Origin: Actinomyces ruminis
GTDB taxonomy: Bacteria > Actinomycetota > Actinomycetes > Actinomycetales > Actinomycetaceae
DNA length: 64,000 nucleotides
Reading direction: 5' to 3'
Assembly: GCF_002154335.2 (NCBI RefSeq)
Contig: NZ_MTPX02000035.1
Coordinates: 1-64,000 of the forward strand
Below the pieces are notes generated by a model. It saw only the letters and a program-made list of their open reading frames with translations, had not been told where the DNA came from and searched no databases. The stretch's first letter is position 1. The number at the start of each line of letters is the position of its first letter. This document shows, in pieces, positions 1 to 64,000 of the stretch. The translations under genes were made by a program, and so were the position numbers.

Positions 1-319
1 GTGCTGGCCAGTATTGATGGGCCGCACCTGCTGCGGCCCGCAGGCCTGGCCGCCGGCTTCGCCCTGGCTACCAGCTGGGGGAGTTCGGGGCGACGTCGTT
101 CCTGGCCCGGCCCCAAGGGCCGACCCTGCCCGTAGTCGTCTACCGGCTGGTCGGCTCCCCGGGCGCCCAGAATCAGGGCATGGGGCTGGCGGCCGGGGTG
201 GTGCTGGCGGTCGGCGCGGCCGCCTCATGCTCGCCTGCGAACGCCTCCAGACCCCCGCCCGCAGCCCCGCCCCCTCACCGAAACCGGCACTCGTTACACG
301 CCGAGACCGGCACCAGTAA
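1..319 (+). CDS. ABC transporter permease, C-terminal part (broken frame)
   Basis: This is the 3' end of an inner-membrane permease of the iron/thiamine/2-aminoethylphosphonate type; the 5' part lies outside the window. Pieces of one protein appear in three successive frames: GLAAGFALA near 46-70, then GEFGATSFLARP from about 75, then LMLACERLQ from about 225. The GEFGATSF stretch matches the end of the permease EAA loop region. Each change of frame equals loss of one base (near 70 and 215), so I read it as an intact gene with sequence errors. The last frame stops at 319, inside the first array of 23-bp repeats, so the final residues are encoded by repeat sequence. It is probably the partner of the ATPase at 377. 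Confidence 0.6.
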   Translation, partial: CWPVLMGRTCCGPQAWPPASPWLPAGGVRGDVVPGPAPRADPARSRLPAGRLPGRPESGHGAGGRGGAGGRRGRLMLACERLQTPARSPAPSPKPALVTRRDRHQ

Positions 320-336
320 CGCACCGAGACCGGCAC
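277..336. repeat. Three copies of a 23-bp-period repeat (reverse orientation)
   Basis: The core ACCGAGACCGGCAC occurs at 277, 300 and 323, exactly 23 bp apart. It is the reverse complement of the array at 1511-1639, so the two arrays face each other across the ATPase gene. The copies lie over the end of the permease frame and in the gap before the ATPase start. Confidence 0.9.
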
Positions 337-376
337 TAACGACGCCACCACCAGCTCACCGCTCAGGAGAACCCAC

Positions 377-1491
377 ATGACCGCCCCCGAACCCGCCTCC
401 GCGGTCCCCGCCCCCGAACCCGCGCCTGCCCACTCGGGCCTGCGCGTGCGTGGCCTGAGCGTCGTCTACCCGGGCGCCCCGGCGTCGCCCCGCTCACCGC
501 CGTCGACGCCGTCGACCTGGAGGTCCCGCGCGGCCAGATCCTCGCCCTGCTCGGCGCTTCCGGCAGCGGCAAGTCCTCACTGCTGCGCGCCGTCGCCGGC
601 CTAGAGGACGTCGCCGCCGGCACCATCACCTGGGATGGGCACGACGTCGTCCCCGTCCCCGTGCACCGGCGCGGCTTCGGGCTCATGTTCCAGGACGGGC
701 AGCTGTTCCCCTTCCGCGACGTCGCCGGCAATATCGCCTACGGGCTGGCCGGCCTGCCGCAAGCCGAGCGCGCCCGGCGCGTGGCGGAGATGCTCGAACT
801 GGTCGGCCTGCCCGGCTACGGGGACCGGGCGGTGTCCACCCTGTCCGGCGGGCAGGCGCAGCGGGTGGTTCTCGCCCGCGCCCTCGCCCCCCGCCCCCGC
901 CTGCTGCTCCTGGACGAGCCGCTGTCCGCCCTCGACCGCGCCCTGCGCGAGCAGCTCGCCACCGAACTGCGCGCTGTCCTTCAGGTACAGGGCACTACCG
1001 CCCTGTACGTCACCCACGATCAGGACGAGGCCATGACGGTCGCCGACCGGGTCGGCGTCATGGAGGCCGGCCGGCTCCTGCGCCTGGACACCCCGGAGCG
1101 CCTGTGGGCCGACCCCGGCAGCGCACGCGTCGCCCGCTTCCTCGGCTTCGGACCTGTGCTCGACGCCGAAGCCGCCGCTCGCCTGGGCTGGGGCGGTCTG
1201 CTGGATGGACGGCCGGGGTCGCTCCTGGCCTTGGCGCCCGGGGCGCTTGCCGTCGGCGCCGGGGAGAGCGCCGACGCCGCGGCCGGGTCGGGGGCCGACG
1301 ACGCCGGGCCCGGCGTGCGAGTGCGTGTGGAGTCGGTACGCATGCGCGGCGGGGAGAGGATCGCCCAGGTGCGGCTGGCCGAGCAGGATGCTGCCATCGT
1401 GCTGCCCGACGACGGCGTCGAGCCGGTTCGCCCGGGACAGGAGGTAACCGTTTGCCTGGACCGGCGGCGCACCGCCGTGGTGCAGGAGTGA
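377..1491 (+). CDS. ABC transporter ATP-binding protein (FbpC/ThiQ/PotA type), one frame break
   Basis: This is the nucleotide-binding subunit of an importer of the iron/thiamine/polyamine class. The ATG at 377 follows AGGAGA. The Walker A motif (GASGSGKSS, about residue 60), the signature LSGGQ (about 155), Walker B (LLLLDEP, about 177) and the H-loop (VTHDQDE, about 213) are all present, followed by a C-terminal TOBE-like region of about 130 residues. The frame moves by one lost base near 483 (GCCCCGGCGTC, expected GCCCCGGGCGTC), between the N-terminal strand and Walker A. The gene probably works with the permease that ends at 319. The substrate cannot be decided from this window, because no binding protein is included. 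Confidence 0.8.
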
Positions 1492-1510
1492 GCGGGGAGC
1501 GCTGCCATAT

Positions 1511-1639
1511 CGGCCGGTCTCGGCATGTCACGAGTGCCGGTCTCGGTGCGTGACGAGTGCCGGTCTCGGTGCGTGACGAGTGCCGGTCTCGGTGCGTGAC
1601 GAGTGCCGGTCTCGGTGCGTAACGAGTGCCGGTCTCGGT
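1511..1639. repeat. Six copies of a 23-bp-period repeat (forward orientation)
   Basis: The core GTGCCGGTCTCGGT recurs at 1534, 1557, 1580, 1603 and 1626, each exactly 23 bp apart, with a diverged copy at 1511. The spacer is nearly constant (GCGTGACGA, or GCGTAACGA in one copy). The last three units are about 85 percent complementary to the array at 277-336. The stretch from 1492 to 1823 holds no other feature I can support. Confidence 0.95.
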
Positions 1640-1823
1640 GAGTGGCGCGGGTGAGGACGGTGGGTGAGAAGCTGGTCTCACAATGCTGTGGTGACTCGCG
1701 TGATCGCTATGAACGCTGCTAGCGTCACGCCCCGATGCCGACACCCGGCGTCGACGGTCGAACCGGCTCCCCGGAGCACGTCGAACGCAACCCGATCCCC
1801 GATCCCCGGAGGAACCACCTCAC

Positions 1824-1859
1824 ATGCTGGCCGCGCGAATGTGTTGTTGCTGTCGTTGA
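1824..1859 (+). CDS. Polycysteine leader peptide (MLAARMCCCCR)
   Basis: An 11-residue ORF starts at ATG 1824 behind GGAGG at 1808-1812. It ends in four consecutive Cys codons and one Arg codon (1842-1856) before TGA at 1857. An internal ATG at 1839 would give MCCCCR. It lies 72 bp upstream of the GTG start of the first permease gene of a peptide importer. Polycysteine upstream ORFs are known in mycobacteria as cysteine-responsive attenuators, where ribosome stalling on Cys codons changes downstream expression. The last Cys codons, the Arg codon and the stop fall inside a perfect hairpin (1849-1866). I infer control of the importer by charged tRNA-Cys. The ORF could be chance, but the run of Cys codons, the ribosome site and the hairpin together argue against that. 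Confidence 0.6.
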   Translation: MLAARMCCCCR

Positions 1860-1866
1860 CGACAGC
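1849..1866 (+). promoter_or_regulatory. Candidate attenuator hairpin over the polycysteine codons
   Basis: GCTGTCG (1849-1855), loop TTGA, then CGACAGC (1860-1866) form a perfect 7-bp stem. The 5' arm holds the end of the third Cys codon, the fourth Cys codon and part of the Arg codon, and the loop holds most of the stop. A ribosome stalled on the Cys codons would keep this stem open. A second perfect stem, GAGCGC/GCGCTC at 1892-1907, sits between it and the GAGGTG ribosome site (1922-1927) of the permease gene. Confidence 0.55.
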
Positions 1867-1931
1867 TTCGCACTCGTTCGCCGTCCACCCCGAGCGCCGA
1901 CGCGCTCCCCAGCCCATATGTGAGGTGCCCC

Positions 1932-2921
1932 GTGCACACGTCCACCCAGGACGCCCCTACTGTCTCCGGTTCCACGCCCGCGGAGGGCACGCCTGTCACC
2001 ACCCCGGCGCCGCTCGAGCAGACCGCCCCGTCCGCCTCGCGCTCAGTATTCAGCCGCCTGTGCTCCGACCGGGCCGCCATGATCGGTGCGGTCATCGTTG
2101 CCCTGACAACCGTCGTCGCCCTGTTTGCCCCACTGATCACGCGCGCCTTCGGCGTGGATTCCTACACCTATGACCTCGACGCACTGGACGCCTCCGGTCT
2201 ACCACTCGGCCGCTTCGGCGGTGTCAGCGCCGCCCATCCCTTCGGTGTGGAGCCGCAGACCGGTCGGGATCTGTTCGCCATCGTCGTCGAGGGCACTCGC
2301 ACCTCCTTCTCCATCGGCATGGGCGCCACCGTCCTGTCCATGGTCATAGCCATCGCCCTGGGAGTGTCCGCAGGCTACTTCGGCGGCTGGTGGGACGCGC
2401 TGGTCTCCCGCCTGACCGACATCACCCTCGGTTTCCCGCATCTGGTGTTCATGATCGCCGTGTCCGCGATTGTCCCGGCCACCGCCCCGCGCGTGCCCAT
2501 CATGATCCTCATCATCGGGATCCTGGGTTGGCCGTCGACCGCCCGCGTGCTGCGCAGCCGCGCCCTGTCCCTGCGCTCGCGCACCTACGTTGGAGCCTCC
2601 CGCGCCATGGGCGCCTCCCAGTGGCACGTGGTAACCCGGCAGATCCTGCCCGGCCTGGTGGCCACCATCATCGTGTTCACCACCCTGTCCATCCCCGGGA
2701 AGATCACCTCGGAAGCGGCCCTGTCCTTCCTCGGTATCGGGGTGAGCCCACCGACCCCCTCCTGGGGACGCACCATCGGCAGTGCCGTCACCTGGGTGAG
2801 CACCGACCCCTGGTACCTGCTGTTCCCCGGGGCGGCCCTGTTCCTTGTCACCCTCGCCTTCAACCTCTTCGGTGACGGCCTGCGTGACGCCCTCGACCCC
2901 AGGACCGGTGAGGCCCGATGA
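1932..2921 (+). CDS. Peptide/nickel-type ABC transporter permease (OppC/DppC family)
   Basis: This membrane subunit of a family-5 (di/oligopeptide, nickel) importer has about 329 residues. GTG 1932 was chosen because GAGGTG lies five bases upstream; a GTG at 1920 is also in frame but has no ribosome site. It has an N-terminal hydrophobic segment (VIVALTTVVALFAPLI), a large external segment and then five further hydrophobic helices. The cytoplasmic EAA loop (GASRAMGASQWHVVTRQILPG in outline, about residue 220) contacts the ATPase. In OppB/OppC operons this subunit usually comes second; here it is first. Its stop overlaps the next start (ATGA at 2918). Confidence 0.85.
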   Translation: MHTSTQDAPTVSGSTPAEGTPVTTPAPLEQTAPSASRSVFSRLCSDRAAMIGAVIVALTTVVALFAPLITRAFGVDSYTYDLDALDASGLPLGRFGGVSAAHPFGVEPQTGRDLFAIVVEGTRTSFSIGMGATVLSMVIAIALGVSAGYFGGWWDALVSRLTDITLGFPHLVFMIAVSAIVPATAPRVPIMILIIGILGWPSTARVLRSRALSLRSRTYVGASRAMGASQWHVVTRQILPGLVATIIVFTTLSIPGKITSEAALSFLGIGVSPPTPSWGRTIGSAVTWVSTDPWYLLFPGAALFLVTLAFNLFGDGLRDALDPRTGEAR

Positions 2922-3903
2922 ACCGTCTGCGTTTCCTTGCTTCCCGAACCGGCCAGACGCTGCTGGTGCTGGTGGTGATCGCCTTCATCACCTTCGCGGT
3001 CTTCTCGCTGTGGCCGTCCGACCCCGCCGCCCTGGCCTGCGGCAAACCCTGCACGCCGGAGAACCTCGCGCGCGCCCGCGAGTTCATGGGATACGACCAG
3101 CCTGGTACACGCAGTTCTGGAACTACCTGACCGGCATCGTCACCGGCCGCACGTTTGGCGCCGGCGCCGCCGCCATCACCTGCGCCGCCCCCTGCCTGGG
3201 CTACTCCTTCCGCCTGTCGACGCCGGTGACCGAGCTGATCGCCTCGCGGCTGCCGGTCACCGCCTCCATCGCGATCGGCGCGGCAGTGCTCTGGCTGGTC
3301 ATCGGCGTGACCGCGGGCGTCATCTCTGCGCTGCGGCGCGGCAGTCGGCTGGACCGCACCATCATGGCCGGAACCGTCCTGGGTGTATCGGCACCCTCCT
3401 ACCTGCTCGGCCTGCTGGGCATTCTCCTGTTCGGTTTCACGCTGGACATGGTGCCCGTATCCGGCTACGTGCCCCTGAGCGAGAGCCCGCTCGACTGGGC
3501 CTGGCACCTGCTCTTGCCCTGGTGCGTGCTGGCCCTGATCTCCGCCGCCGTCTACGCGCGCATGGTGCGGGGGGAGATGCTGGAGAACCTCGGCGAGGGC
3601 TACGTGCGCACGGCCCGCGCCGTGGGCCTGCCCGAGCGGCGCGTCATCGGCCGCCACGTCATGCACAACGTGTCTTTGCCGGTGGTCACCTACTTCGCCC
3701 TCGACCTGGGCGGCATGCTCGGCGGCGCCGTCATCACCGAGCGGGTCTTCTCCATGCAGGGGCTCGGCGCCCTGCTCATGGACGCGGTCAGCTCCACCGA
3801 CCTGCCCGTGATCATGGGGGTCACGCTCGTGGCTGCCGCCTTCGTGATCGTGGCGAACCTCCTGGTTGACGCCTTCGCCGCCGTCATCGACCCGCGGGTC
3901 TGA
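2918..3903 (+). CDS. Peptide/nickel-type ABC transporter permease (OppB/DppB family), one frame break
   Basis: This second membrane subunit of the importer starts at ATG 2918, overlapping the previous stop by four bases. The N-terminal part (RFLASRTGQTLLVLVVIAF) is the usual first helix of DppB proteins. The frame then shifts near 3103, where CAGCCTGGTAC should read CAGCCCTGGTAC. After that the rest of the family sequence follows, with five helices and the EAA loop around 3600-3665 (RTARAVGLPERRVIGRH). One lost C explains the break, so I treat the gene as intact. Confidence 0.85.
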
Positions 3904-3958
3904 ACCCGCCCGTTACCTCACTCGACCTGTGCCCGATTTCCACCCGAAAGGAACCACC

Positions 3959-5674
3959 ATGTTCGCACGCCCGACGACGCCTCCCGCCTCCGTCCGCAGC
4001 AACACCTCGCAGCCGGGCCCCCACGCTCTTTCCCGCCGCAGCCTGCTGATCGGCGCGGGCGCCAGCGGCCTCGCCCTGGCGCTGGCCGCCTGCGGCGCCA
4101 ACTCCCGCTCCGCGACCACCGCGACCGCCGCTACGGCCAGCGCCGGCGGCACCCTGTACGTGCTCAGCACCGACACCGACATCAACTGGGACCCCGCCAA
4201 GAGCCAGTCCCTGGCCATCACCTCCCTGGGCCTGGTGCACCGTCGTCTGACCACCTGGGACATCACCGCCGACGGCGTCCCCGCCGTCGTCCCGGACCTG
4301 GCCACCGACACCGGCACGATCTCCGAGGACGGCCTGACCTGGACCTACACCCTCAAGGAGGACATCACCTTCGAGGACGGCACCCCGATTACCTCCACCC
4401 ATATCAAGTACGGCCTCGAGCGTTCCTTCGCCTCCGCCCTGTCCGGCGGGCTCGGCTACCACAAGACCCTGCTGGCCGACGCTGCGGACTACACCGGCCC
4501 CTACGACGGCGAGCACCTGGACTCCATCGAGACCCCCGATGAGCGCACCATCATCTTCCACCTGGACCACCCCTACGGCGACTGGCCCTGGATCGTCTCG
4601 CTGCCGGCCTTCGCCCCCGTCCCCGAGGACCGCGACGACCCGGCCACCTACGCCCAGGCGCCTGTAGCCTCCGGCCCCTACCGGGTGGAGGCCTACCAGC
4701 AGGGCAACTCCGTGACCCTGGCCCGCAACGAGAGCTGGTCGGCCACCACCGACGAGGTGCGCACCGCCCTGCCGGAGCGGATCGTCTTCTCCCTGGGGCA
4801 GGATGAGGACACCGTCAGCCAGCGGCTGATCGCCGATTCCGGCGACGACCAGTACGCCTTCTCCGCCCAGCTCCTGACCGCCTCCAAGCTCGCCCAGGTC
4901 AGCGCAAACCCCGACGCATCCGCTCGCCTGGCGACCTCCGACCCCGGCCCGCTGCTGTACCTGGCAATCAACACCGAGCGAATCACCGACCCGGATGTCC
5001 GCAAGGCCATCGCCTACGCCGTCGACAAGACCGCGGTGCAGCGCGCCCTGGGCGGGGAGCTCGGCGCCGGCATCGCCACCACGTACATCACCCCGGGCAT
5101 CCCCGGCCAGGAGGACTACGACCTCTACTCCACGGACCTGGAGCAGGCCAAGGCCCTACTGGAGGGCAAAGACGTGCCCGAGCTGGTCCTGCTGTCCCAG
5201 AACAACGAGGCCCGCCTGGCGATCTCCGAGGCCGTGCAGCAGTCGCTGACCGAACTGGGGCTGAAGGTCACCATCGATCCGCAGTCCTCCGACGCCTACA
5301 CCGAGCGCGCCACCCAGGGCGACGGCTCCACCTACGACCTGACCGTGGTCTCCTGGAATCCCGACTACCCCTCAGCTAATGCCAACATCCAGCCCCTGTA
5401 CGCCTCCTCCGAGATCGGTCAGGGCGGCTACAACATCTCCCGCTACTCCAACGCCGAGGTGGACCAGCTGATTACCGAGGCTTCCCAGGAGAGCGACCCG
5501 GAGGCGGCGGCCACCAAGTGGGCAGCCCTGGACCGGCGCATCGCCGAGGACGTCCCCGCCGTGCCGCTGGTCAACCGCCGCAACTCCTTCCTGCCCGGCT
5601 CGAAGGTCACGGGGTTCTTCGTGGCGCCCTTCCCGGCCTACCCCAACTACCTGGTGCTCGGGGTGAGCCAGTAG
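3959..5674 (+). CDS. Family 5 extracellular solute-binding lipoprotein (peptide importer)
   Basis: This is the substrate receptor of the importer, 571 residues, starting at ATG 3959 behind GAAAGGA. Residues about 26-45 carry a twin-arginine-like signal (SRRSLLIGAG, a hydrophobic stretch, then the lipobox LAAC), so it should be lipid-anchored on the outer face of the membrane. The body has the SBP_bac_5 layout (GLTWTYTLKEDITFEDGTP near residue 125, YAVDKTAVQRAL near 355). The family binds di- and oligopeptides, nickel or related ligands; the sequence alone does not decide. The polycysteine leader upstream suggests a sulfur-containing ligand such as cystine peptides, which is inference. Confidence 0.85.
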   Translation: MFARPTTPPASVRSNTSQPGPHALSRRSLLIGAGASGLALALAACGANSRSATTATAATASAGGTLYVLSTDTDINWDPAKSQSLAITSLGLVHRRLTTWDITADGVPAVVPDLATDTGTISEDGLTWTYTLKEDITFEDGTPITSTHIKYGLERSFASALSGGLGYHKTLLADAADYTGPYDGEHLDSIETPDERTIIFHLDHPYGDWPWIVSLPAFAPVPEDRDDPATYAQAPVASGPYRVEAYQQGNSVTLARNESWSATTDEVRTALPERIVFSLGQDEDTVSQRLIADSGDDQYAFSAQLLTASKLAQVSANPDASARLATSDPGPLLYLAINTERITDPDVRKAIAYAVDKTAVQRALGGELGAGIATTYITPGIPGQEDYDLYSTDLEQAKALLEGKDVPELVLLSQNNEARLAISEAVQQSLTELGLKVTIDPQSSDAYTERATQGDGSTYDLTVVSWNPDYPSANANIQPLYASSEIGQGGYNISRYSNAEVDQLITEASQESDPEAAATKWAALDRRIAEDVPAVPLVNRRNSFLPGSKVTGFFVAPFPAYPNYLVLGVSQ

Positions 5675-7425
5675 TGCGCAGCCGGGAGCAGGAGCCGCGC
5701 GGGGAGCAGGAGACCGAGGCCGGCCAGACGGCGCAGACGCCCGCGCTTTCGCTGCGCGGCCTGGGCGTCTCCTTCGCCGGCACGGTGGAGCACGCCAGCG
5801 CGGACGTCGACCTGGATCTTGTGCCCGGCCGGGTGCTCGCCCTGGTCGGGGAGTCCGGCTCGGGCAAGTCCGTGACGGCGATGGGCGCGCTCGGCCTGCT
5901 GCCGGCCGCCGCCGTCGTCACCGGCTCCGCCATCGTGGCCGACCGGCGGCCGGGAGCGCCCGATGCCCCGGGAACGCAATTGGTGGGTGCGCCTCGGCAG
6001 GTGCTCGACGACGTGCGCGGGCGCCTGGTGGGGACCATCTTCCAGGAGCCGACGACGGCGCTGGACCCGCTAGAGACCATTGCCGCCCAGATCGGTGAGG
6101 CGATTCGCGCGCACGCCACCGGCCGCCCGCACCGTCGCCGAGTGCACGCCCGCGTGCTGGAGCTGCTCGGGCGCGTGGGCCTGGGGGAGGGTGAGCAGGT
6201 TGAGCGGGTTGCCCGCTCCTACCCGCACCAGCTGTCCGGCGGGCAGCTCCAGCGGGCCTGCATCGCCCTCGCCATGGCCGCCGACCCGCCGGTGCTCATC
6301 GCCGACGAGCCCACTACGGCCCTGGACGTGACCGTGCAGGCCGGCATCCTGGACCTGCTGCGAGAACTGACGGACTCCGGCGTCGCCGTCCTGCTGATCA
6401 CCCACGACATGGGCGTGGTGGCGGACGTGGCCGACGACGTCGCCGTCATGCGGCAGGGGCGAATCGTGGAGCGCGGCAGCACCCGTGAGTTGTTTGCCCA
6501 CCCGCACCATCCCTACACCCGCGCCCTCCTCAACGCGGTGCCGCGGCTGGACTCCTTGCGCACCGAGGCCGCCCCGGTCGTGGTGGAGGAGCCCAGTTCC
6601 GGTGGGCGGGAGACGGAGAACGTCGTCGAGATTCAGGGCCTGGATGTGGTCTACCGCAGTCGCCGACATCGGGTGCACGCCGTCCGCGATGTCTCCCTGC
6701 GCATCGGCGCCGGTGAGGTGCTCGGGCTGGTGGGCGAGTCCGGTTCCGGCAAATCCACCATCGCCGGCACGCTGACCGGGCTGGTGCCAATCACGGCCGG
6801 TTCGGTGCGCGTGTGCGGCGTGGAGGTGGCCGGCGCCGGGCGCCGCGCCCTACTGCCCGCGCGTCGCGCCACCGGCGTCGTCTATCAGAATCCCGCCTCC
6901 TCCCTGAACCCGAGGCGCACGGCGGGCTCGGCCATCGCCGAGCCGATGGTGGTGCACGGCGGCTACGACTCCGGTGCCCGGCGGGCGCGGGTACGTGAAC
7001 TGCTTGAGGCCGTGCGCCTGCCGGCCGATCTGGCCGACCGCTACCCGCACGAGATGAGCGGCGGGCAACGCCAGCGCGTCGCCATCGCCCGCGCCCTGGC
7101 GCTCGAACCGCGCCTGGTGATCGCCGACGAGCCGACCAGTGCCCTGGACGTGTCGGTGCAGGCGGTGGTGCTGGAGCTACTGCGCGAGCTGCAGTCCGAG
7201 CTGGGCTTTGCCTGCCTGTTCGTCTCCCACGACCTGGCTGTGGTCGACTCTCTGGCCACCCGAACCGTGGTGTTGTCGCAGGGGCGGGTCGTCGAACAGG
7301 GCACGACGGCACAGGTGCTCGCCCACCCGCGGCAGGAGTACACGCGCCGCCTGGTTGCGGCGGTACCCGTCCCCGACCCGGATGCACAGGCCCGCCGCCG
7401 CGCCGCCCGTCTGCAGGCCGCTTGA
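5674..7425 (+). CDS. Double ABC ATPase of a peptide importer (DppD-DppF fusion)
   Basis: One 583-residue protein carries both nucleotide-binding domains of the importer. Each half has a Walker A GESGSGKS (about residues 59 and 354), a signature (LSGGQ in half one, MSGGQ in half two), Walker B (VLIADEPTTALD and LVIADEPTSALD) and an H-loop. Each half is followed by the oligopeptide-transporter C-terminal extension (HPYTRALLNAVP, EYTRRLVAAVP). The GTG start at 5674 overlaps the TAG stop of the binding-protein gene, showing tight coupling. Fusion of the D and F subunits is common in Actinobacteria. Confidence 0.9.
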   Translation: MRSREQEPRGEQETEAGQTAQTPALSLRGLGVSFAGTVEHASADVDLDLVPGRVLALVGESGSGKSVTAMGALGLLPAAAVVTGSAIVADRRPGAPDAPGTQLVGAPRQVLDDVRGRLVGTIFQEPTTALDPLETIAAQIGEAIRAHATGRPHRRRVHARVLELLGRVGLGEGEQVERVARSYPHQLSGGQLQRACIALAMAADPPVLIADEPTTALDVTVQAGILDLLRELTDSGVAVLLITHDMGVVADVADDVAVMRQGRIVERGSTRELFAHPHHPYTRALLNAVPRLDSLRTEAAPVVVEEPSSGGRETENVVEIQGLDVVYRSRRHRVHAVRDVSLRIGAGEVLGLVGESGSGKSTIAGTLTGLVPITAGSVRVCGVEVAGAGRRALLPARRATGVVYQNPASSLNPRRTAGSAIAEPMVVHGGYDSGARRARVRELLEAVRLPADLADRYPHEMSGGQRQRVAIARALALEPRLVIADEPTSALDVSVQAVVLELLRELQSELGFACLFVSHDLAVVDSLATRTVVLSQGRVVEQGTTAQVLAHPRQEYTRRLVAAVPVPDPDAQARRRAARLQAA

Positions 7426-7637
7426 GCGGACGGTGACGCCGGGGCGGGGCGCGGCGTGGACCACTCGATCCGGCTGCACTCGCCGAGGTCGGTTGAAACG
7501 GCTCACCCTGGCTCAACAGTGCGGTAATCTCACAATGTGGGTTCGCCTCCGGTGAAGGGGCTGACGGGAGGCGGGCACAGGGGTCACCATTGGGTTGAGC
7601 CCATATGACGTTCGTTTCCATGCTCCGGGAGGCACCC

Positions 7638-8504
7638 ATGGCCCTTGCCCACTCGCACCGCTTCACTGAAGGTGATCTGCCAGTAGAGGCCGGCCGTTAC
7701 CGCCTGGTCGCCTCCGGCTCCTGCCCTTGGAGCCGCCGCGTCCTCATCGCCCGCCGGCTGCTGGGCCTCACGGAGGCGCTCCCCGTCTCCTGGAGCTACG
7801 GTCGCGGCGCCGACGGCTTCTGGGAACTGACCGGCCCCGACGGCGAACCCGGCCCCGACCCGGCCCTGAATGGCGCCACCTCGATCGCCGAGGTCTACGC
7901 GGGCACCCCCGGCTACACCCCGCCGCCCACGGTCCCGGCGCTGGTGGACACCACCACCGGGCACGTCGTCGTCGACGACTCAGGGGACCTGCTCTTCGAC
8001 CTGGCCACCGCATGGAAGCCCCTGCACCGCGCCGGCGCCCCCGACCTGTACCCCCTGGATCGGCGCAACTCCACCGACGCCTGGGACAAGTGGATCGGCG
8101 AGCACATCAACCGGGCGCACGCCACCGCCACCCACTCCAAGAACACCGAGGAGGCCACGGCGTCCGCCAACGGTGTACTGGTGGCCTTCGACGTCGTCGA
8201 CACGCTGCTGGCCCGCGCCACCAAGATGGAGGCCTCCCGTGAGGCGGCCCTGACCGTGCAGGACGTGCCGCCGCTGTCCGCCGTGGTCTCCGTGGAGCAG
8301 TTCCTGTGCGGCGCCGCCCCCACCGGCAGCGACATCCGTCTGTTCACCACCGTGCAGGCCTACGAGTACGGCGGGCGCGCCTACTACCCCGGCGGCGAGG
8401 CGCCGTCAATCGCCTTCTGGCCGGCGCTCGCCCGCTGGTTCCGGGCACTGGAGGGGCGCGCCGGCTGGGTCGGCACCGAGGAGCGCAGCGCGCTCGGGCT
8501 GTAA
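7638..8504 (+). CDS. Glutathionyl-hydroquinone reductase-like protein (Xi-class GST/ECM4 family)
   Basis: A 288-residue cytosolic enzyme of the Xi-class glutathione transferase family, which reduces glutathionyl- or other thiol-conjugated hydroquinones. The thioredoxin-like N-terminal half holds the catalytic SGSCPWSRR (about residues 26-34; Cys-Pro-Trp is diagnostic), and the all-helical GST C-terminal half follows. ATG 7638 was chosen over 7605 because GGGAGG ends five bases before it. Actinobacteria usually make mycothiol rather than glutathione, so the real thiol partner is open. It follows the putative cysteine-linked importer by about 210 bp, which may or may not be meaningful. Confidence 0.8.
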   Translation: MALAHSHRFTEGDLPVEAGRYRLVASGSCPWSRRVLIARRLLGLTEALPVSWSYGRGADGFWELTGPDGEPGPDPALNGATSIAEVYAGTPGYTPPPTVPALVDTTTGHVVVDDSGDLLFDLATAWKPLHRAGAPDLYPLDRRNSTDAWDKWIGEHINRAHATATHSKNTEEATASANGVLVAFDVVDTLLARATKMEASREAALTVQDVPPLSAVVSVEQFLCGAAPTGSDIRLFTTVQAYEYGGRAYYPGGEAPSIAFWPALARWFRALEGRAGWVGTEERSALGL

Positions 8505-8509
8505 GGCGG

Positions 8510-8543
8510 TGGCCCGTCCGCGCTATTGGCGGCGGGCGGGCCA
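8510..8543 (+). terminator. Hairpin terminator after the GST-like gene
   Basis: TGGCCCGTCCGC (8510-8521) pairs with GCGGGCGGGCCA (8532-8543) with one G-U pair and a ten-base loop, five bases after the stop codon. There is no long T run. Confidence 0.6.
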
Positions 8544-8611
8544 TTCGCAATCAGATGCGTAACCATCGCCGCGAATGGTGGACGGCGCTGAGACATCACG
8601 CCGCCGACCAC

Positions 8612-8634
8612 CCGACGACGGGTCGTCGGTTTTT
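8612..8634 (+). terminator. Rho-independent terminator with T run
   Basis: CCGACGA, loop CGGG, TCGTCGG, then five T (8630-8634) form a textbook intrinsic terminator on the plus strand. It isolates the following low-GC cluster from readthrough. Confidence 0.75.
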
Positions 8635-8750
8635 GCCGTTGCGCGGGTGCCGATGGGCAGACCTGCCCATTTGATGGGTGCACTCGGCCACGTAGTCTCC
8701 TAGACATACATAAGCCCGTATGTATCCGACACTAGGAGAGAACGTGAAAC

Positions 8751-8906
8751 ATGTTCCCGATCGACGTCCTTGCCCGAACGCGCACGCTCGAAATCGGGGC
8801 GCCGCCGGAATCAGCGCGCGCATTCGCGAATACACTCGAGGCGGCCACGACGGTCCGGACTCTCGAACCGATGGACGCGTCTGCCCGCGCGGGAAACAGG
8901 AGCTAG
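8751..8906 (+). CDS. Small protein, 51 aa, first gene of a secretion-substrate-like cluster
   Basis: ATG 8751 to TAG 8906 encodes MFPIDVLARTRTLEIGAPP and so on, with G or C at roughly three quarters of third positions, so the frame looks coding. A competing frame beginning at GTG 8744 has a better-spaced ribosome site (AGGAGAG) but a composition more like a shadow. I do not recognise the protein. It lies five bases before the next gene and is probably co-translated with it. The promoter region contains an imperfect inverted repeat, ATACAT and ATGTAT, near 8707-8725. Confidence 0.45.
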   Translation: MFPIDVLARTRTLEIGAPPESARAFANTLEAATTVRTLEPMDASARAGNRS

Positions 8907-8910
8907 TCTG

Positions 8911-9237
8911 ATGGCGGAGAATCTGCGGCGTCAGGCGCTCGGACGCCTGTGCGAGTATGTGTCCAACCAGAACGCGCAGCTTGGATTTGATGGCACCTTG
9001 GTGCCGCGCTACGCGGCGCACTCAAAAGGCGCGGAAATAATGGCGACGGTTAATGCGTCTGACACTTGGACGGGACCGTTGGCGGATGAGATGGCCGAAG
9101 ACACCAAGGCAGATGTGGACGCGGTTGATGCAGTATTCGCCGATCTGTTCCGGGATGTTCGGGACGAAAGGAACGCCTTGCCGGTGGAGGTGCCGGAGGA
9201 CGATCCGGACGCAAACTGGCCCAATGGTGGCGTATAG
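8911..9237 (+). CDS. Small acidic protein, WXG100-like size (108 aa)
   Basis: A 108-residue protein starts at ATG 8911. It has a single Trp-Thr-Gly (ASDTWTGPLADEM, about residue 50) between two segments that look helical, and an acidic C-terminus (VPEDDPDANWPNGG). The size and central W-x-G resemble ESAT-6/WXG100 partners of type VII secretion, but the match is loose. It sits just upstream of a large protein with a similar N-terminal helical region, the usual arrangement for a small chaperone-like partner and its large substrate. The function is not established. Confidence 0.6.
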   Translation: MAENLRRQALGRLCEYVSNQNAQLGFDGTLVPRYAAHSKGAEIMATVNASDTWTGPLADEMAEDTKADVDAVDAVFADLFRDVRDERNALPVEVPEDDPDANWPNGGV

Positions 9238-9288
9238 GCGCGGCGACGTTCCCAGACTGACAGTAAAACCCGAAGGAGGGTAGTACTA

Positions 9289-11346
9289 ATGACCGTACTA
9301 CACATGGACCCCAGTAAGCTGGAATCAGTGATCCAGAACATCCGCAATCTCGCAGACGACTGCGACGCCGCCAAGTCGAGGATCGATAGCGAGTTCGAGG
9401 CGGAGAATGATCCGATGACCATCGACGACTTTCCGTCCGCCGCCGATAAAGTGATCGGTAACCTCAACGGCAGGGCCGACACGTTGGAGGAGGCCAAAAA
9501 CGCCATCGTGGCTGTCAACGAGTCCGGAGTCGGCAGCATGAATGCGGACGGAGTGATCAGCTGCGATATCCCCGATAGCGTTAGCATCAACAATGTTCCG
9601 CAACTAGTTTCTTGGTCGGAGGGCGCAATTGATGCGCACGACCTGCAGAACATCGTAGAAACCGGACGCAAGTCCAATGGGCGTGACTATGATCAAGTGA
9701 TAGAATCGATGCGGGAGCACGCGGACGACTCCGTGTACGCAAATGCTTTTATCGACATCGTAGGTCCGGAGAACCTTACTCAATTGCCCCTGAATCTGGA
9801 AAGTATGCCCTATGGGTCCGGTTACCTTGTGTCTGACGAATACATACAACCGTTAGGTCCAAATGAGGCTAACGAACTGGCGGAACTTGAAGGCATGTTT
9901 CTTGCGTCGGCATCCAAAGGGTGGGACGATGAACAATGTGCGTCTGTTGCAAAGGCCATTTCGGGTTCGGTGGATGAAGAAGATGAATTGGGGGGGATTA
10001 CCGTTCTGAACGCCATGCTTGATGGGCACGACGAGAACGGTGACCACATTAATGACCTGGACTTCAATGACGCCTTCCTGACTTCTTTGGCCAACCGTCT
10101 CGATGACATCAACTGGGACCCGAATGAGACGCCGAGCGGTCGGTACCTGTCCGGACATTCCCTCGACCCGATGGCCGGCGTGCTTGATGCCATGGGCAAT
10201 AGTCCCGAGGCTGCGCTCGACTATCTTGTGCGGGTGCCTGGCGGCAGTGGTGGACTAGACGTGAGTAAGTTTGAAGAACTGTCGACGCGCGAGTGGGACG
10301 AACAAGGTTTGTCAGGCTTCACCGCGGCAACCGCCGCAGCTTCGAGCCTACGCTCGTCTGAAACGCCAAGTGAACGGGCACGTGCGCAATTCGTTGCGGA
10401 TAATAGCATTCATTTGCTTGCCGTGAATACTGACGAGAGTATGTACGACGATGATGCGAAGGCGCGCATTGGCCTCTTGCTCGGGAACTGTCCCGGAGAA
10501 CTGACCAGCGCTTGGAACAAAACTGGTGACCTCAAAGATGTTATGCAGCCTGAGATGCAGCTCACTGCGGCCAGTGTCGAAGATGTGAATATCTTGGCAT
10601 ATCGCGTTGCTGACTCGTCGGACGCCATGAGTAACATATTTTCCGGACTAGTGGACTATGCCCATACACGGGGGATGTCGAACGCGCAGGAGAAGCACGA
10701 TGGCGTCCCCGAACAGCAACTTAAGGACATCAAAGATGCATATGGTGATGCCAGCGAGGCGACAGGTGCTCTGGTAGGGATTGCCAAGCGAAAAGCTGCA
10801 AACGCCAGCGCCGATAATTTGCGCTCTTACGGCGTGAAGACGGCGGTCGCAACTGGGGCACTTGGTGTTGTTCTTTGGCCCTTGGGTTTTGCCGGCAGTT
10901 TGGTGACGGGTGCGGCTGGTGTGTACTTTGCCTTGGCGGCGCCTGGAAGTGAAGGCGACGGCGCTTCGGCGGTGGGGAGCAATGTCGAAGACTTGATATG
11001 GGCGTCTGCGCTCCAGGATGCTTCTCAGCTTGGGATCTTGGATCAAGACGTGTACACGTACGATGGTAGCAATGATGACTACGACTGGATAGTCCACGAT
11101 CCGGAAGGCAACTACAGTATTATGCTGGGTGGGTCCGGCTCCGGTAGCGAGGCGCTAGGTCAAATGCATGCTTGGTCCAGGGGTGTCGCTGAGAACTTGG
11201 GAGACCAGACGATGAACGATCTCGAAGACAATGTGGGGATGCGTTACACAAATGGAGAGCGTTACGTGACTGATCGAGAGGAGATTCCGGGATATGTAGA
11301 ACCGGCCGTAGAAATGACGACAAGTAATGGAGCAGGAAGGTTCTGA
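9289..11346 (+). CDS. Large DUF6571-like protein, possible type VII secretion substrate
   Basis: A 685-residue protein starts at ATG 9289 behind GAAGGAGGG. Residues 1-95 are helical and charged, as in WXG/LXG N-termini. The middle repeats motifs such as DPMAGVLDAMGNSPEAALDYL (about residue 295 on), which I associate with the DUF6571 family of actinobacterial secreted proteins. A hydrophobic stretch (VLWPLGFAGSLVTGAAGVYFALAA, in two pieces around residues 525-550) could span a membrane. The C-terminus (about 590-685) has no toxin domain I can name. Base composition is visibly poorer in G+C than in neighbouring genes, so the cluster was probably acquired. Membrane insertion or toxicity is only inference. 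Confidence 0.65.
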   Translation: MTVLHMDPSKLESVIQNIRNLADDCDAAKSRIDSEFEAENDPMTIDDFPSAADKVIGNLNGRADTLEEAKNAIVAVNESGVGSMNADGVISCDIPDSVSINNVPQLVSWSEGAIDAHDLQNIVETGRKSNGRDYDQVIESMREHADDSVYANAFIDIVGPENLTQLPLNLESMPYGSGYLVSDEYIQPLGPNEANELAELEGMFLASASKGWDDEQCASVAKAISGSVDEEDELGGITVLNAMLDGHDENGDHINDLDFNDAFLTSLANRLDDINWDPNETPSGRYLSGHSLDPMAGVLDAMGNSPEAALDYLVRVPGGSGGLDVSKFEELSTREWDEQGLSGFTAATAAASSLRSSETPSERARAQFVADNSIHLLAVNTDESMYDDDAKARIGLLLGNCPGELTSAWNKTGDLKDVMQPEMQLTAASVEDVNILAYRVADSSDAMSNIFSGLVDYAHTRGMSNAQEKHDGVPEQQLKDIKDAYGDASEATGALVGIAKRKAANASADNLRSYGVKTAVATGALGVVLWPLGFAGSLVTGAAGVYFALAAPGSEGDGASAVGSNVEDLIWASALQDASQLGILDQDVYTYDGSNDDYDWIVHDPEGNYSIMLGGSGSGSEALGQMHAWSRGVAENLGDQTMNDLEDNVGMRYTNGERYVTDREEIPGYVEPAVEMTTSNGAGRF

Positions 11347-11796
11347 GTTGCAAGTTAATATGTCCTGGAGATCCGGCCTGACGGCGGGGGACGGTCAAGT
11401 CTGTGGCTGGTTCAGGGATTGTAAGGGGTTTTGAGTGTATCTTCGGGGCGGTGCGACGTTCCTGCGACGATAGGTGGTGCTAGTCGTTTTTTCGGCACGG
11501 AAGGAGTCGCGCCGTCGTATTGCAATCCATCGCACCTGCCTTGGCGTGCCAGCTCCTGATAGGGGTTCGCCACCATCCGGGCTCCCGCTCGGCGCTGGTG
11601 CGCCACCGGCTGGATGCGTTGCTAGGTCGTGTTATGTAAGTCGTTTGAGCCAGTGGTTGATGCTGGCGATGTGGGTTGTGGCTTGGTAGCGGACGGCGAG
11701 CTCGTCGTATGTGGTGGCCATGGCACGGTTCTGCTTGAGGCGGCGGAAGCAGCGTTCCACGGCATCGCGGTCCTTGTGCGCCGCGGTGTCGGGGTT
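11347..11796. other. Gene-poor stretch with transposase debris
   Basis: Just after the large gene, ATG 11360 opens a 24-codon ORF (MSWRSGLTAGDGQ...) that stops at 11434. It may be the start of a truncated gene. Nothing else recognisable lies between 11435 and 11631. The transposase remnant begins at 11632. Confidence 0.4.
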
Positions 11797-11800
11797 CGTC
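11632..11800 (-). pseudogene. Transposase C-terminal remnant (IS5-like DDE)
   Basis: On the minus strand about 55 codons read KDRDAVERCFRRLKQNRAM, then ATTYDELAVRYQATTH and INHWLKRLT before a TAA (11632-11634). The pattern VERxFxRLKxxRxxATxYDxLA is typical of the C-terminal end of IS5-family transposases, with the catalytic Glu in VERCF. Stop codons close the frame just upstream, where the long palindrome starts, so only the tail survives. Confidence 0.7.
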
Positions 11801-11871
11801 TACTACTCCGGTTGGGTGTTTGTTGAAGGGTCCTGAGCCCTTCAACAAACACCCAAGGGGCGTAGTAGACG
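11797..11871. repeat. Long interrupted palindrome (two stems, 19 and 10 bp)
   Basis: The inner arms are perfect: 11812-11830 (TTGGGTGTTTGTTGAAGGG) and 11838-11856, with a seven-base loop. Outside them, CGTCTACTAC (11797-11806) pairs with GTAGTAGACG (11862-11871). Only the five bases between the stems fail to match. It abuts the truncated transposase. It could be joined IS ends or a strong bidirectional hairpin. Confidence 0.9.
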
Positions 11872-12246
11872 CCGAAGGGGCGTACCCAACGCGATCTGTC
11901 ATACGCCATACGTCACCCGCCGCGGTCCGGCACTTTCATCGATCTGAGCGCCGCGTCGCGGGCGCGCCCTGCCATGCCCGCGACGCGCCCACGGCCCGCA
12001 GACCGAGGTCAGGGGGCGGCAGGCGCGGCGAGCGTGTCCAGTATTCCGAGTCGTGCCGCGGCGACTAGGGCAGAGGAGCGCCCCTACGAGCGCGGAACAG
12101 GGCCCACTCCACCGCACGACAAACGCGAAGAGCTACCAAGGCCATCATGCTCCTAACAACCCCCGAACCTCACATTGACTTTGCTGCCCCCTGCGATCAA
12201 ACCCAGGATGATTCAATACGGGAAATGAATGGTGTGAGCGGGTAGC
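11872..12246. other. Gap without a recognisable gene
   Basis: I see no ORF with coding character and no familiar RNA in these 375 bases. The G+C-rich part near 11940-12010 and the A/T-richer part near 12150-12240 differ in composition, as expected at the edge of an inserted segment. Confidence 0.5.
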
Positions 12247-12263
12247 CACCTTCTTCGAAGGTG
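12247..12263 (-). terminator. Short hairpin after the GNAT gene
   Basis: CACCTTC, loop TTC, GAAGGTG form a perfect seven-base stem directly beyond the stop of the GNAT gene on the minus strand. Confidence 0.5.
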
Positions 12264-12266
12264 CGG

Positions 12267-12723
12267 TTAGGCGGTTGGCGAATTCCTGATCGCCTTCATG
12301 GACATCAGCAGTTGCATGTCATCGACGGGTGAGACGACGAGGTTGCCGTTGGCTAGGTAGAAGGACTTGGCCGCCTTGTCCCGGCAATGGATCAGTAAGG
12401 CGCGGACTCCTGCGATCTCACTGACCTGGAGGCTCTCAGCATGGCGTCTTTCAGGAGTACGGCACCGATGCCCATACCCTGCGCGCGTCGATCGACGGCG
12501 AGCAGGACGCAGGGAGTCTCGCGCGGTGCCTGCTTGGCAATAGGCGTCGGCTCCTCCGTTCGCGCGATACATGCGGTTGCGAGTGCGTAGTAGCCGAGTG
12601 TCTGACCGTCCTGGACGGTCACGTAGGTGACCGCGTTGTCCGCCTTCAGGTTCTGCCACGCGAAACGATGCAGCCAGTCATCCAGCTCCTCGGCGCCGCT
12701 GTGGAATCCGCTTCGGGTGACAT
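12267..12723 (-). CDS. GNAT acetyltransferase, TacT-like toxin family, frame broken twice
   Basis: The protein resembles GNAT toxins that acetylate charged tRNA (TacT/AtaT type): FHSGAEELDDWL, NLKADNAVTYVTVQDGQTLGYYALA, the acetyl-CoA loop LAVDRRAQGMGIG (expected RRxQGxGxG), and VSEIAGVRALLIHCRDKAAKSFY. ATG 12723 has AAGGAGA upstream. Single-base losses near 12709 and near 12435 are needed to join the pieces. The N-terminus before FHSG is shorter than usual for the family, and no ribbon-helix-helix antitoxin gene lies upstream, so it may be an orphan or inactive. The gene follows the DUF4921 gene on the same strand by 60 bp. Confidence 0.65.
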
Positions 12724-12783
12724 GACAGTTTCTCCTTGTGCGGATAACGCACGCACGGAGCGCCGGATCGTAAGTGCGGCGTC

Positions 12784-14124
12784 TCACCGGCCCAGCACCG
12801 GGTTGTACAGCAGCCGGTTCGGCGTCGTCGGGCACTCCTCGCCCACGGCCATCGGGGCGATCAGCCGGTCCGCCCGTAGGTCCTCCAGCCGCGCCACTAC
12901 CCGGTCGCGCAGTGTCCACGGGTCGATGGTGTTGAGGTAGATCTTGGTGCCGCCCTCGAAACCCGCCAGGGTGGACACCCGCCATTTCAGGGTGATGTGC
13001 CAGGGCATCGGCTGGTCGACGTCGATCGGCTTGTGGTGCCATTCCTCATTGCTGGGCACGTCCGCGCCCGTGGCGGCGTGCAGCGCGTGCAGCAGGTCGG
13101 AGACAGCGTCGACCTCATCCCGGCTCATTAGCCACGGCTCGCAGGTGGCCGACGTCGAGTACACCTCCAGGGTGGGGTAGCGGTGCCCGAAGCCGGCGAA
13201 GGCCACAGCGTGCTCATTGGAGGCCACCAGCAGGCCCCGATAGGCGGCGTAGTCCACGCCCATCTCGTTGTACAGGTTCGGGTTGGCGCGCACCCGTTGC
13301 AGCTCCAACTCCGATGACACGCCCCGCTCATCGATTCCCACCAGCTGCTTGTGCAGGTGGTCGAAGGATGCGCCGGCCGGGCGCAGCCAGTTCTGGAACA
13401 CCGCCACATAGCGCACCCAGCGGTTGGCCTGGTACAGGTCGTGCGTGGCCTGCACGGCCAGCCGGATATAGGCGCGGTGCTCGGTCGGGGTGAGCGTGCC
13501 GGAGCCGGCCAGGGAGGATGAGTCGACGGCGTCGTCGGTGTAGTGCCGCCGCGCCACGATTACATCGTGACCGCCGGCGAAGAAGGCCGCCAGATACTCG
13601 CGGCGAGCGGCGTCGTCCATGGTCTCCCAGGTGTCGGGATTCTGGCCGGAGGCGCGCAGCTTGGCGCGGGCCACCCGGGCCACGTGGTCGGCGCCGGTCG
13701 GATCGGCCAGGTAGGCCTCCATGCGCTCGCGGGCGGCGTCGGGCACCTCATAACCGTGGTTGGCGTGCCAGTAGTCGTAGGACAGGATCTCGAACAGGTT
13801 GGGGATACGGCGGAACTCAGCGACCGTGTCGAACAGCTCGGAGGCGGGCAGGGCATCGATCCGCTCGAAGCCGCCGTCGGGCGTAGCCACCACCCGGGAC
13901 TTCTCGGGCGGCGTCTCGGTGTAGTGCGCCGGGCAGAACTTGCAGGCACGAGTGCGCTCGGCCGGCGTGAGCGTGTGGACCTCGGCGACGGGATGGGAAA
14001 TGGGGCGGTTGCCGCGTCCAGGCACGGTCCACACCTCGGTGCCGGTGAAGGGACTGATCTGCTTGACGGTCCCGTCCGCCATACGGGTGAGTGGTTCGGC
14101 GGAGGGGGAGTACGGCTGAAGCAT
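12784..14124 (-). CDS. DUF4921 family protein (GalT/HIT-like)
   Basis: A complete 446-residue protein of a family found mainly in Actinobacteria and annotated as DUF4921, related to galactose-1-phosphate uridylyltransferase and the HIT fold. A CxxC pair lies near residue 62 (ACKFCPAHY) and the HIT-like segment ASFDHLHKQLVG near residue 250. The conserved SPFTGTEVWTVPGRGNRP sits at the N-terminus. The reaction it catalyses is not known to me; nucleotidyl transfer or hydrolysis is the expected chemistry. The gene is alone on the minus strand apart from the GNAT gene behind it. Confidence 0.8.
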   Translation of the reverse strand: MLQPYSPSAEPLTRMADGTVKQISPFTGTEVWTVPGRGNRPISHPVAEVHTLTPAERTRACKFCPAHYTETPPEKSRVVATPDGGFERIDALPASELFDTVAEFRRIPNLFEILSYDYWHANHGYEVPDAARERMEAYLADPTGADHVARVARAKLRASGQNPDTWETMDDAARREYLAAFFAGGHDVIVARRHYTDDAVDSSSLAGSGTLTPTEHRAYIRLAVQATHDLYQANRWVRYVAVFQNWLRPAGASFDHLHKQLVGIDERGVSSELELQRVRANPNLYNEMGVDYAAYRGLLVASNEHAVAFAGFGHRYPTLEVYSTSATCEPWLMSRDEVDAVSDLLHALHAATGADVPSNEEWHHKPIDVDQPMPWHITLKWRVSTLAGFEGGTKIYLNTIDPWTLRDRVVARLEDLRADRLIAPMAVGEECPTTPNRLLYNPVLGR

Positions 14125-14229
14125 GCCCCTAAGTATCGCGCCGTCGCTGTCCTGCCGGGCCGATATCGACGGCGCAGCGCCGACGATGTGCCTCGCGGTG
14201 GCCGGTCTGCGGGCTCGGCCGGCTTGGGC

Positions 14230-14790
14230 TCACTCCACCCGGGCGATCGACGCCGGCAGGTCTTCCTGCCCGGCCAGGGCGGAGACGTCGTCGTTGATGT
14301 GCCCGATGACGTACAGGCCCGGCCAGGAGTCAATGGACGTGTAATACAGGACGAGCACGCGGTTGGGCTGGTACCAGGCGATGTCGCCCGTCTGTGGGGC
14401 GCTGGCGCTCAGGCCCGTGGTGTCCAGGTCCTGCGGTAGAGAGGCAGTCAGCTCCTGGCCGCCGTAGTCGGAGAATGTCAGCTCCAGCGGGAGCTGGGCG
14501 AGTAGCGAGCGGGTGGCGGCATTGTCATCGAGGGTCGCCGCCAGGACGGTGCCGTAAAGGGCGCCGCCGAAGGTGATGCGGATGGGTTGTGTTGCGGTCA
14601 TGGTGGCCTCCGAGGTGGGGTGTGGGCTGCCGGTGGTAGGGCCGGGATTGGTAGCTGTCGGGGAAACCGCCGGCGAGGGCGCGGCGCCGCCGTCGCCGGA
14701 GACGCACGCCGCCAGCGTCAGGCCGACCAGGGCGACGGGCAGGCCGTGGAGCAGAGCACGGCGGGGAGTTCGCTGAGAGAACGGCGGCAT
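14230..14790 (-). CDS. Cyclophilin-like fold lipoprotein
   Basis: A lipoprotein of about 186 residues; ATG 14790 has AAAGGA eight bases upstream. The signal peptide (RRALLHGLPVALVGLTLAAC) ends in a lipobox, followed by a Ser/Thr/Pro-rich linker. The C-terminal 120 residues (IRITFGGALYGTVLAATLDDN, then LPLELTFSDYGGQE, then GDIAWYQPNRVLVLYY) match the cyclophilin-like superfamily found in many small bacterial proteins. No ligand or activity is known for this group. The gene is read away from the repeat array at 14843-14974. Confidence 0.75.
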   Translation of the reverse strand: MPPFSQRTPRRALLHGLPVALVGLTLAACVSGDGGAAPSPAVSPTATNPGPTTGSPHPTSEATMTATQPIRITFGGALYGTVLAATLDDNAATRSLLAQLPLELTFSDYGGQELTASLPQDLDTTGLSASAPQTGDIAWYQPNRVLVLYYTSIDSWPGLYVIGHINDDVSALAGQEDLPASIARVE

Positions 14791-14842
14791 GATGATCCTT
14801 TCAGTTACTGGGGATCGACGCGGGTACGGCGCCGGGGGCATC

Positions 14843-14974
14843 TTTGGACCGCGAACCCCTGTTTGGACCGCTGAAGTCCATTTGGACCGCTTTTCTCTGT
14901 TTGGACCGCCGTTGCGTGCCGCGTGGGCGGTCCAAACCGACGCGAGGGGTCCAAACCGACGCGAGGGGTCCAAA
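14843..14974. repeat. Seven-copy 19-bp-period repeat array, 4 forward then 3 inverted
   Basis: TTTGGACC starts at 14843, 14862, 14881 and 14900, and its complement GGTCCAAA starts at 14929, 14948 and 14967. All spacings within each half are exactly 19 bp. In the forward half only about ten bases are conserved; the inverted units are almost identical. The two halves meet at a perfect 12-bp stem (14899-14910 with 14926-14937, 15-base loop). The array lies between the divergent cyclophilin-like lipoprotein and the Tad minor pilin genes. Confidence 0.95.
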
Positions 14975-15191
14975 CCGACGTAAGACAGGGCAGGACGGCG
15001 CGGTGCCTCGCGATGCAGCGGGGCTGCGGCCATTGCCGGCGTCCACAGGCACGGTTCGTGCACCCCTAATCCACAGAGATCAAAAGGCCTGGATGCGCGG
15101 GGCTGGGCGGTTGCCCGACGCTGGGGGTGCGGGCACGGCGCCCGTGGGCGCGGCCAATGACGGCCGGCCCCAACCCCTCCAGGAGGAGATC

Positions 15192-15431
15192 ATGAAGCAC
15201 ACCTTGCTAACCTTGCACAACGCGTGGGCCCTCGCCCACGGCACTCCGCCCGGCTTGCGCGAGGCCGATGCCGCAGACCGGGACGGTGAGGCGGGCATGG
15301 CGACCGCCGAGTACGCTATCGGTACTTTGGCCGCGGCGGCATTCGCCGGATTGTTGTTGGCCATCATGCGCTCGGGAAGCCTGTCCGGCATGTTGCAGAG
15401 CGTAATCGAGTCTGCGCTGTCGGTGGGCTGA
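15192..15431 (+). CDS. DUF4244 Flp-pilin-like protein (Tad neighbourhood)
   Basis: A 79-residue protein starts at ATG 15192 behind AGGAGGAG. The segment DGEAGMATAEYAIGTLAAAAF is the DUF4244 signature: a prepilin-like cleavage region with Glu at position +5 style, followed by one hydrophobic helix (AAAAFAGLLLAIM). DUF4244 proteins correspond to mycobacterial Rv3656c, the pilin-like subunit of the Tad (type IVb/IVc) pilus locus. The TadE-type genes and prepilin peptidase follow on the same strand. Confidence 0.85.
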   Translation: MKHTLLTLHNAWALAHGTPPGLREADAADRDGEAGMATAEYAIGTLAAAAFAGLLLAIMRSGSLSGMLQSVIESALSVG

Positions 15432-15438
15432 GGCGGTC

Positions 15439-15834
15439 ATGTGGACGCCGCAACGCCCGGAGGGAACCGCGCCCGCGAACCGCCTGCGCGGCGGAGAACG
15501 CGGCATGGTGACGGCAGAGCTCGCCGTGGCCATGCCGGCCGTCGTCCTCGTCTTGCTGCTGGTGCTCGCCACCGTCAACGCTGGTGTCACCCAGCTGCGG
15601 GTCACCGATGCCGCTCGCGTCGCCGCCCGCCAGGCCGCCATCGGCTCGAGCGACGTCGCCGGCGCCGCCCAGCGCGCGGGCGGACCGGTGACGGTGAGCA
15701 TCGAGTCCGGCGAACTCACCTGTGTGACGGCGAGCCGCCGAGTCCCCGGCCCGCTGGGCGGCCTGGGGCTCACGGCCCGCTCTCGGGCCTGCGCCTACAC
15801 CGAGCCGACCTGGACCGAGGCGGGTGCGCCATGA
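15439..15834 (+). CDS. TadE-family minor pilin
   Basis: A 131-residue protein with one N-terminal hydrophobic helix (MVTAELAVAMPAVVLVLLLVL). The motif GMVTAELAVAMPA is characteristic of TadE pseudopilins of the actinobacterial locus (Rv3655c type). A mostly extracytoplasmic C-terminal domain with two Cys (ELTCVTAS, SRACAYTE) follows. It overlaps the next gene by four bases (ATGA at 15831). Confidence 0.85.
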   Translation: MWTPQRPEGTAPANRLRGGERGMVTAELAVAMPAVVLVLLLVLATVNAGVTQLRVTDAARVAARQAAIGSSDVAGAAQRAGGPVTVSIESGELTCVTASRRVPGPLGGLGLTARSRACAYTEPTWTEAGAP

Positions 15835-16285
15835 GGCGGTCCAGAAATCCCCGAGCAGCCCCAGCGACACAGCCCGGAGACGCAGCCGGCGAAAGCGGCG
15901 CGGGCACGGTCATGGTGTTGGGCATCATCGCCGTCGCCCTGTGCCTGGCCCTGGGCGCCACCGGCTGATCCAGGCCCAGGCCGCCGGCGGTAGGGCCCGC
16001 GCGGCCGCCGACCTGGCGGCGCTCGCCGGGGCGACGGCGCTGACCTCCGTGGTCGCGCCGGCCGACCCCTGCGCCACCGCCCAGCAGGTAGCCCAGGCGA
16101 ACGGCGCCGAACTGGCAGCCTGCACGCTCGACGGGGAGGACGTCACCGTGGCGGTCGCGGTGCCGACCCGGATCCTCGGGATTCCGCGCCGCGCCGACGC
16201 CGCCGCCCGCGCCGGGCCTATCAACCGCTGTGAGCGGGGCAGGGCCGTTGATCCCGCGCGAGCGGGCATGACCCGCGGCGGTTGA
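15831..16285 (+). CDS. Rv3654c-type TadE-like protein, one frame break
   Basis: This third pilin-like gene starts at ATG 15831. The first part (GESGAGTVMVLGIIAVALCLALGATG) gives the helix. After a single-base loss near 15966 (ACCGGCTGATC, expected ACCGGCCTGATC) it continues as LIQAQAAGGRARAAADLAALAGA, the conserved region of the helicase/secretion-neighbourhood TadE-like family. Two Cys follow (DPCATAQ, LAACTLDG). I read it as intact, with a sequencing error. Confidence 0.8.
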
Positions 16286-16423
16286 GCGGCGCAACACTGG
16301 GGAGGTGGCGGCATACCGCGGATGCCGCCACCGACCCCCGGGCGCAGATTCGGGGCGAACGCCCCGGGCGATTGGGGCGCCGTGGAGCCGTCCCAGGGCG
16401 CCGTGACATGAGAAGGTGGGGTA

Positions 16424-17317
16424 GTGAACGCAGTTGCTGTGGTGCCCGTGGTGGCGGCCTGTCTCATGGCCGTCGCATCCGTAGCCGTGGCCGCCGGGCC
16501 CGCCTCCGGCTTCGCCAGGGGATACGTCGACCGACTGGAACAGGCCGCAAAAGAGGATGCCGGTAGGAACGACAACGACGCCGATAGCACCGGCGGCAGC
16601 AGAGCCGACAAATCCGCCGGCGAGGCACATGATGCTCAAGGCGGGGCCGTCGTCGACCGAACCGCTCAAGTCGCAGATGCGGAGGCCGAGGCCACCGGCG
16701 CGGGCGGGGCGACAGCTGCGGCTACCGCTGTGCGAGTGCGCTCCCGGGGCCTGCTGGGCGCTCTGCCTCAGGGCGTGCTGGCTGGGATCCTGTGCGCGGC
16801 GACACTGGCATGGGGACTGAACCGCGGTGAACCGGTGGAGACCATCATCGCCCTGCCGGTGGTGGCTCTGCTAGGCGTGGCCGGCAGCGTCGACGCCGTC
16901 TGCCACCGCCTGCCCGACCGGCTGCTCGGCACCGCCGCCCTCTGGCTGGTTGTGGCCATTGTGGGGCGCAGCTTGGTGCGCCTGGCCACGATCGAGCCGG
17001 CGCAGGTGGCGCTGTGGCCCGCGAGCCGGGCATTGCTGTGCGCACTCGGAGTGGGCGCGGTGGTCTTCGTGATGTGGCTGATTCCCGCCTCCGGCATGGG
17101 GCTGGGGGACGTGAAGCTGTGCGCCCTGCTGGGCCTGTGGCTCGGATACACCGCGGTGGAGTTTGCGGTCACCGGGGTGGTGGTCGGCTTCTTCCTTGCC
17201 GGCCTGGTGGCGATCGGCCTCCTGATCACCCGCCGCGCCGGGCGCAAGGACATGCTGGCCTTCGGGCCCTACCTGGCCGTGGGTGGCTGGCTTGCCTGGC
17301 TGCTGGCCGTAGCCTGA
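16424..17317 (+). CDS. Prepilin peptidase, A24 family
   Basis: An integral membrane aspartic protease that removes prepilin leader peptides, about 297 residues, starting at GTG 16424. An unusual, low-complexity Asp/Ala-rich insert follows the first helix (about residues 30-105). The catalytic Asp residues are in SVDAVCHRLPDRL (about residue 155) and in the GxGD motif GMGLGDVKL (about 225). The six or so remaining helices match the A24 core without the N-terminal methylase domain. Its place after three pilin-like genes points to them as substrates. Confidence 0.85.
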   Translation: MNAVAVVPVVAACLMAVASVAVAAGPASGFARGYVDRLEQAAKEDAGRNDNDADSTGGSRADKSAGEAHDAQGGAVVDRTAQVADAEAEATGAGGATAAATAVRVRSRGLLGALPQGVLAGILCAATLAWGLNRGEPVETIIALPVVALLGVAGSVDAVCHRLPDRLLGTAALWLVVAIVGRSLVRLATIEPAQVALWPASRALLCALGVGAVVFVMWLIPASGMGLGDVKLCALLGLWLGYTAVEFAVTGVVVGFFLAGLVAIGLLITRRAGRKDMLAFGPYLAVGGWLAWLLAVA

Positions 17318-17383
17318 TGCCGCGCTGGGTGCGGGACGCCGGTCGGTGCGGCCGCGCCAATGCCGCCGTCATGTATCTACTAT

Positions 17384-19917
17384 CTACGGGGTCGTGACGC
17401 CGCCAGGGAGCGCGTCCAGGAGTAGCTGCAGCAATGCGATCGCCCCCGCCTTGTCCAACGGCTCGTTGTTGTTGCCGCACTTGGGCGATTGCACGCAGCT
17501 GGGGCACCCCGACGTGCACGCGCACTCGGATACGACCGCAAGTGTTGCCTCCAGCCACTCGCGCCCGGCTCGGAAACCCCGTTCGGCGAAGCGGCCCCGC
17601 CGGCCTGGGCGTCGTGTACGAACACGGTGGGCGCCAGCGTCTGCGGGTGCAGCGCCGTCGACAATCCACCAATGTCCCAGCGATCGCAGGTGGCCAGCAG
17701 CGGCAGTATGCCGATCATGGCGTGCTCGGCCGCGTGCAGCGCGCCCGGCAGCTGCGCCGTCTCCAGCCCGGCGCGGACGGTGACTTCAACCGGTACCGTC
17801 CACCACGCCGACGCGGTGGGCAGCACGTGCTCGGGCATGGACAACGGATGCTGGGAGATCACCTCCATGCCCGGCAGCGCCAGCTTGTTGTAGCCGATCA
17901 CCTGGCTGGTGACCTCCACCGAGCCGAAGGCCCACACCACGCCGTCGGCCCACTGCTGCCGCTCCCGCTCGGCGACGATGCGCACCGAGCTCTGCTCGCG
18001 CGCCCGCGTGCGGTAACCGACCGCGGCCTTCCGGCTGACCACCGCGGCCTCCTCGGTCAGCTCATCCACCAGGTAGGTGCGGCCCTGGTGGATGTAGACC
18101 GCCCCGGGGTGGACGGTGGATTCCGCCGAGGCCCCGGACACGGTGCCGACGACACTGCCCGTGTCCGCCTCTACCACCGGCACGTCCGCCGGTCCGTCCC
18201 CGCGTAGGGAGGTCAGGTCCTGCGCCCGACCCGGCAGGTTCGTGTTCCAGAACCAGCCGGTGGGACGGCGGCGCAGTGCCCCGCGGGCGGCCAGTTCCGC
18301 CAGCAGGGAGTCGTCGGGCAGCTCGAACAGGGGCAGGTCCTCCTCTCGCAGCGGCGACTCCGAGGCCGCCGCGCACAGATGCGGCGCCAGCACGTAGGGG
18401 TTGGTGGGGTCGAAGACAGTGGCCTCCGGGGCGCCGAATACGGCCTCCGGGTGGTGCACCAGGTAGGCGTCCAGCGGGTTGTCGGAGGCGATCAGCACGG
18501 CCACCCCGCGGCCGCCGGCGCGCCCGGCCCGGCCCGCCTGCTGCCACAGGCTCACCCGGGTGCCCGGCCAGCCGGCGATGATGACGCGTCCAGGCCGGTG
18601 ACGTCGATGCCCAGTTCGAGGGCGTTGGTGGTGGCCAGTGCCCGCAGGCGGCCGTGCCGCAGATCCTGCTCCAGGGCGCGCCGTTCCTCGGGCAGGTAGC
18701 CGCCCCGGTAGGCGGCGACCGTGTTCGCCAGTTCTGGTTGGGACAGGCCGAGCGTATGCCGGGCGTGCTCGGCCACGATCTCCGCACTGCGACGCGAGCG
18801 CACGAACACCAGGGCGCGGGCGCCCACGCTGAGCAGGTCCACCAGCAGCTCGGCCGCCTCGACGACGGCGCTGCGACGGGCCGCCGGATCTTCCTCCGGG
18901 TCGAGGGTGTCCGGGCCGGCCGGTTCCGGCGGGTTCAGGCGCGGGTCGGCGGCGGGGAAGTCACTCGCCTCGGCCAGCGCCGCCACCGAGTTCTCCCAGA
19001 CGGCCCAGGGGTCCAGCAAGGCCGGCTGCCACAGGGCGAGCATGTGCTCACCGGCGGGGGCGGCGTCGTCGGTGACGGCGGTGACGGCGTCGGGATCCGT
19101 GCCGATCAGGCGGGCGGCCGTGAGCGCGGCTCGGCCGCCGTCGCCGAGGCGCACAGCACCACTGGCTCGGGGCCGTCCGGGCGCAGACGGCGCACCAGCC
19201 GCAGCAGCCGACGCAGCACCAGGCCACGTGGGCGCCCAGGATTCCGCGGTAGGCATGGCACTCGTCGACCACCACGTAGTGCAGCGAGCGCAGCAGGCGG
19301 TTCCAGCGCTCGTGGCCGGGCAGGAGTGAGAAGTGCAGGAAGTCGGGGTTGGTCAGCACCACGTCGGCGTGGGCGCGAGCCCAGTCGCGCTCAGGCAGTG
19401 GGGTATCGCCGTTGCAGGTGGCGGCGTACACGGTGCGCAGCGAGCCGCCCGGGAGGCCCACCTCGCGCTGGACGGATTCGAGTTCGGTGATCAGGCGGTC
19501 CAGGGCGGCTGCCTGATCGGCGGCGAGTGCTTTGGTGGGGGACAGGTACAGGGTGGTGGGGCGACGCCCGTAGGCGGAGATGCGCGTGTCGGTGTCTGTA
19601 CGCTGGGCGGCCAGTACGGCCGAGAGGGCGGGCAGCCAGGCGGCCAGCGACTTGCCCGAGCCGGTGCCCGTGGCAAGCACGGTGTGGCGGCCGGCGTGGA
19701 TGGCATCGGCCGCCGCGACCTGATGCGTCCAGGGGCGGGGCACACCCAGGCGGTTGTAGGCGGCGATCAGGTCGGGGTCCGCCCAGGCGGGCCAGTCGCC
19801 GTGGCGGCCGGGGCGGGCCGGGGCCCGTCGGAGGTGGATCAGCCGGCCGTCGCGCGCGCCGACGCTCTCGAGCAGCTCGGTAAGGTCGCGCGCGGGCGAG
19901 TGCGGTCGGGCGGTCAT
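17384..19917 (-). CDS. DEAD/DEAH-box helicase of the helicase/secretion neighbourhood (Rv3649 family), four frame breaks
   Basis: A large SF2 helicase, about 840 residues when joined. The N-terminal RecA domain has Walker A ATGTGSGKS (about residue 79) and DECH (VVVDECHAY, about 217). The second domain has TTNALELGIDVTGLDA and QQAGRAGRAG. The C-terminal DUF1998-like part ends with a four-Cys cluster (ECACTSGCPSCVQSPKCG). Reading all of this needs four single-base losses near 19238, 19140, 18570 and 17590; each restores the family sequence. It is convergent with the prepilin peptidase gene, as the Rv3649 homologue is linked to Tad genes in other Actinobacteria. Its role is unknown; DNA repair or uptake are suggestions. 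Confidence 0.85.
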
Positions 19918-20107
19918 GGCCCAAGTGTGCCGCAGGGGTCTGACGGGAACCGATAGCTGAGTGAGGGGGCGGTGAGACGAGGTGAGCGGGATTCACCCGG
20001 ATAGAGGGCATCGCGGAAAGTGATCGGATCTCGTTGGTGACGTGACTGGTCCGCAAACGGGCCGCGAATCGCTGGCCAACATCACCCATCGGGGGCAGAC
20101 TCGGGGT

Positions 20108-23100
20108 ATGGCGAGACCCTGGCGCTCTGATCGTGTGCGAATTCTGCGGTACTGGTGGATGTTGGAGCTGTTCGACCCCCAGCCGGTCCCGAAGCTGACC
20201 GGGCGCTCGCTTCGCCCGCAGGGACGCCAGGTCATTGAATGGCGCTCCGGGGACCCGCTGCCCTGGCGGACTCTGCCCACACCGGCTCCGCGCGGTAAAA
20301 AGCGCTCGGCGTGGCTGCACACGGTGTACCTGGGTATATATGAGCTGGAACAGGTCTATGAGATCCTGCACCGAGTTTTCGCCGACGACCGCGACGCCTA
20401 CGATCAACGCCGCGCGGGTGTCAGCGCCTGCGCCGCAGTGCAGGTAGATGAGCAAGGTCGACTGGTGGAGGGCTCGGCGGTGCTCTCCTCGGCACTGTGG
20501 GCGGCTGCCCAGATCAACAGCACGGGTACCGCGCCGGATCTGCAGTGGACGGGCGGTTTCGCCACCGCCAACAAAACCTTCGGTGAGCAGGTGGACGTGG
20601 CCGAGCGGACACGTCGTGATGCGGTCGGGGCGGATGCGCCACTCCCGCAGGATGCGGACTCCCTGCAAAGGCTCCTGGGAATCGCCTACGGCTCGGCCGG
20701 GGTCAGCGGGAAGATCCCGTGCTACAGCGGTCGAATCATCATTTCATCGAGTCTCGTCTCTGAAGGACGTGAAGACGCCGGTGCGGATACAGATTTCCTC
20801 AACAGCTTCTTCCTCGCGGAGCTGGCGGAGGTGCAGCAGCACTTGGCGAGCGGGCGCTGCCCGAAGGCACTGGCCGCCTACCTGACCCCGGATGAGTCGA
20901 TCCCGGTGGCGGAACGGACCGACGTCATGCAGCAAGACGGTCCGGTTGACGCGGCGGTCGGCGCCCAGTGGCTGCCGCAGGGGCGTTGGCCCTCGGAGCC
21001 TGAGCACCCGCTGGCACTGCGCCAGCAGTTCGCGGTCAATCAGGCGCTGAACAATCTGTCGATCGAGGGCGGTCTCATGGGGGTCAATGGCCCTCCCGGC
21101 ACGGGGAAGACGACGATGCTGCGCGACATCCTGGCGGGGAACGTGGTTGAGCGAGCGCGCCGACTGGCCTCGCTGGAGCGGCCTGAGCATGCATTTACCG
21201 GCATCGTCCACCGGTGGAACTCTCAAGACGGGTACCCGCGCAAAGTCCGCCAACTGCGGGAGGAACTGACTGGGTTCGAGATGGTCGTCGTCTCCGCCAA
21301 CAACGCCGCCGTTGAGAACATCAGCGTTGAGATCCCCGCACGCGATGCGATCGCTCCCGGATGGCGGGACGAGGCCGATTACTTCGCCGACATCGCCACG
21401 GCGGTCATGGATGACGACAACGGCGGCACGGCGGATGCGCAGCGGCAGGACGCCTGGGGCCTGGTGGCCGCGCGGCTGGGAAATAAGCGCAACCGGGCGG
21501 CTTTCCGCAATGCCTTCTGGTTCGACCGGCAAGACTGGAAGACGCGGACGCCGCTGCCGGGTGGCGAGCGGATGCAGACCCGTTTGAAGCAGTGGCGAGA
21601 CGGCGAGTCGCCGTATCCGCGCTGGGAGGAGGCCAGAGCGAGCTTTCGCCGCGCGGAGCAACGCGTCGACGAGCTGCTGAAGCGGAGGCGCGCCGCACAG
21701 GAGCGGTGGGAACGATTGAAGCCGGCCTTGGAGGAGGAGGCCGAGCTGGCCGGGCAGGTACGCCGGCTGGCGGAAGAAGTGACCGCAGCCAACAACCAGG
21801 TGCACGACTATGAGCCCGTGGTACGGCGGGCTTTCTCGGAGCGTTCCGAGGCGGAGAAAGCGCGCAAGCGGCAACTCGAGTCCCGTCCCGGGGTGCTTGA
21901 AACCATCTTCACCCTCGGCCGGGCGATCAGGCAGTGGCGCTCGCGCCTGGAACCCCTGGAGGACCGCTTGCAGCAAGCGGAGCGGAACTGGCAGGAGGTT
22001 AGCGGGTACGCCAGGTGGCTTGAGGAAAGGAGCCGGGAGCTGTCCGGCCAGGAGGCGCGGGCGGAGGAATCCCGCCAGCGAGCGGCTCGAAAGGCGGCCG
22101 AACTGCGTCGCCGCGTTGCGGCCGATGAAGAGGAGTACGGGCGTGCCTACCCGTACCGGACGAAGGGCCGGGCGGAACGCGAAATGCGTGCGCCGTGGCT
22201 TGACGAGACCCTGGATGCGGCCCGCGCCGAGCTGTTCCTGGCGGCGTTGCAACTGCATGAGGACTTCCTGGCCAATGCGGCTGGAGACATGCTTGAGGGG
22301 CTGCGCGCCGCGATCGACGTCGTCGGCGGAGACAGCCCCAGCCGGCTCGAGGAGGAGAAACTGCGGGCCGCGTGGCAGACCTTCTTCATGGTCGTACCCC
22401 TGGTGTCAACCACCTTCGCCTCATTCGGGCGGATGTTCGCCGGACTCGGAGCGGAGTCGCTCGGATGGCTGCTGATCGACGAGGCCGGGCAGGCATGCCC
22501 GCAGCACGCCGTCGGGGCGATCTGGCGCGCGCAGAAAGTCGTGGCGGTGGGAGATCCCCTGCAGCTGCAGCCGGTGGTGACCATGCCGCGTAAGGCGACG
22601 CGGGACATCGCCAGGGGCGTTGGCGTCTCGGACGCGTGGATCCCCCCGGAGGCCTCCGTGCAGACCCTTGCTGATCGAGTCTCGCGGTACGGCACCGTGC
22701 TGGGGAGGGGCGAGAACCGGGTCTGGGTGAGTGCACCGCTCACGGTACATCGGCGCTGCGATGATCCGATGTTCAGCCTGTGCAACGTGATCGCCTATGA
22801 CGGCATCATGATCAGCGGGGTGCACCGCCGACTGGATGATCCCGAGCATCCGGACCTGTTCGACGGCCCGGCAGGACCCCGGATCGCGTCGAGTTGCTGG
22901 TTCGATGTGCCGGCCACGAAAGAGGGGACTCACCTGCAAGATCGACAGATCAACTGCTTCCGCAAACAGCTCAGCGTGCTTATAGGCCGGGGCGTCGATC
23001 CCACTCGGATCATTGCGATCTCCCCGTTCCGGGAGGTCGCCGATCGGCTTTCCGCCCTCGCGCGGGAGTGCGGGATCATGTCGGGCGGCACGATCCACAC

Positions 23101-23347
23101 CGCGCAGGGGCGTGAGGCGGACGTGGTGTTCCTGGTCCTGGGCGGCGATCCGTGCACACCCGGAGCCAAGGCGTGGGCGTCATCGACCGTCAACCTCGTC
23201 AACGTCGCCGCGAGCCGAGCCAGAAGGCGCCTTTACGTGATTGGTGACCGCGCGGCGTGGATGCGGTACCCCTACTTCCGTGACCTCGGTGAGGTGCTCG
23301 ATTCGCACTCAGACGTCGAATGCTGTGAACCCTGTTCAGGAGGTTGA
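20108..23347 (+). CDS. SF1 helicase (DNA2/NAM7-like AAA domain) with coiled-coil insert
   Basis: A protein of 1079 residues from ATG 20108; GTG 20042 would add 22. Walker A is GVNGPPGTGKTT (about residue 327). A long charged segment rich in Arg/Glu (about 490-700: EARASFRRAEQRVDELLKRR, EAEKARKRQLESRP) should form coiled coil. Walker B follows it (LLIDEAGQACPQ, about 791). Motifs near the end are GTIHTAQGREAD (about 998) and NVAASRARRRLYVIGD (about 1030), typical of the UPF1-like group. Proteins of this build occur in defence loci, but nothing here proves it. A decayed copy of its last third lies at 39851-40180. Confidence 0.8.
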   Translation: MARPWRSDRVRILRYWWMLELFDPQPVPKLTGRSLRPQGRQVIEWRSGDPLPWRTLPTPAPRGKKRSAWLHTVYLGIYELEQVYEILHRVFADDRDAYDQRRAGVSACAAVQVDEQGRLVEGSAVLSSALWAAAQINSTGTAPDLQWTGGFATANKTFGEQVDVAERTRRDAVGADAPLPQDADSLQRLLGIAYGSAGVSGKIPCYSGRIIISSSLVSEGREDAGADTDFLNSFFLAELAEVQQHLASGRCPKALAAYLTPDESIPVAERTDVMQQDGPVDAAVGAQWLPQGRWPSEPEHPLALRQQFAVNQALNNLSIEGGLMGVNGPPGTGKTTMLRDILAGNVVERARRLASLERPEHAFTGIVHRWNSQDGYPRKVRQLREELTGFEMVVVSANNAAVENISVEIPARDAIAPGWRDEADYFADIATAVMDDDNGGTADAQRQDAWGLVAARLGNKRNRAAFRNAFWFDRQDWKTRTPLPGGERMQTRLKQWRDGESPYPRWEEARASFRRAEQRVDELLKRRRAAQERWERLKPALEEEAELAGQVRRLAEEVTAANNQVHDYEPVVRRAFSERSEAEKARKRQLESRPGVLETIFTLGRAIRQWRSRLEPLEDRLQQAERNWQEVSGYARWLEERSRELSGQEARAEESRQRAARKAAELRRRVAADEEEYGRAYPYRTKGRAEREMRAPWLDETLDAARAELFLAALQLHEDFLANAAGDMLEGLRAAIDVVGGDSPSRLEEEKLRAAWQTFFMVVPLVSTTFASFGRMFAGLGAESLGWLLIDEAGQACPQHAVGAIWRAQKVVAVGDPLQLQPVVTMPRKATRDIARGVGVSDAWIPPEASVQTLADRVSRYGTVLGRGENRVWVSAPLTVHRRCDDPMFSLCNVIAYDGIMISGVHRRLDDPEHPDLFDGPAGPRIASSCWFDVPATKEGTHLQDRQINCFRKQLSVLIGRGVDPTRIIAISPFREVADRLSALARECGIMSGGTIHTAQGREADVVFLVLGGDPCTPGAKAWASSTVNLVNVAASRARRRLYVIGDRAAWMRYPYFRDLGEVLDSHSDVECCEPCSGG

Positions 23348-23355
23348 ACGCTGTC

Positions 23356-23709
23356 ATGGTCCACCGTAAGAACTGTGAGACTGCCTCCGGGTACAGATGT
23401 AGATGTACATGCCGTTGTGGTGGGGCGCTTCATGACGCCGTGTTCATCCGTGCTATCTACTATTCGGATGGGTCTGCTAGAGCGAGGTTATTACATACGC
23501 AATCGGCGGAGATGGATACAGATGGATGTGGGCCCGGTAGGGTCGACGGCGCGACAGACGGTTGCTGCTCGGCGGCAACCTGTGTGCAGTTCACCTGCGC
23601 TTGGGTGAGTCTTCCCGGGAGAAGCCGCCTAGCAGAGCCTGTGTGGCGCGGCTGCGCCCCTGCCTCACCACACGCCGATGACGTTCCACCAGAGCGGTCC
23701 CACCACTAA
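23356..23709 (+). CDS. Small Cys-rich protein after the helicase, possibly truncated
   Basis: ATG 23356 follows the helicase stop by eight bases, and AGGAGG lies at 23339-23344. The N-terminus HRKNCETASGYRCRCTCRCGG has six Cys in a close pattern that looks metal-binding. Beyond residue 45 the sequence (SARARLLHTQSAEMDTDG...) has weak coding character, and the frame overlaps the 3' end of the convergent transporter gene by 45 bp. The original gene may therefore have been shortened. Coupling to the helicase suggests a joint function. Confidence 0.4.
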   Translation: MVHRKNCETASGYRCRCTCRCGGALHDAVFIRAIYYSDGSARARLLHTQSAEMDTDGCGPGRVDGATDGCCSAATCVQFTCAWVSLPGRSRLAEPVWRGCAPASPHADDVPPERSHH

Positions 23710-25212
23710 CCAAATGATCAGGTGGACCACGCCCACTACCAGGCCGGTGCGCCACCAGGCGCCCAGTTCCACAAAGCCGCTGCCGAAGTACAGCGGCGCC
23801 GGCCCATTGCCGTAATGGGTCAGGCAACCCATCAGGGTGGGGATCGCCCCCAGGAATACCGTCAGCGGTACTCCCGGCAGCCCGAGCGCCAGCCCCACGC
23901 CCAGGAACACGCTGAACATGGAGGCGGTGTGCGCCGTCCCCGAGGCGAACAGGTAGTGGGTGAGCGCATACACCCCGGTCAGCGCCGCGAAGGCTGCGAA
24001 CTTCCCCAGCCCACCCATCATGGCGCCCACGTTGTCCCCGAGCCAGCCGATGAAGCCGAGCTCATTTAGGTAGGTGCCCATCATGACCAGTGCCGCGAAC
24101 CAGGTCAGGGTGTCCCAGGCCGACCGCTCCGCCTTCATCTGCTCCCAGGTCAGTGCCCCGCTCAACAGCAGCGCCCCCAGTCCCAGCAGGGCCACGGTGG
24201 TGGCGCTCATGAACGAGTCGCCGAGCACCCACAGGGCGATCATCCCGATGAATACGCCCAGCGTCACCCATTCGTGGCGCGTGACCGGCCCGAGCCGACG
24301 CAGCTCGCGGGCGGCCATATCGGCGGCGTCCGGGGTGCGGCGAATCTCCGGCCGGTTGAGTGCGTAGATCACCAGCGGCACCACGATTACGCCGATCAGG
24401 CCGGGCACCACCGCCGCCATGAACCAACCCGGCCAGTTCACTGTCACGCCCGCGGACTCGGCCAGTCGGGAGGACATGGCGTTCGGGGCGGCACCGGTGA
24501 AGAAGATGACCGAGACGGCCAGATTCAGGTTGTAGGTGGTCAGCGCCAGGTAGGAACCCAGCCGACGGTGGGTGAACTTGTCGCCCGGCTCCGACCCGAA
24601 TGCCCGCGCCACGCTCATCATCACCGGATACACGTACCCGGACCGCGCCGTGTTGGACGGGATGGCGGGAGAGGTCACCAGGTCCGCCAGCCCCAGGCCG
24701 TAGGCCAGGCCGATCGTCGAACGCCCGAACACCTTGACGAACAGGTAGGCCAGCCGCTCGCCCAGGCCGGAGGCGATCACGGCGCGGGCGGCGAAGAACG
24801 CGGAGACGATCAGCCAGATCGTCGAGTTGGAGAATCCGGACAGGGCGGCGCCGATCCGGTCCCCGGAGTCGCCGTCGGGCGCCAGCACCCCGGTGGCCGC
24901 GCACACCGCCATGGCGATGATCGACAGCGCCCCCATCGGCGCCGCCTTGAGGATGATGCCGATGATCGTCGCCAGGAAGATCGCGAACAGGTGCCAGGCC
25001 GCACTCTCCAGCCCCGACGGCGTGGGAATGAGCCACAGTCCCAGCCCGACGGCGAGGCTCACGGCCAGTGGTACTGGCCGGGTCTCGCGCCCGAAGCCGG
25101 TGCGGATCGGCGGTGCGCCCTTCGACGGCGGCCGGCTGTCGTCGGCGGCCGAGGCGTCCCGTGCAGCCGGCCCGGCCTCCCGGTGCACCGGCCGCGCGTC
25201 GTCGGCGGTCAT
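23665..25212 (-). CDS. DASS-family anion transporter (tartrate/succinate type)
   Basis: A 515-residue membrane protein of the SLC13/DASS family, related to TtdT and CitT, which exchange L-tartrate or citrate for succinate. About twelve hydrophobic helices are visible. Conserved parts are [37 protein letters not shown] (the substrate-site SNT loop) and the C-terminal [16 protein letters not shown]. The start ATG 25212 overlaps the stop of the tartrate dehydratase beta gene by four bases. The link to ttdAB makes L-tartrate uptake with C4-dicarboxylate exchange the likely task. Confidence 0.85.
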
Positions 25213-25946
25213 TTGATGTACCGCACCTTCTGATAGAGCTCGGTCAGCGCCTGCTCCTTGCGCTCGTTGTAGAGGCGCTTCTGCTGCTCGAACAGGTTGT
25301 TGCCGTGGGCGTCGATAGAGACGATCAGGGGGCCGAAGTGCTTGACCCGGAAGGTCCACAGGGTCTCGGGCATGCCCAGGTCGCGCCACTGGGCGTCCTC
25401 GACCTCCTCGACGGCGGTGGCGGCGATGACCGCATTGCCGGCGGGGAAGACGCAGTGCAGGGCGCCGTACTTCCGGCAGCCCGCCTCCGTGCCCGGGCCC
25501 ATGCCGCCCTTGCCGACGATCAGCCGTACCCCGGTCCGTTCGATGAACTCCTCCTCGAACTTCTCCATGCGCATGGAGGTGGTGGGGCCGACGGCGACCA
25601 CCTCGAACTTGTCGTGCTCCTCGTCGACGACCCGGATGATCGGGCCGGCGTGGAGGATGGCGCCCTCGCGGATGTTGACGGGCAGCTCGCGCCCGTACTC
25701 GATCAGGCGACGGTGGGCCACATCGCGGCAGGTGGTGATGTGACCGTCGAGGAAGATGACGTCGCCGATGCGGATGTCCTCAATGTCTGCGCGCTTTATG
25801 GGCGTGGTCAGGGTGATGGCGTGGCCGGAGCCGGCCTGCCCCGGGCCCTGCCGTTCGGAGGACGGGGTGGAGGGGACGGCCGTCGCAGCCGGGGTGGACT
25901 CCGGCCCGGCGCTGCGCATGTCGTGTGTTTGGGCTGCGTTGCTCAT
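25209..25946 (-). CDS. ttdB: L(+)-tartrate dehydratase beta subunit
   Basis: This subunit of the iron-sulfur hydro-lyase turns L-tartrate into oxaloacetate. The body from about residue 42 aligns along its whole length with E. coli TtdB as I remember it: [79 protein letters not shown] and the C-terminal VRYIK. There is an extra N-terminal tail of about 40 low-complexity residues. The start overlaps the ttdA stop (ATGA). Fumarate hydratase beta is the alternative, but [12 protein letters not shown] and the [16 protein letters not shown] segment favour tartrate. Confidence 0.88.
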
Positions 25947-26890
25947 AGTTCGACTCCCTGGTGAGTCAGGAGCTCATAGCTCAGGTCGGAGGCAAAGTGG
26001 ATGGTGCCGCGCCGGTGGGACCAGCAGCCGGTGTTGACGGCGACCGACAGCACCGAGGGGTGCCGCGCGGAGTTCTCGATGTTGACTCCCATGGTGGAGC
26101 GGGTGCCACCCAGGCCCTGCGGGCCGAGCCCGATGGAGTCGATCGCGGCCTGCAGCTCGTCCTCGAGCGCGGCGACCTTCGGATTGACGGCGTGCGAGCC
26201 GACCGGCCGCATCAGCGCCAGCTTGGACATGTAGGAGGCGGCGTCGATGGAGGAGCCGATCCCCACCCCCACCAGCAGGGGCGGGCAGGCGTTGACCCCG
26301 TAGGAGGTCATCACGTCCAGGACGAACTTCATCGCGGCCTCGTAGCCCTCTCCGGGCATGAGGGTCTTGCCCTGGCCGGGCAGCGAGCAGCCGCCGCCGG
26401 CGAGGTAGACGTGCAGGGTCAGGTCGTCGCGGCCCTCGGCGATCTGCCAGTAGATCCACGGCGACTTGCTGCCGACGTTCGTGCCGGTGTTGTACTCGTC
26501 GAAGGTCTCCACGGTGTTGTGGCGCAACGGCGCCAGCCGGGTGGCCTCGGCAATGGCGCTTTTGAGCGCCTCGGCCAGGCCGTCGGTGTAGGGGAAGTGG
26601 CTGCCGACCGTGGCGAAGATCTGCACCAGGCCCGTGTCTTGGCAGGAGGGCCGCTTGAGTTGCTCGGCGAGGGCCTGATTGCGCTCCATGGTCTGGTAGA
26701 TCATCGTCGCCATCGGGTTGGTCTCCTCGCGCGCCAGCCGCTTGAGCTCAGCGGTGACGTCGTCGGGCAGGCGGCGGGAGACGACGGCGGTGAAGCGGGC
26801 GACGACGTCGGCCAGTTCGGCGAGCCCGGCTGTGTCGCCGGGCGGGGCGGTGGCGTCGGCGTGGGCGCCGGCGATCTCTGCGGTGGTCAT
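25943..26890 (-). CDS. ttdA: L(+)-tartrate dehydratase alpha subunit
   Basis: The catalytic subunit, 315 residues, binds the [4Fe-4S] cluster of the oxygen-sensitive tartrate dehydratase. The cluster-ligand segments [18 protein letters not shown] and [10 protein letters not shown] carry the three expected Cys regions. Other matches to TtdA include [32 protein letters not shown] and [10 protein letters not shown]. It is the first gene of ttdA-ttdB-transporter, all overlapping by four bases, so the three are one transcriptional and translational unit. The AraC-type gene upstream on the same strand is the obvious regulator. Confidence 0.88.
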
Positions 26891-27222
26891 GGGGACTCCT
26901 TCGTCGTACTGGTTATGTCTTCAAGGATTCGCCGCGGCGCGGGCGCGGTCCTTCCGATGGGTCAGGCGTCCCAGTGGGACTCAGGTCCCGCGACGGTGTA
27001 TGGACGTGGGCCGGTGTCCACTGTGCGGCCTGAAGATCAACCCGGTTGGTGGAGCGGCAAAATCCGCTGCGCGGTGCGGATTCAGTGGATGTGCGCGGGT
27101 GTCCGGGGTGGTCGGGGCGGCGCCGAGGAACCGAAGATTCGCCCGGTCTGGGTGGGGCGGTGAGGGTCCATCGGGTGGGTGCGCCGACTGCGGCCCGTCT
27201 GCCGGGCCGACTGGGCGCGGGC
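26891..27222. other. Upstream region of the tartrate operon
   Basis: These 330 bases hold no gene I can support. They must contain the ttdA promoter (read toward lower coordinates). A short match to the AraC-site core, GTGTCCA at 27014-27020, is the only sequence shared with the inverted repeats near 28394. Confidence 0.4.
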
Positions 27223-27251
27223 CCGGTGTCCGCGCCGGGTGCGGACACCGG
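27223..27251 (-). terminator. Strong hairpin after the AraC gene
   Basis: CCGGTGTCCGC (27223-27233) pairs perfectly with GCGGACACCGG (27241-27251) across a seven-base loop, twelve bases beyond the regulator stop. It should end transcription of the regulator before the tartrate promoter. Confidence 0.7.
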
Positions 27252-27262
27252 CGCGGGGCCGT

Positions 27263-28402
27263 TCAGTGCTCCTCGCCGTCGGCAAGCTGCTGGAGCCGGG
27301 CCGCCAACGCGCGGCTGAGTTCAAGAGCCTCGTCCACCGGGGAGGACCGGGCCAGGCGAGCCGCCGTCTGGCAGGGGGCGTCGTCGTCGACCAGCTCCTG
27401 GGTGGATACCGACCAGCCGCGCAGCACCCGCATCACCGTCTCGTCGGAGCGGGGCACGTAGGTCTTGTGGAAGATCGAGTCGGCGGCGGCCGTGTCCTCG
27501 GTGAGCAGCTGCCGGTAGGCCGACGGCGTGCGCCCGAAGGTGCGGCGGAAGGCGGTGTTGAAGGCCTTGACGTCCGGGAAGCCAACATCGGCGGCGATCT
27601 GTGCGATCAGGTGGTCGGTTTCGCTGAGGTCGCGTACGGCCTGCCGCAGTCGCACCCGGGTGAGGTACTCGCTGAAGGTCATGCCCACCTGTTGCGGGAA
27701 GACCTGGGAGAGGTAGCCGGGGGAGAAGCCGACATGCCGCGCGAGGCGGGTAAGGGTGATGCGCTCGCGGAAGGAGCCATCGATGTAGTCGACCGCCCGC
27801 TTGAGGGCACGGCGGTCCGTCGTGGCGGGGTCGGGGGTGGCCGGCTCGGTGTGCGTGGGTGGGAAGTGGTTGAACAGGACGGCGATCACGTCCAGCAGGC
27901 GCGACTCCCAGGCCGCCGCAGCGCCCGGGCCGGTGCGGTGGGCGTCGAGCATCATGCGCGCCAGGAGGGTGCGCAGGCGGGCGAAGCCAGGCTGATCGCG
28001 GGTGATCGGGGTGGAGCGGCAGTCGAAGTGGGGGACGGTGCCGTCGGCGGTGAAGGAGGACAGGTAGTCCGCCTCCACGTGTAGGCACATGACGGTGGAG
28101 CGCGGCCGAGTGGCCAGGGTGGCGTGGCCGGCGTTGGCGTTGATGACCACGACGTCCCCGGGCTCGTGGTTCTCCACGCCGCCCGCCACGCACACCTCGA
28201 TGCGGCCGGTGACCACCACCAGTATCTCCAGGGAGGGGTGCCAGTTGTAGTGGTAGGAGCCGATGGAGTAGACGTACTGCTCCGCGCTGACCCCACGGAC
28301 GGGCGAGACGTGCTCGTGGCGCAACTCGCCCCGCAGTCCGGGGGCGAGGGCGGGGTCGGCGGCGACCATGACACCATCGTAGGCGGGGCGAAAAGTGTCC
28401 AT
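27263..28402 (-). CDS. AraC-family regulator of tartrate genes
   Basis: A 379-residue regulator with an N-terminal cupin-type sensing domain (YSIGSYHYNWHPSLEILVVVTG) and a C-terminal double helix-turn-helix (ALKRAVDYIDGSFRERITLTRLA to FGRTPSAYRQ, about residues 196-295). An extra 80 residues after the DNA-binding domain are unusual for AraC proteins. The gene lies upstream of ttdA on the same strand and is probably its activator. A 22-bp near-perfect repeat overlaps its start codon and recurs inverted about 90 bp away, suggesting autoregulation. Confidence 0.8.
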   Translation of the reverse strand: MDTFRPAYDGVMVAADPALAPGLRGELRHEHVSPVRGVSAEQYVYSIGSYHYNWHPSLEILVVVTGRIEVCVAGGVENHEPGDVVVINANAGHATLATRPRSTVMCLHVEADYLSSFTADGTVPHFDCRSTPITRDQPGFARLRTLLARMMLDAHRTGPGAAAAWESRLLDVIAVLFNHFPPTHTEPATPDPATTDRRALKRAVDYIDGSFRERITLTRLARHVGFSPGYLSQVFPQQVGMTFSEYLTRVRLRQAVRDLSETDHLIAQIAADVGFPDVKAFNTAFRRTFGRTPSAYRQLLTEDTAAADSIFHKTYVPRSDETVMRVLRGWSVSTQELVDDDAPCQTAARLARSSPVDEALELSRALAARLQQLADGEEH

Positions 28403-28531
28403 CGGTGACCACTTTGAGCGATGGCCTACGTGTCGCGCTGTGAGCGAATGGCGCTAGGACAGGGAAAACTCGATGCGGCCGAGCAGCTTCTGGGTGCTCG
28501 TGGGATGAAAGTGGTCACGGATGGACACACT
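28394..28531. promoter_or_regulatory. Inverted repeat pair around the AraC promoter
   Basis: AGTGTCCATCGGTGACCACTTT (in 28394-28415) reappears as its near-exact complement at 28508-28531 (AAAGTGGTCAC, then GGATGGACACACT), with about 92 bp between. The left copy covers the start codon of the AraC gene. This is a plausible operator pair for a looping AraC protein. Confidence 0.6.
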
Positions 28532-28599
28532 CTAGCCCGGTGGGCGGCGCCGGTGTCGGTTCGGTTGGCGGACAGGTCACGATCTGACACGATGGGCAC

Positions 28600-30393
28600 A
28601 TGCGCATCGAGTCACTCGGCTCGCTCACCGCGGCGGCCCTGGCCGCGGCCGCTGATGGTGCCGTCTATGGGCGTGGCCAGGGCATGGTGGATGCGGTTGG
28701 TGAACTCCGAATTGCCGACGGTGAGGCCATCGCCACGGTTTCTGGCACCTTCCCCTATTCGGTCCGCCTGACCTGGCAGCAGGATGAGGATGGCGGGGTC
28801 GCGGGCGACTGCAACTGCCCGCACCACGCCTCGGGTGCCTTCTGCAAGCACCTGGTGGCTGTCGGCCTGGCCGTGCTGCAAGCGGCCGAGCGTTCCGGCG
28901 CCCGCGTGGAGGTGGAGCCAACGGGGGCGGAGAAACCGGCCACTGAGGACGACGCGGCCACCGCCGTCGAGGCCTACTTGAACGGCCTGGATGCGGACCA
29001 GCTGCGCGCGCTGATCCTGAGTCTCGCCGAGTCCAACGCGGAGGTGTTCCGCTCGCTGAGCACGACGGCGTCGCTGTTCTCCGGAGACGTGGAAGCGGTG
29101 GCCGGGGACCTGTTGGCGCGGGCGAAGTCCGTCACCGGAGTGCGCCGCTTTCTCGGTTACCGAGACGCCATGGACTACGGCAAGGACGTGGGCGACGTGC
29201 TGAACGAGCTCGAGCCCCTGCTTGAGACCGCCGACGGCGCCAAGGCGGCGGCACCCGCACTGCTTCATATCACTACCCGCCTGCGCAAGCAGATGGAGAG
29301 GAACATCGACGACTCCAGCGGTGTGGTCGGCGACGTCTGCCAGCGCGCCGTGAGGCTCTACGCCCGTGCATGCTGCGCCAGCCCGCCCGAGTCGGCCAAG
29401 CTTGGGCGCTGGCTGGCGAAGTTCCGCCTCGACTCGCCCGGCTGGCCCTCGGTCACCCTGGCGGAGTTCCTGCCGGCACTGGGGAATAAGGGCCTGGCCG
29501 TTTACCGGCGTGCGGCGGCCAAGGCGGAGGCCGCCGCCGAGGCCGAGGGGAAAGACCCGGACTTTGAGCTGAAGCGGATGCTGCTGGAGCTGGCCGATCA
29601 CGACGGCGACGTCGACCGCGCCATCCACCTGCTGAGCCTCGGCGAACACGCCCAGTATGGGGCTATTGTGGAGCGGCTGCTTGCGGCGGATCGTCGTCGT
29701 GAGGTGATGGCCTACGTGGACCGGGCGGTCTCCGAGGGGCGTGTGTCCACCAGCAACCTGGACTACTGGCGCAGGCGAGGTGTTGGGTACTGGATCGATC
29801 CGTTGCGCGCGGCCGAGCTGTACCGTGAGGACGGGCGCGACGAGGACGCGCTGGACATGGCTCGCGTGCTGTTCCGTCGCGCACCCACGCCGGAGATGCT
29901 CGATGTGCTCACCAAGGTCGGTGCCTGGACGGGCCGGGAGGATGCGGAGCGGGATGAGGCGCTGGCCTGGGCCGAGCAGCAGTCCTGGCGCAGCGGCGAC
30001 CCGGTGATCGAGTTGGCGCTGCACGTGGGCGACGTCGAGCGGGCCTGGGCCGCCGCCGATCGCTGGGGCGTTGGCTACGCCTGGCGGCAACTCGCCGACG
30101 TCAGTCCGCAGCCGCGCCCGGACGACGCCATCGCCCTGTACTGTCAGGCCATTGAGGAGACGCTCATTCCTGTCGGGCGGAAGGCGGCCCGCGAGGCGGC
30201 GGCGCTCGCCACCCATATGATGGCGCTGGCCGCGGCCGCCGACGGCGTGGCAGGCGGCGGGGCGACGGAGCCTAATGATGCAGCTTCGGAGGTAAGCCGC
30301 GTGGCGGGCTGCCGCACGTGGCTCGCCGATCTGCGCGAGCGGTATCGGCGCCGCCCCACCGTCCGTGAGGAGCTCGACCGGGCCGGGCTGTGA
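28600..30393 (+). CDS. SWIM zinc-finger protein
   Basis: A 597-residue protein starts at ATG 28600. The SWIM motif CxC-xn-CxH is clear: CNCPHHASGAFCKHLV at about residues 71-86, which should bind zinc and perhaps DNA. The remainder is helical and repeat-like, with Asp/Glu/Ala-rich segments (AERSGARVEVEPTG, EDGRDEDALDMARVLFRRAP) resembling tetratricopeptide-like solenoid helices. SWIM proteins of this build often sit beside SNF2 helicases, but none is next to it here. Its function is unknown. Confidence 0.8.
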   Translation: MRIESLGSLTAAALAAAADGAVYGRGQGMVDAVGELRIADGEAIATVSGTFPYSVRLTWQQDEDGGVAGDCNCPHHASGAFCKHLVAVGLAVLQAAERSGARVEVEPTGAEKPATEDDAATAVEAYLNGLDADQLRALILSLAESNAEVFRSLSTTASLFSGDVEAVAGDLLARAKSVTGVRRFLGYRDAMDYGKDVGDVLNELEPLLETADGAKAAAPALLHITTRLRKQMERNIDDSSGVVGDVCQRAVRLYARACCASPPESAKLGRWLAKFRLDSPGWPSVTLAEFLPALGNKGLAVYRRAAAKAEAAAEAEGKDPDFELKRMLLELADHDGDVDRAIHLLSLGEHAQYGAIVERLLAADRRREVMAYVDRAVSEGRVSTSNLDYWRRRGVGYWIDPLRAAELYREDGRDEDALDMARVLFRRAPTPEMLDVLTKVGAWTGREDAERDEALAWAEQQSWRSGDPVIELALHVGDVERAWAAADRWGVGYAWRQLADVSPQPRPDDAIALYCQAIEETLIPVGRKAAREAAALATHMMALAAAADGVAGGGATEPNDAASEVSRVAGCRTWLADLRERYRRRPTVREELDRAGL

Positions 30394-30458
30394 GGTGAGT
30401 GGGCGGATCGGAGTGCTTCCCGCGCCGCCTCGACGGAGGCTCGCCACTGCTATTACGT

Positions 30459-30491
30459 ACTCTTACGCCAGGCGTTAGAGCGCGTAAGAGT
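30459..30491 (+). terminator. Hairpin after the SWIM gene
   Basis: ACTCTTACGC (30459-30468) pairs with GCGTAAGAGT (30482-30491) across a 13-base loop. A second, A/T-rich inverted repeat, TACTCT and AGAGTA, lies at 30565-30585 just before the truncated ORF. Confidence 0.5.
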
Positions 30492-30555
30492 GGCTGCGGC
30501 TGGCGTGGCATCATTCTGCGATAACGCCGAAAGCGGGATGAGGCAGGGGTCTTAA

Positions 30556-31518
30556 GCTCTTAAGTACTCTAAAGATATCAGAGTAACAGTATGTTGCCTG
30601 CGGCAGCGGCAGCGGCAGGAGCTGGAGTGGGATCGTGGCGCTGCCAGCTTCGATGGCACGCCGGTACGGGACGTTACCGTCGCGGATCTGGACGGTGCAC
30701 AGCTCTCTGACTACCAGCGGACTTTGGGTTCTTCGTCGCCCGAGCTGGCTCTTCGGGCAAGGGACCTGATCACGAGGGATGGTGCTGTTTCCGTTGCCGG
30801 ATATCTACTGTTCGCGTCCCGGCCCCAGATGCTGTTTCCCAACGCGCACGTCCGTGTCTTGAAATATCAGCAGAACGAGCGGGGAGCCGGACGTACGCTC
30901 AACCTTGAGGATGATGCCGACATCCGCTGCGAGGGGTCGATACCCGAACAGATTGCCCGAGCGACCGCGGCTATCGAGGGTATGGTCAACGCCGTCGTGC
31001 ATCGGTCCTATAGCATCGGTGGGGACCACGTGCGGGTCGAGATCTTTCCGAACCGGATCGAGGTCACCAGTCCGGGCAGGTTCCCAGGCCTGGTGATTCC
31101 CGCTGATCCTGCCTCGATCAGCCGCAATGCGCGCAATCCCCGCATCGCGCGGGTGTGTGCCGACCTGGGGGTGACGCAGGAGCTCGGTGAGGGCATCCGG
31201 CGCATGTTTGCTGAGATGCGGCGGGCCGGACTGTCCGATCCGAAGTACGTCCAGGGGCAGGAGGCGGTACGCCTGACGCTTATGGCGACCTTGGCTCCCT
31301 CCGATCGGGTCGCGCGTGAGATCGGTCCGAATGCGATGAGGATTCTTGATGCGCTACGTTTGGCCCAACGTCCGCTGAGTACCGGGCAACTGGTTGAGTT
31401 GGTCGGCATGGCCAGGTCGACCGTGCTGCGCCACCTGAACGCCCTTCGCGGTGCTGAGTTGGTGGTGTGGGAGGGTGAGAGCCAGCGGGATCCCCGGGCC
31501 ACCTGGCGGGCGGTCTGA
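30556..31518 (+). pseudogene. ATP-binding AlbA_2/divergent-AAA protein lacking its N-terminus
   Basis: The open frame begins after an in-frame stop at 30553 and has no credible start. It reads RQELEWDRGAASFDG, then IEGMVNAVVHRSYSIGGDHVRVEIFPNRIEVTSPG, the C-terminal half of the family that carries a Schlafen-AlbA_2 domain in front. The AlbA_2 domain is missing. The C-terminus has a winged helix-turn-helix (LSTGQLVELVGMARSTVLRHLNAL). Full-length members are transcriptional regulators or parts of defence loci. This copy is a 5'-truncated remnant. Confidence 0.7.
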
Positions 31519-31668
31519 GACGCGTGGTCGGTCTTTGCAAGGCGGGCCGTTGCTCACCGATCTGCACGAGCGGTACCGGCCGCTGCGATATTCGCGAGGT
31601 GCTCGACAGAGTCGGGCCTTTGGGGCGGAGCTGTCCGGCCCTACTGTTGGACGTTCGCCGTGCCGGGA

Positions 31669-31950
31669 CTACGCCGCGGTGGTGATTGTGATGCGACCGC
31701 CCAGGGCACGTACCACCCTGGCGACCGTTTGGAAGGACGGATTGCCGGCGTCGGATAGGGATTTGTACAGGGACTCGCGTCCGACGCCGATCTGCTCCGT
31801 TATCCCGCTCATGCCCTTGGCGCGGGCGATATCGCCGAGGGCTGCTTGAAGCAGCTTGGGATCGTCCTGCGCGGCGGCCTCGTTCAGGTAGGCGATGATC
31901 GCGTCGTCATCGTCCAGGTAGTCGGAGGCGTCCCAGCGTATGAGGCTCAT
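31669..31950 (-). CDS. HigA-type antitoxin (HI1420 family)
   Basis: A 93-residue protein starts at ATG 31950. ALGDIARAKGMSGITEQIGVGRESLYKSLS is the helix-turn-helix of the HI1420-type addiction-module antidote family, and GNPSFQTVARVVRALGG is its conserved C-terminus. In intact pairs the RelE/HigB-like toxin gene precedes it and overlaps it. Here only the last 36 codons of such a toxin remain (31947-32061), overlapping by four bases, so the antitoxin is now without its toxin. Confidence 0.85.
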   Translation of the reverse strand: MSLIRWDASDYLDDDDAIIAYLNEAAAQDDPKLLQAALGDIARAKGMSGITEQIGVGRESLYKSLSDAGNPSFQTVARVVRALGGRITITTAA

Positions 31951-32061
31951 GTCCAGTCCCCTGTTCTCCTGAGGTCCTCGAGTATCATGTGTGCCTTGCT
32001 GATGTCGGCGCGCTGACTTCCTTTGCTGCCCCCGAGGAGCAGATCGTATCCTCTGGGATAC
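31947..32061 (-). pseudogene. C-terminal remnant of the HigB/RelE-like toxin
   Basis: On the minus strand the last codons read YDLLLGGSKGSQRADISKAH, then ILEDLRR and a TGA that overlaps the antitoxin ATG (ATGA). The pattern LLxGGxKxxQxxDIxxA is the C-terminus of HI1419-type toxins. No further toxin sequence can be followed upstream, so the catalytic part is gone. Confidence 0.65.
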
Positions 32062-32259
32062 GGTCTGTCGTGTCGTCGCCTCCTTGCGATTCGCTTCGCA
32101 ACCGCAGTAGGCCTCGCCTCTGGCATGAATTAGACCGGGATGGCCGTCGCGCTTGTGCTGAGTCACCGGGAGGCGTACTCATCGCCGTGGTTCTGAGGGG
32201 CCAGAGGCTTGGCTGGGGGACTCTCGCCGAGCACGGTAGCGCGCCCTGGTGCCTGGTAC

Positions 32260-32370
32260 TCATTCGGCCCCGCGCACGCCTTCCAGCAGGGGACTGGCCT
32301 GGCCGGACCAGGAGATGGCGAGTTGGTCGCGGGCGCGCGTGGCGGCCATGTTCAGCAGTGAGCGCTCACG
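32260..32370 (-). pseudogene. UvrD-type helicase tail, copy 1
   Basis: The minus strand reads RERSLLNMAATRARDQLAIS and WSGQASPLLEGVRGAE before TGA, the extreme C-terminus of a UvrD/Rep-like helicase (motif VAATRA, here MAATRA). About 115 bases (32285-32400) are nearly 85-90 percent identical to 33650-33765, the second tail. Nothing of the rest of the gene is present. Confidence 0.7.
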
Positions 32371-32486
32371 TAGCGGGGGCGTTGTCGTGATCGTAGGGGC
32401 GCACCTTCGCGGTGGTAACTCCGGGCAGGCTTCAACAGGTCGTCGTACGGAGGTGGGTCTGTTGACCAGAGGGGCGCACCAGATAT

Positions 32487-32520
32487 TTCGATTTTTTCGA
32501 ACCGCTGCTATGATTGCTGC
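32487..32520 (+). promoter_or_regulatory. Promoter with inverted repeat, apparently leaderless
   Basis: TATGAT at 32509-32514 is a good -10 element, and the ATG of the next gene starts seven bases later, so the transcript is likely leaderless. TTCGA, five T, TCGAA (32487-32501) is an inverted repeat over the spacer, a natural site for the antitoxin product. Confidence 0.5.
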
Positions 32521-33015
32521 ATGGCTGCCACAGCTGCACAGATGCGGACGACCCTGCCGCCCGAGGATCTCGAGGCGATGCTGGATCTGTCCCGCTTTCT
32601 GGGGCAGGTTGCGGAACCGGCCGCGCTCGTCGGGCCGGATGGCCAGACCGTAGGTCTCCCGGCGGAGGTGCATCGGGTGCTTATGGACGTCGTGCACGCC
32701 ATGTCGCAGGGCAGGGCGATCACGGTGGCGCCGGTGGATCAGGTATTGACGACCCAGGAGGCTGCGGACTTCCTCGGTATCAGCCGCCCCACCTTGGTCA
32801 AGCTTCTGGAGTCCGGTCGGATCCCTTACGAGTGTCCCGCGGCGGGTAGACACCGCCGGGTCCGGCTCGCCGATATTGTCGCGTACCAGCAGCAGTCTGC
32901 TCAGGAGCGCGGCGATGTTCTGGACACTATGACACGCGAGGCCACGGATCTCGGCCTGTATGACGATACCGCCGCGGACTACACAGCTGCCTTGCGTCGC
33001 GCGCGCGAAGGGTGA
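32521..33015 (+). CDS. Helix-turn-helix antitoxin partner of a PIN toxin
   Basis: A 164-residue protein with an excisionase-type helix-turn-helix (LTTQEAADFLGISRPTLVKLLE, about residues 76-97) followed by the winged segment AAGRHRRVRLADIVAYQQ. This pairing with a downstream PIN-domain gene is a recurrent antitoxin-toxin arrangement. The stop at 33015 is eight bases before the PIN start. It probably represses its own promoter through the inverted repeat at 32487. Confidence 0.8.
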   Translation: MAATAAQMRTTLPPEDLEAMLDLSRFLGQVAEPAALVGPDGQTVGLPAEVHRVLMDVVHAMSQGRAITVAPVDQVLTTQEAADFLGISRPTLVKLLESGRIPYECPAAGRHRRVRLADIVAYQQQSAQERGDVLDTMTREATDLGLYDDTAADYTAALRRAREG

Positions 33016-33022
33016 GGCTGCC

Positions 33023-33604
33023 GTGACGCGATTCTCTGCGATGCTGGACGCCTGTGTGCTTGTCCCTGTGACGCTTGCCGACACGCTCCTGAGGATCGCC
33101 GAAGCTGGTCTCTATCGCGCTCTATGGAGCGCACGAGTCCTTGATGAGACGGTCCGAGCGATCGAGAGCGTCCATCCTGATCTGCCAGCCGGCGCCGCCC
33201 GACGCCGTGCCACATATATGGATGCCGCTTTCCCTGACGCTTGTGTGACTGGTTGGGAGCACCTTGTGGCTGCAATCGACCTTCCCGATCCTGACGACCG
33301 GCACGTCATCGCGGCGGCCGTTACCGGACGCGCCGACGTGATTGTGACGGCGAATCTTAAGGACTATCCGGCCGATGTGCTCGCGCCGTACGACCTTGAA
33401 GTACAAAGTCCCGACATATTCCTCCTTCATCAACTTGATCTGGAGCCAGCCAACGTGATGACCGCGCTGAGTCGTCAGGCTCGTTCTACGCGCAAGCCTC
33501 CGTGGACGCTCAACGAGTTGATAGATCATCTTTCCCGCTGCGGCGTTCCAGACTTCGCGGAGGCCGCGAGGGCGCAGAGGTGGCGGACAGTATTTCCACC
33601 ATGA
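33023..33604 (+). CDS. PIN-domain toxin
   Basis: A 193-residue protein from GTG 33023 (GTGAGG upstream; ATG 33041 is a later alternative). The PIN acidic residues appear in MLDACVLVP, in the Glu of VLDETVRAIE and in DLPDPDDRHVIAAAVTGRADVIVTAN. These proteins are magnesium-dependent ribonucleases that cut RNA, and the antitoxin encoded upstream would keep them in check. The gene looks complete, so this module may be active. It lies between two copies of a helicase tail. Confidence 0.85.
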   Translation: MTRFSAMLDACVLVPVTLADTLLRIAEAGLYRALWSARVLDETVRAIESVHPDLPAGAARRRATYMDAAFPDACVTGWEHLVAAIDLPDPDDRHVIAAAVTGRADVIVTANLKDYPADVLAPYDLEVQSPDIFLLHQLDLEPANVMTALSRQARSTRKPPWTLNELIDHLSRCGVPDFAEAARAQRWRTVFPP

Positions 33605-33612
33605 TCCAAGCC

Positions 33613-34094
33613 TCACTCCATCCGTTGTGACGCGTGCCCGATCCCTGCTAGCAGGGGGTTGGCCTGGCCGGACCAGGAGATGGAGAGTTGGTCGCGGGCG
33701 CGGGTGGCGGCCACGTACAGCAGCGAGCGCTCGCGCAGCAGGGCGTCGTCGTGATCGGCCTCGGAGCAGTCCTGTTCCCGTAGGGACCGGGGATTGCCTC
33801 CATGGACACGTCGAAGAGCAGCACCTTGCGGAACTCCAACCCCTTGGCGCGGTGCATGGTCATCACCACCGGCCGACCCCGGCCGACCGCCTCCCGGTCC
33901 ACAGGGCGCACCTCCACGCTCCGGTGCGCCAGGCCGGTCACCACATTATCCCGCTGGTAGCGGTCGCGCACCAGGACGGCGATGGACTCCGGGGCGTCGA
34001 CCCCGGCGGCACGGTCCTCATCAAGCCACAGATTCGGCAGCGCCGCGGCATCATCGAGCTTGGCGGCGCTGCTCCTGCCCGGCCGTGGCGTCAC
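33613..34094 (-). pseudogene. UvrD-type helicase tail, copy 2 (longer), one frame break
   Basis: Reading from about 34094 the minus strand gives LDEDRAAGVDAPESIAVLVRDR, then VVMTMHRAKGLEFRKVLLFDVS (motif V/VI region) and, after one lost base near 33795, ALLRERSLLYVAATRARDQLS to a stop at 33613. It has no Walker A domain, so it is the C-terminal third of a UvrD/Rep-like helicase, cut at the 5' end. The region from 34095 to 34375 upstream holds only a short hydrophobic ORF on the minus strand (MSDTPPENVLSSIQHHLLAA, about 60 plausible residues). Confidence 0.75.
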
Positions 34095-34591
34095 ACCTGG
34101 CCAGCTCGACGGTTCGGTGCATGGCGACGACGGTTCCGACGCCGGAGCCGTCGTCCTGCGGCATGGCGAGGAGGGCTGGCTCGGTGAGTGGCCTTGCTGA
34201 TTATGTGCCTGCTCAGGCGCTTCGTTGCCGGATGCTGGATGACGGTCCAGAGGATGCCCACGGCGAGTGCGACGAGCTCCCCCACACAGGGGTACCCGAG
34301 CACGCGCATGACTAAGGCGGCGAGCAGGTGGTGTTGGATGGAGGAGAGTACGTTCTCAGGCGGTGTATCACTCATGCCTGAGTGGTGGTCGGACTGCTCC
34401 TCCTAGCCGTACGCTCGCCATGATGCGGGGTTTCCACCGGGTCGCACTGGTAGAGCGTCCCGGGTGCGGTCAAGGGCGGGATAGCTAGTAGTGGTGCTCG
34501 ACCGATGACGCGTGACCGCGGTTTGGATGCTGACGGTGTCGGAGGTATACGGCAAACTTGTGCCTGAGACCGGGATGCGAAGGAGGACCGC

Positions 34592-35746
34592 ATGGCCGTA
34601 GTCCGTGTGGATGTCGCGCCCGACCTGCTGCGCTGGGCCGTCAGGCGGGCGCGCTGGGACGAGGAGACCCTCCGCCGTCGCGCTCCCAAGTTCGCCGACT
34701 GGATTGACGGCACCAGGCGCCCCACTCTCAAGCAGGTGGAGAAGTTCACTTCTGACACCCACACGCCCTTCGGGATGCTCTTCCTGCCTACGCCTCCGGT
34801 CGAGGAGATCCCTATCCCGGACATGCGGACCATTCGCGACGCCGGAGTCCGCGAGCCATCCGCCGACCTGCTGGAGACGATCTACCTGTGCCAGAGGCGC
34901 CAGGACTGGTACCGGGACGATGCACTGGAGCTGGGAGCTACCCCGCTCGACTTCGTGGGATCCGTGACGCTGACGACTCCGGCGGACGATGTCGCCGCCC
35001 GTATAAGGGACGTGCTCCACCTGGACGAGCGGTCCGTCTCTAACTCGGCCGCCGCCATGACGGACCTCATTGAGCGTGTTGAGGCCATCGGGGTCCTGGT
35101 CATGGTCAGTGGGATCGTCGGCGCGAACACGCACCGCAGGCTCGACCCGGAGGAGTTCCGGGGATTCGCCCTAGCTGACGACATCGCTCCTCTCATCTTC
35201 GTCAACGGTGCCGATACGAAGGCCGCGCAGATCTTCACTCTCGTTCATGAGCTCGCCCACCTGTGGCTGGGACGCAGCGCTCTGTCCGACGCCGCCACAG
35301 GTGCTGTGAAGGGGACGAAAGAGGAGGAGCGCTGGTGCAACCAGGTTGCTGCGGAGGTGCTGGTCCCCCTCGACTCGCTCCGCAAGGAGTGGGCAGGAAA
35401 CTACGGTGAGGACGAACTGGAGCGACTGGCCACCCACTACAAGGTCAGCACTCTTGTGGTGCTTGCCCGGCTCCGAGAAGCCGGTCAGTTGACTTGGGAC
35501 GAGTTCATGTCCCGGTACGACGCCGAACGGCAGCGGGTCATGGAACTCATGCAGTCCAGCCGTAGCAGCGGTGCGGGCGGGGAGTACTACAACACTCAGT
35601 TGCGGCGCCTGGGGCGGCCCTTCACCCGGGCGGTGGTCTCCTCGACACTTGAGGGGCGGACGACGTACCGGGATGCCTATCGGATGCTGGGGACAGCGAC
35701 GCACTCGACCTTCGAGGGGCTGGCGGAGAGAGCGGGGGCTGCGTGA
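34592..35746 (+). CDS. ImmA/IrrE (COG2856) metallopeptidase-type antitoxin
   Basis: A 384-residue protein starts at ATG 34592 behind AAGGAGGA. The N-terminus resembles the Xre-like helix-turn-helix region (LLRWAVRRARWDEETLRRRAPKF), and the zinc-binding HELAH (about residue 219) follows IFTLVHELAHLWLG. The COG2856 protein next to a DUF4411 PIN-like gene is a described toxin-antitoxin arrangement, with this protein as antitoxin. TGATG at the end links it to the downstream gene. The peptidase may instead cleave a repressor, as ImmA does. Confidence 0.85.
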   Translation: MAVVRVDVAPDLLRWAVRRARWDEETLRRRAPKFADWIDGTRRPTLKQVEKFTSDTHTPFGMLFLPTPPVEEIPIPDMRTIRDAGVREPSADLLETIYLCQRRQDWYRDDALELGATPLDFVGSVTLTTPADDVAARIRDVLHLDERSVSNSAAAMTDLIERVEAIGVLVMVSGIVGANTHRRLDPEEFRGFALADDIAPLIFVNGADTKAAQIFTLVHELAHLWLGRSALSDAATGAVKGTKEEERWCNQVAAEVLVPLDSLRKEWAGNYGEDELERLATHYKVSTLVVLARLREAGQLTWDEFMSRYDAERQRVMELMQSSRSSGAGGEYYNTQLRRLGRPFTRAVVSSTLEGRTTYRDAYRMLGTATHSTFEGLAERAGAA

Positions 35747-36243
35747 TGTACCTGGTCGACGCCAACGTTCTCATTGAGGCGAAGAACCGTTACTACGCCT
35801 TCGACATCGCGCCTGGTTTTTGGGCGTGGCTCGACCACGCACACGTGCAAGGTACGGTGTTCAGTATTGAGAGGGTCGGCGATGAGCTCCGGCGCGGAGA
35901 CGACGAGCTCGCCGAGTGGGCGAAGAAGCACCGCGAATTCTTCTATCCGATCGACCAGCAGACCACATCATTCTTCACCCCATTATCCTCCTGGGCGCAG
36001 TCCCAGAACTTCACCCAAGCGGCGTTGAACGGATTCTCGACGAACGACGCTGACTACCTTCTCGTCGCATTCGCCGCGGCGCACATGTGCACCGTCTTGA
36101 CTCACGAGATTGCGGGGTCGGGTTCGCGCAAGCGGGTCAAGATCCCGGACGCGTGCAAGGCTCTCGATGTTGCGTGGGTCAACACCTTCGAGATGCTGCG
36201 CCGTACGGGAGTACACCTCGACCTGCGCCGCCCGGAGTCGTGA
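35746..36243 (+). CDS. DUF4411 PIN-like toxin
   Basis: A 165-residue protein starts at ATG 35746, overlapping the previous stop (TGATG). The N-terminus MYLVDANVLIEAKNRYYAFD has the PIN-type Asp, and FSTNDADYLLVAFAAAH and VKIPDACKALDV are conserved in DUF4411. The family is predicted to be a nuclease toxin paired with COG2856 proteins. Both genes are intact, so this may be a working pair. Confidence 0.85.
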   Translation: MYLVDANVLIEAKNRYYAFDIAPGFWAWLDHAHVQGTVFSIERVGDELRRGDDELAEWAKKHREFFYPIDQQTTSFFTPLSSWAQSQNFTQAALNGFSTNDADYLLVAFAAAHMCTVLTHEIAGSGSRKRVKIPDACKALDVAWVNTFEMLRRTGVHLDLRRPES

Positions 36244-36379
36244 CCTCGGGGTGAGCGGTTGGGGTAGACAACAGTTCGACCGCCTGCCGGAGTTCCCCGC
36301 ATTCGTGTCGGAGGCGGGTGCGACACTGTCCCGTGGCGCCCGACCCCGGCGCTGCCCCGACGACGAGAACGAGGAACCC

Positions 36380-37104
36380 GTGAGCAAAGAGACCGAGCGC
36401 GCCGAGCTCCACCGGACGATCTGGAAGGTCGCCAACGAGCTGCGTGGAAGCGTGGATGGCTGGGACTTCAAGGCCTACGTCCTGGGCTTCCTCTTCTACC
36501 GGTTCATCTCCGAGAACCTCGCCGAGTACATCAACGCCGGAGAGCATGAGGCCGGTGACCCGGACTTCGACTACGCCGTGCTGGGTGACGCGGAGGTACG
36601 CGACGCGCGTGACGGCATCATCAACGAGAAGGCTTCTTCATCGCCCCGTCGGAGCTGTTCGCCAATGTGCGCGAGCGGGCACCGCACGATGAGAATCTCA
36701 ACGAGACACTGTCCAGGATCTTCAAGAACATCGAGCTCTCGGCCTTCGGCACCGGGGCCGAGTCGGATTTGCGCGGCCTGTTCGACGACGTCGACGTCAA
36801 CTCCAACAAGCTCGGCTCAACGGTCGCCCAGCGCAACGAGAAGCTGGTGCGGATCATCAACGCAGTCGGGGACCTTGACCTGTCATACGGCGACTCGGCT
36901 ATCGACACCTTCGGGGACGCCTACGAGTACCTGATGACCATGTACGCCTCCTCGGCGGGCAAGAGCGGAGGCGAGTTCTTCACCCCGCAGGAGGTCAGCG
37001 AGGTGTTGGCGCGCATTGTCGTGGCAGGCAAGATGATCCGGCTTTTTGAAGGTTTCCAGTCTGGCTTGATGCAAAATGGCGGTTCATGCGAGCTGGCTGC
37101 GTGA
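36380..37104 (+). pseudogene. hsdM: Type I restriction HsdM, truncated, with one frame break
   Basis: GTG 36380 begins the N-terminal domain of HsdM (SKETERAELHRTIWKVANELRG, VDGWDFKAYVLGFLFYRFISENLAEYI). A lost base near 36631 separates this from [13 protein letters not shown]; the helical domain continues to [20 protein letters not shown] and [20 protein letters not shown]. There the family sequence ends, just before the SAM-binding motif, and is replaced by [18 protein letters not shown] and a stop at 37104. The catalytic NPPY motif is therefore missing, and no hsdS or hsdR is nearby. Confidence 0.8.
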
Positions 37105-37144
37105 GCGGTTAACTGCAAGCGTGCATGACTCAGAAGGGCTATAA

Positions 37145-37771
37145 ATGATCGATTGGGGAAACTTGATCACGGGGTTCGGATTTAGGTTTCGTAGTCTCGT
37201 GAAGCTGGCGACGTCAGGCTACCTCCTGGCTGCCGTCTTGCCGCGCTTCGGGTTCGGAGAGTCAGGACTTACGAATCTCGCTAATGTCGCGCACCGCATG
37301 CGGCTACTGGCGCTGGGAGATTGGATTGAGAATGCTTATCAATTGCTCGGGTCGGGCAGTCCCAATGGTGCGCTGGTGATCGTGCTTGGAATATGGCTTG
37401 CCTTGATATGCATGGCCCTTTTGGGGGAGTACAAAGAGGGAGTGTCGTCGAATCTTATGCCGAATGCTGCCATTGCGGCAGCTTGTATCTGGGCCTTGTG
37501 GGTGGATCTTGTCTCCCCGGGAACAATCGTGAATCTGGCGATGGTGGCGATCGTGGTGACGCTCATTGTGATTGCTTGGACGGTTGATCATTTTCGGAGC
37601 GCCGAAGGGTTTACTGTTGCTTTCATTGCGCTCATTGGGATCGTGGTCTCGTTCGTCTATGTGGTGATCGCGCCTCCGCTGTGGTTGGCTGGATCCGACA
37701 ATGTCAATCAAGTAGACGCTTTCGAGCGTGGTTTCAACGCTGGCCGTTCGGTTTCAGTTAGAGATGACTGA
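37145..37771 (+). CDS. Membrane protein of unknown function
   Basis: A 208-residue protein from ATG 37145 with about five hydrophobic helices (GYLLAAVLPRFGF, ALVIVLGIWLALICMALLG, AAIAAACIWALWVDL, AMVAIVVTLIVIAW, FIALIGIVVSFVYVVIAPP). Its base composition is lower in G+C than the neighbours, so it was probably acquired. I do not recognise it. Confidence 0.65.
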   Translation: MIDWGNLITGFGFRFRSLVKLATSGYLLAAVLPRFGFGESGLTNLANVAHRMRLLALGDWIENAYQLLGSGSPNGALVIVLGIWLALICMALLGEYKEGVSSNLMPNAAIAAACIWALWVDLVSPGTIVNLAMVAIVVTLIVIAWTVDHFRSAEGFTVAFIALIGIVVSFVYVVIAPPLWLAGSDNVNQVDAFERGFNAGRSVSVRDD

Positions 37772-38151
37772 ACCGTCGCGAAACTGAAGGTGGTGGTCGC
37801 GTCGGTGCCGGCTTTGGCGTGGTCGATCAGCGTGTGCCGGGCCTGATTTGTGTCAGTTTAGTGCCCCGCGGTGTTCAGGTCGTTGAGGATTTGCCGTGCG
37901 GTCTTTGGCAATGTGTGTACGCGAGGTGCTCCAGCAAATCGCGTTACTCTGGCCCCTCCGGAAGGGCACCCGTTTGCTGCTCTACGCAGGGTTGTTGACC
38001 TCAGCGTCATCTGCTGGTCGCGCAGGCCTGGGGGATCGCGCAGAATATGAAGCGGACCTGCACTCGTTCCGAGACGTGAAGCCGGGACCGAAGGAGACCG
38101 CGGGCGTTAACGTATCTGCTGACGCGTATCTCAAGGGCGAGGAGGCAACCA
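37772..38151. other. Gap without a clear gene
   Basis: On the minus strand 37857-37918 encodes LPKTARQILNDLNTAGH and a stop, which would suit the very end of a transposase, but this is too short to be sure. The ribosome site for the next gene (GAGGAGG) is at 38139-38145. Confidence 0.35.
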
Positions 38152-39870
38152 GTGGACACGAGTGGTGCCGAGGGATCATCGCAGGCTTCGCAGGAGTTGA
38201 GCGAACCGCATGTGCAGGCGGCCGAGGCAGTGACGCCGACCTCGGCGTCGTCGGATACTGGAGCGGAAGCGTCGGCGCCGGATGCTGCCGCCGAACTGAC
38301 GCTGTTGGAGGCCGCCCCCGGCGTCGCCGTCCTACTCGCCGAAACGGTACCGGACGGCTGGGAGATCGAACCCTTCGGCCTGGGGGAGCGGACCAACGCC
38401 GAGATCACCGACGCCGTCAGCAACGCCGTCGGCGCCCTCAATCTCGTTGCACAGGGAGCGCAGGGGCTCGTATCCGTGCAGGGGCTGGTCCGACTCGCAC
38501 CGGAGACAATGCAGAACCTGCGCACCATGAAAACTATCGTCAAGGACGGTTACAACCTCGGTGTCCTGACCCGAGGCGGTAAGTTCGCCGCCCAAGTGCG
38601 CTGGGTCCCCGCCACTGGAGTTCAGGCCGCCACGGTGGCCGCGAGTGCCGGTCCGGCCTTCGCCCTGATGGCCGTCAGTGCGCAGTTGAGTTCGCTGTCC
38701 AAACGGGTTGACCAGAATCTAGAGCTGACTCGCGATGTCCTCCAGACCCTGCTGCAGGACCACTGGAACAATCTCAGCGGCATGTATGACGCCGTCGTCG
38801 GCGCCATTGATGAGGCGCGCGCGATCGGGGCTGTCACGCCGCGGATATTCGGCCGGGTTGCGCACCTTGAGGCCGAGCTTCGCGCCGAGTACAAGCACTT
38901 CGACGGCCGTCTTCAACGTCATCTCAAGGCGCTGGGCGGGAGCGCGGCCGAGCGGCGTGACTATTTGCGGGATCATGCCCAGGAGGTCGCCGCCGACGTC
39001 CAGGGGCTCGTCATGTCCGCCAACGCCCACTACGGATACCAGTTGCTCGGAGCGGCCGAGGTCGCTGCAGACAGCCAGCGCAGCGAGCAGGATGATCAGC
39101 TGTTGCGGCACCGAGCCGAACGGATACCGGTCGAGCGGGCCGAAACCATGGCAAGGATCGCCCAGGTGCTCGGTCGGCTCGACGCATACTGCCATCTGAC
39201 GGCGCTACTGGAAGGGCGCGGCGTCGACCTCGGGCGTGCCGGTGTCAGGATCGGTGACTTGGCGGGGCAGGTCTCCGGGCGCGTCCCGGCGCTGCGCCGG
39301 GCGCAGCGGGGCGCTACCACTGAGCAGATCGTCGCGGCCATGACCCAGTACGTGGCGGAACTGTGCGTCGGCGCCTACGCGGCTCCCGCGCCACTGGAGC
39401 CGAGCCTCGAAGTGGTTGAGGATGGTGACGTTGCGGCGCACGTGCTCGACATTCTCAGGTGGGTGCTGCCCAAAGGTGAGCCCTTGGCGGTCCTAGCCGA
39501 ATTCAGCCGCGCCTGGGCGGGAGACAGCAACCTTAAGGGCGGATACCTGGGGGTGACGCCCACACGGTTTTTCCTCGCCTCACGCGGCGCGCTTACCAAG
39601 GACGGGCTGATCGAATACGACTTCCCGCTGGTGGACGTGCGCTATGTGCGGTATCGGCCGAGCGAGGTCGGGGTACGCCTAGACATCATCACGAAGGATG
39701 AGAACCTCGTAGCGCACTTCGCCGACTGGGCGGCCGCGGGCGAGCCCGGCGAGCGGCTGCGGCGCGTCGCGGATGTGCTGATGACGGCCGCGAACCTGCC
39801 CGAGCAGGAGCGGCGCTCCGATCCGCTGCTGGAGGTCGCCGCCGCTCACCGTGCACCGTCGTTTGGATGA
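38152..39870 (+). CDS. PH-like-domain protein of unknown function, 3' end fused to helicase debris
   Basis: A 572-residue protein starts at GTG 38152. It has a Ser/Ala/Glu-rich N-terminus (about 1-50), a helical middle with a hydrophobic stretch (AATVAASAGPAFALMAVSAQL, in about 165-190) and a long helical region (about 195-380). A C-terminal domain reads GYLGVTPTRFFLASRGAL, EYDFPLVDVRYVRYRPS, resembling a bacterial pleckstrin-homology-like fold. The final five or six codons come from the start of the decayed helicase copy, so the true end may be lost. Function unknown; its place in a defence-like region is only suggestive. Confidence 0.65.
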   Translation: MDTSGAEGSSQASQELSEPHVQAAEAVTPTSASSDTGAEASAPDAAAELTLLEAAPGVAVLLAETVPDGWEIEPFGLGERTNAEITDAVSNAVGALNLVAQGAQGLVSVQGLVRLAPETMQNLRTMKTIVKDGYNLGVLTRGGKFAAQVRWVPATGVQAATVAASAGPAFALMAVSAQLSSLSKRVDQNLELTRDVLQTLLQDHWNNLSGMYDAVVGAIDEARAIGAVTPRIFGRVAHLEAELRAEYKHFDGRLQRHLKALGGSAAERRDYLRDHAQEVAADVQGLVMSANAHYGYQLLGAAEVAADSQRSEQDDQLLRHRAERIPVERAETMARIAQVLGRLDAYCHLTALLEGRGVDLGRAGVRIGDLAGQVSGRVPALRRAQRGATTEQIVAAMTQYVAELCVGAYAAPAPLEPSLEVVEDGDVAAHVLDILRWVLPKGEPLAVLAEFSRAWAGDSNLKGGYLGVTPTRFFLASRGALTKDGLIEYDFPLVDVRYVRYRPSEVGVRLDIITKDENLVAHFADWAAAGEPGERLRRVADVLMTAANLPEQERRSDPLLEVAAAHRAPSFG

Positions 39871-40180
39871 TCCCGAGCGTCCGGACCTGTTCGATGGACC
39901 GTGAGGTCCGTGGATCTCTTTCAGCCGCTGGTTCGACGTGCCCGCCACGCAGCGGGGGACTCATCTGCAAGAACAGCAGATCGACTGCCTTGGTGCGCAG
40001 CTCGATGCGCTCATCGACTGGGGCGTTGATCTCGGGCGGGTTATTGCGATCCCCCGTTTCCGTGAGGTGGCCGACCGGCTCAGGAGTCTTGCGGCGCAGC
40101 GGGGAATCCTGTCGGGCGGAACGATCCACACCGCGCAGGGGCGGGAGGCCGATGCGGTACCCCTGAGTCGGCGACCTCGG
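39851..40180 (+). pseudogene. Decayed copy of the SF1 helicase C-terminal region
   Basis: The frame VHRRLDDPERPDLFDGP, stop, then WFDVPATQRGTHLQEQQIDC and REVADRLRSLAAQRGILSGG, TIHTAQGREADAV follows residues about 905-1005 of the intact helicase gene (20108-23347) with high similarity in both protein and DNA. It has an in-frame TGA at about 39902 and ends abruptly after QGREADAV. It is a paralogous remnant, not an assembly repeat, because the two copies differ at many sites. It overlaps the last codons of the PH-like gene. Confidence 0.85.
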
Positions 40181-40577
40181 CGGCGCCACCGAGTCGCAGC
40201 CGGGCGCAGAGCCGTACATGTGAGCGAGGTGGCCTGATACACCATCCGGGGATGGGACCCCGGCGATCGTGGGACTGCGTGAACGAGAGCGCCTCATCGG
40301 TTTAAGGAGATGCTGCCCCGATCTTCAACGGCAGGGGTCTCCCGTTCGGTAATGCTTTCGCAATCGCGTGTTCGCAGCCTGGTGCAGGCTACTGCTGAGG
40401 GCCGTACCCCGTCGGTGACGCGCTCGCTTATTGGGGCGATTTGCGCATGCGCCTTGAAGCACCTGGTGCGCGCGCCGAAGTTGGAAATCCTTTTTGTGAG
40501 TCTCTTTTGGCATGCAGCGGGCGACATGGGGAGGTCTCACCATTTCGGAGACGGGTCCGCGTCCGTAGCCTACTGGC
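40181..40577. other. Gap without a supported gene
   Basis: No ORF here has convincing coding character. The stretch ends with the upstream region of the first lipoprotein gene. Confidence 0.4.
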
Positions 40578-41780
40578 ATGGAAAGCGGCGCATCGCGATT
40601 TCATCCTCTACAGGTGTTGTGGGTCGGCACGGTACTCGGGGTGATAGCAGCGTTGTTATTCGCCGGTGCCGCCGGTTGCACGGGCGGCCCTTCGACCCCT
40701 ACTCCCTCCACGACGACGGAAGCGCCGTCGCCGCAGCGCAGCGCGTTCGAGAAGGAGATTGAGAACTACCTGGGTGCTCGCGGTGACGTTGTGTCGGTGA
40801 GTAGAAGCGCCGATGAGGAGAACCTGGAGCTTATGACGGTCGAGATGGCCGAAGACACCGCAGCAGAGCCGGTGGCGGAAATGGTGAGTGAGCTGCGGAC
40901 CGCGGTGGAGGACAGCGCGGCAGCGTACAAGCAGGAGGAGTGCACTGACGTCCGCTGTCCTTACGAGCTTGTACTGCGGTGGACCTTGAAGGGGACGCAA
41001 ATCGTGTTCCGTGCGAGCGCGATCGAGTTCGAGCCGGACGACGGCATTCACGATTACCAAGGCGTGGGGGATCCTGCTACCGCACTTGCCGTGGTGGATC
41101 GTCTTGCCGGGCAGATGTCGGAAGCGACTGTAACCGGCCAGCAGGTCAGGATCACGCGAGAAGTGGATGCCGGGGAGGCGATTCCAGTGGAGGTGCCCGA
41201 AGCGAAGCCCGACGGGATGGGGAAGGTCTCCTACGCAGAGGAGTTCGTATCCGGCTGTGCGGAAGTGTCGCTCCTGTACGGGGAGGGCCCCGTAAACCTA
41301 GGTGCGTTCGCGACTGCAGTTGCTGCAGCCAGGGATCTTGGCTGGGAATATCTCGACGTATACTCGAATGCTGGGAAGATGACCTACAGGCTAAGATTCG
41401 GCGACCCAACCGCCCGCATACCATGGGAGTTGAAAACACGGGCTGGCGGTGGCCCTTCAGACCCCTACTATTTGGGCCGCGCCGTAAATGGGATAGTTCC
41501 CGTTCTACGAGTCCTTGACGACTGTTCATCGACGGACGAAGTGCATTTCTTATCTCATCCTAAGACATCCGATTTCAGCTACTCCTACACATGTGCAAGC
41601 GGGCGACTCGACGTGGAGGAGGATGCGCCAGGAAATACCGACAAGGATAGGGAGAACGCCGAGGTGCTACTGAGTTGGGCGCGCCTGAGACTGAAGGAGG
41701 TCAAGGATGATGCTTGCCCTCACCTTCCCGCGACATGTGCCTTGCCGCGGAGCCGTGGGAGAGCTTCGGTCAAGGAATAG
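40578..41780 (+). CDS. Lipoprotein, paralogue 1
   Basis: A 400-residue protein from ATG 40578 with a signal peptide (VLWVGTVLGVIAALLFAGAAGC) whose lipobox ends in AAGC, then a Thr/Pro/Ser linker. The body contains ENYLGARGDVVSVS, LVLRWTLKGTQIVFRAS and VLRVLDDCSS, which recur in the next gene. The C-terminus (about 370-400) is read from the DNA of the next gene's start in another frame, so the stop may originally have been earlier. Family and ligand are unknown. Confidence 0.75.
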   Translation: MESGASRFHPLQVLWVGTVLGVIAALLFAGAAGCTGGPSTPTPSTTTEAPSPQRSAFEKEIENYLGARGDVVSVSRSADEENLELMTVEMAEDTAAEPVAEMVSELRTAVEDSAAAYKQEECTDVRCPYELVLRWTLKGTQIVFRASAIEFEPDDGIHDYQGVGDPATALAVVDRLAGQMSEATVTGQQVRITREVDAGEAIPVEVPEAKPDGMGKVSYAEEFVSGCAEVSLLYGEGPVNLGAFATAVAAARDLGWEYLDVYSNAGKMTYRLRFGDPTARIPWELKTRAGGGPSDPYYLGRAVNGIVPVLRVLDDCSSTDEVHFLSHPKTSDFSYSYTCASGRLDVEEDAPGNTDKDRENAEVLLSWARLRLKEVKDDACPHLPATCALPRSRGRASVKE

Positions 41781-42834
41781 ATTGATACGTCACGCGCTGC
41801 TGCTCTGTGTACTTGCCACCGTTCCCCTGTTGGTGATCGGTTGCAGCCCAGACGGGTCCGGTTCCCGTCCTACCCCCACCGCGTCCATCACTGCTACAGC
41901 AACGCCTTCCTCCGACAACTGCTCGGCGGACTGTGCGCCTTCCAACCCTCCCGCCGGAACCATGGTGGCCGCCGCGCCCGATAGCGATAAGGTCGTCGAC
42001 GTGATACAGGCATTCCTCGGCGCTCGCGACGAGGTCGCCGAGGTGACGGTGGCAGCCTCATGCAATGGCTGTGTAGAAGTGGCGCTCAAGGAGGACACAT
42101 CCGCAGATGATGCGGGCGTACTGTTCTCACAGATGCGAGACGCGGTCAAAGAGCAGGCCGGCCCCGTCCTTCTCGACGGCGTCGACTATGTACACGCCAC
42201 GTGGACGCTGTCGGGCACTGAAATCTTGATCTATCCCATGGCCTCCTCAACCTTCGACTACCTCGGAGTGTCGTACGAGGACACGGTAGAGGCTCAGTTC
42301 CTGGAGGTGATATCAAGGATCGCAGGAACGATGGACCGGATCGAAATACACCAAAACACCTCCTTCCTGATCACTCGAGCCGATCCTGGCCCCGGGAGAC
42401 TCCCAGAAGGGCTGGCGACACAGACCCCGGAGGGCGTAAGGGTCGCCGAGGGGAGCAACTACACCGAGCACTTCTTGCGGGGAGACACGGAAGTGTGGAT
42501 TTACTACGACAGTGAGGCCGTACTTGATACGGACTGGTTTGGACGATTGGTTGACGCAGCCTCTGAGTCGGGTGCATGGGACCAATTAGTCGTATACCTA
42601 CATGCCGATGGACGTGAAATACACTTTTCGCAGCCGAAGATAGAAGAGGTGTCATCTGATTCGGTCGTCTCTGTCCTGCGCGCTCTGGACAACTGCGCTC
42701 CGAACGACAGCGTACGAGGCCTCAGTTATGCGTATGTATGTGAAGCCGACGGTGGGACACTGACAGTGGGGCCGGATGTGCCTGCCGGCGATCGCAGTGC
42801 TGCGACGGATCTGCTTGAGCAGGCACGCAACTGA
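41707..42834 (+). CDS. Lipoprotein, paralogue 2
   Basis: A 375-residue protein from ATG 41707 with AAGGAGG upstream. The signal (HALLLCVLATVPLLVIGC) ends in a lipobox (VIGC), followed by a Thr/Ser/Pro linker and the same body pattern as the first paralogue: IQAFLGARDEVAEVTVAAS, DYVHATWTLSGTEILI, VVSVLRALDNCAPNDSV. Both start with the same layout and probably arose by tandem duplication. It overlaps the end of the first gene by 74 bp in a different frame. Confidence 0.75.
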   Translation: MMLALTFPRHVPCRGAVGELRSRNRLIRHALLLCVLATVPLLVIGCSPDGSGSRPTPTASITATATPSSDNCSADCAPSNPPAGTMVAAAPDSDKVVDVIQAFLGARDEVAEVTVAASCNGCVEVALKEDTSADDAGVLFSQMRDAVKEQAGPVLLDGVDYVHATWTLSGTEILIYPMASSTFDYLGVSYEDTVEAQFLEVISRIAGTMDRIEIHQNTSFLITRADPGPGRLPEGLATQTPEGVRVAEGSNYTEHFLRGDTEVWIYYDSEAVLDTDWFGRLVDAASESGAWDQLVVYLHADGREIHFSQPKIEEVSSDSVVSVLRALDNCAPNDSVRGLSYAYVCEADGGTLTVGPDVPAGDRSAATDLLEQARN

Positions 42835-43078
42835 GTACCGCGATCGTTATTCGGATCGAGTCCGTGATGTTCGGGCCCTGCGTCGAGGCTTGAGTCGCCT
42901 CGGGTCAGCGTGTCAACGGTTTTAGGTCTTTGACAACGTGCTCTGTGCGTGGGGCGAAGATGTCGATAAGCTGCCCGTCGGTGAAGGCGTCCCCCTGCCG
43001 GGAGGAGTGCGGTGGCGGGGCATGGCTCAGTATCCATCGGTGTGTGATGCCCGATGGCGAGCCTCTACTCGCCCGCAG

Positions 43079-44098
43079 TCACCCGCGGCCCAGTAGCGAC
43101 GCGCCGATGAGGGAGACGTCGTCGCCGAGCTGCGCCGGCACGACGGTGCACGCGGTGGAGGACGGGGTCAGGGCCGAGGTCCGGATGGCCCGGGACGCGG
43201 CCTCCAGCCACTCCTCGTGGTGGGCTGCCACGGACCCGCCGACGACGATCAACCGCGGATTGAACACGTTGACGAGGTCGACGCAGGCCGAACACAGGGC
43301 GCGACGTGCATCGTCGAGGGCGCGGAGCGCGGCTCGGTCGCCGAGCCCCGCGAAGCGGTCGACCTGTGCCCCCGTGACCTCTCCGCCCGCACGGATGTAC
43401 TCCCGCAGCGGCCCATCGGCCGGTGAATCCTCCGCGTCTGCGGCGAACTCGACGGCGCGCCGGGCGAGCGCGGGCCCGGAGGCGTAGGCCTCCAAGCAAC
43501 CCGCGCGGCCGCATCCGCAGCGCGGTCCCGCTGGATCCAAGCTCATGTGCCCGATTTCTCCCGCAGTTCCGGTGCACCCGTACAAGAGCCGGCCGTCGAT
43601 CATGACGGCTCCTCCGACCCCGGTGGACAGGGTGAGGTAGATGAAGTCCGCGACCTGTCGGGCCGCCCCATGCGCGTGTTCGGCGAGCGCGGCGGCATTG
43701 GTGTCCTTCTCGACCACGACGGGAAGCCCGGTTGCCTCACGCAGGCGCGCGCCGAGTTCCAGCCCGGCGAAGTTCGCGTCCGTGTTCGGCGGCGTGAACA
43801 GGGTGCCGGTGCGTGGGTCGACCGGTCCGGTGACGCTGACGCCGATGCGGCCTACGGGGGCGTCTTTGGCCAGGGCGTCCGCCTCCTTGAGGGTGGCCAC
43901 GCACGCGTCGACGACGGACGCGGGGTCGGCCCCTCCGGGTGTCTCACGCCGTGCCCGCGCAAGGATCTCTCCCTCGGGGCTCATCCGCGCGCCGCGGATC
44001 CAGGTGCCGCCGATGTCGAGGACGCCGACGTCCCCGACATCTCGGTGATCGATGGTTGTGGACTGCTGGCCGTTGACAAGCGGGACGGTGCTGCTCAT
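43079..44098 (-). CDS. ROK-family sugar kinase
   Basis: A 339-residue ROK protein with the ATP-binding loop DIGGTWIRG (about residue 27), the sugar-binding GTAGEIGHM, the zinc motif CGCGRAGCLEAYASG (about residue 193) and DLVNVFNPRLIVVGG. It has no N-terminal helix-turn-helix, so it is an enzyme rather than a NagC-type repressor. It is divergent from the GntR gene, with a palindromic site between. The substrate is presumably the monosaccharide released by the glycoside locus. Confidence 0.85.
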   Translation of the reverse strand: MSSTVPLVNGQQSTTIDHRDVGDVGVLDIGGTWIRGARMSPEGEILARARRETPGGADPASVVDACVATLKEADALAKDAPVGRIGVSVTGPVDPRTGTLFTPPNTDANFAGLELGARLREATGLPVVVEKDTNAAALAEHAHGAARQVADFIYLTLSTGVGGAVMIDGRLLYGCTGTAGEIGHMSLDPAGPRCGCGRAGCLEAYASGPALARRAVEFAADAEDSPADGPLREYIRAGGEVTGAQVDRFAGLGDRAALRALDDARRALCSACVDLVNVFNPRLIVVGGSVAAHHEEWLEAASRAIRTSALTPSSTACTVVPAQLGDDVSLIGASLLGRG

Positions 44099-44102
44099 AC
44101 TT

Positions 44103-44120
44103 GATTATAACATTATAATC
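44103..44120. promoter_or_regulatory. Palindromic operator between ROK and GntR genes
   Basis: GATTATAA (44103-44110), two bases, then TTATAATC (44113-44120) is a perfect palindrome, five bases upstream of the ROK start codon. It stands out in G+C-rich DNA and is a natural site for the GntR-type regulator encoded next to it. Both the promoter and the operator probably overlap here. Confidence 0.75.
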
Positions 44121-44147
44121 TTTCGATCAGTGAGGAGGTGCCGTCCT

Positions 44148-44937
44148 TTGACGAAGGCAAACCCCGACGCGAAGGCAGCACAGGAGTGGAGCCGCATCGG
44201 CGGACCACTGGCACGGGGAACAGCGCCCCTCTACCACCAGGTCTACCGCGCGCTGCGCACCCGGCTGGAATCCGGAGACCTCTCCGCCGGGGACCGGCTC
44301 CCGACAGAGAAGGAACTCGCGAGCGCCTTCGACTGCTCCCTGGTGACCGTCAGGCGCGCCCTGGACGAACTGGTCCGCGAGGGCGCGATCACCAGGACCC
44401 GCGGCAAGGGCACCTTCGTCTCCGCCCGGAGAATTGACCGGGAACTCAACCAGCTGACGTCGTTCACCGACGAGATGTCGCTCATGGGCCTGTCCCAGGA
44501 GACCAGGCTCCTGGGGGGAGAGATCACCGAGCCGTCGCCTCGACCGCGGACAGGCTCGGAATCGCCGAGGGTGCGCCCGTCTACGCCATCGAGCGGCTGC
44601 GCGTCGCCGACGACGAACCGCTCCTCATCGAGCACGTCTTCCTCCCCGCCCATCTCTTCCCGGGGCTGCTGTCGGTGGACCTCGGAAAGACCTCGCTCTA
44701 CTCCCATCTGTACGAGAAGTTCGGGGTCGAACTGGTGCGCGGGCATCAGACCATCGAGCCCGCCCTGCCCACCGCCCGGGAGGCCCGGCTCCTCGGCCAG
44801 GACCGCAGCCAACCCGTCCTGCTGCTGCGGCTCACCTCCTACTCGTCGGACGGGCAACCCATCGAATACTGCCGCACCGTGTCAAGGGCTCCCGCGCGCG
44901 GTACCACCTGGATGTCTCACGTCCGCGATCGCTGTAG
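44148..44937 (+). CDS. GntR/HutC-family regulator, two frame breaks
   Basis: The start is probably TTG 44148 behind GAGGAGG. The N-terminal winged helix (LYHQVYRALRTRLESGDLSAGDRLPTEKELASAFDCSLVTVRRALDELVREG) is typical of HutC-type GntR proteins, and the UTRA ligand-binding domain follows: LGIAEGAPVYAIERLRVADDEPLLIEHVFLPAHLF, then LTSYSSDGQPIEYCRTV. Two single-base losses, near 44532 (GAGCCGTC, expected GAGGCCGTC) and near 44882, separate the pieces. Its ligand is probably a sugar phosphate from the adjacent operon. It likely binds the operator at 44103. Confidence 0.8.
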
Positions 44938-44971
44938 CCCGATCCGAGACCGACTCGCAAAGGAGCGAACA

Positions 44972-46272
44972 ATGAACACAGGGAAAACACGTCCACCATT
45001 GAAGGCCGCCGCTGCCCTCGCGGCCGGCGCCCTCGTACTGTCCGGGCTCGCCGGAGCCTGCTCGACGAACGATGGCGCGAATGCCGACACCATCGTCGTC
45101 TGGGACTATTACGGCTCCTCATCCCCGGTCAAGCCCGCCCTCGAGCTGTTCAAGCAGGAGCACCCCGACGTCACCATCGACTATCAGGAGTACGACTACG
45201 ACACCTTCCAGAACAAGCTGGCGGTCGCCGTCTCCTCCGGCGCCGCGCCCGACCTCGCGACGATCGACATGGTGTGGACGCCCGTGTACGCGGCCCAGGG
45301 TGTGCTCTCCGACATCTCGGAGATCTCCCAGGGTGAGCTCAACGGAAAACCCATTGCGGACCAGTACTCCAAGGGCGCGCTTGAGGCCATGGACTACGAC
45401 GGGCGCACGATCGTCCTCCCCTATGATTTCGACGCATACGCCCTCTACTACCGCAAGGACATCCTCGAGCAGAAGGGCCTCACTGTGCCCACGACCCACG
45501 AGGAGCTCCTCGACGTCGTCGAGGCGATGTCCGAGGATACCGACGGCGACGGGAAGGCAGACAAGTACGCCTTCCAGCTGCGCCCCGACACCTTCGAGTT
45601 CAGCCAGTTCCTCTTCCAGGAGGGCGGCGCCCTGGTGACCGAGGATGGCACCAAATCCGCCTTCGCGTCCCCCGAGGCGTCCGGGCACTCGACTACATGG
45701 GCCGACTCATGGACGCCGGCTCTGTCTACTGGGGGCCCGATGAGGGAGACTCGGGTGGCCTCGCCGGCATCGCCGACGAACGCATCGGGATGTTCCTCAA
45801 CGGCCCTTACATGATGGGAATCCTCAAGGAGGGGGTCCCCGAGCAGTCTGGGAAATGGGCCGTGGCCGACGCCCCCTTCTCGAAGGAACCGGGCAGCTAC
45901 CTCGGCGGAACCGGACTCGTCATCCCCACCGGCGCGAAGAACCCGCAGGGCGGGTGGGAACTCGCGCAGTTCCTCCTCCAACCCGCCCAGCAGGAGCTCG
46001 TCTACACCAAGGCGGGGGCCGCTCCTGCCACGCTGGAAGCTCTTGAACTGCCCGCACTCACACAGGCGGATCCCTTCTTCGACGGCCAGGTTCCCTTCCC
46101 CGTCTTCGAGAAGGCCCTCGAATCCGCCCAGCCCTTCCCCTACGTGGCCGGGTGGAGCGACATCGATCAGGCGATCACCGACGGAGTCGTCGCAACCCTC
46201 GTCCAAGGAACACCGCCGAAGACGTCACTCGAGAACGCCGCGGCCACGGCCGATGAGGCGCTGCAGAAGTAG
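44972..46272 (+). CDS. Family 1 extracellular sugar-binding lipoprotein, one frame break
   Basis: The receptor of a CUT1-type sugar importer starts at ATG 44972 behind AGGAGC. The signal peptide ends in a lipobox (GLAGAC). The body shows the SBP_bac_1 pattern: IVVWDYYGSSSPVKPALELFKQEHP, FQNKLAVAVSSGAAPDLATIDMVW, YYRKDILEQKGLTVPTTHEELLDV. One base is lost near 45676 (GAGGCGTCC, expected GAGGGCGTCC), after which RALDYMGRLMDAGSVYWGPD continues to the end. It is followed by two permeases without an ATPase, so a shared MsmK/MalK-type ATPase elsewhere should drive it. Confidence 0.85.
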
Positions 46273-46284
46273 GCGACGGCGCAC

Positions 46285-47232
46285 ATGAGCACCAGTCTGA
46301 TCTCATCGATCAACGGCGGGAGGAGAACCCGTCGGGACGCCGGGCACGCGGGTGCGCGTGCCGCCGCATCGCGCTTCGCGCCGGGCCAGGCGAAGGCAGG
46401 CCTGCTCCTCGTCGCCCCGGCGATGCTCCTCACCACGGTGTTCTTCTTCGTCCCGATGGTCCTGTCCCTGTGGTGGAGCTTCACAGAGTACAACGGCATT
46501 GCCACGCCGCGGTTCGTAGGAGCCGACAACTATGTCGACCTAGTTACCGACCCCCTCTTCCTGAAGTCGGTGGCAAACACCGGACTCTTCGCCCTGGCGA
46601 CCATGACCACCGGGCCCCTCCTGGGACTGCTGTCCGCGCTTCTGCTTAATCGGGCGCACGTCCTGCAGTCCCTGTTCAGGGCGGCGTTCTTCCTGCCGGT
46701 GACCATGTCGTTGGTCGTCGTCGCCTCCATGTGGAAGATGCTGCTCAACGAGCACGGGGTCATCAACCAGTTGTTGGAGCTCATCGGCCTGCACGGCGTC
46801 TCCTGGCTGAACAACACCAAGACCGCGCTTATCGCCGTGGCGGTGACCAGCGTCTGGCAGGGATTCGGCTTCGAAACCGTCGTCTTCCTCGCAGCGTTGC
46901 AGTCTGTCCCCCGCGAGCTCTACGAGGCCGCCGCCGTCGACGGCGCAGGCCCTTGGAGGCGCTTCTGGGCGGTCACCTTCCCCTCCCTGCGCCCGACGAT
47001 GCTCTTCGTCTTCGTCGTCGGCATCATCGGTGCCTTTCAGGTGTTCGACCAGGTCTTCGTAATGACGCAGGGCGGCCCCGTATCGGCGACGACGACCGTC
47101 GTCTACTTCGTCGTTAAGCGCTTCGAGGAACTCGACCTCGGACACGCATCCGCGGCCGCATACCTTCTGGCGATGTTCCTGGCCGTCGTCTCTGCACTCC
47201 AGATGGGCATCGAGAGGAGAGGTGAGAAATGA
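46285..47232 (+). CDS. Sugar ABC transporter permease 1 (MalF/UgpA type)
   Basis: A 315-residue CUT1 permease with six hydrophobic helices. It begins with AGLLLVAPAMLLTTVFFFVPMVLSLWWSF and has the EAA loop VPRELYEAAAVDGAGPWRRFW (about residue 215). The next permease starts four bases before its stop. Confidence 0.88.
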   Translation: MSTSLISSINGGRRTRRDAGHAGARAAASRFAPGQAKAGLLLVAPAMLLTTVFFFVPMVLSLWWSFTEYNGIATPRFVGADNYVDLVTDPLFLKSVANTGLFALATMTTGPLLGLLSALLLNRAHVLQSLFRAAFFLPVTMSLVVVASMWKMLLNEHGVINQLLELIGLHGVSWLNNTKTALIAVAVTSVWQGFGFETVVFLAALQSVPRELYEAAAVDGAGPWRRFWAVTFPSLRPTMLFVFVVGIIGAFQVFDQVFVMTQGGPVSATTTVVYFVVKRFEELDLGHASAAAYLLAMFLAVVSALQMGIERRGEK

Positions 47233-48104
47233 GCGACGCCCGTGTCGCGCAACCGAGCCGACGGCGCATACGGACCGTCTCCACGACGGTGACCTACCTG
47301 CTCCTGGCCGCCGCGACGATCCTCATGATCGCCCCGTGGGTGTGGGCCCTGTCGACGTCGTTCAAGCGTTCCCAGGACGTGTTCTCGCCGAACTCCGGGA
47401 TCATTCCTACGCCCTTCTCGCTGCAGGCTTATGAGCGGATCTTCACGGAAACACCCTTCGGCACCTATGCGATGAACTCGGTCATCGTCACCGCGTGTGT
47501 AGTCGCCCTCAATGTCCTGTTCGACTCGTGCGCGGCGTACGCCTTCGCCAAACTGAGGTTCCCCGGACGCGACATCCTCTTCTGGCTGCTGATGATCACG
47601 ATGATGATTCCCATGCAGGTAAACCTCATCCCCCTGTATCGGATGATGGTCTGGGCGCACCGGTATTTCTCATGGTTCGGCGTCGATACGCTCGCGGGCA
47701 TCATCGCCCCGGGTGTGGTCCAGGTGTTCGGGATCTTCCTCATGCGGCAGTTCTTCATGTCGATCCCGGACTCGATGCTGGAAGCGGCCCGCCTCGATGG
47801 GGCCTCCGAGTTCCAGATCCTGCGCCGGATTGTGCTGCCGATCGCCGCCCCGGGACTGGCGACCCTGACGATCTTCACCTTCCTGGGCACGTGGAACGAC
47901 TTCCTGTGGCCGCTGCTCGTGTCCAGTTCGGAGTCCACCCGCACCCTGCCCGTGGGCCTGGCGCTCCTGGCCCGCAAGAACTCCGTCGACTGGCCGGGAA
48001 CCATGGCCGGCGCGGTCGTCAGCGCCGTACCGATGGTCATCGTCTTCCTCCTCGCGCAACGCAAGTTCATCGATGGCCTGACGGCCGGCTCGACCAAGGA
48101 ATAA
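47229..48104 (+). CDS. Sugar ABC transporter permease 2 (MalG/UgpE type)
   Basis: A 291-residue CUT1 permease with a helix start (VTYLLLAAATILMIAPWVWALSTSFK), the EAA loop IPDSMLEAARLDGASEFQILRRI (about residue 185) and the C-terminus QRKFIDGLTAGSTKE. The two permeases overlap by four bases, forming the transmembrane pair with the protein above. Confidence 0.88.
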   Translation: MSDARVAQPSRRRIRTVSTTVTYLLLAAATILMIAPWVWALSTSFKRSQDVFSPNSGIIPTPFSLQAYERIFTETPFGTYAMNSVIVTACVVALNVLFDSCAAYAFAKLRFPGRDILFWLLMITMMIPMQVNLIPLYRMMVWAHRYFSWFGVDTLAGIIAPGVVQVFGIFLMRQFFMSIPDSMLEAARLDGASEFQILRRIVLPIAAPGLATLTIFTFLGTWNDFLWPLLVSSSESTRTLPVGLALLARKNSVDWPGTMAGAVVSAVPMVIVFLLAQRKFIDGLTAGSTKE

Positions 48105-48121
48105 CCGATCAAGGAATGAGA

Positions 48122-49213
48122 ATGTCCCCGATATATGACTCCACCGAGCACCATGAGCGCGATATCTTCCTCACCGAGATCTGCGAGAGCGGCGATGTCC
48201 TGCGCAGGACGGCCGGAAGACTGCGCGAGCAGAGGCGCGCCCTCCACGAGGTCAGACACCGGCTTGCGGGACGTCGCCTGATCCTTACGGGCATGGGCTC
48301 CTCCGCGGACGCGGTCACGGGCCTGGCATCCGTGCTCGGACGATCCGGGCGCGAGAGCACCGTCATCAACACCGCCGAACTCCTCCACTTCCGGCTGGCT
48401 TCGCTCACCGACCAGCACGGAGTGATCATCGTCAGCCAGTCCGGGCACAGCGTGGAAGCGGTCAAGCTCATGAACGCACTGACCAAGGACAGGGCGATTC
48501 CCGTCGTCGTCGTCACGAACATGGCAGACAGTCCGCTCGCCGACGCCGCCGACTTCGCAATCACACTGGGAGCCGGCGTCGAAGTCGGGCCCTCGTCGAA
48601 GACCTATGTCGCGACAATGCTCGTCATGCAGGTTCTCGCCGAGCTCCTCGCCTGTGATGACGAGGTCGAGACGGTCCTCGCGCGGGCGGGTCATCGGGCC
48701 GACGTCGCCGCGAACGCCCTCGCCGCCTGGATCGGCGACGCCGAGGGCGTGGGTGGACGCCTGGCCGACTGGATCGAAAAGGCGCAGTCGCTGTTCGTCG
48801 TCGGTCGGGGCGTGGGGGTGACCGCGGCCGAGCTCAACGCCCTGGTCCTCAAAGAATCGGCGCACGTCCCCGCCCAATCGATGGACGCGGCCGAGTTCCG
48901 CCACGGTCCGCTCGAACTGGCCGCCCCCGGCCTCGCCGTGGCGCTCATATGCGTCGAGCCCTCGGTGGCCGCTCTCGACGCCCGGCTCCGCACCGACCTG
49001 CTGAGCAGGGGCGCGGCGGTCATGACGATCGGCATCGATGCCTGCCGTACCGATGACCTGCCCATCGACTATGTCCTGCCCGGCAGCGAGCCGCTCATTG
49101 ATGCGGGGCTCATCGCCCTGCCACTGCTACTGGCGGCGTGGGCGGAGGCATCCCGCCGGAGCGAGACCCCCGGAGCGTTCAGCGTCGGAGCGAAGGTGAC
49201 AACATGCGAGTGA
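48122..49213 (+). CDS. SIS-domain protein (AgaS/GlmS-like aminosugar isomerase or deaminase)
   Basis: A 363-residue cytosolic protein from ATG 48122 with AAGGA upstream. Two SIS domains are visible: GMGSSADAVTGLASVLGRSG and IIVSQSGHSVEAVKLMNAL (phosphosugar-binding Ser/Gln), and the second from VVGRGVGVTAAELNALVLKE to HGPLELAAPG. The end has the GlmS-type LPLLLAAWAEASRR pattern. Its place in the operon suggests it acts on the phosphorylated sugar, for example as an aminosugar-6-phosphate deaminase or an aldose isomerase. Confidence 0.8.
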   Translation: MSPIYDSTEHHERDIFLTEICESGDVLRRTAGRLREQRRALHEVRHRLAGRRLILTGMGSSADAVTGLASVLGRSGRESTVINTAELLHFRLASLTDQHGVIIVSQSGHSVEAVKLMNALTKDRAIPVVVVTNMADSPLADAADFAITLGAGVEVGPSSKTYVATMLVMQVLAELLACDDEVETVLARAGHRADVAANALAAWIGDAEGVGGRLADWIEKAQSLFVVGRGVGVTAAELNALVLKESAHVPAQSMDAAEFRHGPLELAAPGLAVALICVEPSVAALDARLRTDLLSRGAAVMTIGIDACRTDDLPIDYVLPGSEPLIDAGLIALPLLLAAWAEASRRSETPGAFSVGAKVTTCE

Positions 49214-51342
49214 ATCCCCGGAATCCTCAGAACCCGCAGAACCCTCAGAACCCGCCGAAGCGCGCCTCGGGGCGCTTCCGCATGGGACCGCACTTCATGT
49301 ACGACCAGGGCCGGGCCGTCGTGCCGGTCGGCGTCCACTACGTGCCGCGCTCCGGACCGGACTGGCCGTGGCGCACAGGAGCGGACGAGTTCCACCGGGC
49401 GTTTCGCGATATCGCGGCTCACGGTCTCGACTCTGTCCGGATCGACCTGATCTGGGCCGCCGTCGAACCGCACGAGGGCGTGCTGGACGAGGAGCATCTG
49501 AAGACCCTCGACCACATCTTCGATGCGGCGGCTGCTTACGGACTGACGCTGCACCCGACGCTCTTCGTCGGCGGCGAGGTCGGTGACGCGTACTGGGATC
49601 TGCCCTGGGCGAGTGGCATAAACCCGCATTCGGATCCGCACCTGCTGGACGTGCAGTGCGGGCATGCCGCCCGACTCGCCGAGCGCTGGTCGGGTCGTCG
49701 CGAACTCATCGCCTGGGATCTGACCGATGAACCGCCCTTCTGGATCCATGAGGACTCCACCTCGGACGAGGACGCGCGTAGGTGGACCCATCGCCTAGTC
49801 GAGGCCCTACGCATGAACGATCCGGAGCACCTGATCACGGTGGGAACCGCCTCCCAGGAGGTCGACGGCGGACCCTTCCGCTGTGACGTCGTAGCCGAGG
49901 AACTGGACTTCTGCTGCGTTCACCCCTACCCGATCTACTCGCCGGAGCTCTACGCCGATCGGCTGCAATCGCGTCGCATGACCCATGCGGCCGCCTTCGA
50001 GACCGCGTTGGCGCGTGGCGCCGGCAAGTCCGTGATGATCCACGAATTCGGCGCATCGTCGACTCAACACTCGCCCGAAGTCATCGCGCACTACGACCAC
50101 CTTTCGTGCTGGTCGGGCTTCGGCGCGGGTGCCATCGGTTTCTACGCCTGGTGCTGGATCGATGCCGAGGCCGGCGCCTATCGGCGGGCGCCATACGTGC
50201 GGATGCCTCACGAGACCCAGTTCGGTCTCGTCGATGCCGACAACGCCCCGCGCCCGCGACTGACATCCCTGTCGGACCTACGCACCTGCTTAGCGAACAT
50301 GGACCTCGAACACCTTGCCTCGCACGGGCCCTACGCCCTCGCCTCAATACCAGTGCCTCGCGAATACGCCCACCCCTATGCGCGTGAGAACTACGGCCTG
50401 GACGATGCGCCGGCAGGCCCCTACGTCCCGTCCGAACAGTCCTGGGACTCCACCCGCGACGTCAAGCCCCTTATCCGAGGCCTCCTCAACGCTTTTGTCT
50501 ACTCCGAACGCGCGGGGATGCCCGTCCAGTTCCCCCGGGAGACCCTCGACGACGCCTGGCCGACGACGCCCGTGACCCTGGTGCCCGCACCGCTCACGTC
50601 GACGACGAATTCACTGCTGCACGTGCGCACCTCCTTCTGGCAGGGAGCGACCAACTACGTGACCGGCGGGGGAGTGCTCTACCTGTCACTCTCGGCGGAG
50701 AGTGCGATCCCCGAGCTACACCGCTTCGCCGGTGTGCGCGTCAAGGACCGGGCCCCGGTCGATGAGGATCTGCGGCTCGTCGTCGTCCGGCCCTTCGGCG
50801 GCTTCGCGGTCGGCGACGAGCTGGCGCTTCCCGGGGGCGGCGCCGACCTGCACAGGCGAGGTGTAGAACTCGTTCTCGAGGGAGCCGAGGTCCTCGCGCG
50901 GACTGCGAGCGGCGCACCGGCGCTGACGCTCTTCACCCTGGGGGCCGGTGCCGTGGTAGTCGGCGCGTACCCGATCGAGCTCATGGCCGCGGCGACCCCG
51001 GACGCCCACGACGACGATCGCCTCTGGCGCCTGTACCGTTTCGTCCGCGAACTGTCGGGGCAGCGTCTGCCGGTGGACGTGGATGACGGCGAGTTGACCA
51101 GGGGACTGCTCGTCGGTGCCGGAGGGGGAATGCTGGTCGTGACCAATCATGGGGCGAGCACCGTCGAGGCACCTGTCCGCGTCCACGCGCCCTCCGAGGT
51201 CTGTGGGACCTCCCTGCACGTCTGCTCGCCCGACTGCGTGGGCAGGTCCGACTCTTCACAGGAGATCAGCGAGGGTGACACCGTGAAGGTTCCCGCCTAC
51301 GGTACTCGCATTATCACGTGGGACACGCGGCCGACGGCCTAA
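49204..51342 (+). CDS. Clan A glycoside hydrolase (GH5/GH42-like)
   Basis: A 712-residue glycosidase; ATG 49204 overlaps the SIS gene by ten bases. The catalytic TIM barrel begins at GVHYVPRSGPDWPWRTGADEF. The acid/base Glu is in AWDLTDEPPFW (about residue 174) and the nucleophile in MIHEFGASS (about 278). The C-terminal half (about 380-712) resembles the extra domains of GH42/GH5 enzymes. There is no signal peptide, so it acts inside the cell on the imported glycoside. Near the N-terminus the DNA repeats a nine-base unit (AACCCTCAG) four times, giving NPRNPQNPQNPQNPP. Confidence 0.8.
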   Translation: MRVNPRNPQNPQNPQNPPKRASGRFRMGPHFMYDQGRAVVPVGVHYVPRSGPDWPWRTGADEFHRAFRDIAAHGLDSVRIDLIWAAVEPHEGVLDEEHLKTLDHIFDAAAAYGLTLHPTLFVGGEVGDAYWDLPWASGINPHSDPHLLDVQCGHAARLAERWSGRRELIAWDLTDEPPFWIHEDSTSDEDARRWTHRLVEALRMNDPEHLITVGTASQEVDGGPFRCDVVAEELDFCCVHPYPIYSPELYADRLQSRRMTHAAAFETALARGAGKSVMIHEFGASSTQHSPEVIAHYDHLSCWSGFGAGAIGFYAWCWIDAEAGAYRRAPYVRMPHETQFGLVDADNAPRPRLTSLSDLRTCLANMDLEHLASHGPYALASIPVPREYAHPYARENYGLDDAPAGPYVPSEQSWDSTRDVKPLIRGLLNAFVYSERAGMPVQFPRETLDDAWPTTPVTLVPAPLTSTTNSLLHVRTSFWQGATNYVTGGGVLYLSLSAESAIPELHRFAGVRVKDRAPVDEDLRLVVVRPFGGFAVGDELALPGGGADLHRRGVELVLEGAEVLARTASGAPALTLFTLGAGAVVVGAYPIELMAAATPDAHDDDRLWRLYRFVRELSGQRLPVDVDDGELTRGLLVGAGGGMLVVTNHGASTVEAPVRVHAPSEVCGTSLHVCSPDCVGRSDSSQEISEGDTVKVPAYGTRIITWDTRPTA

Positions 51343-51381
51343 CCGAGCAGCAGCACCGCATCGGTGACAATGCGGCGACAA

Positions 51382-51430
51382 CCCCGGAGGCTCGCGGGCG
51401 AACGCTGAGGAGGCACTCGAGCCCCCGGGG
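51382..51430. terminator. Bidirectional terminator between glycosidase and kinase genes
   Basis: CCCCGGAGGCTCG (51382-51394) pairs with CGAGCCCCCGGGG (51418-51430), with one mismatch region. The two genes converge here, so it can serve both strands. Confidence 0.6.
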
Positions 51431-51447
51431 ATAACGCACGAACCCGG

Positions 51448-52410
51448 TCAGTCCTCTTTCAGTTCCGGCTGAATCCGCGCGAACTCGTCGGCCGTTGCGT
51501 AGGAGGTTTGAGTTCCCCTTCTCGTCACCGAATCACCCGCGTAGGCATTGGCCTGAATAAGGGCCCGGCGGATGTCTCCGGTCTGGACAAGGAAGTGGCT
51601 GAAGCAGCCAATGAACGCGTCACCGGCACCAGTCGTGTCCAGCGGTGTGACCTGCGCCGCAGGCAGCAGCTCTTCGCCCTGCGCGTTGAGCCAAAGAGCT
51701 CCTCGGGAACCCAACGTGACGATCACGTGCTGGACGCCCACCCTTAACAGCACCGAAGCAGCTCGACGGATATCCTCCAAAGAGTCCACTGGCATGCCTG
51801 TCAAAAGAGACAGTTCGGATTCGTTGGGGACGAGGAACTTGCAGCCCTTAATCTTGTCCAGAACGAGGTCGGGCTGGGCGGGAGCCGGGTTAAGTAACAC
51901 GGGAATACCGAGATGTGTTCCCATTGCTATGGCCGCATACACCGTGTCGAGCGGAATCTCGAGTTGAAGAACGATGAGCTTGCATTTAGCGATGTCGGGC
52001 TCAGCCGCCTTCAGATCCTCGGGGCTGAGTAAGGCGTTAGCTCCCTTGATGATGAGGATCGAGTTACGAGATTGCTCGTCAACGAAGATGGGCGCTACGC
52101 CGCTCGTCGCGGCAGTTCGGAGCACGTACGTTGTGTCAATGCCGTTGTTTGCGAAGTTGGAGATCGTGTTATCCGCGAAGATGTCATTTCCAACCCGTGT
52201 CAGCATCAAGACTCTAGACCCCAGGCGTGAAGCGGCTACCGCCTGGTTGGCACCCTTTCCGCCGCACCCCATCGAGAAGTCGGGCGCCTCCAGTGTCTCC
52301 CCCTCCTTCGGCATGCGTCGAATGTAGGAGATTAGGTCGACCATGTTCGAACCGACGACTGCAATTTCTGGGCTTGAGTCGCTTTGATGTAATTCCGAGT
52401 CAGTAATCAT
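51448..52410 (-). CDS. PfkB-family kinase, probable deoxyribokinase
   Basis: A 320-residue ribokinase-type enzyme: MVDLISYIRRMPKEGETLEAPDFSMGCGGKGANQAVAA at the N-terminus, GTDRVGNDIFA-like core, VTLGSRGALWL and the catalytic DTTGAGDAFIGCF near the end. The other genes in the operon (deoC, FucP-type permease, DUF4432, SorC regulator) point to 2-deoxyribose as substrate, giving deoxyribose-5-phosphate for DeoC. D-ribose is the alternative. Confidence 0.75.
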   Translation of the reverse strand: MITDSELHQSDSSPEIAVVGSNMVDLISYIRRMPKEGETLEAPDFSMGCGGKGANQAVAASRLGSRVLMLTRVGNDIFADNTISNFANNGIDTTYVLRTAATSGVAPIFVDEQSRNSILIIKGANALLSPEDLKAAEPDIAKCKLIVLQLEIPLDTVYAAIAMGTHLGIPVLLNPAPAQPDLVLDKIKGCKFLVPNESELSLLTGMPVDSLEDIRRAASVLLRVGVQHVIVTLGSRGALWLNAQGEELLPAAQVTPLDTTGAGDAFIGCFSHFLVQTGDIRRALIQANAYAGDSVTRRGTQTSYATADEFARIQPELKED

Positions 52411-52413
52411 GAG

Positions 52414-53431
52414 TTAGTTCTCCTTGACACCAGTAGTGACGACGAAGTGGCGAGACTCGCCCGCTTTCAAGTGGATAAGAGTACCTGCCTTCTCGCTGCG
52501 ATTCTGCCTCTGGCCGCGAGGTTCCGGGGAGGACGAAGGCGGCGACCTTCTGGTCGGCGTTATGAAGAATCCAACGCGTAGCGACCGGGAACTGCGCGGA
52601 AGCGAACCTGGTCAAGAAGGTTCTGCCATCGGGGGACTGAAGGGTGAACTCGAGCTGATTCCCGTACTGTGGCAGATCATCGGCGAAGTAGACGATCTCC
52701 GGGTCGAACGACTCGGCGCCATCGAGTGAATCAGCATCAATGCTGCCAGCGATGATGGCCTTGTTCAGCTCGGTCCATTCCGGGGTCGGATGTACGTGCG
52801 CCGGAATTGTTCGACGCAGTTGGAAAGCGCCATCGGGAAGACTCTGCTGCATGCGCCCGCCGGGTACGAACGCATAGTTCATGTGGCACATGTACTGCAG
52901 CGGCATATCGGCGTATGCAGAGCGATTGGTGACGTCTAGACCAATGTTGAACAAAGACGACCCCGGCCGCATCTCGACATACGGTTGGGCCACATAATGG
53001 TGGCCGAATCCCATAACGTATTCGTAGCGTGAGACGGCTCGAATGCGATCACTGTCGTACTCAAGCCATGCTTCCTGCATCGGTGCACAGGCGAACTCCC
53101 CGTGGAGTGGGTGATCGTCCTCCGGCGATGGACAGCCCGCGGCCAGGAGACCTGAGTGGAAGGCGAAGCATCCGTACGTTGCGGAAATCTCTCTGGCGGG
53201 AACCGGCTGGGTGAACATATTCGTCATGCGGAGGCTTTGTCCGTCAAACACTGCGTCCCAGATGATCTGCCCCATGAAGGGCAAGATCTCGACGTGTCCG
53301 CGCGCATTGGCAATGGTGAGCGAGGAGATACCGCTGGGATAACGGCTAGCGGTTACGGTGAAGGTGCCGTCTCGTAGCACGGGGGTGGATTCGGTGTTGA
53401 AAATGGATTGGTATAGAGGAATCGTGAGCAT
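52414..53431 (-). CDS. DUF4432 family protein (aldose mutarotase-like), two frame breaks
   Basis: A protein of about 338 residues from ATG 53431 with galactose-mutarotase-like folds typical of DUF4432: ASRYPSGISSLTIANARGHVEILPFMGQIIWDAVF, GLLAAGCPSPEDDHPLHGEFA, YVAQPYVEMRPGSSLFNIGLDVTN. The last part has lost two bases near 52490-52510, after which GTLIHLKAGESRHFVVTTGVKEN ends at TAA 52414. In the deoxyribose operon of Enterobacteria the DeoX protein belongs to the same class, so deoxyribose mutarotation is a fair guess. Confidence 0.75.
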
Positions 53432-53433
53432 TA

Positions 53434-54822
53434 TCAGACCGCCTTGTTTGAGACCTTTGTGGAAGAATGGTGTCCGGAGGTGCGGCGATACGCCGCTGCG
53501 AAGTACAACAGCACCGCACTGAAGCACGCGATGTTGACTATGAACGACAGCTGCATGGAGCCAGTCAAGTCAGAAATGAGGCCTTGGACTGCTGGGACGA
53601 CCGCCCCGCCGATGATGGACATTACGATGATCGCACCGCCGGTCTCGGTGTGTCTCTTGTCTTCAATCGAGTCCAGAGTCCGCGCATAGATAGTCGCCCA
53701 GCATGGGCCGAACAGGCCAGAAACGAGTATTGCGGCATAAACCGCAGTTAGGTTCGGGACAGTGATCACGTAGATGAGCGTCAGTACGCCGACGACGGCG
53801 TATCCGACCAGCACGAGATCCTCGTTGAACCTCGTCATTAACAGGTTCGCCGTGAACTTACCGATGAAGAACGCCGCGTACGCCCACACCATGTAGTTCG
53901 AGGCGGTGCGTTCGTTCAGCGAGTCGTCGAGTGTCAGCGCCAGCCGGATCGTGAATGACCAAACCGCCGTTTGCATTCCGACGTACAGGAACTGTGTGAC
54001 GATGCCATGGCGGAACCGCCGGTTATGGGCGAGGTAGGACAACGTCTGGAACACCGTCGCGCGGTCACGGTCGACGCCTGCGTCGGAAACCTGTTGCGGT
54101 TTACATGAGGGCATCTGCGTCAGGGCTATCACCAACAGCAGGGCAAGTAGCACCACGATCAGGAAGCGGTACGGCTGAAGGGTTCGCAGGAGCATTTGTT
54201 CGGCCAGCTGTTGTTGTTGCTCCGCGGGAAGCCCGTTCAACTGCTTGTCCAGGGAGTCGCCCTCGGTGAAGATAAGGTACTTTCCGAGCAATATGCCGGC
54301 GATTGAGCCGAGCGGGTAGAACGTTTGCGATATGTTCAGGCGGAGGGTCGCCAGTCGCTTGGGTCCTACCATCGATGAGTATGTGTTACATGACGTCTCT
54401 AGGAAGGACAACCCGACCGCGATTGCGAACAATGCGGCAAGGAACACCGTGTATGTCGCAACCCTCGATGCCGGGAAGAACATGGTGCATCCGACGATGT
54501 AGAACGTAAGGCCGGTCAGGATGCCAGTCTTGTAACTCCAGCGCCTGATTACCCGCGAGGCTGGGATCGCAAGGACGAAGTAACCCCCGTAGAATGCAGA
54601 CTGAACGAATGCCGAGGCGAAGTCTGAAAGCGTGAATACGGACTTGAACTGCGTGATCAATATGTCGTTCAGTGCGGCAGCCGCGCCCCACATGGGGAAG
54701 CAGATTGAGAGCAGGATGTACTGGAATAGGGGAGTCCGGTCCAGATAGCCATCTGCGAGCTGTCGGCTGGGGTCCGGAATGATTCCGGCCGACTTAGGGC
54801 GGGTGACGACTGACGTACTCAT
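53434..54822 (-). CDS. MFS sugar permease, FucP family (DeoP-like)
   Basis: A 462-residue transporter with about twelve helices of the FucP group (proton symporters for fucose or deoxyribose). Conserved bits: FPMWGAAAALNDILITQFKSVFTL, LFAIAVGLSFLETSCNTY and ISQTFYPLGSIAGILLG. Its start overlaps the deoC stop (ATGA) and its stop is two bases before the DUF4432 start. In deoQKPX-type clusters the FucP-type DeoP carries 2-deoxyribose. Confidence 0.85.
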   Translation of the reverse strand: MSTSVVTRPKSAGIIPDPSRQLADGYLDRTPLFQYILLSICFPMWGAAAALNDILITQFKSVFTLSDFASAFVQSAFYGGYFVLAIPASRVIRRWSYKTGILTGLTFYIVGCTMFFPASRVATYTVFLAALFAIAVGLSFLETSCNTYSSMVGPKRLATLRLNISQTFYPLGSIAGILLGKYLIFTEGDSLDKQLNGLPAEQQQQLAEQMLLRTLQPYRFLIVVLLALLLVIALTQMPSCKPQQVSDAGVDRDRATVFQTLSYLAHNRRFRHGIVTQFLYVGMQTAVWSFTIRLALTLDDSLNERTASNYMVWAYAAFFIGKFTANLLMTRFNEDLVLVGYAVVGVLTLIYVITVPNLTAVYAAILVSGLFGPCWATIYARTLDSIEDKRHTETGGAIIVMSIIGGAVVPAVQGLISDLTGSMQLSFIVNIACFSAVLLYFAAAYRRTSGHHSSTKVSNKAV

Positions 54823-55475
54823 ACTGACTCACTCCGATCGAGAAGCTTCCGTCCCGCGGAGGCCCCGATACGGGTCGCCCCGGCCTGGAGCATGGCATCC
54901 ATTTGCTGAGGCGTACGGATTCCTCCGGATGCCTTGATTCCGAGGCGCCCGCCAACGGCGTCCTTCATGAGCGAGACGGCATGCACGGTCGCGCCGGCCC
55001 CCAAATAGCCCGTGGACGTCTTGACATATGTGGCGCCGGCTCGCTCGGCGCATTCGCATGCGGCGCGGATCTCCTGATCGTCAAGTAGACTCGTTTCCAG
55101 AATCGCCTTCACTACGTGCCCCTGAGCTGCTGCCACCACGCCGTGGATGTCGGCCTCGACGGTTTTCCAGTCGTGGTCTTTTGCTGCCCCTATATTGATG
55201 ACCATGTCGACTTCGTCGGCGCCGTCTTCGATTGCGATGCGTGTCTGCGCTGCCTTTGAGCGTGTTGAGCTCGCACCGAAAGGGAAGTCGATGACCGTGC
55301 ACACCTGAGTCGCCGACCGTGCGAGACGCGAGGCGGACTGAGGAACATGCACGGGGTTTACGCACACGGATGCCATGCCGAGTTGGTCGGCCTCGCAACA
55401 CAGGCGGTCGATCTCTTGTTTTCGTGCTGCGGGATTCAACAGCGTGTGGTCTATGAATGACGCGCGTGTTGGCAT
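54819..55475 (-). CDS. deoC: Deoxyribose-phosphate aldolase
   Basis: Splits 2-deoxyribose-5-phosphate into glyceraldehyde-3-phosphate and acetaldehyde. The 218-residue protein shows FIDHTLLNPAARKQEIDRLC, SVCVNPVHV, VIDFPFGASSTRSKAAQT, DEVDMVINIG and the Schiff-base Lys in YVKTSTGY (about residue 150), all characteristic of DeoC. ATG 55475 has AGGAG upstream. It is the first of four overlapping or nearly overlapping genes, so the operon makes and splits deoxyribose-5-phosphate. Confidence 0.92.
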   Translation of the reverse strand: MPTRASFIDHTLLNPAARKQEIDRLCCEADQLGMASVCVNPVHVPQSASRLARSATQVCTVIDFPFGASSTRSKAAQTRIAIEDGADEVDMVINIGAAKDHDWKTVEADIHGVVAAAQGHVVKAILETSLLDDQEIRAACECAERAGATYVKTSTGYLGAGATVHAVSLMKDAVGGRLGIKASGGIRTPQQMDAMLQAGATRIGASAGRKLLDRSESV

Positions 55476-55697
55476 GTGAACTCCTTTGTTCTATGCGACC
55501 TCGGATGGAGAGGCGCTGGACGGCAGAGTACGTGCTTCGGCGCGCTCATTTGAAGGCTGACCGCGACGGGGCTGCGCACCGGGTTTACCGCGAGATGCTG
55601 CCGATATGTCGATGTTGACTGGAGATTCCGGGCGGCAATTGGAGCGAAGGTGCCCAGGTGGCACAGATGTTCCGGCGATGATGAGTGTCGATTGAGT

Positions 55698-56690
55698 TTA
55701 CCGAGCGTTTGGCGTTTCAGACTCACATCGAGAGTCCAAGGACGCGATCATGCGGGCGGTGTCGACGTCGACGATTAGCCGGTCCACGTATCGGTTGACA
55801 AGGGCAGCTCGGACCACGGGCGCGCTCTGTTCGCCGCCAGCGATAAGTATCTTTTGTTCGATGTGCCGGAGATCGGGCAACGTGACGCTGATTGTTCGAT
55901 TATTGAGGTCGGGCACGCATACCCGCCCTTCGGCATCGATGATGCGTGCGCATAGCTCGCCGGCCGCGTGCTGCTTGATGGTCTCTGCTTCGCGGCGGTT
56001 CAGGCCGAGTTCGCTAACCGTGGATGCGATAGCGTCGATCGGTGCTGCTGAGAAGACTGCGATGCTTGCGGAAGCGAGCCGGGCAAGGCTGTCCCGTGTC
56101 TTTGTTGCCGCACGTAGGCGGTTCGCTTCGGGGACGGAGTCGACAAGCAAGGGGTTCGGAAGGGTGGTGAGCTCGGCATGCAACTGGTTGGCGATGAGGT
56201 GCAGCGCGGTCATGTCCTCCCGACCACGAAGATAGTCTGACAAGGTTCTTGCCATGTGCCAGACTTTGATTGATCTACGGGGGGCTGGGTCGAGGTGTTG
56301 GGCTAGGTTCGTCAAGACCGAAGAGGTTTGGACTGCGATAGTGTCACCGTCGCGCAGGATCGAACTGAGCATGTCTGCGCCTTGCGCTCCGAGCTCTGAA
56401 CCCATCCTGCCGGGAAGATGGCGAAGCGTCCCGACGAGTCTGATCTCAGTGAGGTCGAACCGTTCGCGCAAGTACTCGATCAGTGCCTCGTCTTGTTCTC
56501 GTGGATCGCAGATTTCGATGCGGACAAATCCCTTCCGCTGAGCGTACGCGAGCAGTTTCGAGACTGTCGGACGGGAGACGTGGACCCGTTCAGCCACCTC
56601 TGCCTGTGTGAGACCCGCGTCGTAGTAGAGGTGGGCGACGTCAATCGCGAGTACCTCTTTGCGTGTCAGCTTCACGCCCGTGATGCGCAC
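55698..56690 (-). CDS. SorC/DeoR-type sugar-responsive regulator
   Basis: A 330-residue SorC-family protein from GTG 56690, with AGGAG five bases before. The helix-turn-helix DAGLTQAEVAERVHVSRPTVSKLLAYAQRKG occurs about residue 25, and the sugar-phosphate-binding domain follows: EIRLVGTLRHLPGRMGSEL, DGDTIAVQTSS, then VDTARMIASLD. B. subtilis DeoR belongs to this family and responds to deoxyribose-5-phosphate. It sits upstream of deoC on the same strand, separated by 222 bp that should contain the operon promoter. Confidence 0.8.
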   Translation of the reverse strand: MRITGVKLTRKEVLAIDVAHLYYDAGLTQAEVAERVHVSRPTVSKLLAYAQRKGFVRIEICDPREQDEALIEYLRERFDLTEIRLVGTLRHLPGRMGSELGAQGADMLSSILRDGDTIAVQTSSVLTNLAQHLDPAPRRSIKVWHMARTLSDYLRGREDMTALHLIANQLHAELTTLPNPLLVDSVPEANRLRAATKTRDSLARLASASIAVFSAAPIDAIASTVSELGLNRREAETIKQHAAGELCARIIDAEGRVCVPDLNNRTISVTLPDLRHIEQKILIAGGEQSAPVVRAALVNRYVDRLIVDVDTARMIASLDSRCESETPNAR

Positions 56691-56956
56691 CGTTGCTCCT
56701 CTTGGCGTATCTGTCTGTCCAAGTGAGAAGCTTATGCCGTCGGCCGTGTAGGCGGGGAGGCGGCTGGTGTCTCTGCGGGAGGAGGCGGCCGTGCGGGCGT
56801 TGCGGTGGTCGGTGCGTGCTAAGCACGAATCGATGAGCCTCGCGATATGGTACGGATCACATCCTGTTTGGGTCTGTTGCTGACCACAACGGCAGGTCCG
56901 GGTTGCCTCCCGAGATGTAGCGAGAAACTCTCGTCCCCTAGCGGGTGGTCGTGCAC
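56691..56956. other. Divergent promoter region of the SorC and nrdD genes
   Basis: These 266 bases hold no gene with coding character. The nrdD regulatory sites start at 56957. Confidence 0.4.
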
Positions 56957-57010
56957 TGCAACCACAACATGTTGTGGTTGCAAAGCGGCGACATGCCCAC
57001 ATGATGTGTT
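56957..57010 (+). promoter_or_regulatory. Tandem NrdR-type boxes upstream of nrdD
   Basis: A perfect 26-bp palindrome covers 56957-56982 (TGCAACCACAACA and its complement); its core CCACAACATGTTGTGG fits the NrdR box pattern ACACWATATATWGTGT at most positions. A weaker second element, CACATGATGTG (56998-57008), lies about 33 bp downstream, three helical turns. Paired NrdR boxes about 31-33 bp apart are the usual arrangement, repressing nrd genes in response to ATP and dATP. Confidence 0.65.
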
Positions 57011-57106
57011 CCACCAATGTAATTCTCGGGGTAGTGTCGGAGGTGTCAGCGGAGCTGAGCCGCCTGCTCAGAGCCGTCCGTCCATAGAAGTACTGGAGCC
57101 CTTGTC

Positions 57107-59054
57107 GTGTCCGATAGCACTCAGACCCCGTCCGCCGCTCACCTGGCCGCCGCGCACCCCGAGCTCGTGGCCCGGGGCTCTGCCGACTCTGCTGTCGCCC
57201 ACGGCTCGCGCCCCCAGGTGGACGCCGTCTCCACTATCACCGAGTACCTGGACCGCTCCGACTGGCGCGTGAACGCCAACGCCAACCAGGGCTACTCCCT
57301 GGGTGGCATGATCCTGAACACCTCCGGCAAGGTCATCGCCAACTACTGGCTCAGCCAGATCTACCCGCAGGCCGCCGGCGACGCCCACCGCAACGGCGAC
57401 ATCCACATCCACGACCTGGACATGTTCGCCGGCTACTGCGCCGGCTGGTCGCTGAAGAACCTGCTCCAGCAGGGCTTCAACGGCGTGCCCGGCAAGATCG
57501 CCTCCGGCCCCGCCAAGCACTTCTCCTCCGCCGTCGGCCAGATCGTCAACTTCCTGGGCACCCTGCAGAACGAGTGGGCCGGCGCGCAGGCTTTCTCCTC
57601 CTTCGACACCTACATGGCGCCCTTCGTCCGCCTGGACAACATGAGCTACGACGAGGTCCTCCAGTGCATGCAGGAACTCATCTTCAACCTCAATGTCCCC
57701 TCTCGCTGGGGCACCCAGACGCCCTTCACCAACCTCACCTTCGACTGGACCTGCCCGGCGGACCTGGCCGACGAGCACCCGCTGATCGGCGACGAGCTGT
57801 GCGACTTCACCTACGGCGACCTCGCCGAGGAGATGGGCATGATCAACCGCGCTTCATGGAGGTCATGACCACCGGCGACGCCGACGGCCGCGTCTTCACC
57901 TTCCCGATCCCCACCTACAACATCACCAAGGACTTCGACTGGGACAGCCCCAACGCCGACCGGCTGTTCACCATGACCGCGAAGTACGGCCTGCCCTACT
58001 TCCAGAACTTCATCAACTCCGAGCTCGACCCCGGCATGATCCGCTCCATGTGCTGCCGCCTGCAGCTGGACCTGCGCGAGCTGCTCAAGCGGGGCAACGG
58101 CCTGTTCGGCTCCGCCGAGCAGACCGGCTCCGTCGGTGTGGTCACCGTCAACATGGCGCGCCTGGGCTACCTGCACGCCGGTGACGAGGAGGCCCTGGTG
58201 GCGGCCCTGGACCGCCTCATCGACATTGCCTCCGAGACCCTCGAGCTCAAGCGCACCGTCATCCAGCACCACATCGACACCGGCCTGTTCCCCTTCACCA
58301 AGCGCTGGCTCGGCACGCTGGACAACCACTTCTCTACCATCGGCGTCAACGGCATGAACGAGATGGTCCGCAACTTCACGCACGACGCCTACGACCTGAC
58401 CGACCCGCGCGGTCACGCCATGTGCGTGCGCATCCTCGACCACGTCCGCGGGCGCATGGTCGAGATCCAGGAGCCACCGGCCATCTGTACAACCTGGAGG
58501 CCACCCCCGCCGAGGGCACCACCTACCGCTTCGCCAAGGAGGACCGCAAGCGCTACCCGGACATCCTTCAGGCCGGCACCGACTCCAACCCGTACTACAC
58601 CAACTCCTCCCAGCTGCCCGTCGGTTACACCGACGACCCCTTCGAGGCGCAGGAGATGCAGGAGGAGCTGCAGACCAAGTACACCGGCGGCACGGTCCTG
58701 CACCTGTACATGAACGAGCACATCTCCTCGGCCCAGGCCTGCAAGGAGCTGGTGCGCCGTTCGCTGACCGCCTTCCGCACCCCGTACATCACCATCACCC
58801 CGACCTTCTCGATCTGCCCGACCCACGGCTACCTGGCCGGTGAGCACTTCACCTGCCCCAAGTGCGCCGAGCTGCACCCTGACGCCGAGCCGGTCGAGTG
58901 CGAGGTGTGGACCCGCGTCATGGGCTACTTCCGCCCCGTGAAGTCCTTCAACATCGGCAAGAAGGGCGAGTACATGGAGCGGCAGATGTTCACCGAGGCC
59001 GCGGCCAGCGCCCACGGCAAGACCACCTCCCGCCTGACCTCCATCAGTGCCTGA
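57107..59054 (+). CDS. nrdD: Anaerobic ribonucleoside-triphosphate reductase, two frame breaks
   Basis: Class III reductase that makes deoxynucleotides without oxygen, starting at GTG 57107. It lacks the usual N-terminal ATP-cone, beginning directly with the reductase domain (LDRSDWRVNANANQGYSLGGM). The C-terminus has the glycyl-radical motif RVMGYFRPV (Gly at about 58922) and a Cys cluster (FSICPTHGYLAGEHFTCPKC) for zinc. Two single-base losses, near 57853 (expected GCCTTCATG) and near 58481 (expected GAGGCCACC), join the pieces. Its activase NrdG is encoded about 700 bp downstream, with toxin-antitoxin genes in between. Confidence 0.9.
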
Positions 59055-59090
59055 GCGGCGTCCAGATGGAGGAGCGGACAGCAGGAGACT

Positions 59091-59363
59091 ATGTCGGGAA
59101 CACAGTGGACCGTTGAATTCACTCCGCGTGCGTAGCGCGCTCTGTGTGGGCTCGACCGCAGTGTTCAGGTGCGTCTGGTCGGCAAGTTGCGGGAGATCCA
59201 AAGGGTTGACGATCCGCGGGACTTCCTGAAACCGATGACGGGCCCGCTTAAGGGGCAATTCCGGCTCCGGGTCGGGGATTACCGGGTGATCATCGACGTC
59301 CAGGATGAGCGCTGCGTGATCCTCGCAATCGACGTCGGTCATCGCTCCACGGTCTATCGGTGA
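59091..59363 (+). pseudogene. RelE-type toxin with an in-frame stop
   Basis: ATG 59091 starts TQWTVEFTPRA, and the next codon in the same frame is TAG (59133-59135), after which RALCGLDRSVQVRLVGKLREI, FLKPMTGPLKGQFRLRVGDYRVI and VILAIDVGHRSTVYR run to the end. Only a nonsense change is needed to explain this, no frame change. It resembles the RelE/ParE fold with the usual RVGDYRV motif. Translation to full length is blocked unless the TAG is suppressed. It lies 37 bp after the nrdD stop. Confidence 0.85.
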
Positions 59364-59521
59364 GATAGCCGGGCTTGCTAGCACGAGTTGGCTGTACAGG
59401 CGCCGGGGTGTCTGCCGCTTCTGCGGCGGGGCCTCGGCGCTCAACCTAAGGGGTCACCGGGTTTCTTGCCATGTGGGCTGAGAGCTTGTGGGGTGCGGTG
59501 GTCGGCTTCTATGCTGTATAC
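59364..59521 (+). promoter_or_regulatory. Promoter region of the RelB-type antitoxin
   Basis: Upstream of ATG 59522 the sequence TATGCTGTATACATG contains the palindrome TGTATACA and a possible -10 (TATGCT). This is the kind of site a ribbon-helix-helix protein binds. No other feature is seen in the 158 bases between the two genes. Confidence 0.45.
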
Positions 59522-59758
59522 ATGTCTACAGCAGTTCTGAGCGTGCGTCTGCCGGAGGAGCTCAAGCGTCGGCTCGATGACCTGGGGAATCGGACCGGTC
59601 GTCCGGCGACGTTCTATGTGCGTGAGGCCGTTGAGTCCTACATTGATGACTTGGAGTACGCCTACACGCTGAAGGCGGAGGCGGAGGCGGTCAGGCGCGG
59701 TGAGGTCAAGACCCGCCGCCTCAATGAGATCGCCGCGAGCCTCGGACTCGATGACTGA
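59522..59758 (+). CDS. RelB/ribbon-helix-helix antitoxin
   Basis: A 78-residue protein from ATG 59522. TAVLSVRLPEELKRRLDDLGNRTG is the ribbon-helix-helix DNA-binding fold (first beta strand SVRLPEE), and the C-terminal part (DLEYAYTLKAEAEAVRRGEVKTRRLNEIAASLGL) is the toxin-neutralising region of RelB-type proteins. The order toxin remnant then antitoxin is reversed relative to the common relBE operon. Its last codons overlap the nrdG start. Confidence 0.85.
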   Translation: MSTAVLSVRLPEELKRRLDDLGNRTGRPATFYVREAVESYIDDLEYAYTLKAEAEAVRRGEVKTRRLNEIAASLGLDD

Positions 59759-60511
59759 GAACCTCAAGGAAGGCGCAGTGCATCGCCCCGCCGACGATCT
59801 GCAGATCGCCGGCCTGGTGCCTATGTCCACCGTCGACTGGCCCGACCACTTGGTTGCGACCGTCTTCATGCAGGGCTGCCCCTGGAACTGCTTCTACTGC
59901 CACAACCAGGCCCTCATCCCCACCCGCGTACCGGGCGTCGTCGCCTGGGATGAGGTACGCACCCTGCTGGCCCGCCGCCGCGGCCTGCTCGACGGCGTCG
60001 TGCTGACCGGCGGGGAGGCGCTGCGCCAGGACGCCCTCGCCGACGCCGCCGCCGAGGTCAAGGAAATGGACTTCCAGGTCGGCCTGCACACCGCCGGCCC
60101 CTACCCGGGCCGCCTGCGCGACATGGTTGAGCGCGGACTGGTCGACTGGGTCGGGCTCGACATCAAGGCGCTGCCCGAGCACTACGACGCGTGGTCGGCC
60201 GCCCCAACTCCGCAGCCAAGGCCTGGGAGTGCCTGCAGGTGCTGGTTGACGCGGCCGCCCGCGGCAAGGGTGTCGACTTCGAGGTGCGCACCACTGTGGT
60301 CCCCGGGGATGTGACCGCCGCCGACGCCGTGGAGGTCGCCCGCCGCGTCCATGACGCCGGCGCCCGGGTCTACGCCCTGCAGCAGGCCCGCGGCGAGGGC
60401 ACCACCGGCGACTTCGCCGTGGCCGCGCCCGGCTGGGACGCCGAGTGCGAGCGCATGGCCGCCCAGATCGAGGCCCTCGGCTGGGACCGCTTCACCTACC
60501 GCCCCGCCTGA
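59751..60511 (+). CDS. nrdG: Anaerobic ribonucleotide reductase activating protein, one frame break
   Basis: Radical SAM enzyme that puts the glycyl radical into NrdD. The CX3CX2C cluster is CPWNCFYCHN, followed by VVLTGGEAL and the family core. ATG 59751 overlaps the antitoxin stop; GTG 59778 behind AAGGAAGG is an alternative and may be the true start. One lost G near 60198 (expected TCGGGCCGC) separates LPEHYDAW from GRPNSAAKAWECLQVLVDAA. It should be co-transcribed with the antitoxin gene. Confidence 0.88.
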
Positions 60512-60678
60512 GAGCAGACGCCCACTCCAGCCCCGCCCCCTTCGCCGAGGTCAGCCAGAGTTGCGTGCCGAGGTCGGTCGAAGTGGCGGCTGACAGCGGG
60601 CTCCCGTCGAGACTGGCACGGGTGACGTGCTTGTGCTGGGCGGCGCGGACTGTGTTGGCGAGTCGAATCTCTGGTCAG
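60512..60678. other. Short gap with GCCGAGGTC repeats
   Basis: GCCGAGGTC occurs at 60544 and 60567, 23 bp apart, and a related GCCGAGGTCGGTTGAA occurs singly near 7480. No gene is seen. Confidence 0.4.
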
Positions 60679-60749
60679 CGTTCCACGACCTTGGGGTGTG
60701 TTGCACGACCTCCCTGGGGTCGTGGAACGCGCACGAGGGTCGTGGAGCG
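60679..60749. repeat. Four-copy 20-bp-period repeat array, 2 forward then 2 inverted
   Basis: TTCCACGACC (60681) and TTGCACGACC (60701) are 20 bp apart; the complements GGTCGTGGAA (60718) and GGTCGTGGAG (60738) are also 20 bp apart. The plan is the same as in the array at 14843 (direct copies, then inverted copies with the same period), but the core is unrelated. Confidence 0.85.
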
Positions 60750-60843
60750 TGACCCAGGGGTGGGCTCAACTGGTGATCGCTGCCTACGAGGCCGGACTGG
60801 TGAGGCTCGCATAGCAGGGGTCATAGCGGCGTAGCTGTCATGG

Positions 60844-60950
60844 AATGCACCACTTTCCAGGGTCGGTCGCTCTCGGCGAGTAGCTGAACCGCATGATTCC
60901 GCGCCTGTTGTGTCAGAAGCGGGTCTGTTTCCCAGGGAAAGTGGTGCATT
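60844..60950. repeat. 15-bp inverted repeat with 77-bp spacer
   Basis: AATGCACCACTTTCC (60844-60858) is repeated as its exact complement GGAAAGTGGTGCATT (60936-60950). The arms are perfect. The spacer has no ORF of note. Confidence 0.8.
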
Positions 60951-61059
60951 TTGTGCCAGTTGTGCATTCGTCGCGCGGTGCCCTCCCAGCCTCGTGCCCG
61001 TCTAGGTCTTGCCGACGCGTCTCGGCATGCTTGCGAGCAGTAGCACAACCTTCTATGAT

Positions 61060-61082
61060 TACCGAGTAATCATTACTCGGTA
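61060..61082. promoter_or_regulatory. PadR operator
   Basis: TACCGAGTAAT, one base, then its exact complement (61060-61082) is a perfect 11-bp inverted repeat, 42 bases before the PadR gene start. It is A/T-rich in its centre and probably overlaps the promoter. PadR proteins usually repress their own operon at such sites. Confidence 0.75.
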
Positions 61083-61124
61083 AGTGTTGTTGCTTGCCTT
61101 CAGCTCTCGACCCGGGAGACCGGA

Positions 61125-61751
61125 ATGGCCGTAAAACACGCCCTGCTCGCGCTGCTCGCGCGTGGCCCCGCGGGCACCTACCAGCTGCGCAAGGACTTCG
61201 AGTCCGCCACCGGAACCAGCTGGCCCCTCAACATCGGCCAGGTCGCCACCACGCTGGCCCGGCTGGAACGTGACGGCCTGGTGATGCGCCTCGAGCCCGG
61301 TCGGCCCGCGCACAGACCCGACGCCGAGCCCACGGCCGCGAACGCGGACACGGCTGCCGTAACCGTCTCACCAAAGATGACGGCGCTGACCGCCTCCAGC
61401 CGCGACGTGGCCGCCTGGGCGCTCACTGACGCCGGCCGGGAGGAGCTCGCCCACTGGTGGGCCAGCCCGGTGGCTCGCCGCGCCCCCGAACGCGACGAAC
61501 TCGTCATCAAACTCGCGCTGGCCACCGCCTCCTCGGGCGTCGACGTCGTCGCGCTGATCCAGTGCCAGCGCCAGGCCACGCAAACCGTCCTCCACGAGAT
61601 CAACCGCGCCCGCCGCGCCGCCGGGGACGAGGACCTGGCCGCCGCCCTGGTCCTGGACCACCACGTGTTCACCGTCGAGGCCGAGCTGCGCTGGCTCGAC
61701 GACGCCGAGGGCCGCCTGGCCCGCGCCGCAGCCGATGGGCGGCGGTCCTAA
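61125..61751 (+). CDS. PadR-family transcriptional regulator
   Basis: A 208-residue PadR protein: the winged helix HALLALLARGPAGTYQLRKDFESATG at residues 5-30 and NIGQVATTLARLERDGLVMR follow the family pattern, then a helical C-terminal dimerisation domain (about 110-200). A Glu/Ala/Thr-rich insert between them is unusual. Its stop overlaps the next ATG (TAATG), so it controls the ABC exporter genes that follow. Confidence 0.85.
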   Translation: MAVKHALLALLARGPAGTYQLRKDFESATGTSWPLNIGQVATTLARLERDGLVMRLEPGRPAHRPDAEPTAANADTAAVTVSPKMTALTASSRDVAAWALTDAGREELAHWWASPVARRAPERDELVIKLALATASSGVDVVALIQCQRQATQTVLHEINRARRAAGDEDLAAALVLDHHVFTVEAELRWLDDAEGRLARAAADGRRS

Positions 61752-62490
61752 TGTGTGAAGACACCCAGCGACCCATACTCGAACTCCGCGGCGTCGGCCG
61801 CATCCACGGCAGCGGTGCCCGCGCCGTCACCGCTCTCGACGGGATCGACCTCACGGTCGCGCCCGGCGAATTCGTCGCCGTCATGGGACCGTCCGGATCC
61901 GGCAAGTCGACCCTGCTGAACCTCGCCGGTGCCCTGGACCGCCCCACCACTGGCCGCGTGATCATCGCGGGCCAGGACCTGGCGGGCCTGGACCGCACTG
62001 CCCTGGCCGAGGTGCGCCGCCGCGCCATCGGCTTCGTCTTCCAGGACTTCAACCTCCTGCCCTCCCTGACCGCCGCCGAGAACGTCGCTTTTCCCCTCGA
62101 GCTCGACGGCTGGCCGGCACGCCGCGCCCGGGCGGCCGCCCTGACCGCATTGGAACAGGTCGGCTTGTCCGACCTGGCCGACCGCCTGCCCGACGACATG
62201 TCCGGCGGCCAGGCCCAACGCGCCGCCATCGCCCGGGCGATAGTCGGCCCGCGCCGCCTGCTGCTCGCCGACGAGCCCACCGGCGCCCTCGACTCCGCCA
62301 CCGGCACCGCCGTCTCGGCGTGCTGCGTCAGCGCGCCGACGACGGCGTCGCCGTTCTCATGGTCACCCATGAGCCTCGCTTTGCCGCCTGGGCCGACCGC
62401 ACGGTCTTCCTCCGTGATGGCCGCATGGTCGGGTCCTCCGACCCGGTCGACGTCGACGAGTTGCTGCCCGTACCGGGGGAGGGGCGGTGA
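61751..62490 (+). CDS. ABC exporter ATP-binding protein (LolD/MacB/FtsE type), one frame break
   Basis: ATPase from ATG 61751 with Walker A GPSGSGKST, signature MSGGQ and Walker B LLLADEPTGALDSA. Near 62314 one base is lost (expected GTCCTCGGC), and then LGVLRQRADDGVAVLMVTHEP gives the H-loop. The C-terminus overlaps the next gene by four bases. Family members power MacB-type export of antibiotics, peptides or lipids. Confidence 0.88.
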
Positions 62491-64000
62491 GTGCGGCCCG
62501 GCTGCGGGCCCTGCGTCCGGTCGTCCGCCTGGCCGCGCGCGACGCGCGGGCGCACAAGGCCCGCAGCCTGCTGGCGATCCTGTTGGTGGCCGCTCCCCTG
62601 GTAGTGATCGTCGGCTTTCTAGGCACGCGGCTGTCCACCCCACCCACCCGGCAGGCCGCGCTCGCTCCATCCCCGACGGCGCCCAGGCCCTAGTCACCGG
62701 CACCGCCGTCGACCCCGTGGAGGCCCCGTTCCGGCAGGTGCCCGAGGGCGCGCCCGGACCCTGGATGGACTCGCTGGAGACCGTGCCCCTGACCGCGGAC
62801 GAGTTGGCCGACTACCTACCGGGGCGCGATCGCCTCCTGCAGTTCTGGGACTCTGAGGACCTGCTCGCCCTGGCCGACGCCGACGCCGAGCCGGGGGTGA
62901 GCACGACCGCAACCGAGGCAGACCTGCGGGGGGTCGACTCCGGCGCCATCGGCACCTTCACCCTGCGGGAGGCAGATACCGAGGGGCTGGATCTCCTGCT
63001 GCCCCCGCTTACCGCCGGCGCTGCACCCGCCGACGACGCCGACGTCGTCATCACCACCGCCCTGGCCGAGCGCACCGGCGTGGACGTGGGGGAGACGCTC
63101 GCGCTGATCGCCCCGCCCTTCAGCGGCGGGTACTCCACCAACGGACGCATCGCCGAGGTGCTGCAGGACTCCCGGCGTACCTACCGCGTCACCGGCCTGG
63201 TCGACGCCGACGACGCCCGCGCCTGGGCGCTTCCGACCTGGCTGGCACCGGCGGTGCAGGACGACCCGGCCGGCGTCGACACCCACTTCCTGGTCACCGG
63301 CCCCGACCCGGTCACGTGGGAGACCGCCAAGCAGCTGAACGGCGAGATGGCCTTCGCCGTCTCGCGCCACGTGCTCACCAACTACCCGGAGGCCTCCGAG
63401 CTGTATCCGGTAGCCGTCAGTGCCGACTATGTCGTCACTGCCCTGGTCATGACCGTGATCGCCTGCGCCGCCGCCGTGGGTCTGCTGCTGGGGCTAATCA
63501 CCCCCGCCTTCGTGGTCGCCGCCGAGCAGCAGCGCCGCACTCTGGCCCTCGCCTCGGCCGCCGGTGCCGCACCGCGGCAGCTGGCCCGCACCATTACCCT
63601 GCAAGGAGCCGCCATCGGCTGCCTGGGCGGGGTCCTCGGCGCCGGTGGTGGACTCGCCGCCGCCTGGGCGGCCTACCGCATCTTCCAGCCCGAGGTGCAG
63701 GCACTCGCGGGTCTGCCGTGGTGGCTGCCGGCGCTCGCGGTGGCGGGCGCCGCCCTGGCCGGTTGGTTGGCCACACTCGCCCCTGCCCGACGGGTGGTGC
63801 GCATGGAACCGGTCGAGGCGCTCAAACGCGGGAACCGGCCGGCAGACGCCAGCGGTCCGAGGCTGCGTGGAGCCGGCCGCAGGTGGCGTCTGCTCGGTGG
63901 CCTGGTGATCCTAGCGGCGGCGATCGGCTGCGGTCTCGCCTCGCTGCGGGCGCCCCTGCCCACCTACGACGCAGCCGCGGAGATACCGCCGACCCCCGGC
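62487..64000 (+). CDS. FtsX/MacB-type ABC permease, partial, one frame break
   Basis: Starts at GTG 62487 and runs beyond the window. The first helix (LLAILLVAAPLVVIVGFLG) precedes a lost base near 62659, after which a large external domain follows. From about 63430 three hydrophobic helices form the FtsX domain (VVTALVMTVIACAAAVGLLLGL, GAAIGCLGGVLGAGGGLAAAWAA, WWLPALAVAGAALAGWLATLAP), with the usual ARRVVRMEPVEALK coupling motif. It is the partner of the upstream ATPase. Confidence 0.85.

Follow-up and report, generated by a model that had tools for sequence, protein, structure and literature searches.

An 11-codon open reading frame, MLAARMCCCCR, precedes a peptide ABC importer operon of Actinomyces ruminis and probably acts as a translational attenuator in which the leader ribosome senses how much charged tRNA-Cys is available, the importer being made when cysteine is short. 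The same genome holds two further Cys leaders, and our best reading is a regulon of at least three operons, comprising the peptide importer, an amino-acid importer and cysK. In what follows, the window is the whole stretch of DNA that was analysed (64,000 nucleotides).

A polycysteine leader ORF precedes a peptide importer operon

A preliminary description of this locus, made from the letters, had noted MLAARMCCCCR with four consecutive Cys codons and a ribosome site before a peptide importer, a 7-bp hairpin overlapping the ORF and a second hairpin before the permease GTG. We recovered all of these, the hairpins being GCTGTCG/CGACAGC (1849-1855/1860-1866) and GAGCGC/GCGCTC (1892-1897/1902-1907). 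The genes and translation signals of the locus are as follows:

1808-1812, + strand: leader ORF Shine-Dalgarno (SD) GGAGG, from sequence; by eye, orthologues have a purine-rich site before the leader
1824-1859, + strand: leader ORF MLAARMCCCCR-stop, 11 codons with Cys codons 7-10 at 1842-1853, from sequence and orthologues
1921-1927, + strand: permease SD region UGAGGUG, from sequence; GAGG is invariant in the class 1 alignment (see below)
1932-2921, + strand: OppC/DppC-type permease gene, GTG start, from Pfam BPD_transp_1 and OppC_N and from orthologues
2918-3903, + strand: second permease gene, OppB type, frame broken in the window, from Pfam BPD_transp_1 on the open part
3866-5674, + strand: substrate-binding protein of family 5 (ORF; likely ATG at 3959), Pfam SBP_bac_5 with E 1e-64
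5518-7425, + strand: fused double ABC ATPase gene, true start probably further in, Pfam ABC_tran over two stretches and oligo_HPY
7605-8504, + strand: GST / glutathionyl-hydroquinone-reductase-like gene, Pfam GST_N_2 over cut-off and GST_C_2 just under

The leader reads ATG CTG GCC GCG CGA ATG TGT TGT TGC TGT CGT TGA. It is thus a short ORF, putatively translated and rich in Cys close to its own stop, as leader-peptide attenuators are. Shuffling the 64-kb window 200 times with dinucleotides preserved gave no short ORF with four consecutive Cys codons (Cys4) and an SD, and a mean of 0.005 such ORFs when no SD was demanded, compared with one in the real window. The Cys4 string by itself is not enriched genome-wide (27 matches in the whole genome versus 47 for the reversed control), so the evidence lies in context and conservation and not in the string.

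The frame of the OppB-type permease is intact over 328-340 aa in 5/5 relatives viewed. The family-5 binding protein has its best PDB match in 2wok (OppA2, E 1.1e-69), which binds oligopeptides, belongs to clavulanic acid biosynthesis and is the closest solved relative by sequence. We think that the importer may take up cysteine-containing or cystine-type peptides. The thiol-transferase-like neighbour to which the preliminary description had tied sulfur metabolism is there: the GST-like gene (PDB match 4pts, E 4.1e-26) lies in the stretch behind the operon in 9/12 relatives checked. The link to sulfur is comparatively weak, as this gene begins about 180 nt past the ATPase gene.

The leader is conserved with the permease

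A search for the permease gave a match in 49/49 genomes of the genus. Identity is at least 70% in 24 of the 49, that of A. ruminis included, and these are our class 1 orthologues; the remaining 25 genomes have only paralogues, with at most 42% identity among the matches listed. An 11-codon ATG leader stands before the permease in 24/24 class 1 orthologues, 48-77 nt separating the leader end from the permease start. Cys occupies codon -2 (codon 10) in 24/24, codon -3 in 18 and codons -4 and -5 in 19 each, and the number of Cys per leader is two (n=1), three (n=9), four (n=9) or five (n=5). The leader with two, L057, has six Arg. Where Cys is missing from these codons, Arg, Ser, Trp, Tyr, Gly or Thr stands instead. 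Both TGT and TGC are used at codons -5 and -4, an exchange that fits selection on the amino acid. The alignment of related genomes that had been proposed as a check therefore came out in favour of the leader, which is kept with its length and Cys codons in 24/24, some Cys being replaced.

The leader RNA is predicted to pair the permease SD with the leader start region

The computed fold of the RNA from 1800 to 1935 reaches -63.8 kcal/mol, compared with -43.04 (sd 3.45) for shuffled sequences (z -6.0; 0/200 as low). It comprises four helices:

1816-1830, + strand: helix P0, 5' arm CACCUCACAUGCUGG, that is CACCUCACAU followed by GCUGG; contains the leader AUG; from folds and clade covariation
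1909-1927, + strand: helix P0, 3' arm, CCAGC (1909-1913) and AUGUGAGGUG (1918-1927); contains the permease SD; from folds and clade covariation
1835-1841, + strand: helix P1, 5' arm GCGAAUG (codons 4-6)
1875-1881, + strand: helix P1, 3' arm CGUUCGC
1849-1866, + strand: hairpin P2, GCUGUCG (1849-1855) with CGACAGC (1860-1866)
1892-1907, + strand: hairpin P3, GAGCGC (1892-1897) with GCGCUC (1902-1907), from RNAalifold

P1 encloses P2, whose 5' arm consists of the last two bases of Cys codon 9, Cys codon 10 and part of the Arg codon, and whose loop holds the leader stop codon. P0 (1816-1830/1909-1927) pairs the leader start region with the permease SD in the computed window fold, and it persists there whether the fold starts at 1700, 1732 or 1800. 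P1 and P0 are absent from the preliminary description.

RNAalifold on the 24 class 1 leaders returned P1 (GCGAAUG/CAUUCGC), P2 (GCUGUCG/CGACAGC), P3 (GAGCG/CGCUC), together with a short helix that closes the structure by pairing leader codons 2-3 with the permease SD; in single-sequence folds this closing helix is longer and clade-specific in many class 1 leaders. Five pairs of P3 are kept in 22-23 of the 24, and the hairpin is missing in L054. Within class 1 alone, 98.7% of P1 and P2 is paired, a percentage that 27/500 shuffles reach; the two helices are so conserved in this class that covariation there says little. The Cys codons that lie between the helix arms alternate between TGT and TGC.

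For P0, covariation was assessed by pairing each species' upstream arm region with the downstream region of every other species, with clades taken from permease identity at three cut-offs and p values obtained by permutation. Native pairs are stronger than pairs formed between clades at all three cut-offs (p 0.0001 with 14 clades, 0.00005 with 11 and 0.00125 with 6), as well as with clades drawn by eye (p 0.00035). Hairpin P2 is probably not the switch itself, and the stronger candidate is P0, which would hide the permease ribosome site.

No intrinsic terminator-like site was found in 1500-2000, and an attenuator of the intrinsic-terminator kind (trp or uORFC-8-2 type) was rejected on this ground. 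A known Rfam element was likewise rejected, as Rfam 15 gave no match either over the whole window at the gathering threshold or in 1650-2000 at E<=1.

A ribosome on the leader is predicted to open the permease SD

The preliminary description had also proposed comparing folds with and without a ribosome on the Cys codons. We modelled the ribosome as covering 15 nt on each side of the P-site base and calculated the cost of opening the permease SD and start (-15 to +3). In the window this cost is 16.3 kcal/mol for the free RNA, 10.3 with the A site at codon 7 (the first Cys codon) and again 16.3 with the ribosome at the stop. It amounts to 5.7-5.9 kcal/mol at codons 2-6 and 13.4-14.2 at codons 8-11; that is, opening is greatest before the Cys run and mostly gone from codon 8 on. 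When the flanks were shuffled, the free cost was 9.65 ± 1.85 kcal/mol and the gain on stalling -0.34 ± 1.65, and neither the observed free cost nor the observed gain of 6.1 was reached in 100 shuffles (0/100 each).

Apart from the window, the computed opening is clear only in its nearest relative, L037 (13.5 at the stop versus 7.9 at the first Cys codon), where 3/100 shuffles reach the free cost and 0/100 the gain. The effect is weaker or absent in other clades: of the five leaders compared with shuffles, three (L041, L043 and L047) fall inside the null distribution or close to it, the shuffles out of 100 that reach free cost and gain being 13 and 6, 11 and 5, and 7 and 25, respectively. Over the 24 class 1 leaders with the footprint masked, the mean cost falls from 11.66 in the free RNA to 10.29 on stalling and stands at 11.46 at the stop, and the stalled cost is below the free cost in 16/24. 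Masking all 5' sequence brings the stalled cost to 8.74, below the free cost in 20/24, and fails to tell a stalled ribosome from a terminating one (8.74 versus 8.30). By computation, then, structure at the SD depends on ribosome position in the window, and does so more weakly or not at all in other clades. The predicted SD-opening step is well supported in the window and moderately in class 1, and is not supported in class 2, the second group of leaders in the genus.

Two further Cys leaders occur in the same genome

The class 2 leader of this genome (G000:C5:42990) was found both by the Cys4 pattern and by R1, a P1/P2 covariance model whose construction used no class 2 sequences. It reads GTG TTC ATG CGA ATG TGT TGC TGT TGC TGT CGT TGA and sits 46 nt 5' of the ATPase gene of a polar-amino-acid ABC operon. 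Such a leader stands before the same four genes in 33/49 genomes, this one included, with P1/P2 in part imperfect. With a GTG or ATG at a constant position taken as the start, it is 11 codons long in 32/33, and Cys is present at codons -2, -4 and -5 in 33/33. On a cystine permease model the class 2 permeases rank first and second, with scores below its cut-off, while models for basic and acidic amino acids give the class 2 binding protein its best scores.

With arms chosen as best complement, P1 has 7/7 pairs in 22/24 class 1 and 19/33 class 2 leaders, and P2 of class 2 mostly 5/6. Over both classes, position 4 of P1 is A-U in 33 and G-C in 19, and position 1 of P2 is C-G in 50 and G-C in 6. 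A two-class alignment of 47 rows (62 R1 matches minus five antisense ones and the ten weakest of class 2, L120-L128 and L131) has 21 cells of P1/P2 with both sides changed, compared with 5.0 ± 1.8 after shuffling (0/500); being fitted to the model and without the ten weakest class 2 leaders, it leans towards structure. The R1 matches L129 (MPMRVCCCR, without a downstream transporter match) and L130 were left out as chance. RNAalifold on class 2 alone gave no P1 and four P2 pairs, probably because MAFFT misaligns the variable loop. P1/P2 of class 2 is seen with the pairwise-picked arms and in the model-fitted alignment, both of which lean towards structure.

Sequestration of the SD was rejected as the class 2 mechanism. 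Indeed, stalling leaves the mean opening cost unmoved (8.96 to 8.87; lower in 14/33), and the P0-type test shows no clade covariation (p 0.69, 16 clades), which makes class 2 a useful negative control for P0.

A third leader, often of the M..MS.CCCQCR type, precedes cysK in 10/12 genomes checked out of the 49, that of A. ruminis included, and was not found in L290 and L294. This class 3 leader RNA differs from the P1/P2 module. A scan of the A. ruminis genome for Cys-x-Cys-Arg-stop gave ten matches, namely the three leaders and seven that we judged to be non-leaders. The presence of a Cys leader before cysK in the same genome points to cysteine as the natural signal.

Upstream elements argue for a leadered mRNA

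Two elements lie 5' of the leader:

1665-1680, no strand assigned: palindrome TGAGA-N6-TCTCA, candidate site for a regulator, 5' of the putative promoter, from class 1 orthologues
1717-1725, + strand: extended -10-like element TGCTAGCGT, a candidate promoter that would give a leadered mRNA, about 100 nt 5' of the leader

A TGCTANNST motif is found within 260 nt upstream in 21/24 class 1 orthologues, and no match to the sigma-70 consensus was found in 1500-2000. Together with the leader SD, the TGCTAGCGT element argues for a leadered mRNA. Going by sequence, then, the leader does not belong to the leaderless type known from mycobacteria, in which the ORF lies at the 5' end of the mRNA.

The palindrome has no mismatch in 10/24 class 1 orthologues and at most one in 13/24. 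In all 13 it lies 35-36 nt from the -10-like element (36 nt in the window), and the reversed control gave no site with fewer than three mismatches. It suggests that an additional protein regulator may act on the importer operon. It is the sole site of its pattern in the genome, and class 2 upstream regions all have at least two mismatches; the palindrome was therefore rejected as a shared regulon signal.

Cysteine auxotrophy was also rejected as the reason for the system. cysE and cysK score over the cut-off in 47/49 genomes each, and Actinomyces can thus probably make cysteine. The Cys-leader system would then balance cysteine uptake and synthesis.

Proposed mechanism and alternative readings

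Attenuation through P0 at the peptide importer is most likely translational. The leader would be translated as soon as it is transcribed. When cysteine is ample, the ribosome would pass the Cys codons, halt at UGA and depart, after which P1, P2, P3 and P0 would form, with the permease SD and the leader start region both hidden; importer synthesis would be off in this folded state, in which the RNA locks itself. When cysteine is scarce, the ribosome would stall at the first Cys codon, its footprint taking in the inner half of P0 as well as the P1 and P2 5' arms, and the weakened P0 would release the permease SD for importer synthesis. Leader translation, stalling on the Cys codons and the direction of the response are the steps that we infer. 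A bolder proposal, which we advance tentatively and lean slightly against, is that at least three operons form a cysteine regulon run without protein, in which the peptide-importer RNA is a one-shot latch, the first ribosome fixing the fate of each transcript. The leader start region would here be the importer's anti-Shine-Dalgarno, and a transcript would either stay open or have both starts closed.

A stalled ribosome might instead control Rho-dependent termination in the spacer between leader and permease, and not translation initiation. Rho was proposed for the Cys leaders of Mycobacterium, P. acnes and B. longum in the accessible part of Seliverstov 2005 (PMC1262725); the lack of an intrinsic terminator in 1500-2000 suits it too, and class 2, for which two tests gave no SD sequestration, may use another output. 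We consider it unlikely at the peptide importer, where the SD lies within P0, a helix that co-varies between class 1 clades, and where the spacer has just 48-77 nt, partly structured.

Attenuation by charged tRNA-Cys also has to be weighed against sensing of metal, redox or thiol state by a nascent peptide rich in Cys. An 11-residue peptide remains inside the ribosome tunnel, several Cys positions of the leader can hold Arg, Ser, Trp, Tyr, Gly or Thr instead, and amino-acid supply fits better with a differently built Cys leader before cysK. This makes a nascent-peptide sensor very improbable, although nickel and metallophore systems are found among family-5 importers and the binding protein is weakly NikA-like, far below cut-off.

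That the leader reports general translation stress or arginine supply is hardly credible. Arg is indeed the last sense codon in 23/24 class 1 and 27/33 class 2 leaders, and each class 1 leader has 2-6 Arg, but the conserved Arg codons sit in the P1/P2 arms and are explicable by pairing, whereas the run of Cys codons begins in sequence left unpaired between the arms and Cys is found at -2, -4 and -5 in 33/33 class 2 leaders. Finally, a chance ORF without function, for which the unenriched Cys4 string might speak, can be dismissed, given that shuffles of the window yield none with an SD, that the 11-codon Cys leader is kept in 24/24 orthologues that are not copies of one recent sequence (the permease protein differs by up to 30%), that the helices covary (P1/P2 in the alignment, P0 across clades) and that the genome has two further Cys leaders.

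Distribution beyond the genus

Searches with the model R2 used Infernal with stricter filters, and R2 is blind to Cys leaders of other shape such as class 3. At E 0.01 it matched 42/49 genomes of the genus (G026, G030 and G039 among them, as unreviewed matches) and 0/164 genomes from 35 other genera of the family; at E 0.001 it matched only the A. ruminis genome among 394 genomes sampled from the class (138 genera).

Eight distant OppC homologues from five other genera (45-55% identity) have no leader of this kind. Within 550 nt upstream, 4/8 have ORFs of at most 35 codons with at least two Cys, 249-538 nt away (for example MLCCSRH and MWLRGITSCCR); none has three consecutive Cys, and they were judged unrelated. 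A scan of named genomes for the Cys-leader pattern included 16 titled Actinomyces among 80 of 120 matches listed. The non-Actinomyces matches among these 80 had neither the RM-CCC context nor, by eye, an SD, and were taken as chance. Recurrent matches to the pattern were seen in Rhizobiaceae, Oxalobacteraceae and Pelagibacteraceae among the same 80 of 120.

Relation to known leaders

The polycysteine ORFs of M. smegmatis reportedly precede several operons in one genome, and their stalled ribosome is said to open a downstream ribosome site. In ermC-type translational attenuators, too, the ribosome on the leader decides the pairing of the main gene's SD, the cue being an antibiotic. The Actinomyces leader is alike in that the position of the leader ribosome would set this pairing; it differs in that its cue would be amino-acid supply and its anti-SD arm the leader's own start region.

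As the preliminary description had stated for mycobacteria, polycysteine leaders are already known elsewhere, and the accessible literature places them in mycobacteria, other Actinobacteria and Rhodobacterales. The leaderless polycysteine short ORFs of M. smegmatis (Canestrari et al. 2020, as cited in the available parts of PMC9094748, PMC13236596 and PMC9031893) resemble ours in being short upstream ORFs with consecutive Cys codons. Cysteine-rich uORFs before cysA2, Rv0485 and nirA are described in the accessible part of Shell 2015. Leaders with Cys runs are described for cys operons in Mycobacterium and P. acnes, as well as for cbs in B. longum, in Seliverstov 2005 (PMC1262725), whose available text includes A. 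naeslundii among its genomes and reports no Actinomyces Cys leader. These share with ours the Cys codons near the leader stop and the actinobacterial host, but that text gives cys and cbs operons only and no conserved terminator hairpin in Mycobacterium. The uORFC-8-2 motif before cysS in Rhodobacterales (PMC8632094, in the part available) likewise has tandem Cys codons in a structured leader, and differs by its intrinsic terminator, its aminoacyl-tRNA synthetase target and its phylum. The accessible portions of PMC6429828 and PMC11133741 hold nothing further on Cys leaders, and titles and abstract openings, mostly of non-subscription papers, mention no cysteine leader of Actinomyces.

The Actinomyces leader would thus work like the mycobacterial system and appears to differ from it in being leadered, in its targets and in its conserved RNA. 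While the M. smegmatis ORFs are leaderless, it comes with an SD of its own, and a putative promoter lies about 100 nt upstream; its targets are importers besides cysK; its P1/P2 module is common to two unrelated transporter operons; and P0 pairs both start regions. If the proposal is true, this is a ribosome-run regulon outside mycobacteria. It would offer a small, defined switch with covarying helices, and it predicts that the importers serve the supply of sulfur amino acids. In Actinomyces, whose members live in the mouth and gut, Cys leaders appear to serve uptake besides synthesis.

Further cysteine leaders in the same genome

The genome that holds the window (G000) carries two further cysteine leaders, each in front of a different kind of gene:

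L067 3991-4050 (G000:C5:42990-43049), second cysteine leader with helices P1 and P2, MFMRMCCCCCR, upstream of a polar-amino-acid ABC operon (class 2)
L284 581-637 (G000:C77), third cysteine leader, MTAKSLMRVMSLCCCQCR, preceding cysK (class 3)

The cysK leader has conserved hairpins of its own, unlike those of the other leaders. Some class 2 promoters, for example those of loci L124, L126 and L128, have a distinct recurring motif near TGTGANNATCNTCCCA roughly 44-47 nt upstream of the -10-like element. The cysK match itself (G000:C77:28726-29617) is split into two pieces, one of them with an internal stop, and differs in this from most relatives. Completeness of this genome is 82.6%, and the assembly may carry small errors.

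Cysteine runs in other bacterial groups

Among the matches listed, the pattern MCCCxC(R/H/P/L)* recurs among related species of three groups:

Rhizobiaceae: loci L147, L157, L189, L215, L221
Oxalobacteraceae: loci L161, L180, L222, L223
Pelagibacteraceae: loci L159, L166, L216

No Shine-Dalgarno sequence is visible at these listed loci, and the matches are probably located within other genes.

Repeats and a palindrome upstream of the window leader

Two related arrays and a palindrome lie upstream of the leader:

276-338, 2.7 copies related to the 23-bp unit GCCGGTCTCGGTGCGTGACGAGT, on the strand opposite to the next array
1513-1644, tandem array of the same 23-bp unit, 5.7 copies
1665-1680, palindrome TGAGA-N6-TCTCA

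Pieces resembling the repeat unit are found at about 40 places genome-wide. The palindrome occurs once in the genome and keeps a constant spacing upstream of the promoter-like element; judged from its sequence, it is a possible site for a local regulator.

Genes of the importer operon and its neighbour

In the second permease gene (2918-3903), the reading frame is broken within the first third, the ATG and the remainder of the gene being in different frames. Since the frame runs uninterrupted for 328-340 aa in all five relatives inspected, this disruption could be either genuine or the product of faulty assembly. A gene resembling GST/glutathionyl-hydroquinone reductase lies next to the importer at 7605-8504, an arrangement shared by 9 of 12 relatives; this gene could possibly be tied to the thiol chemistry of the peptide that the importer brings in.
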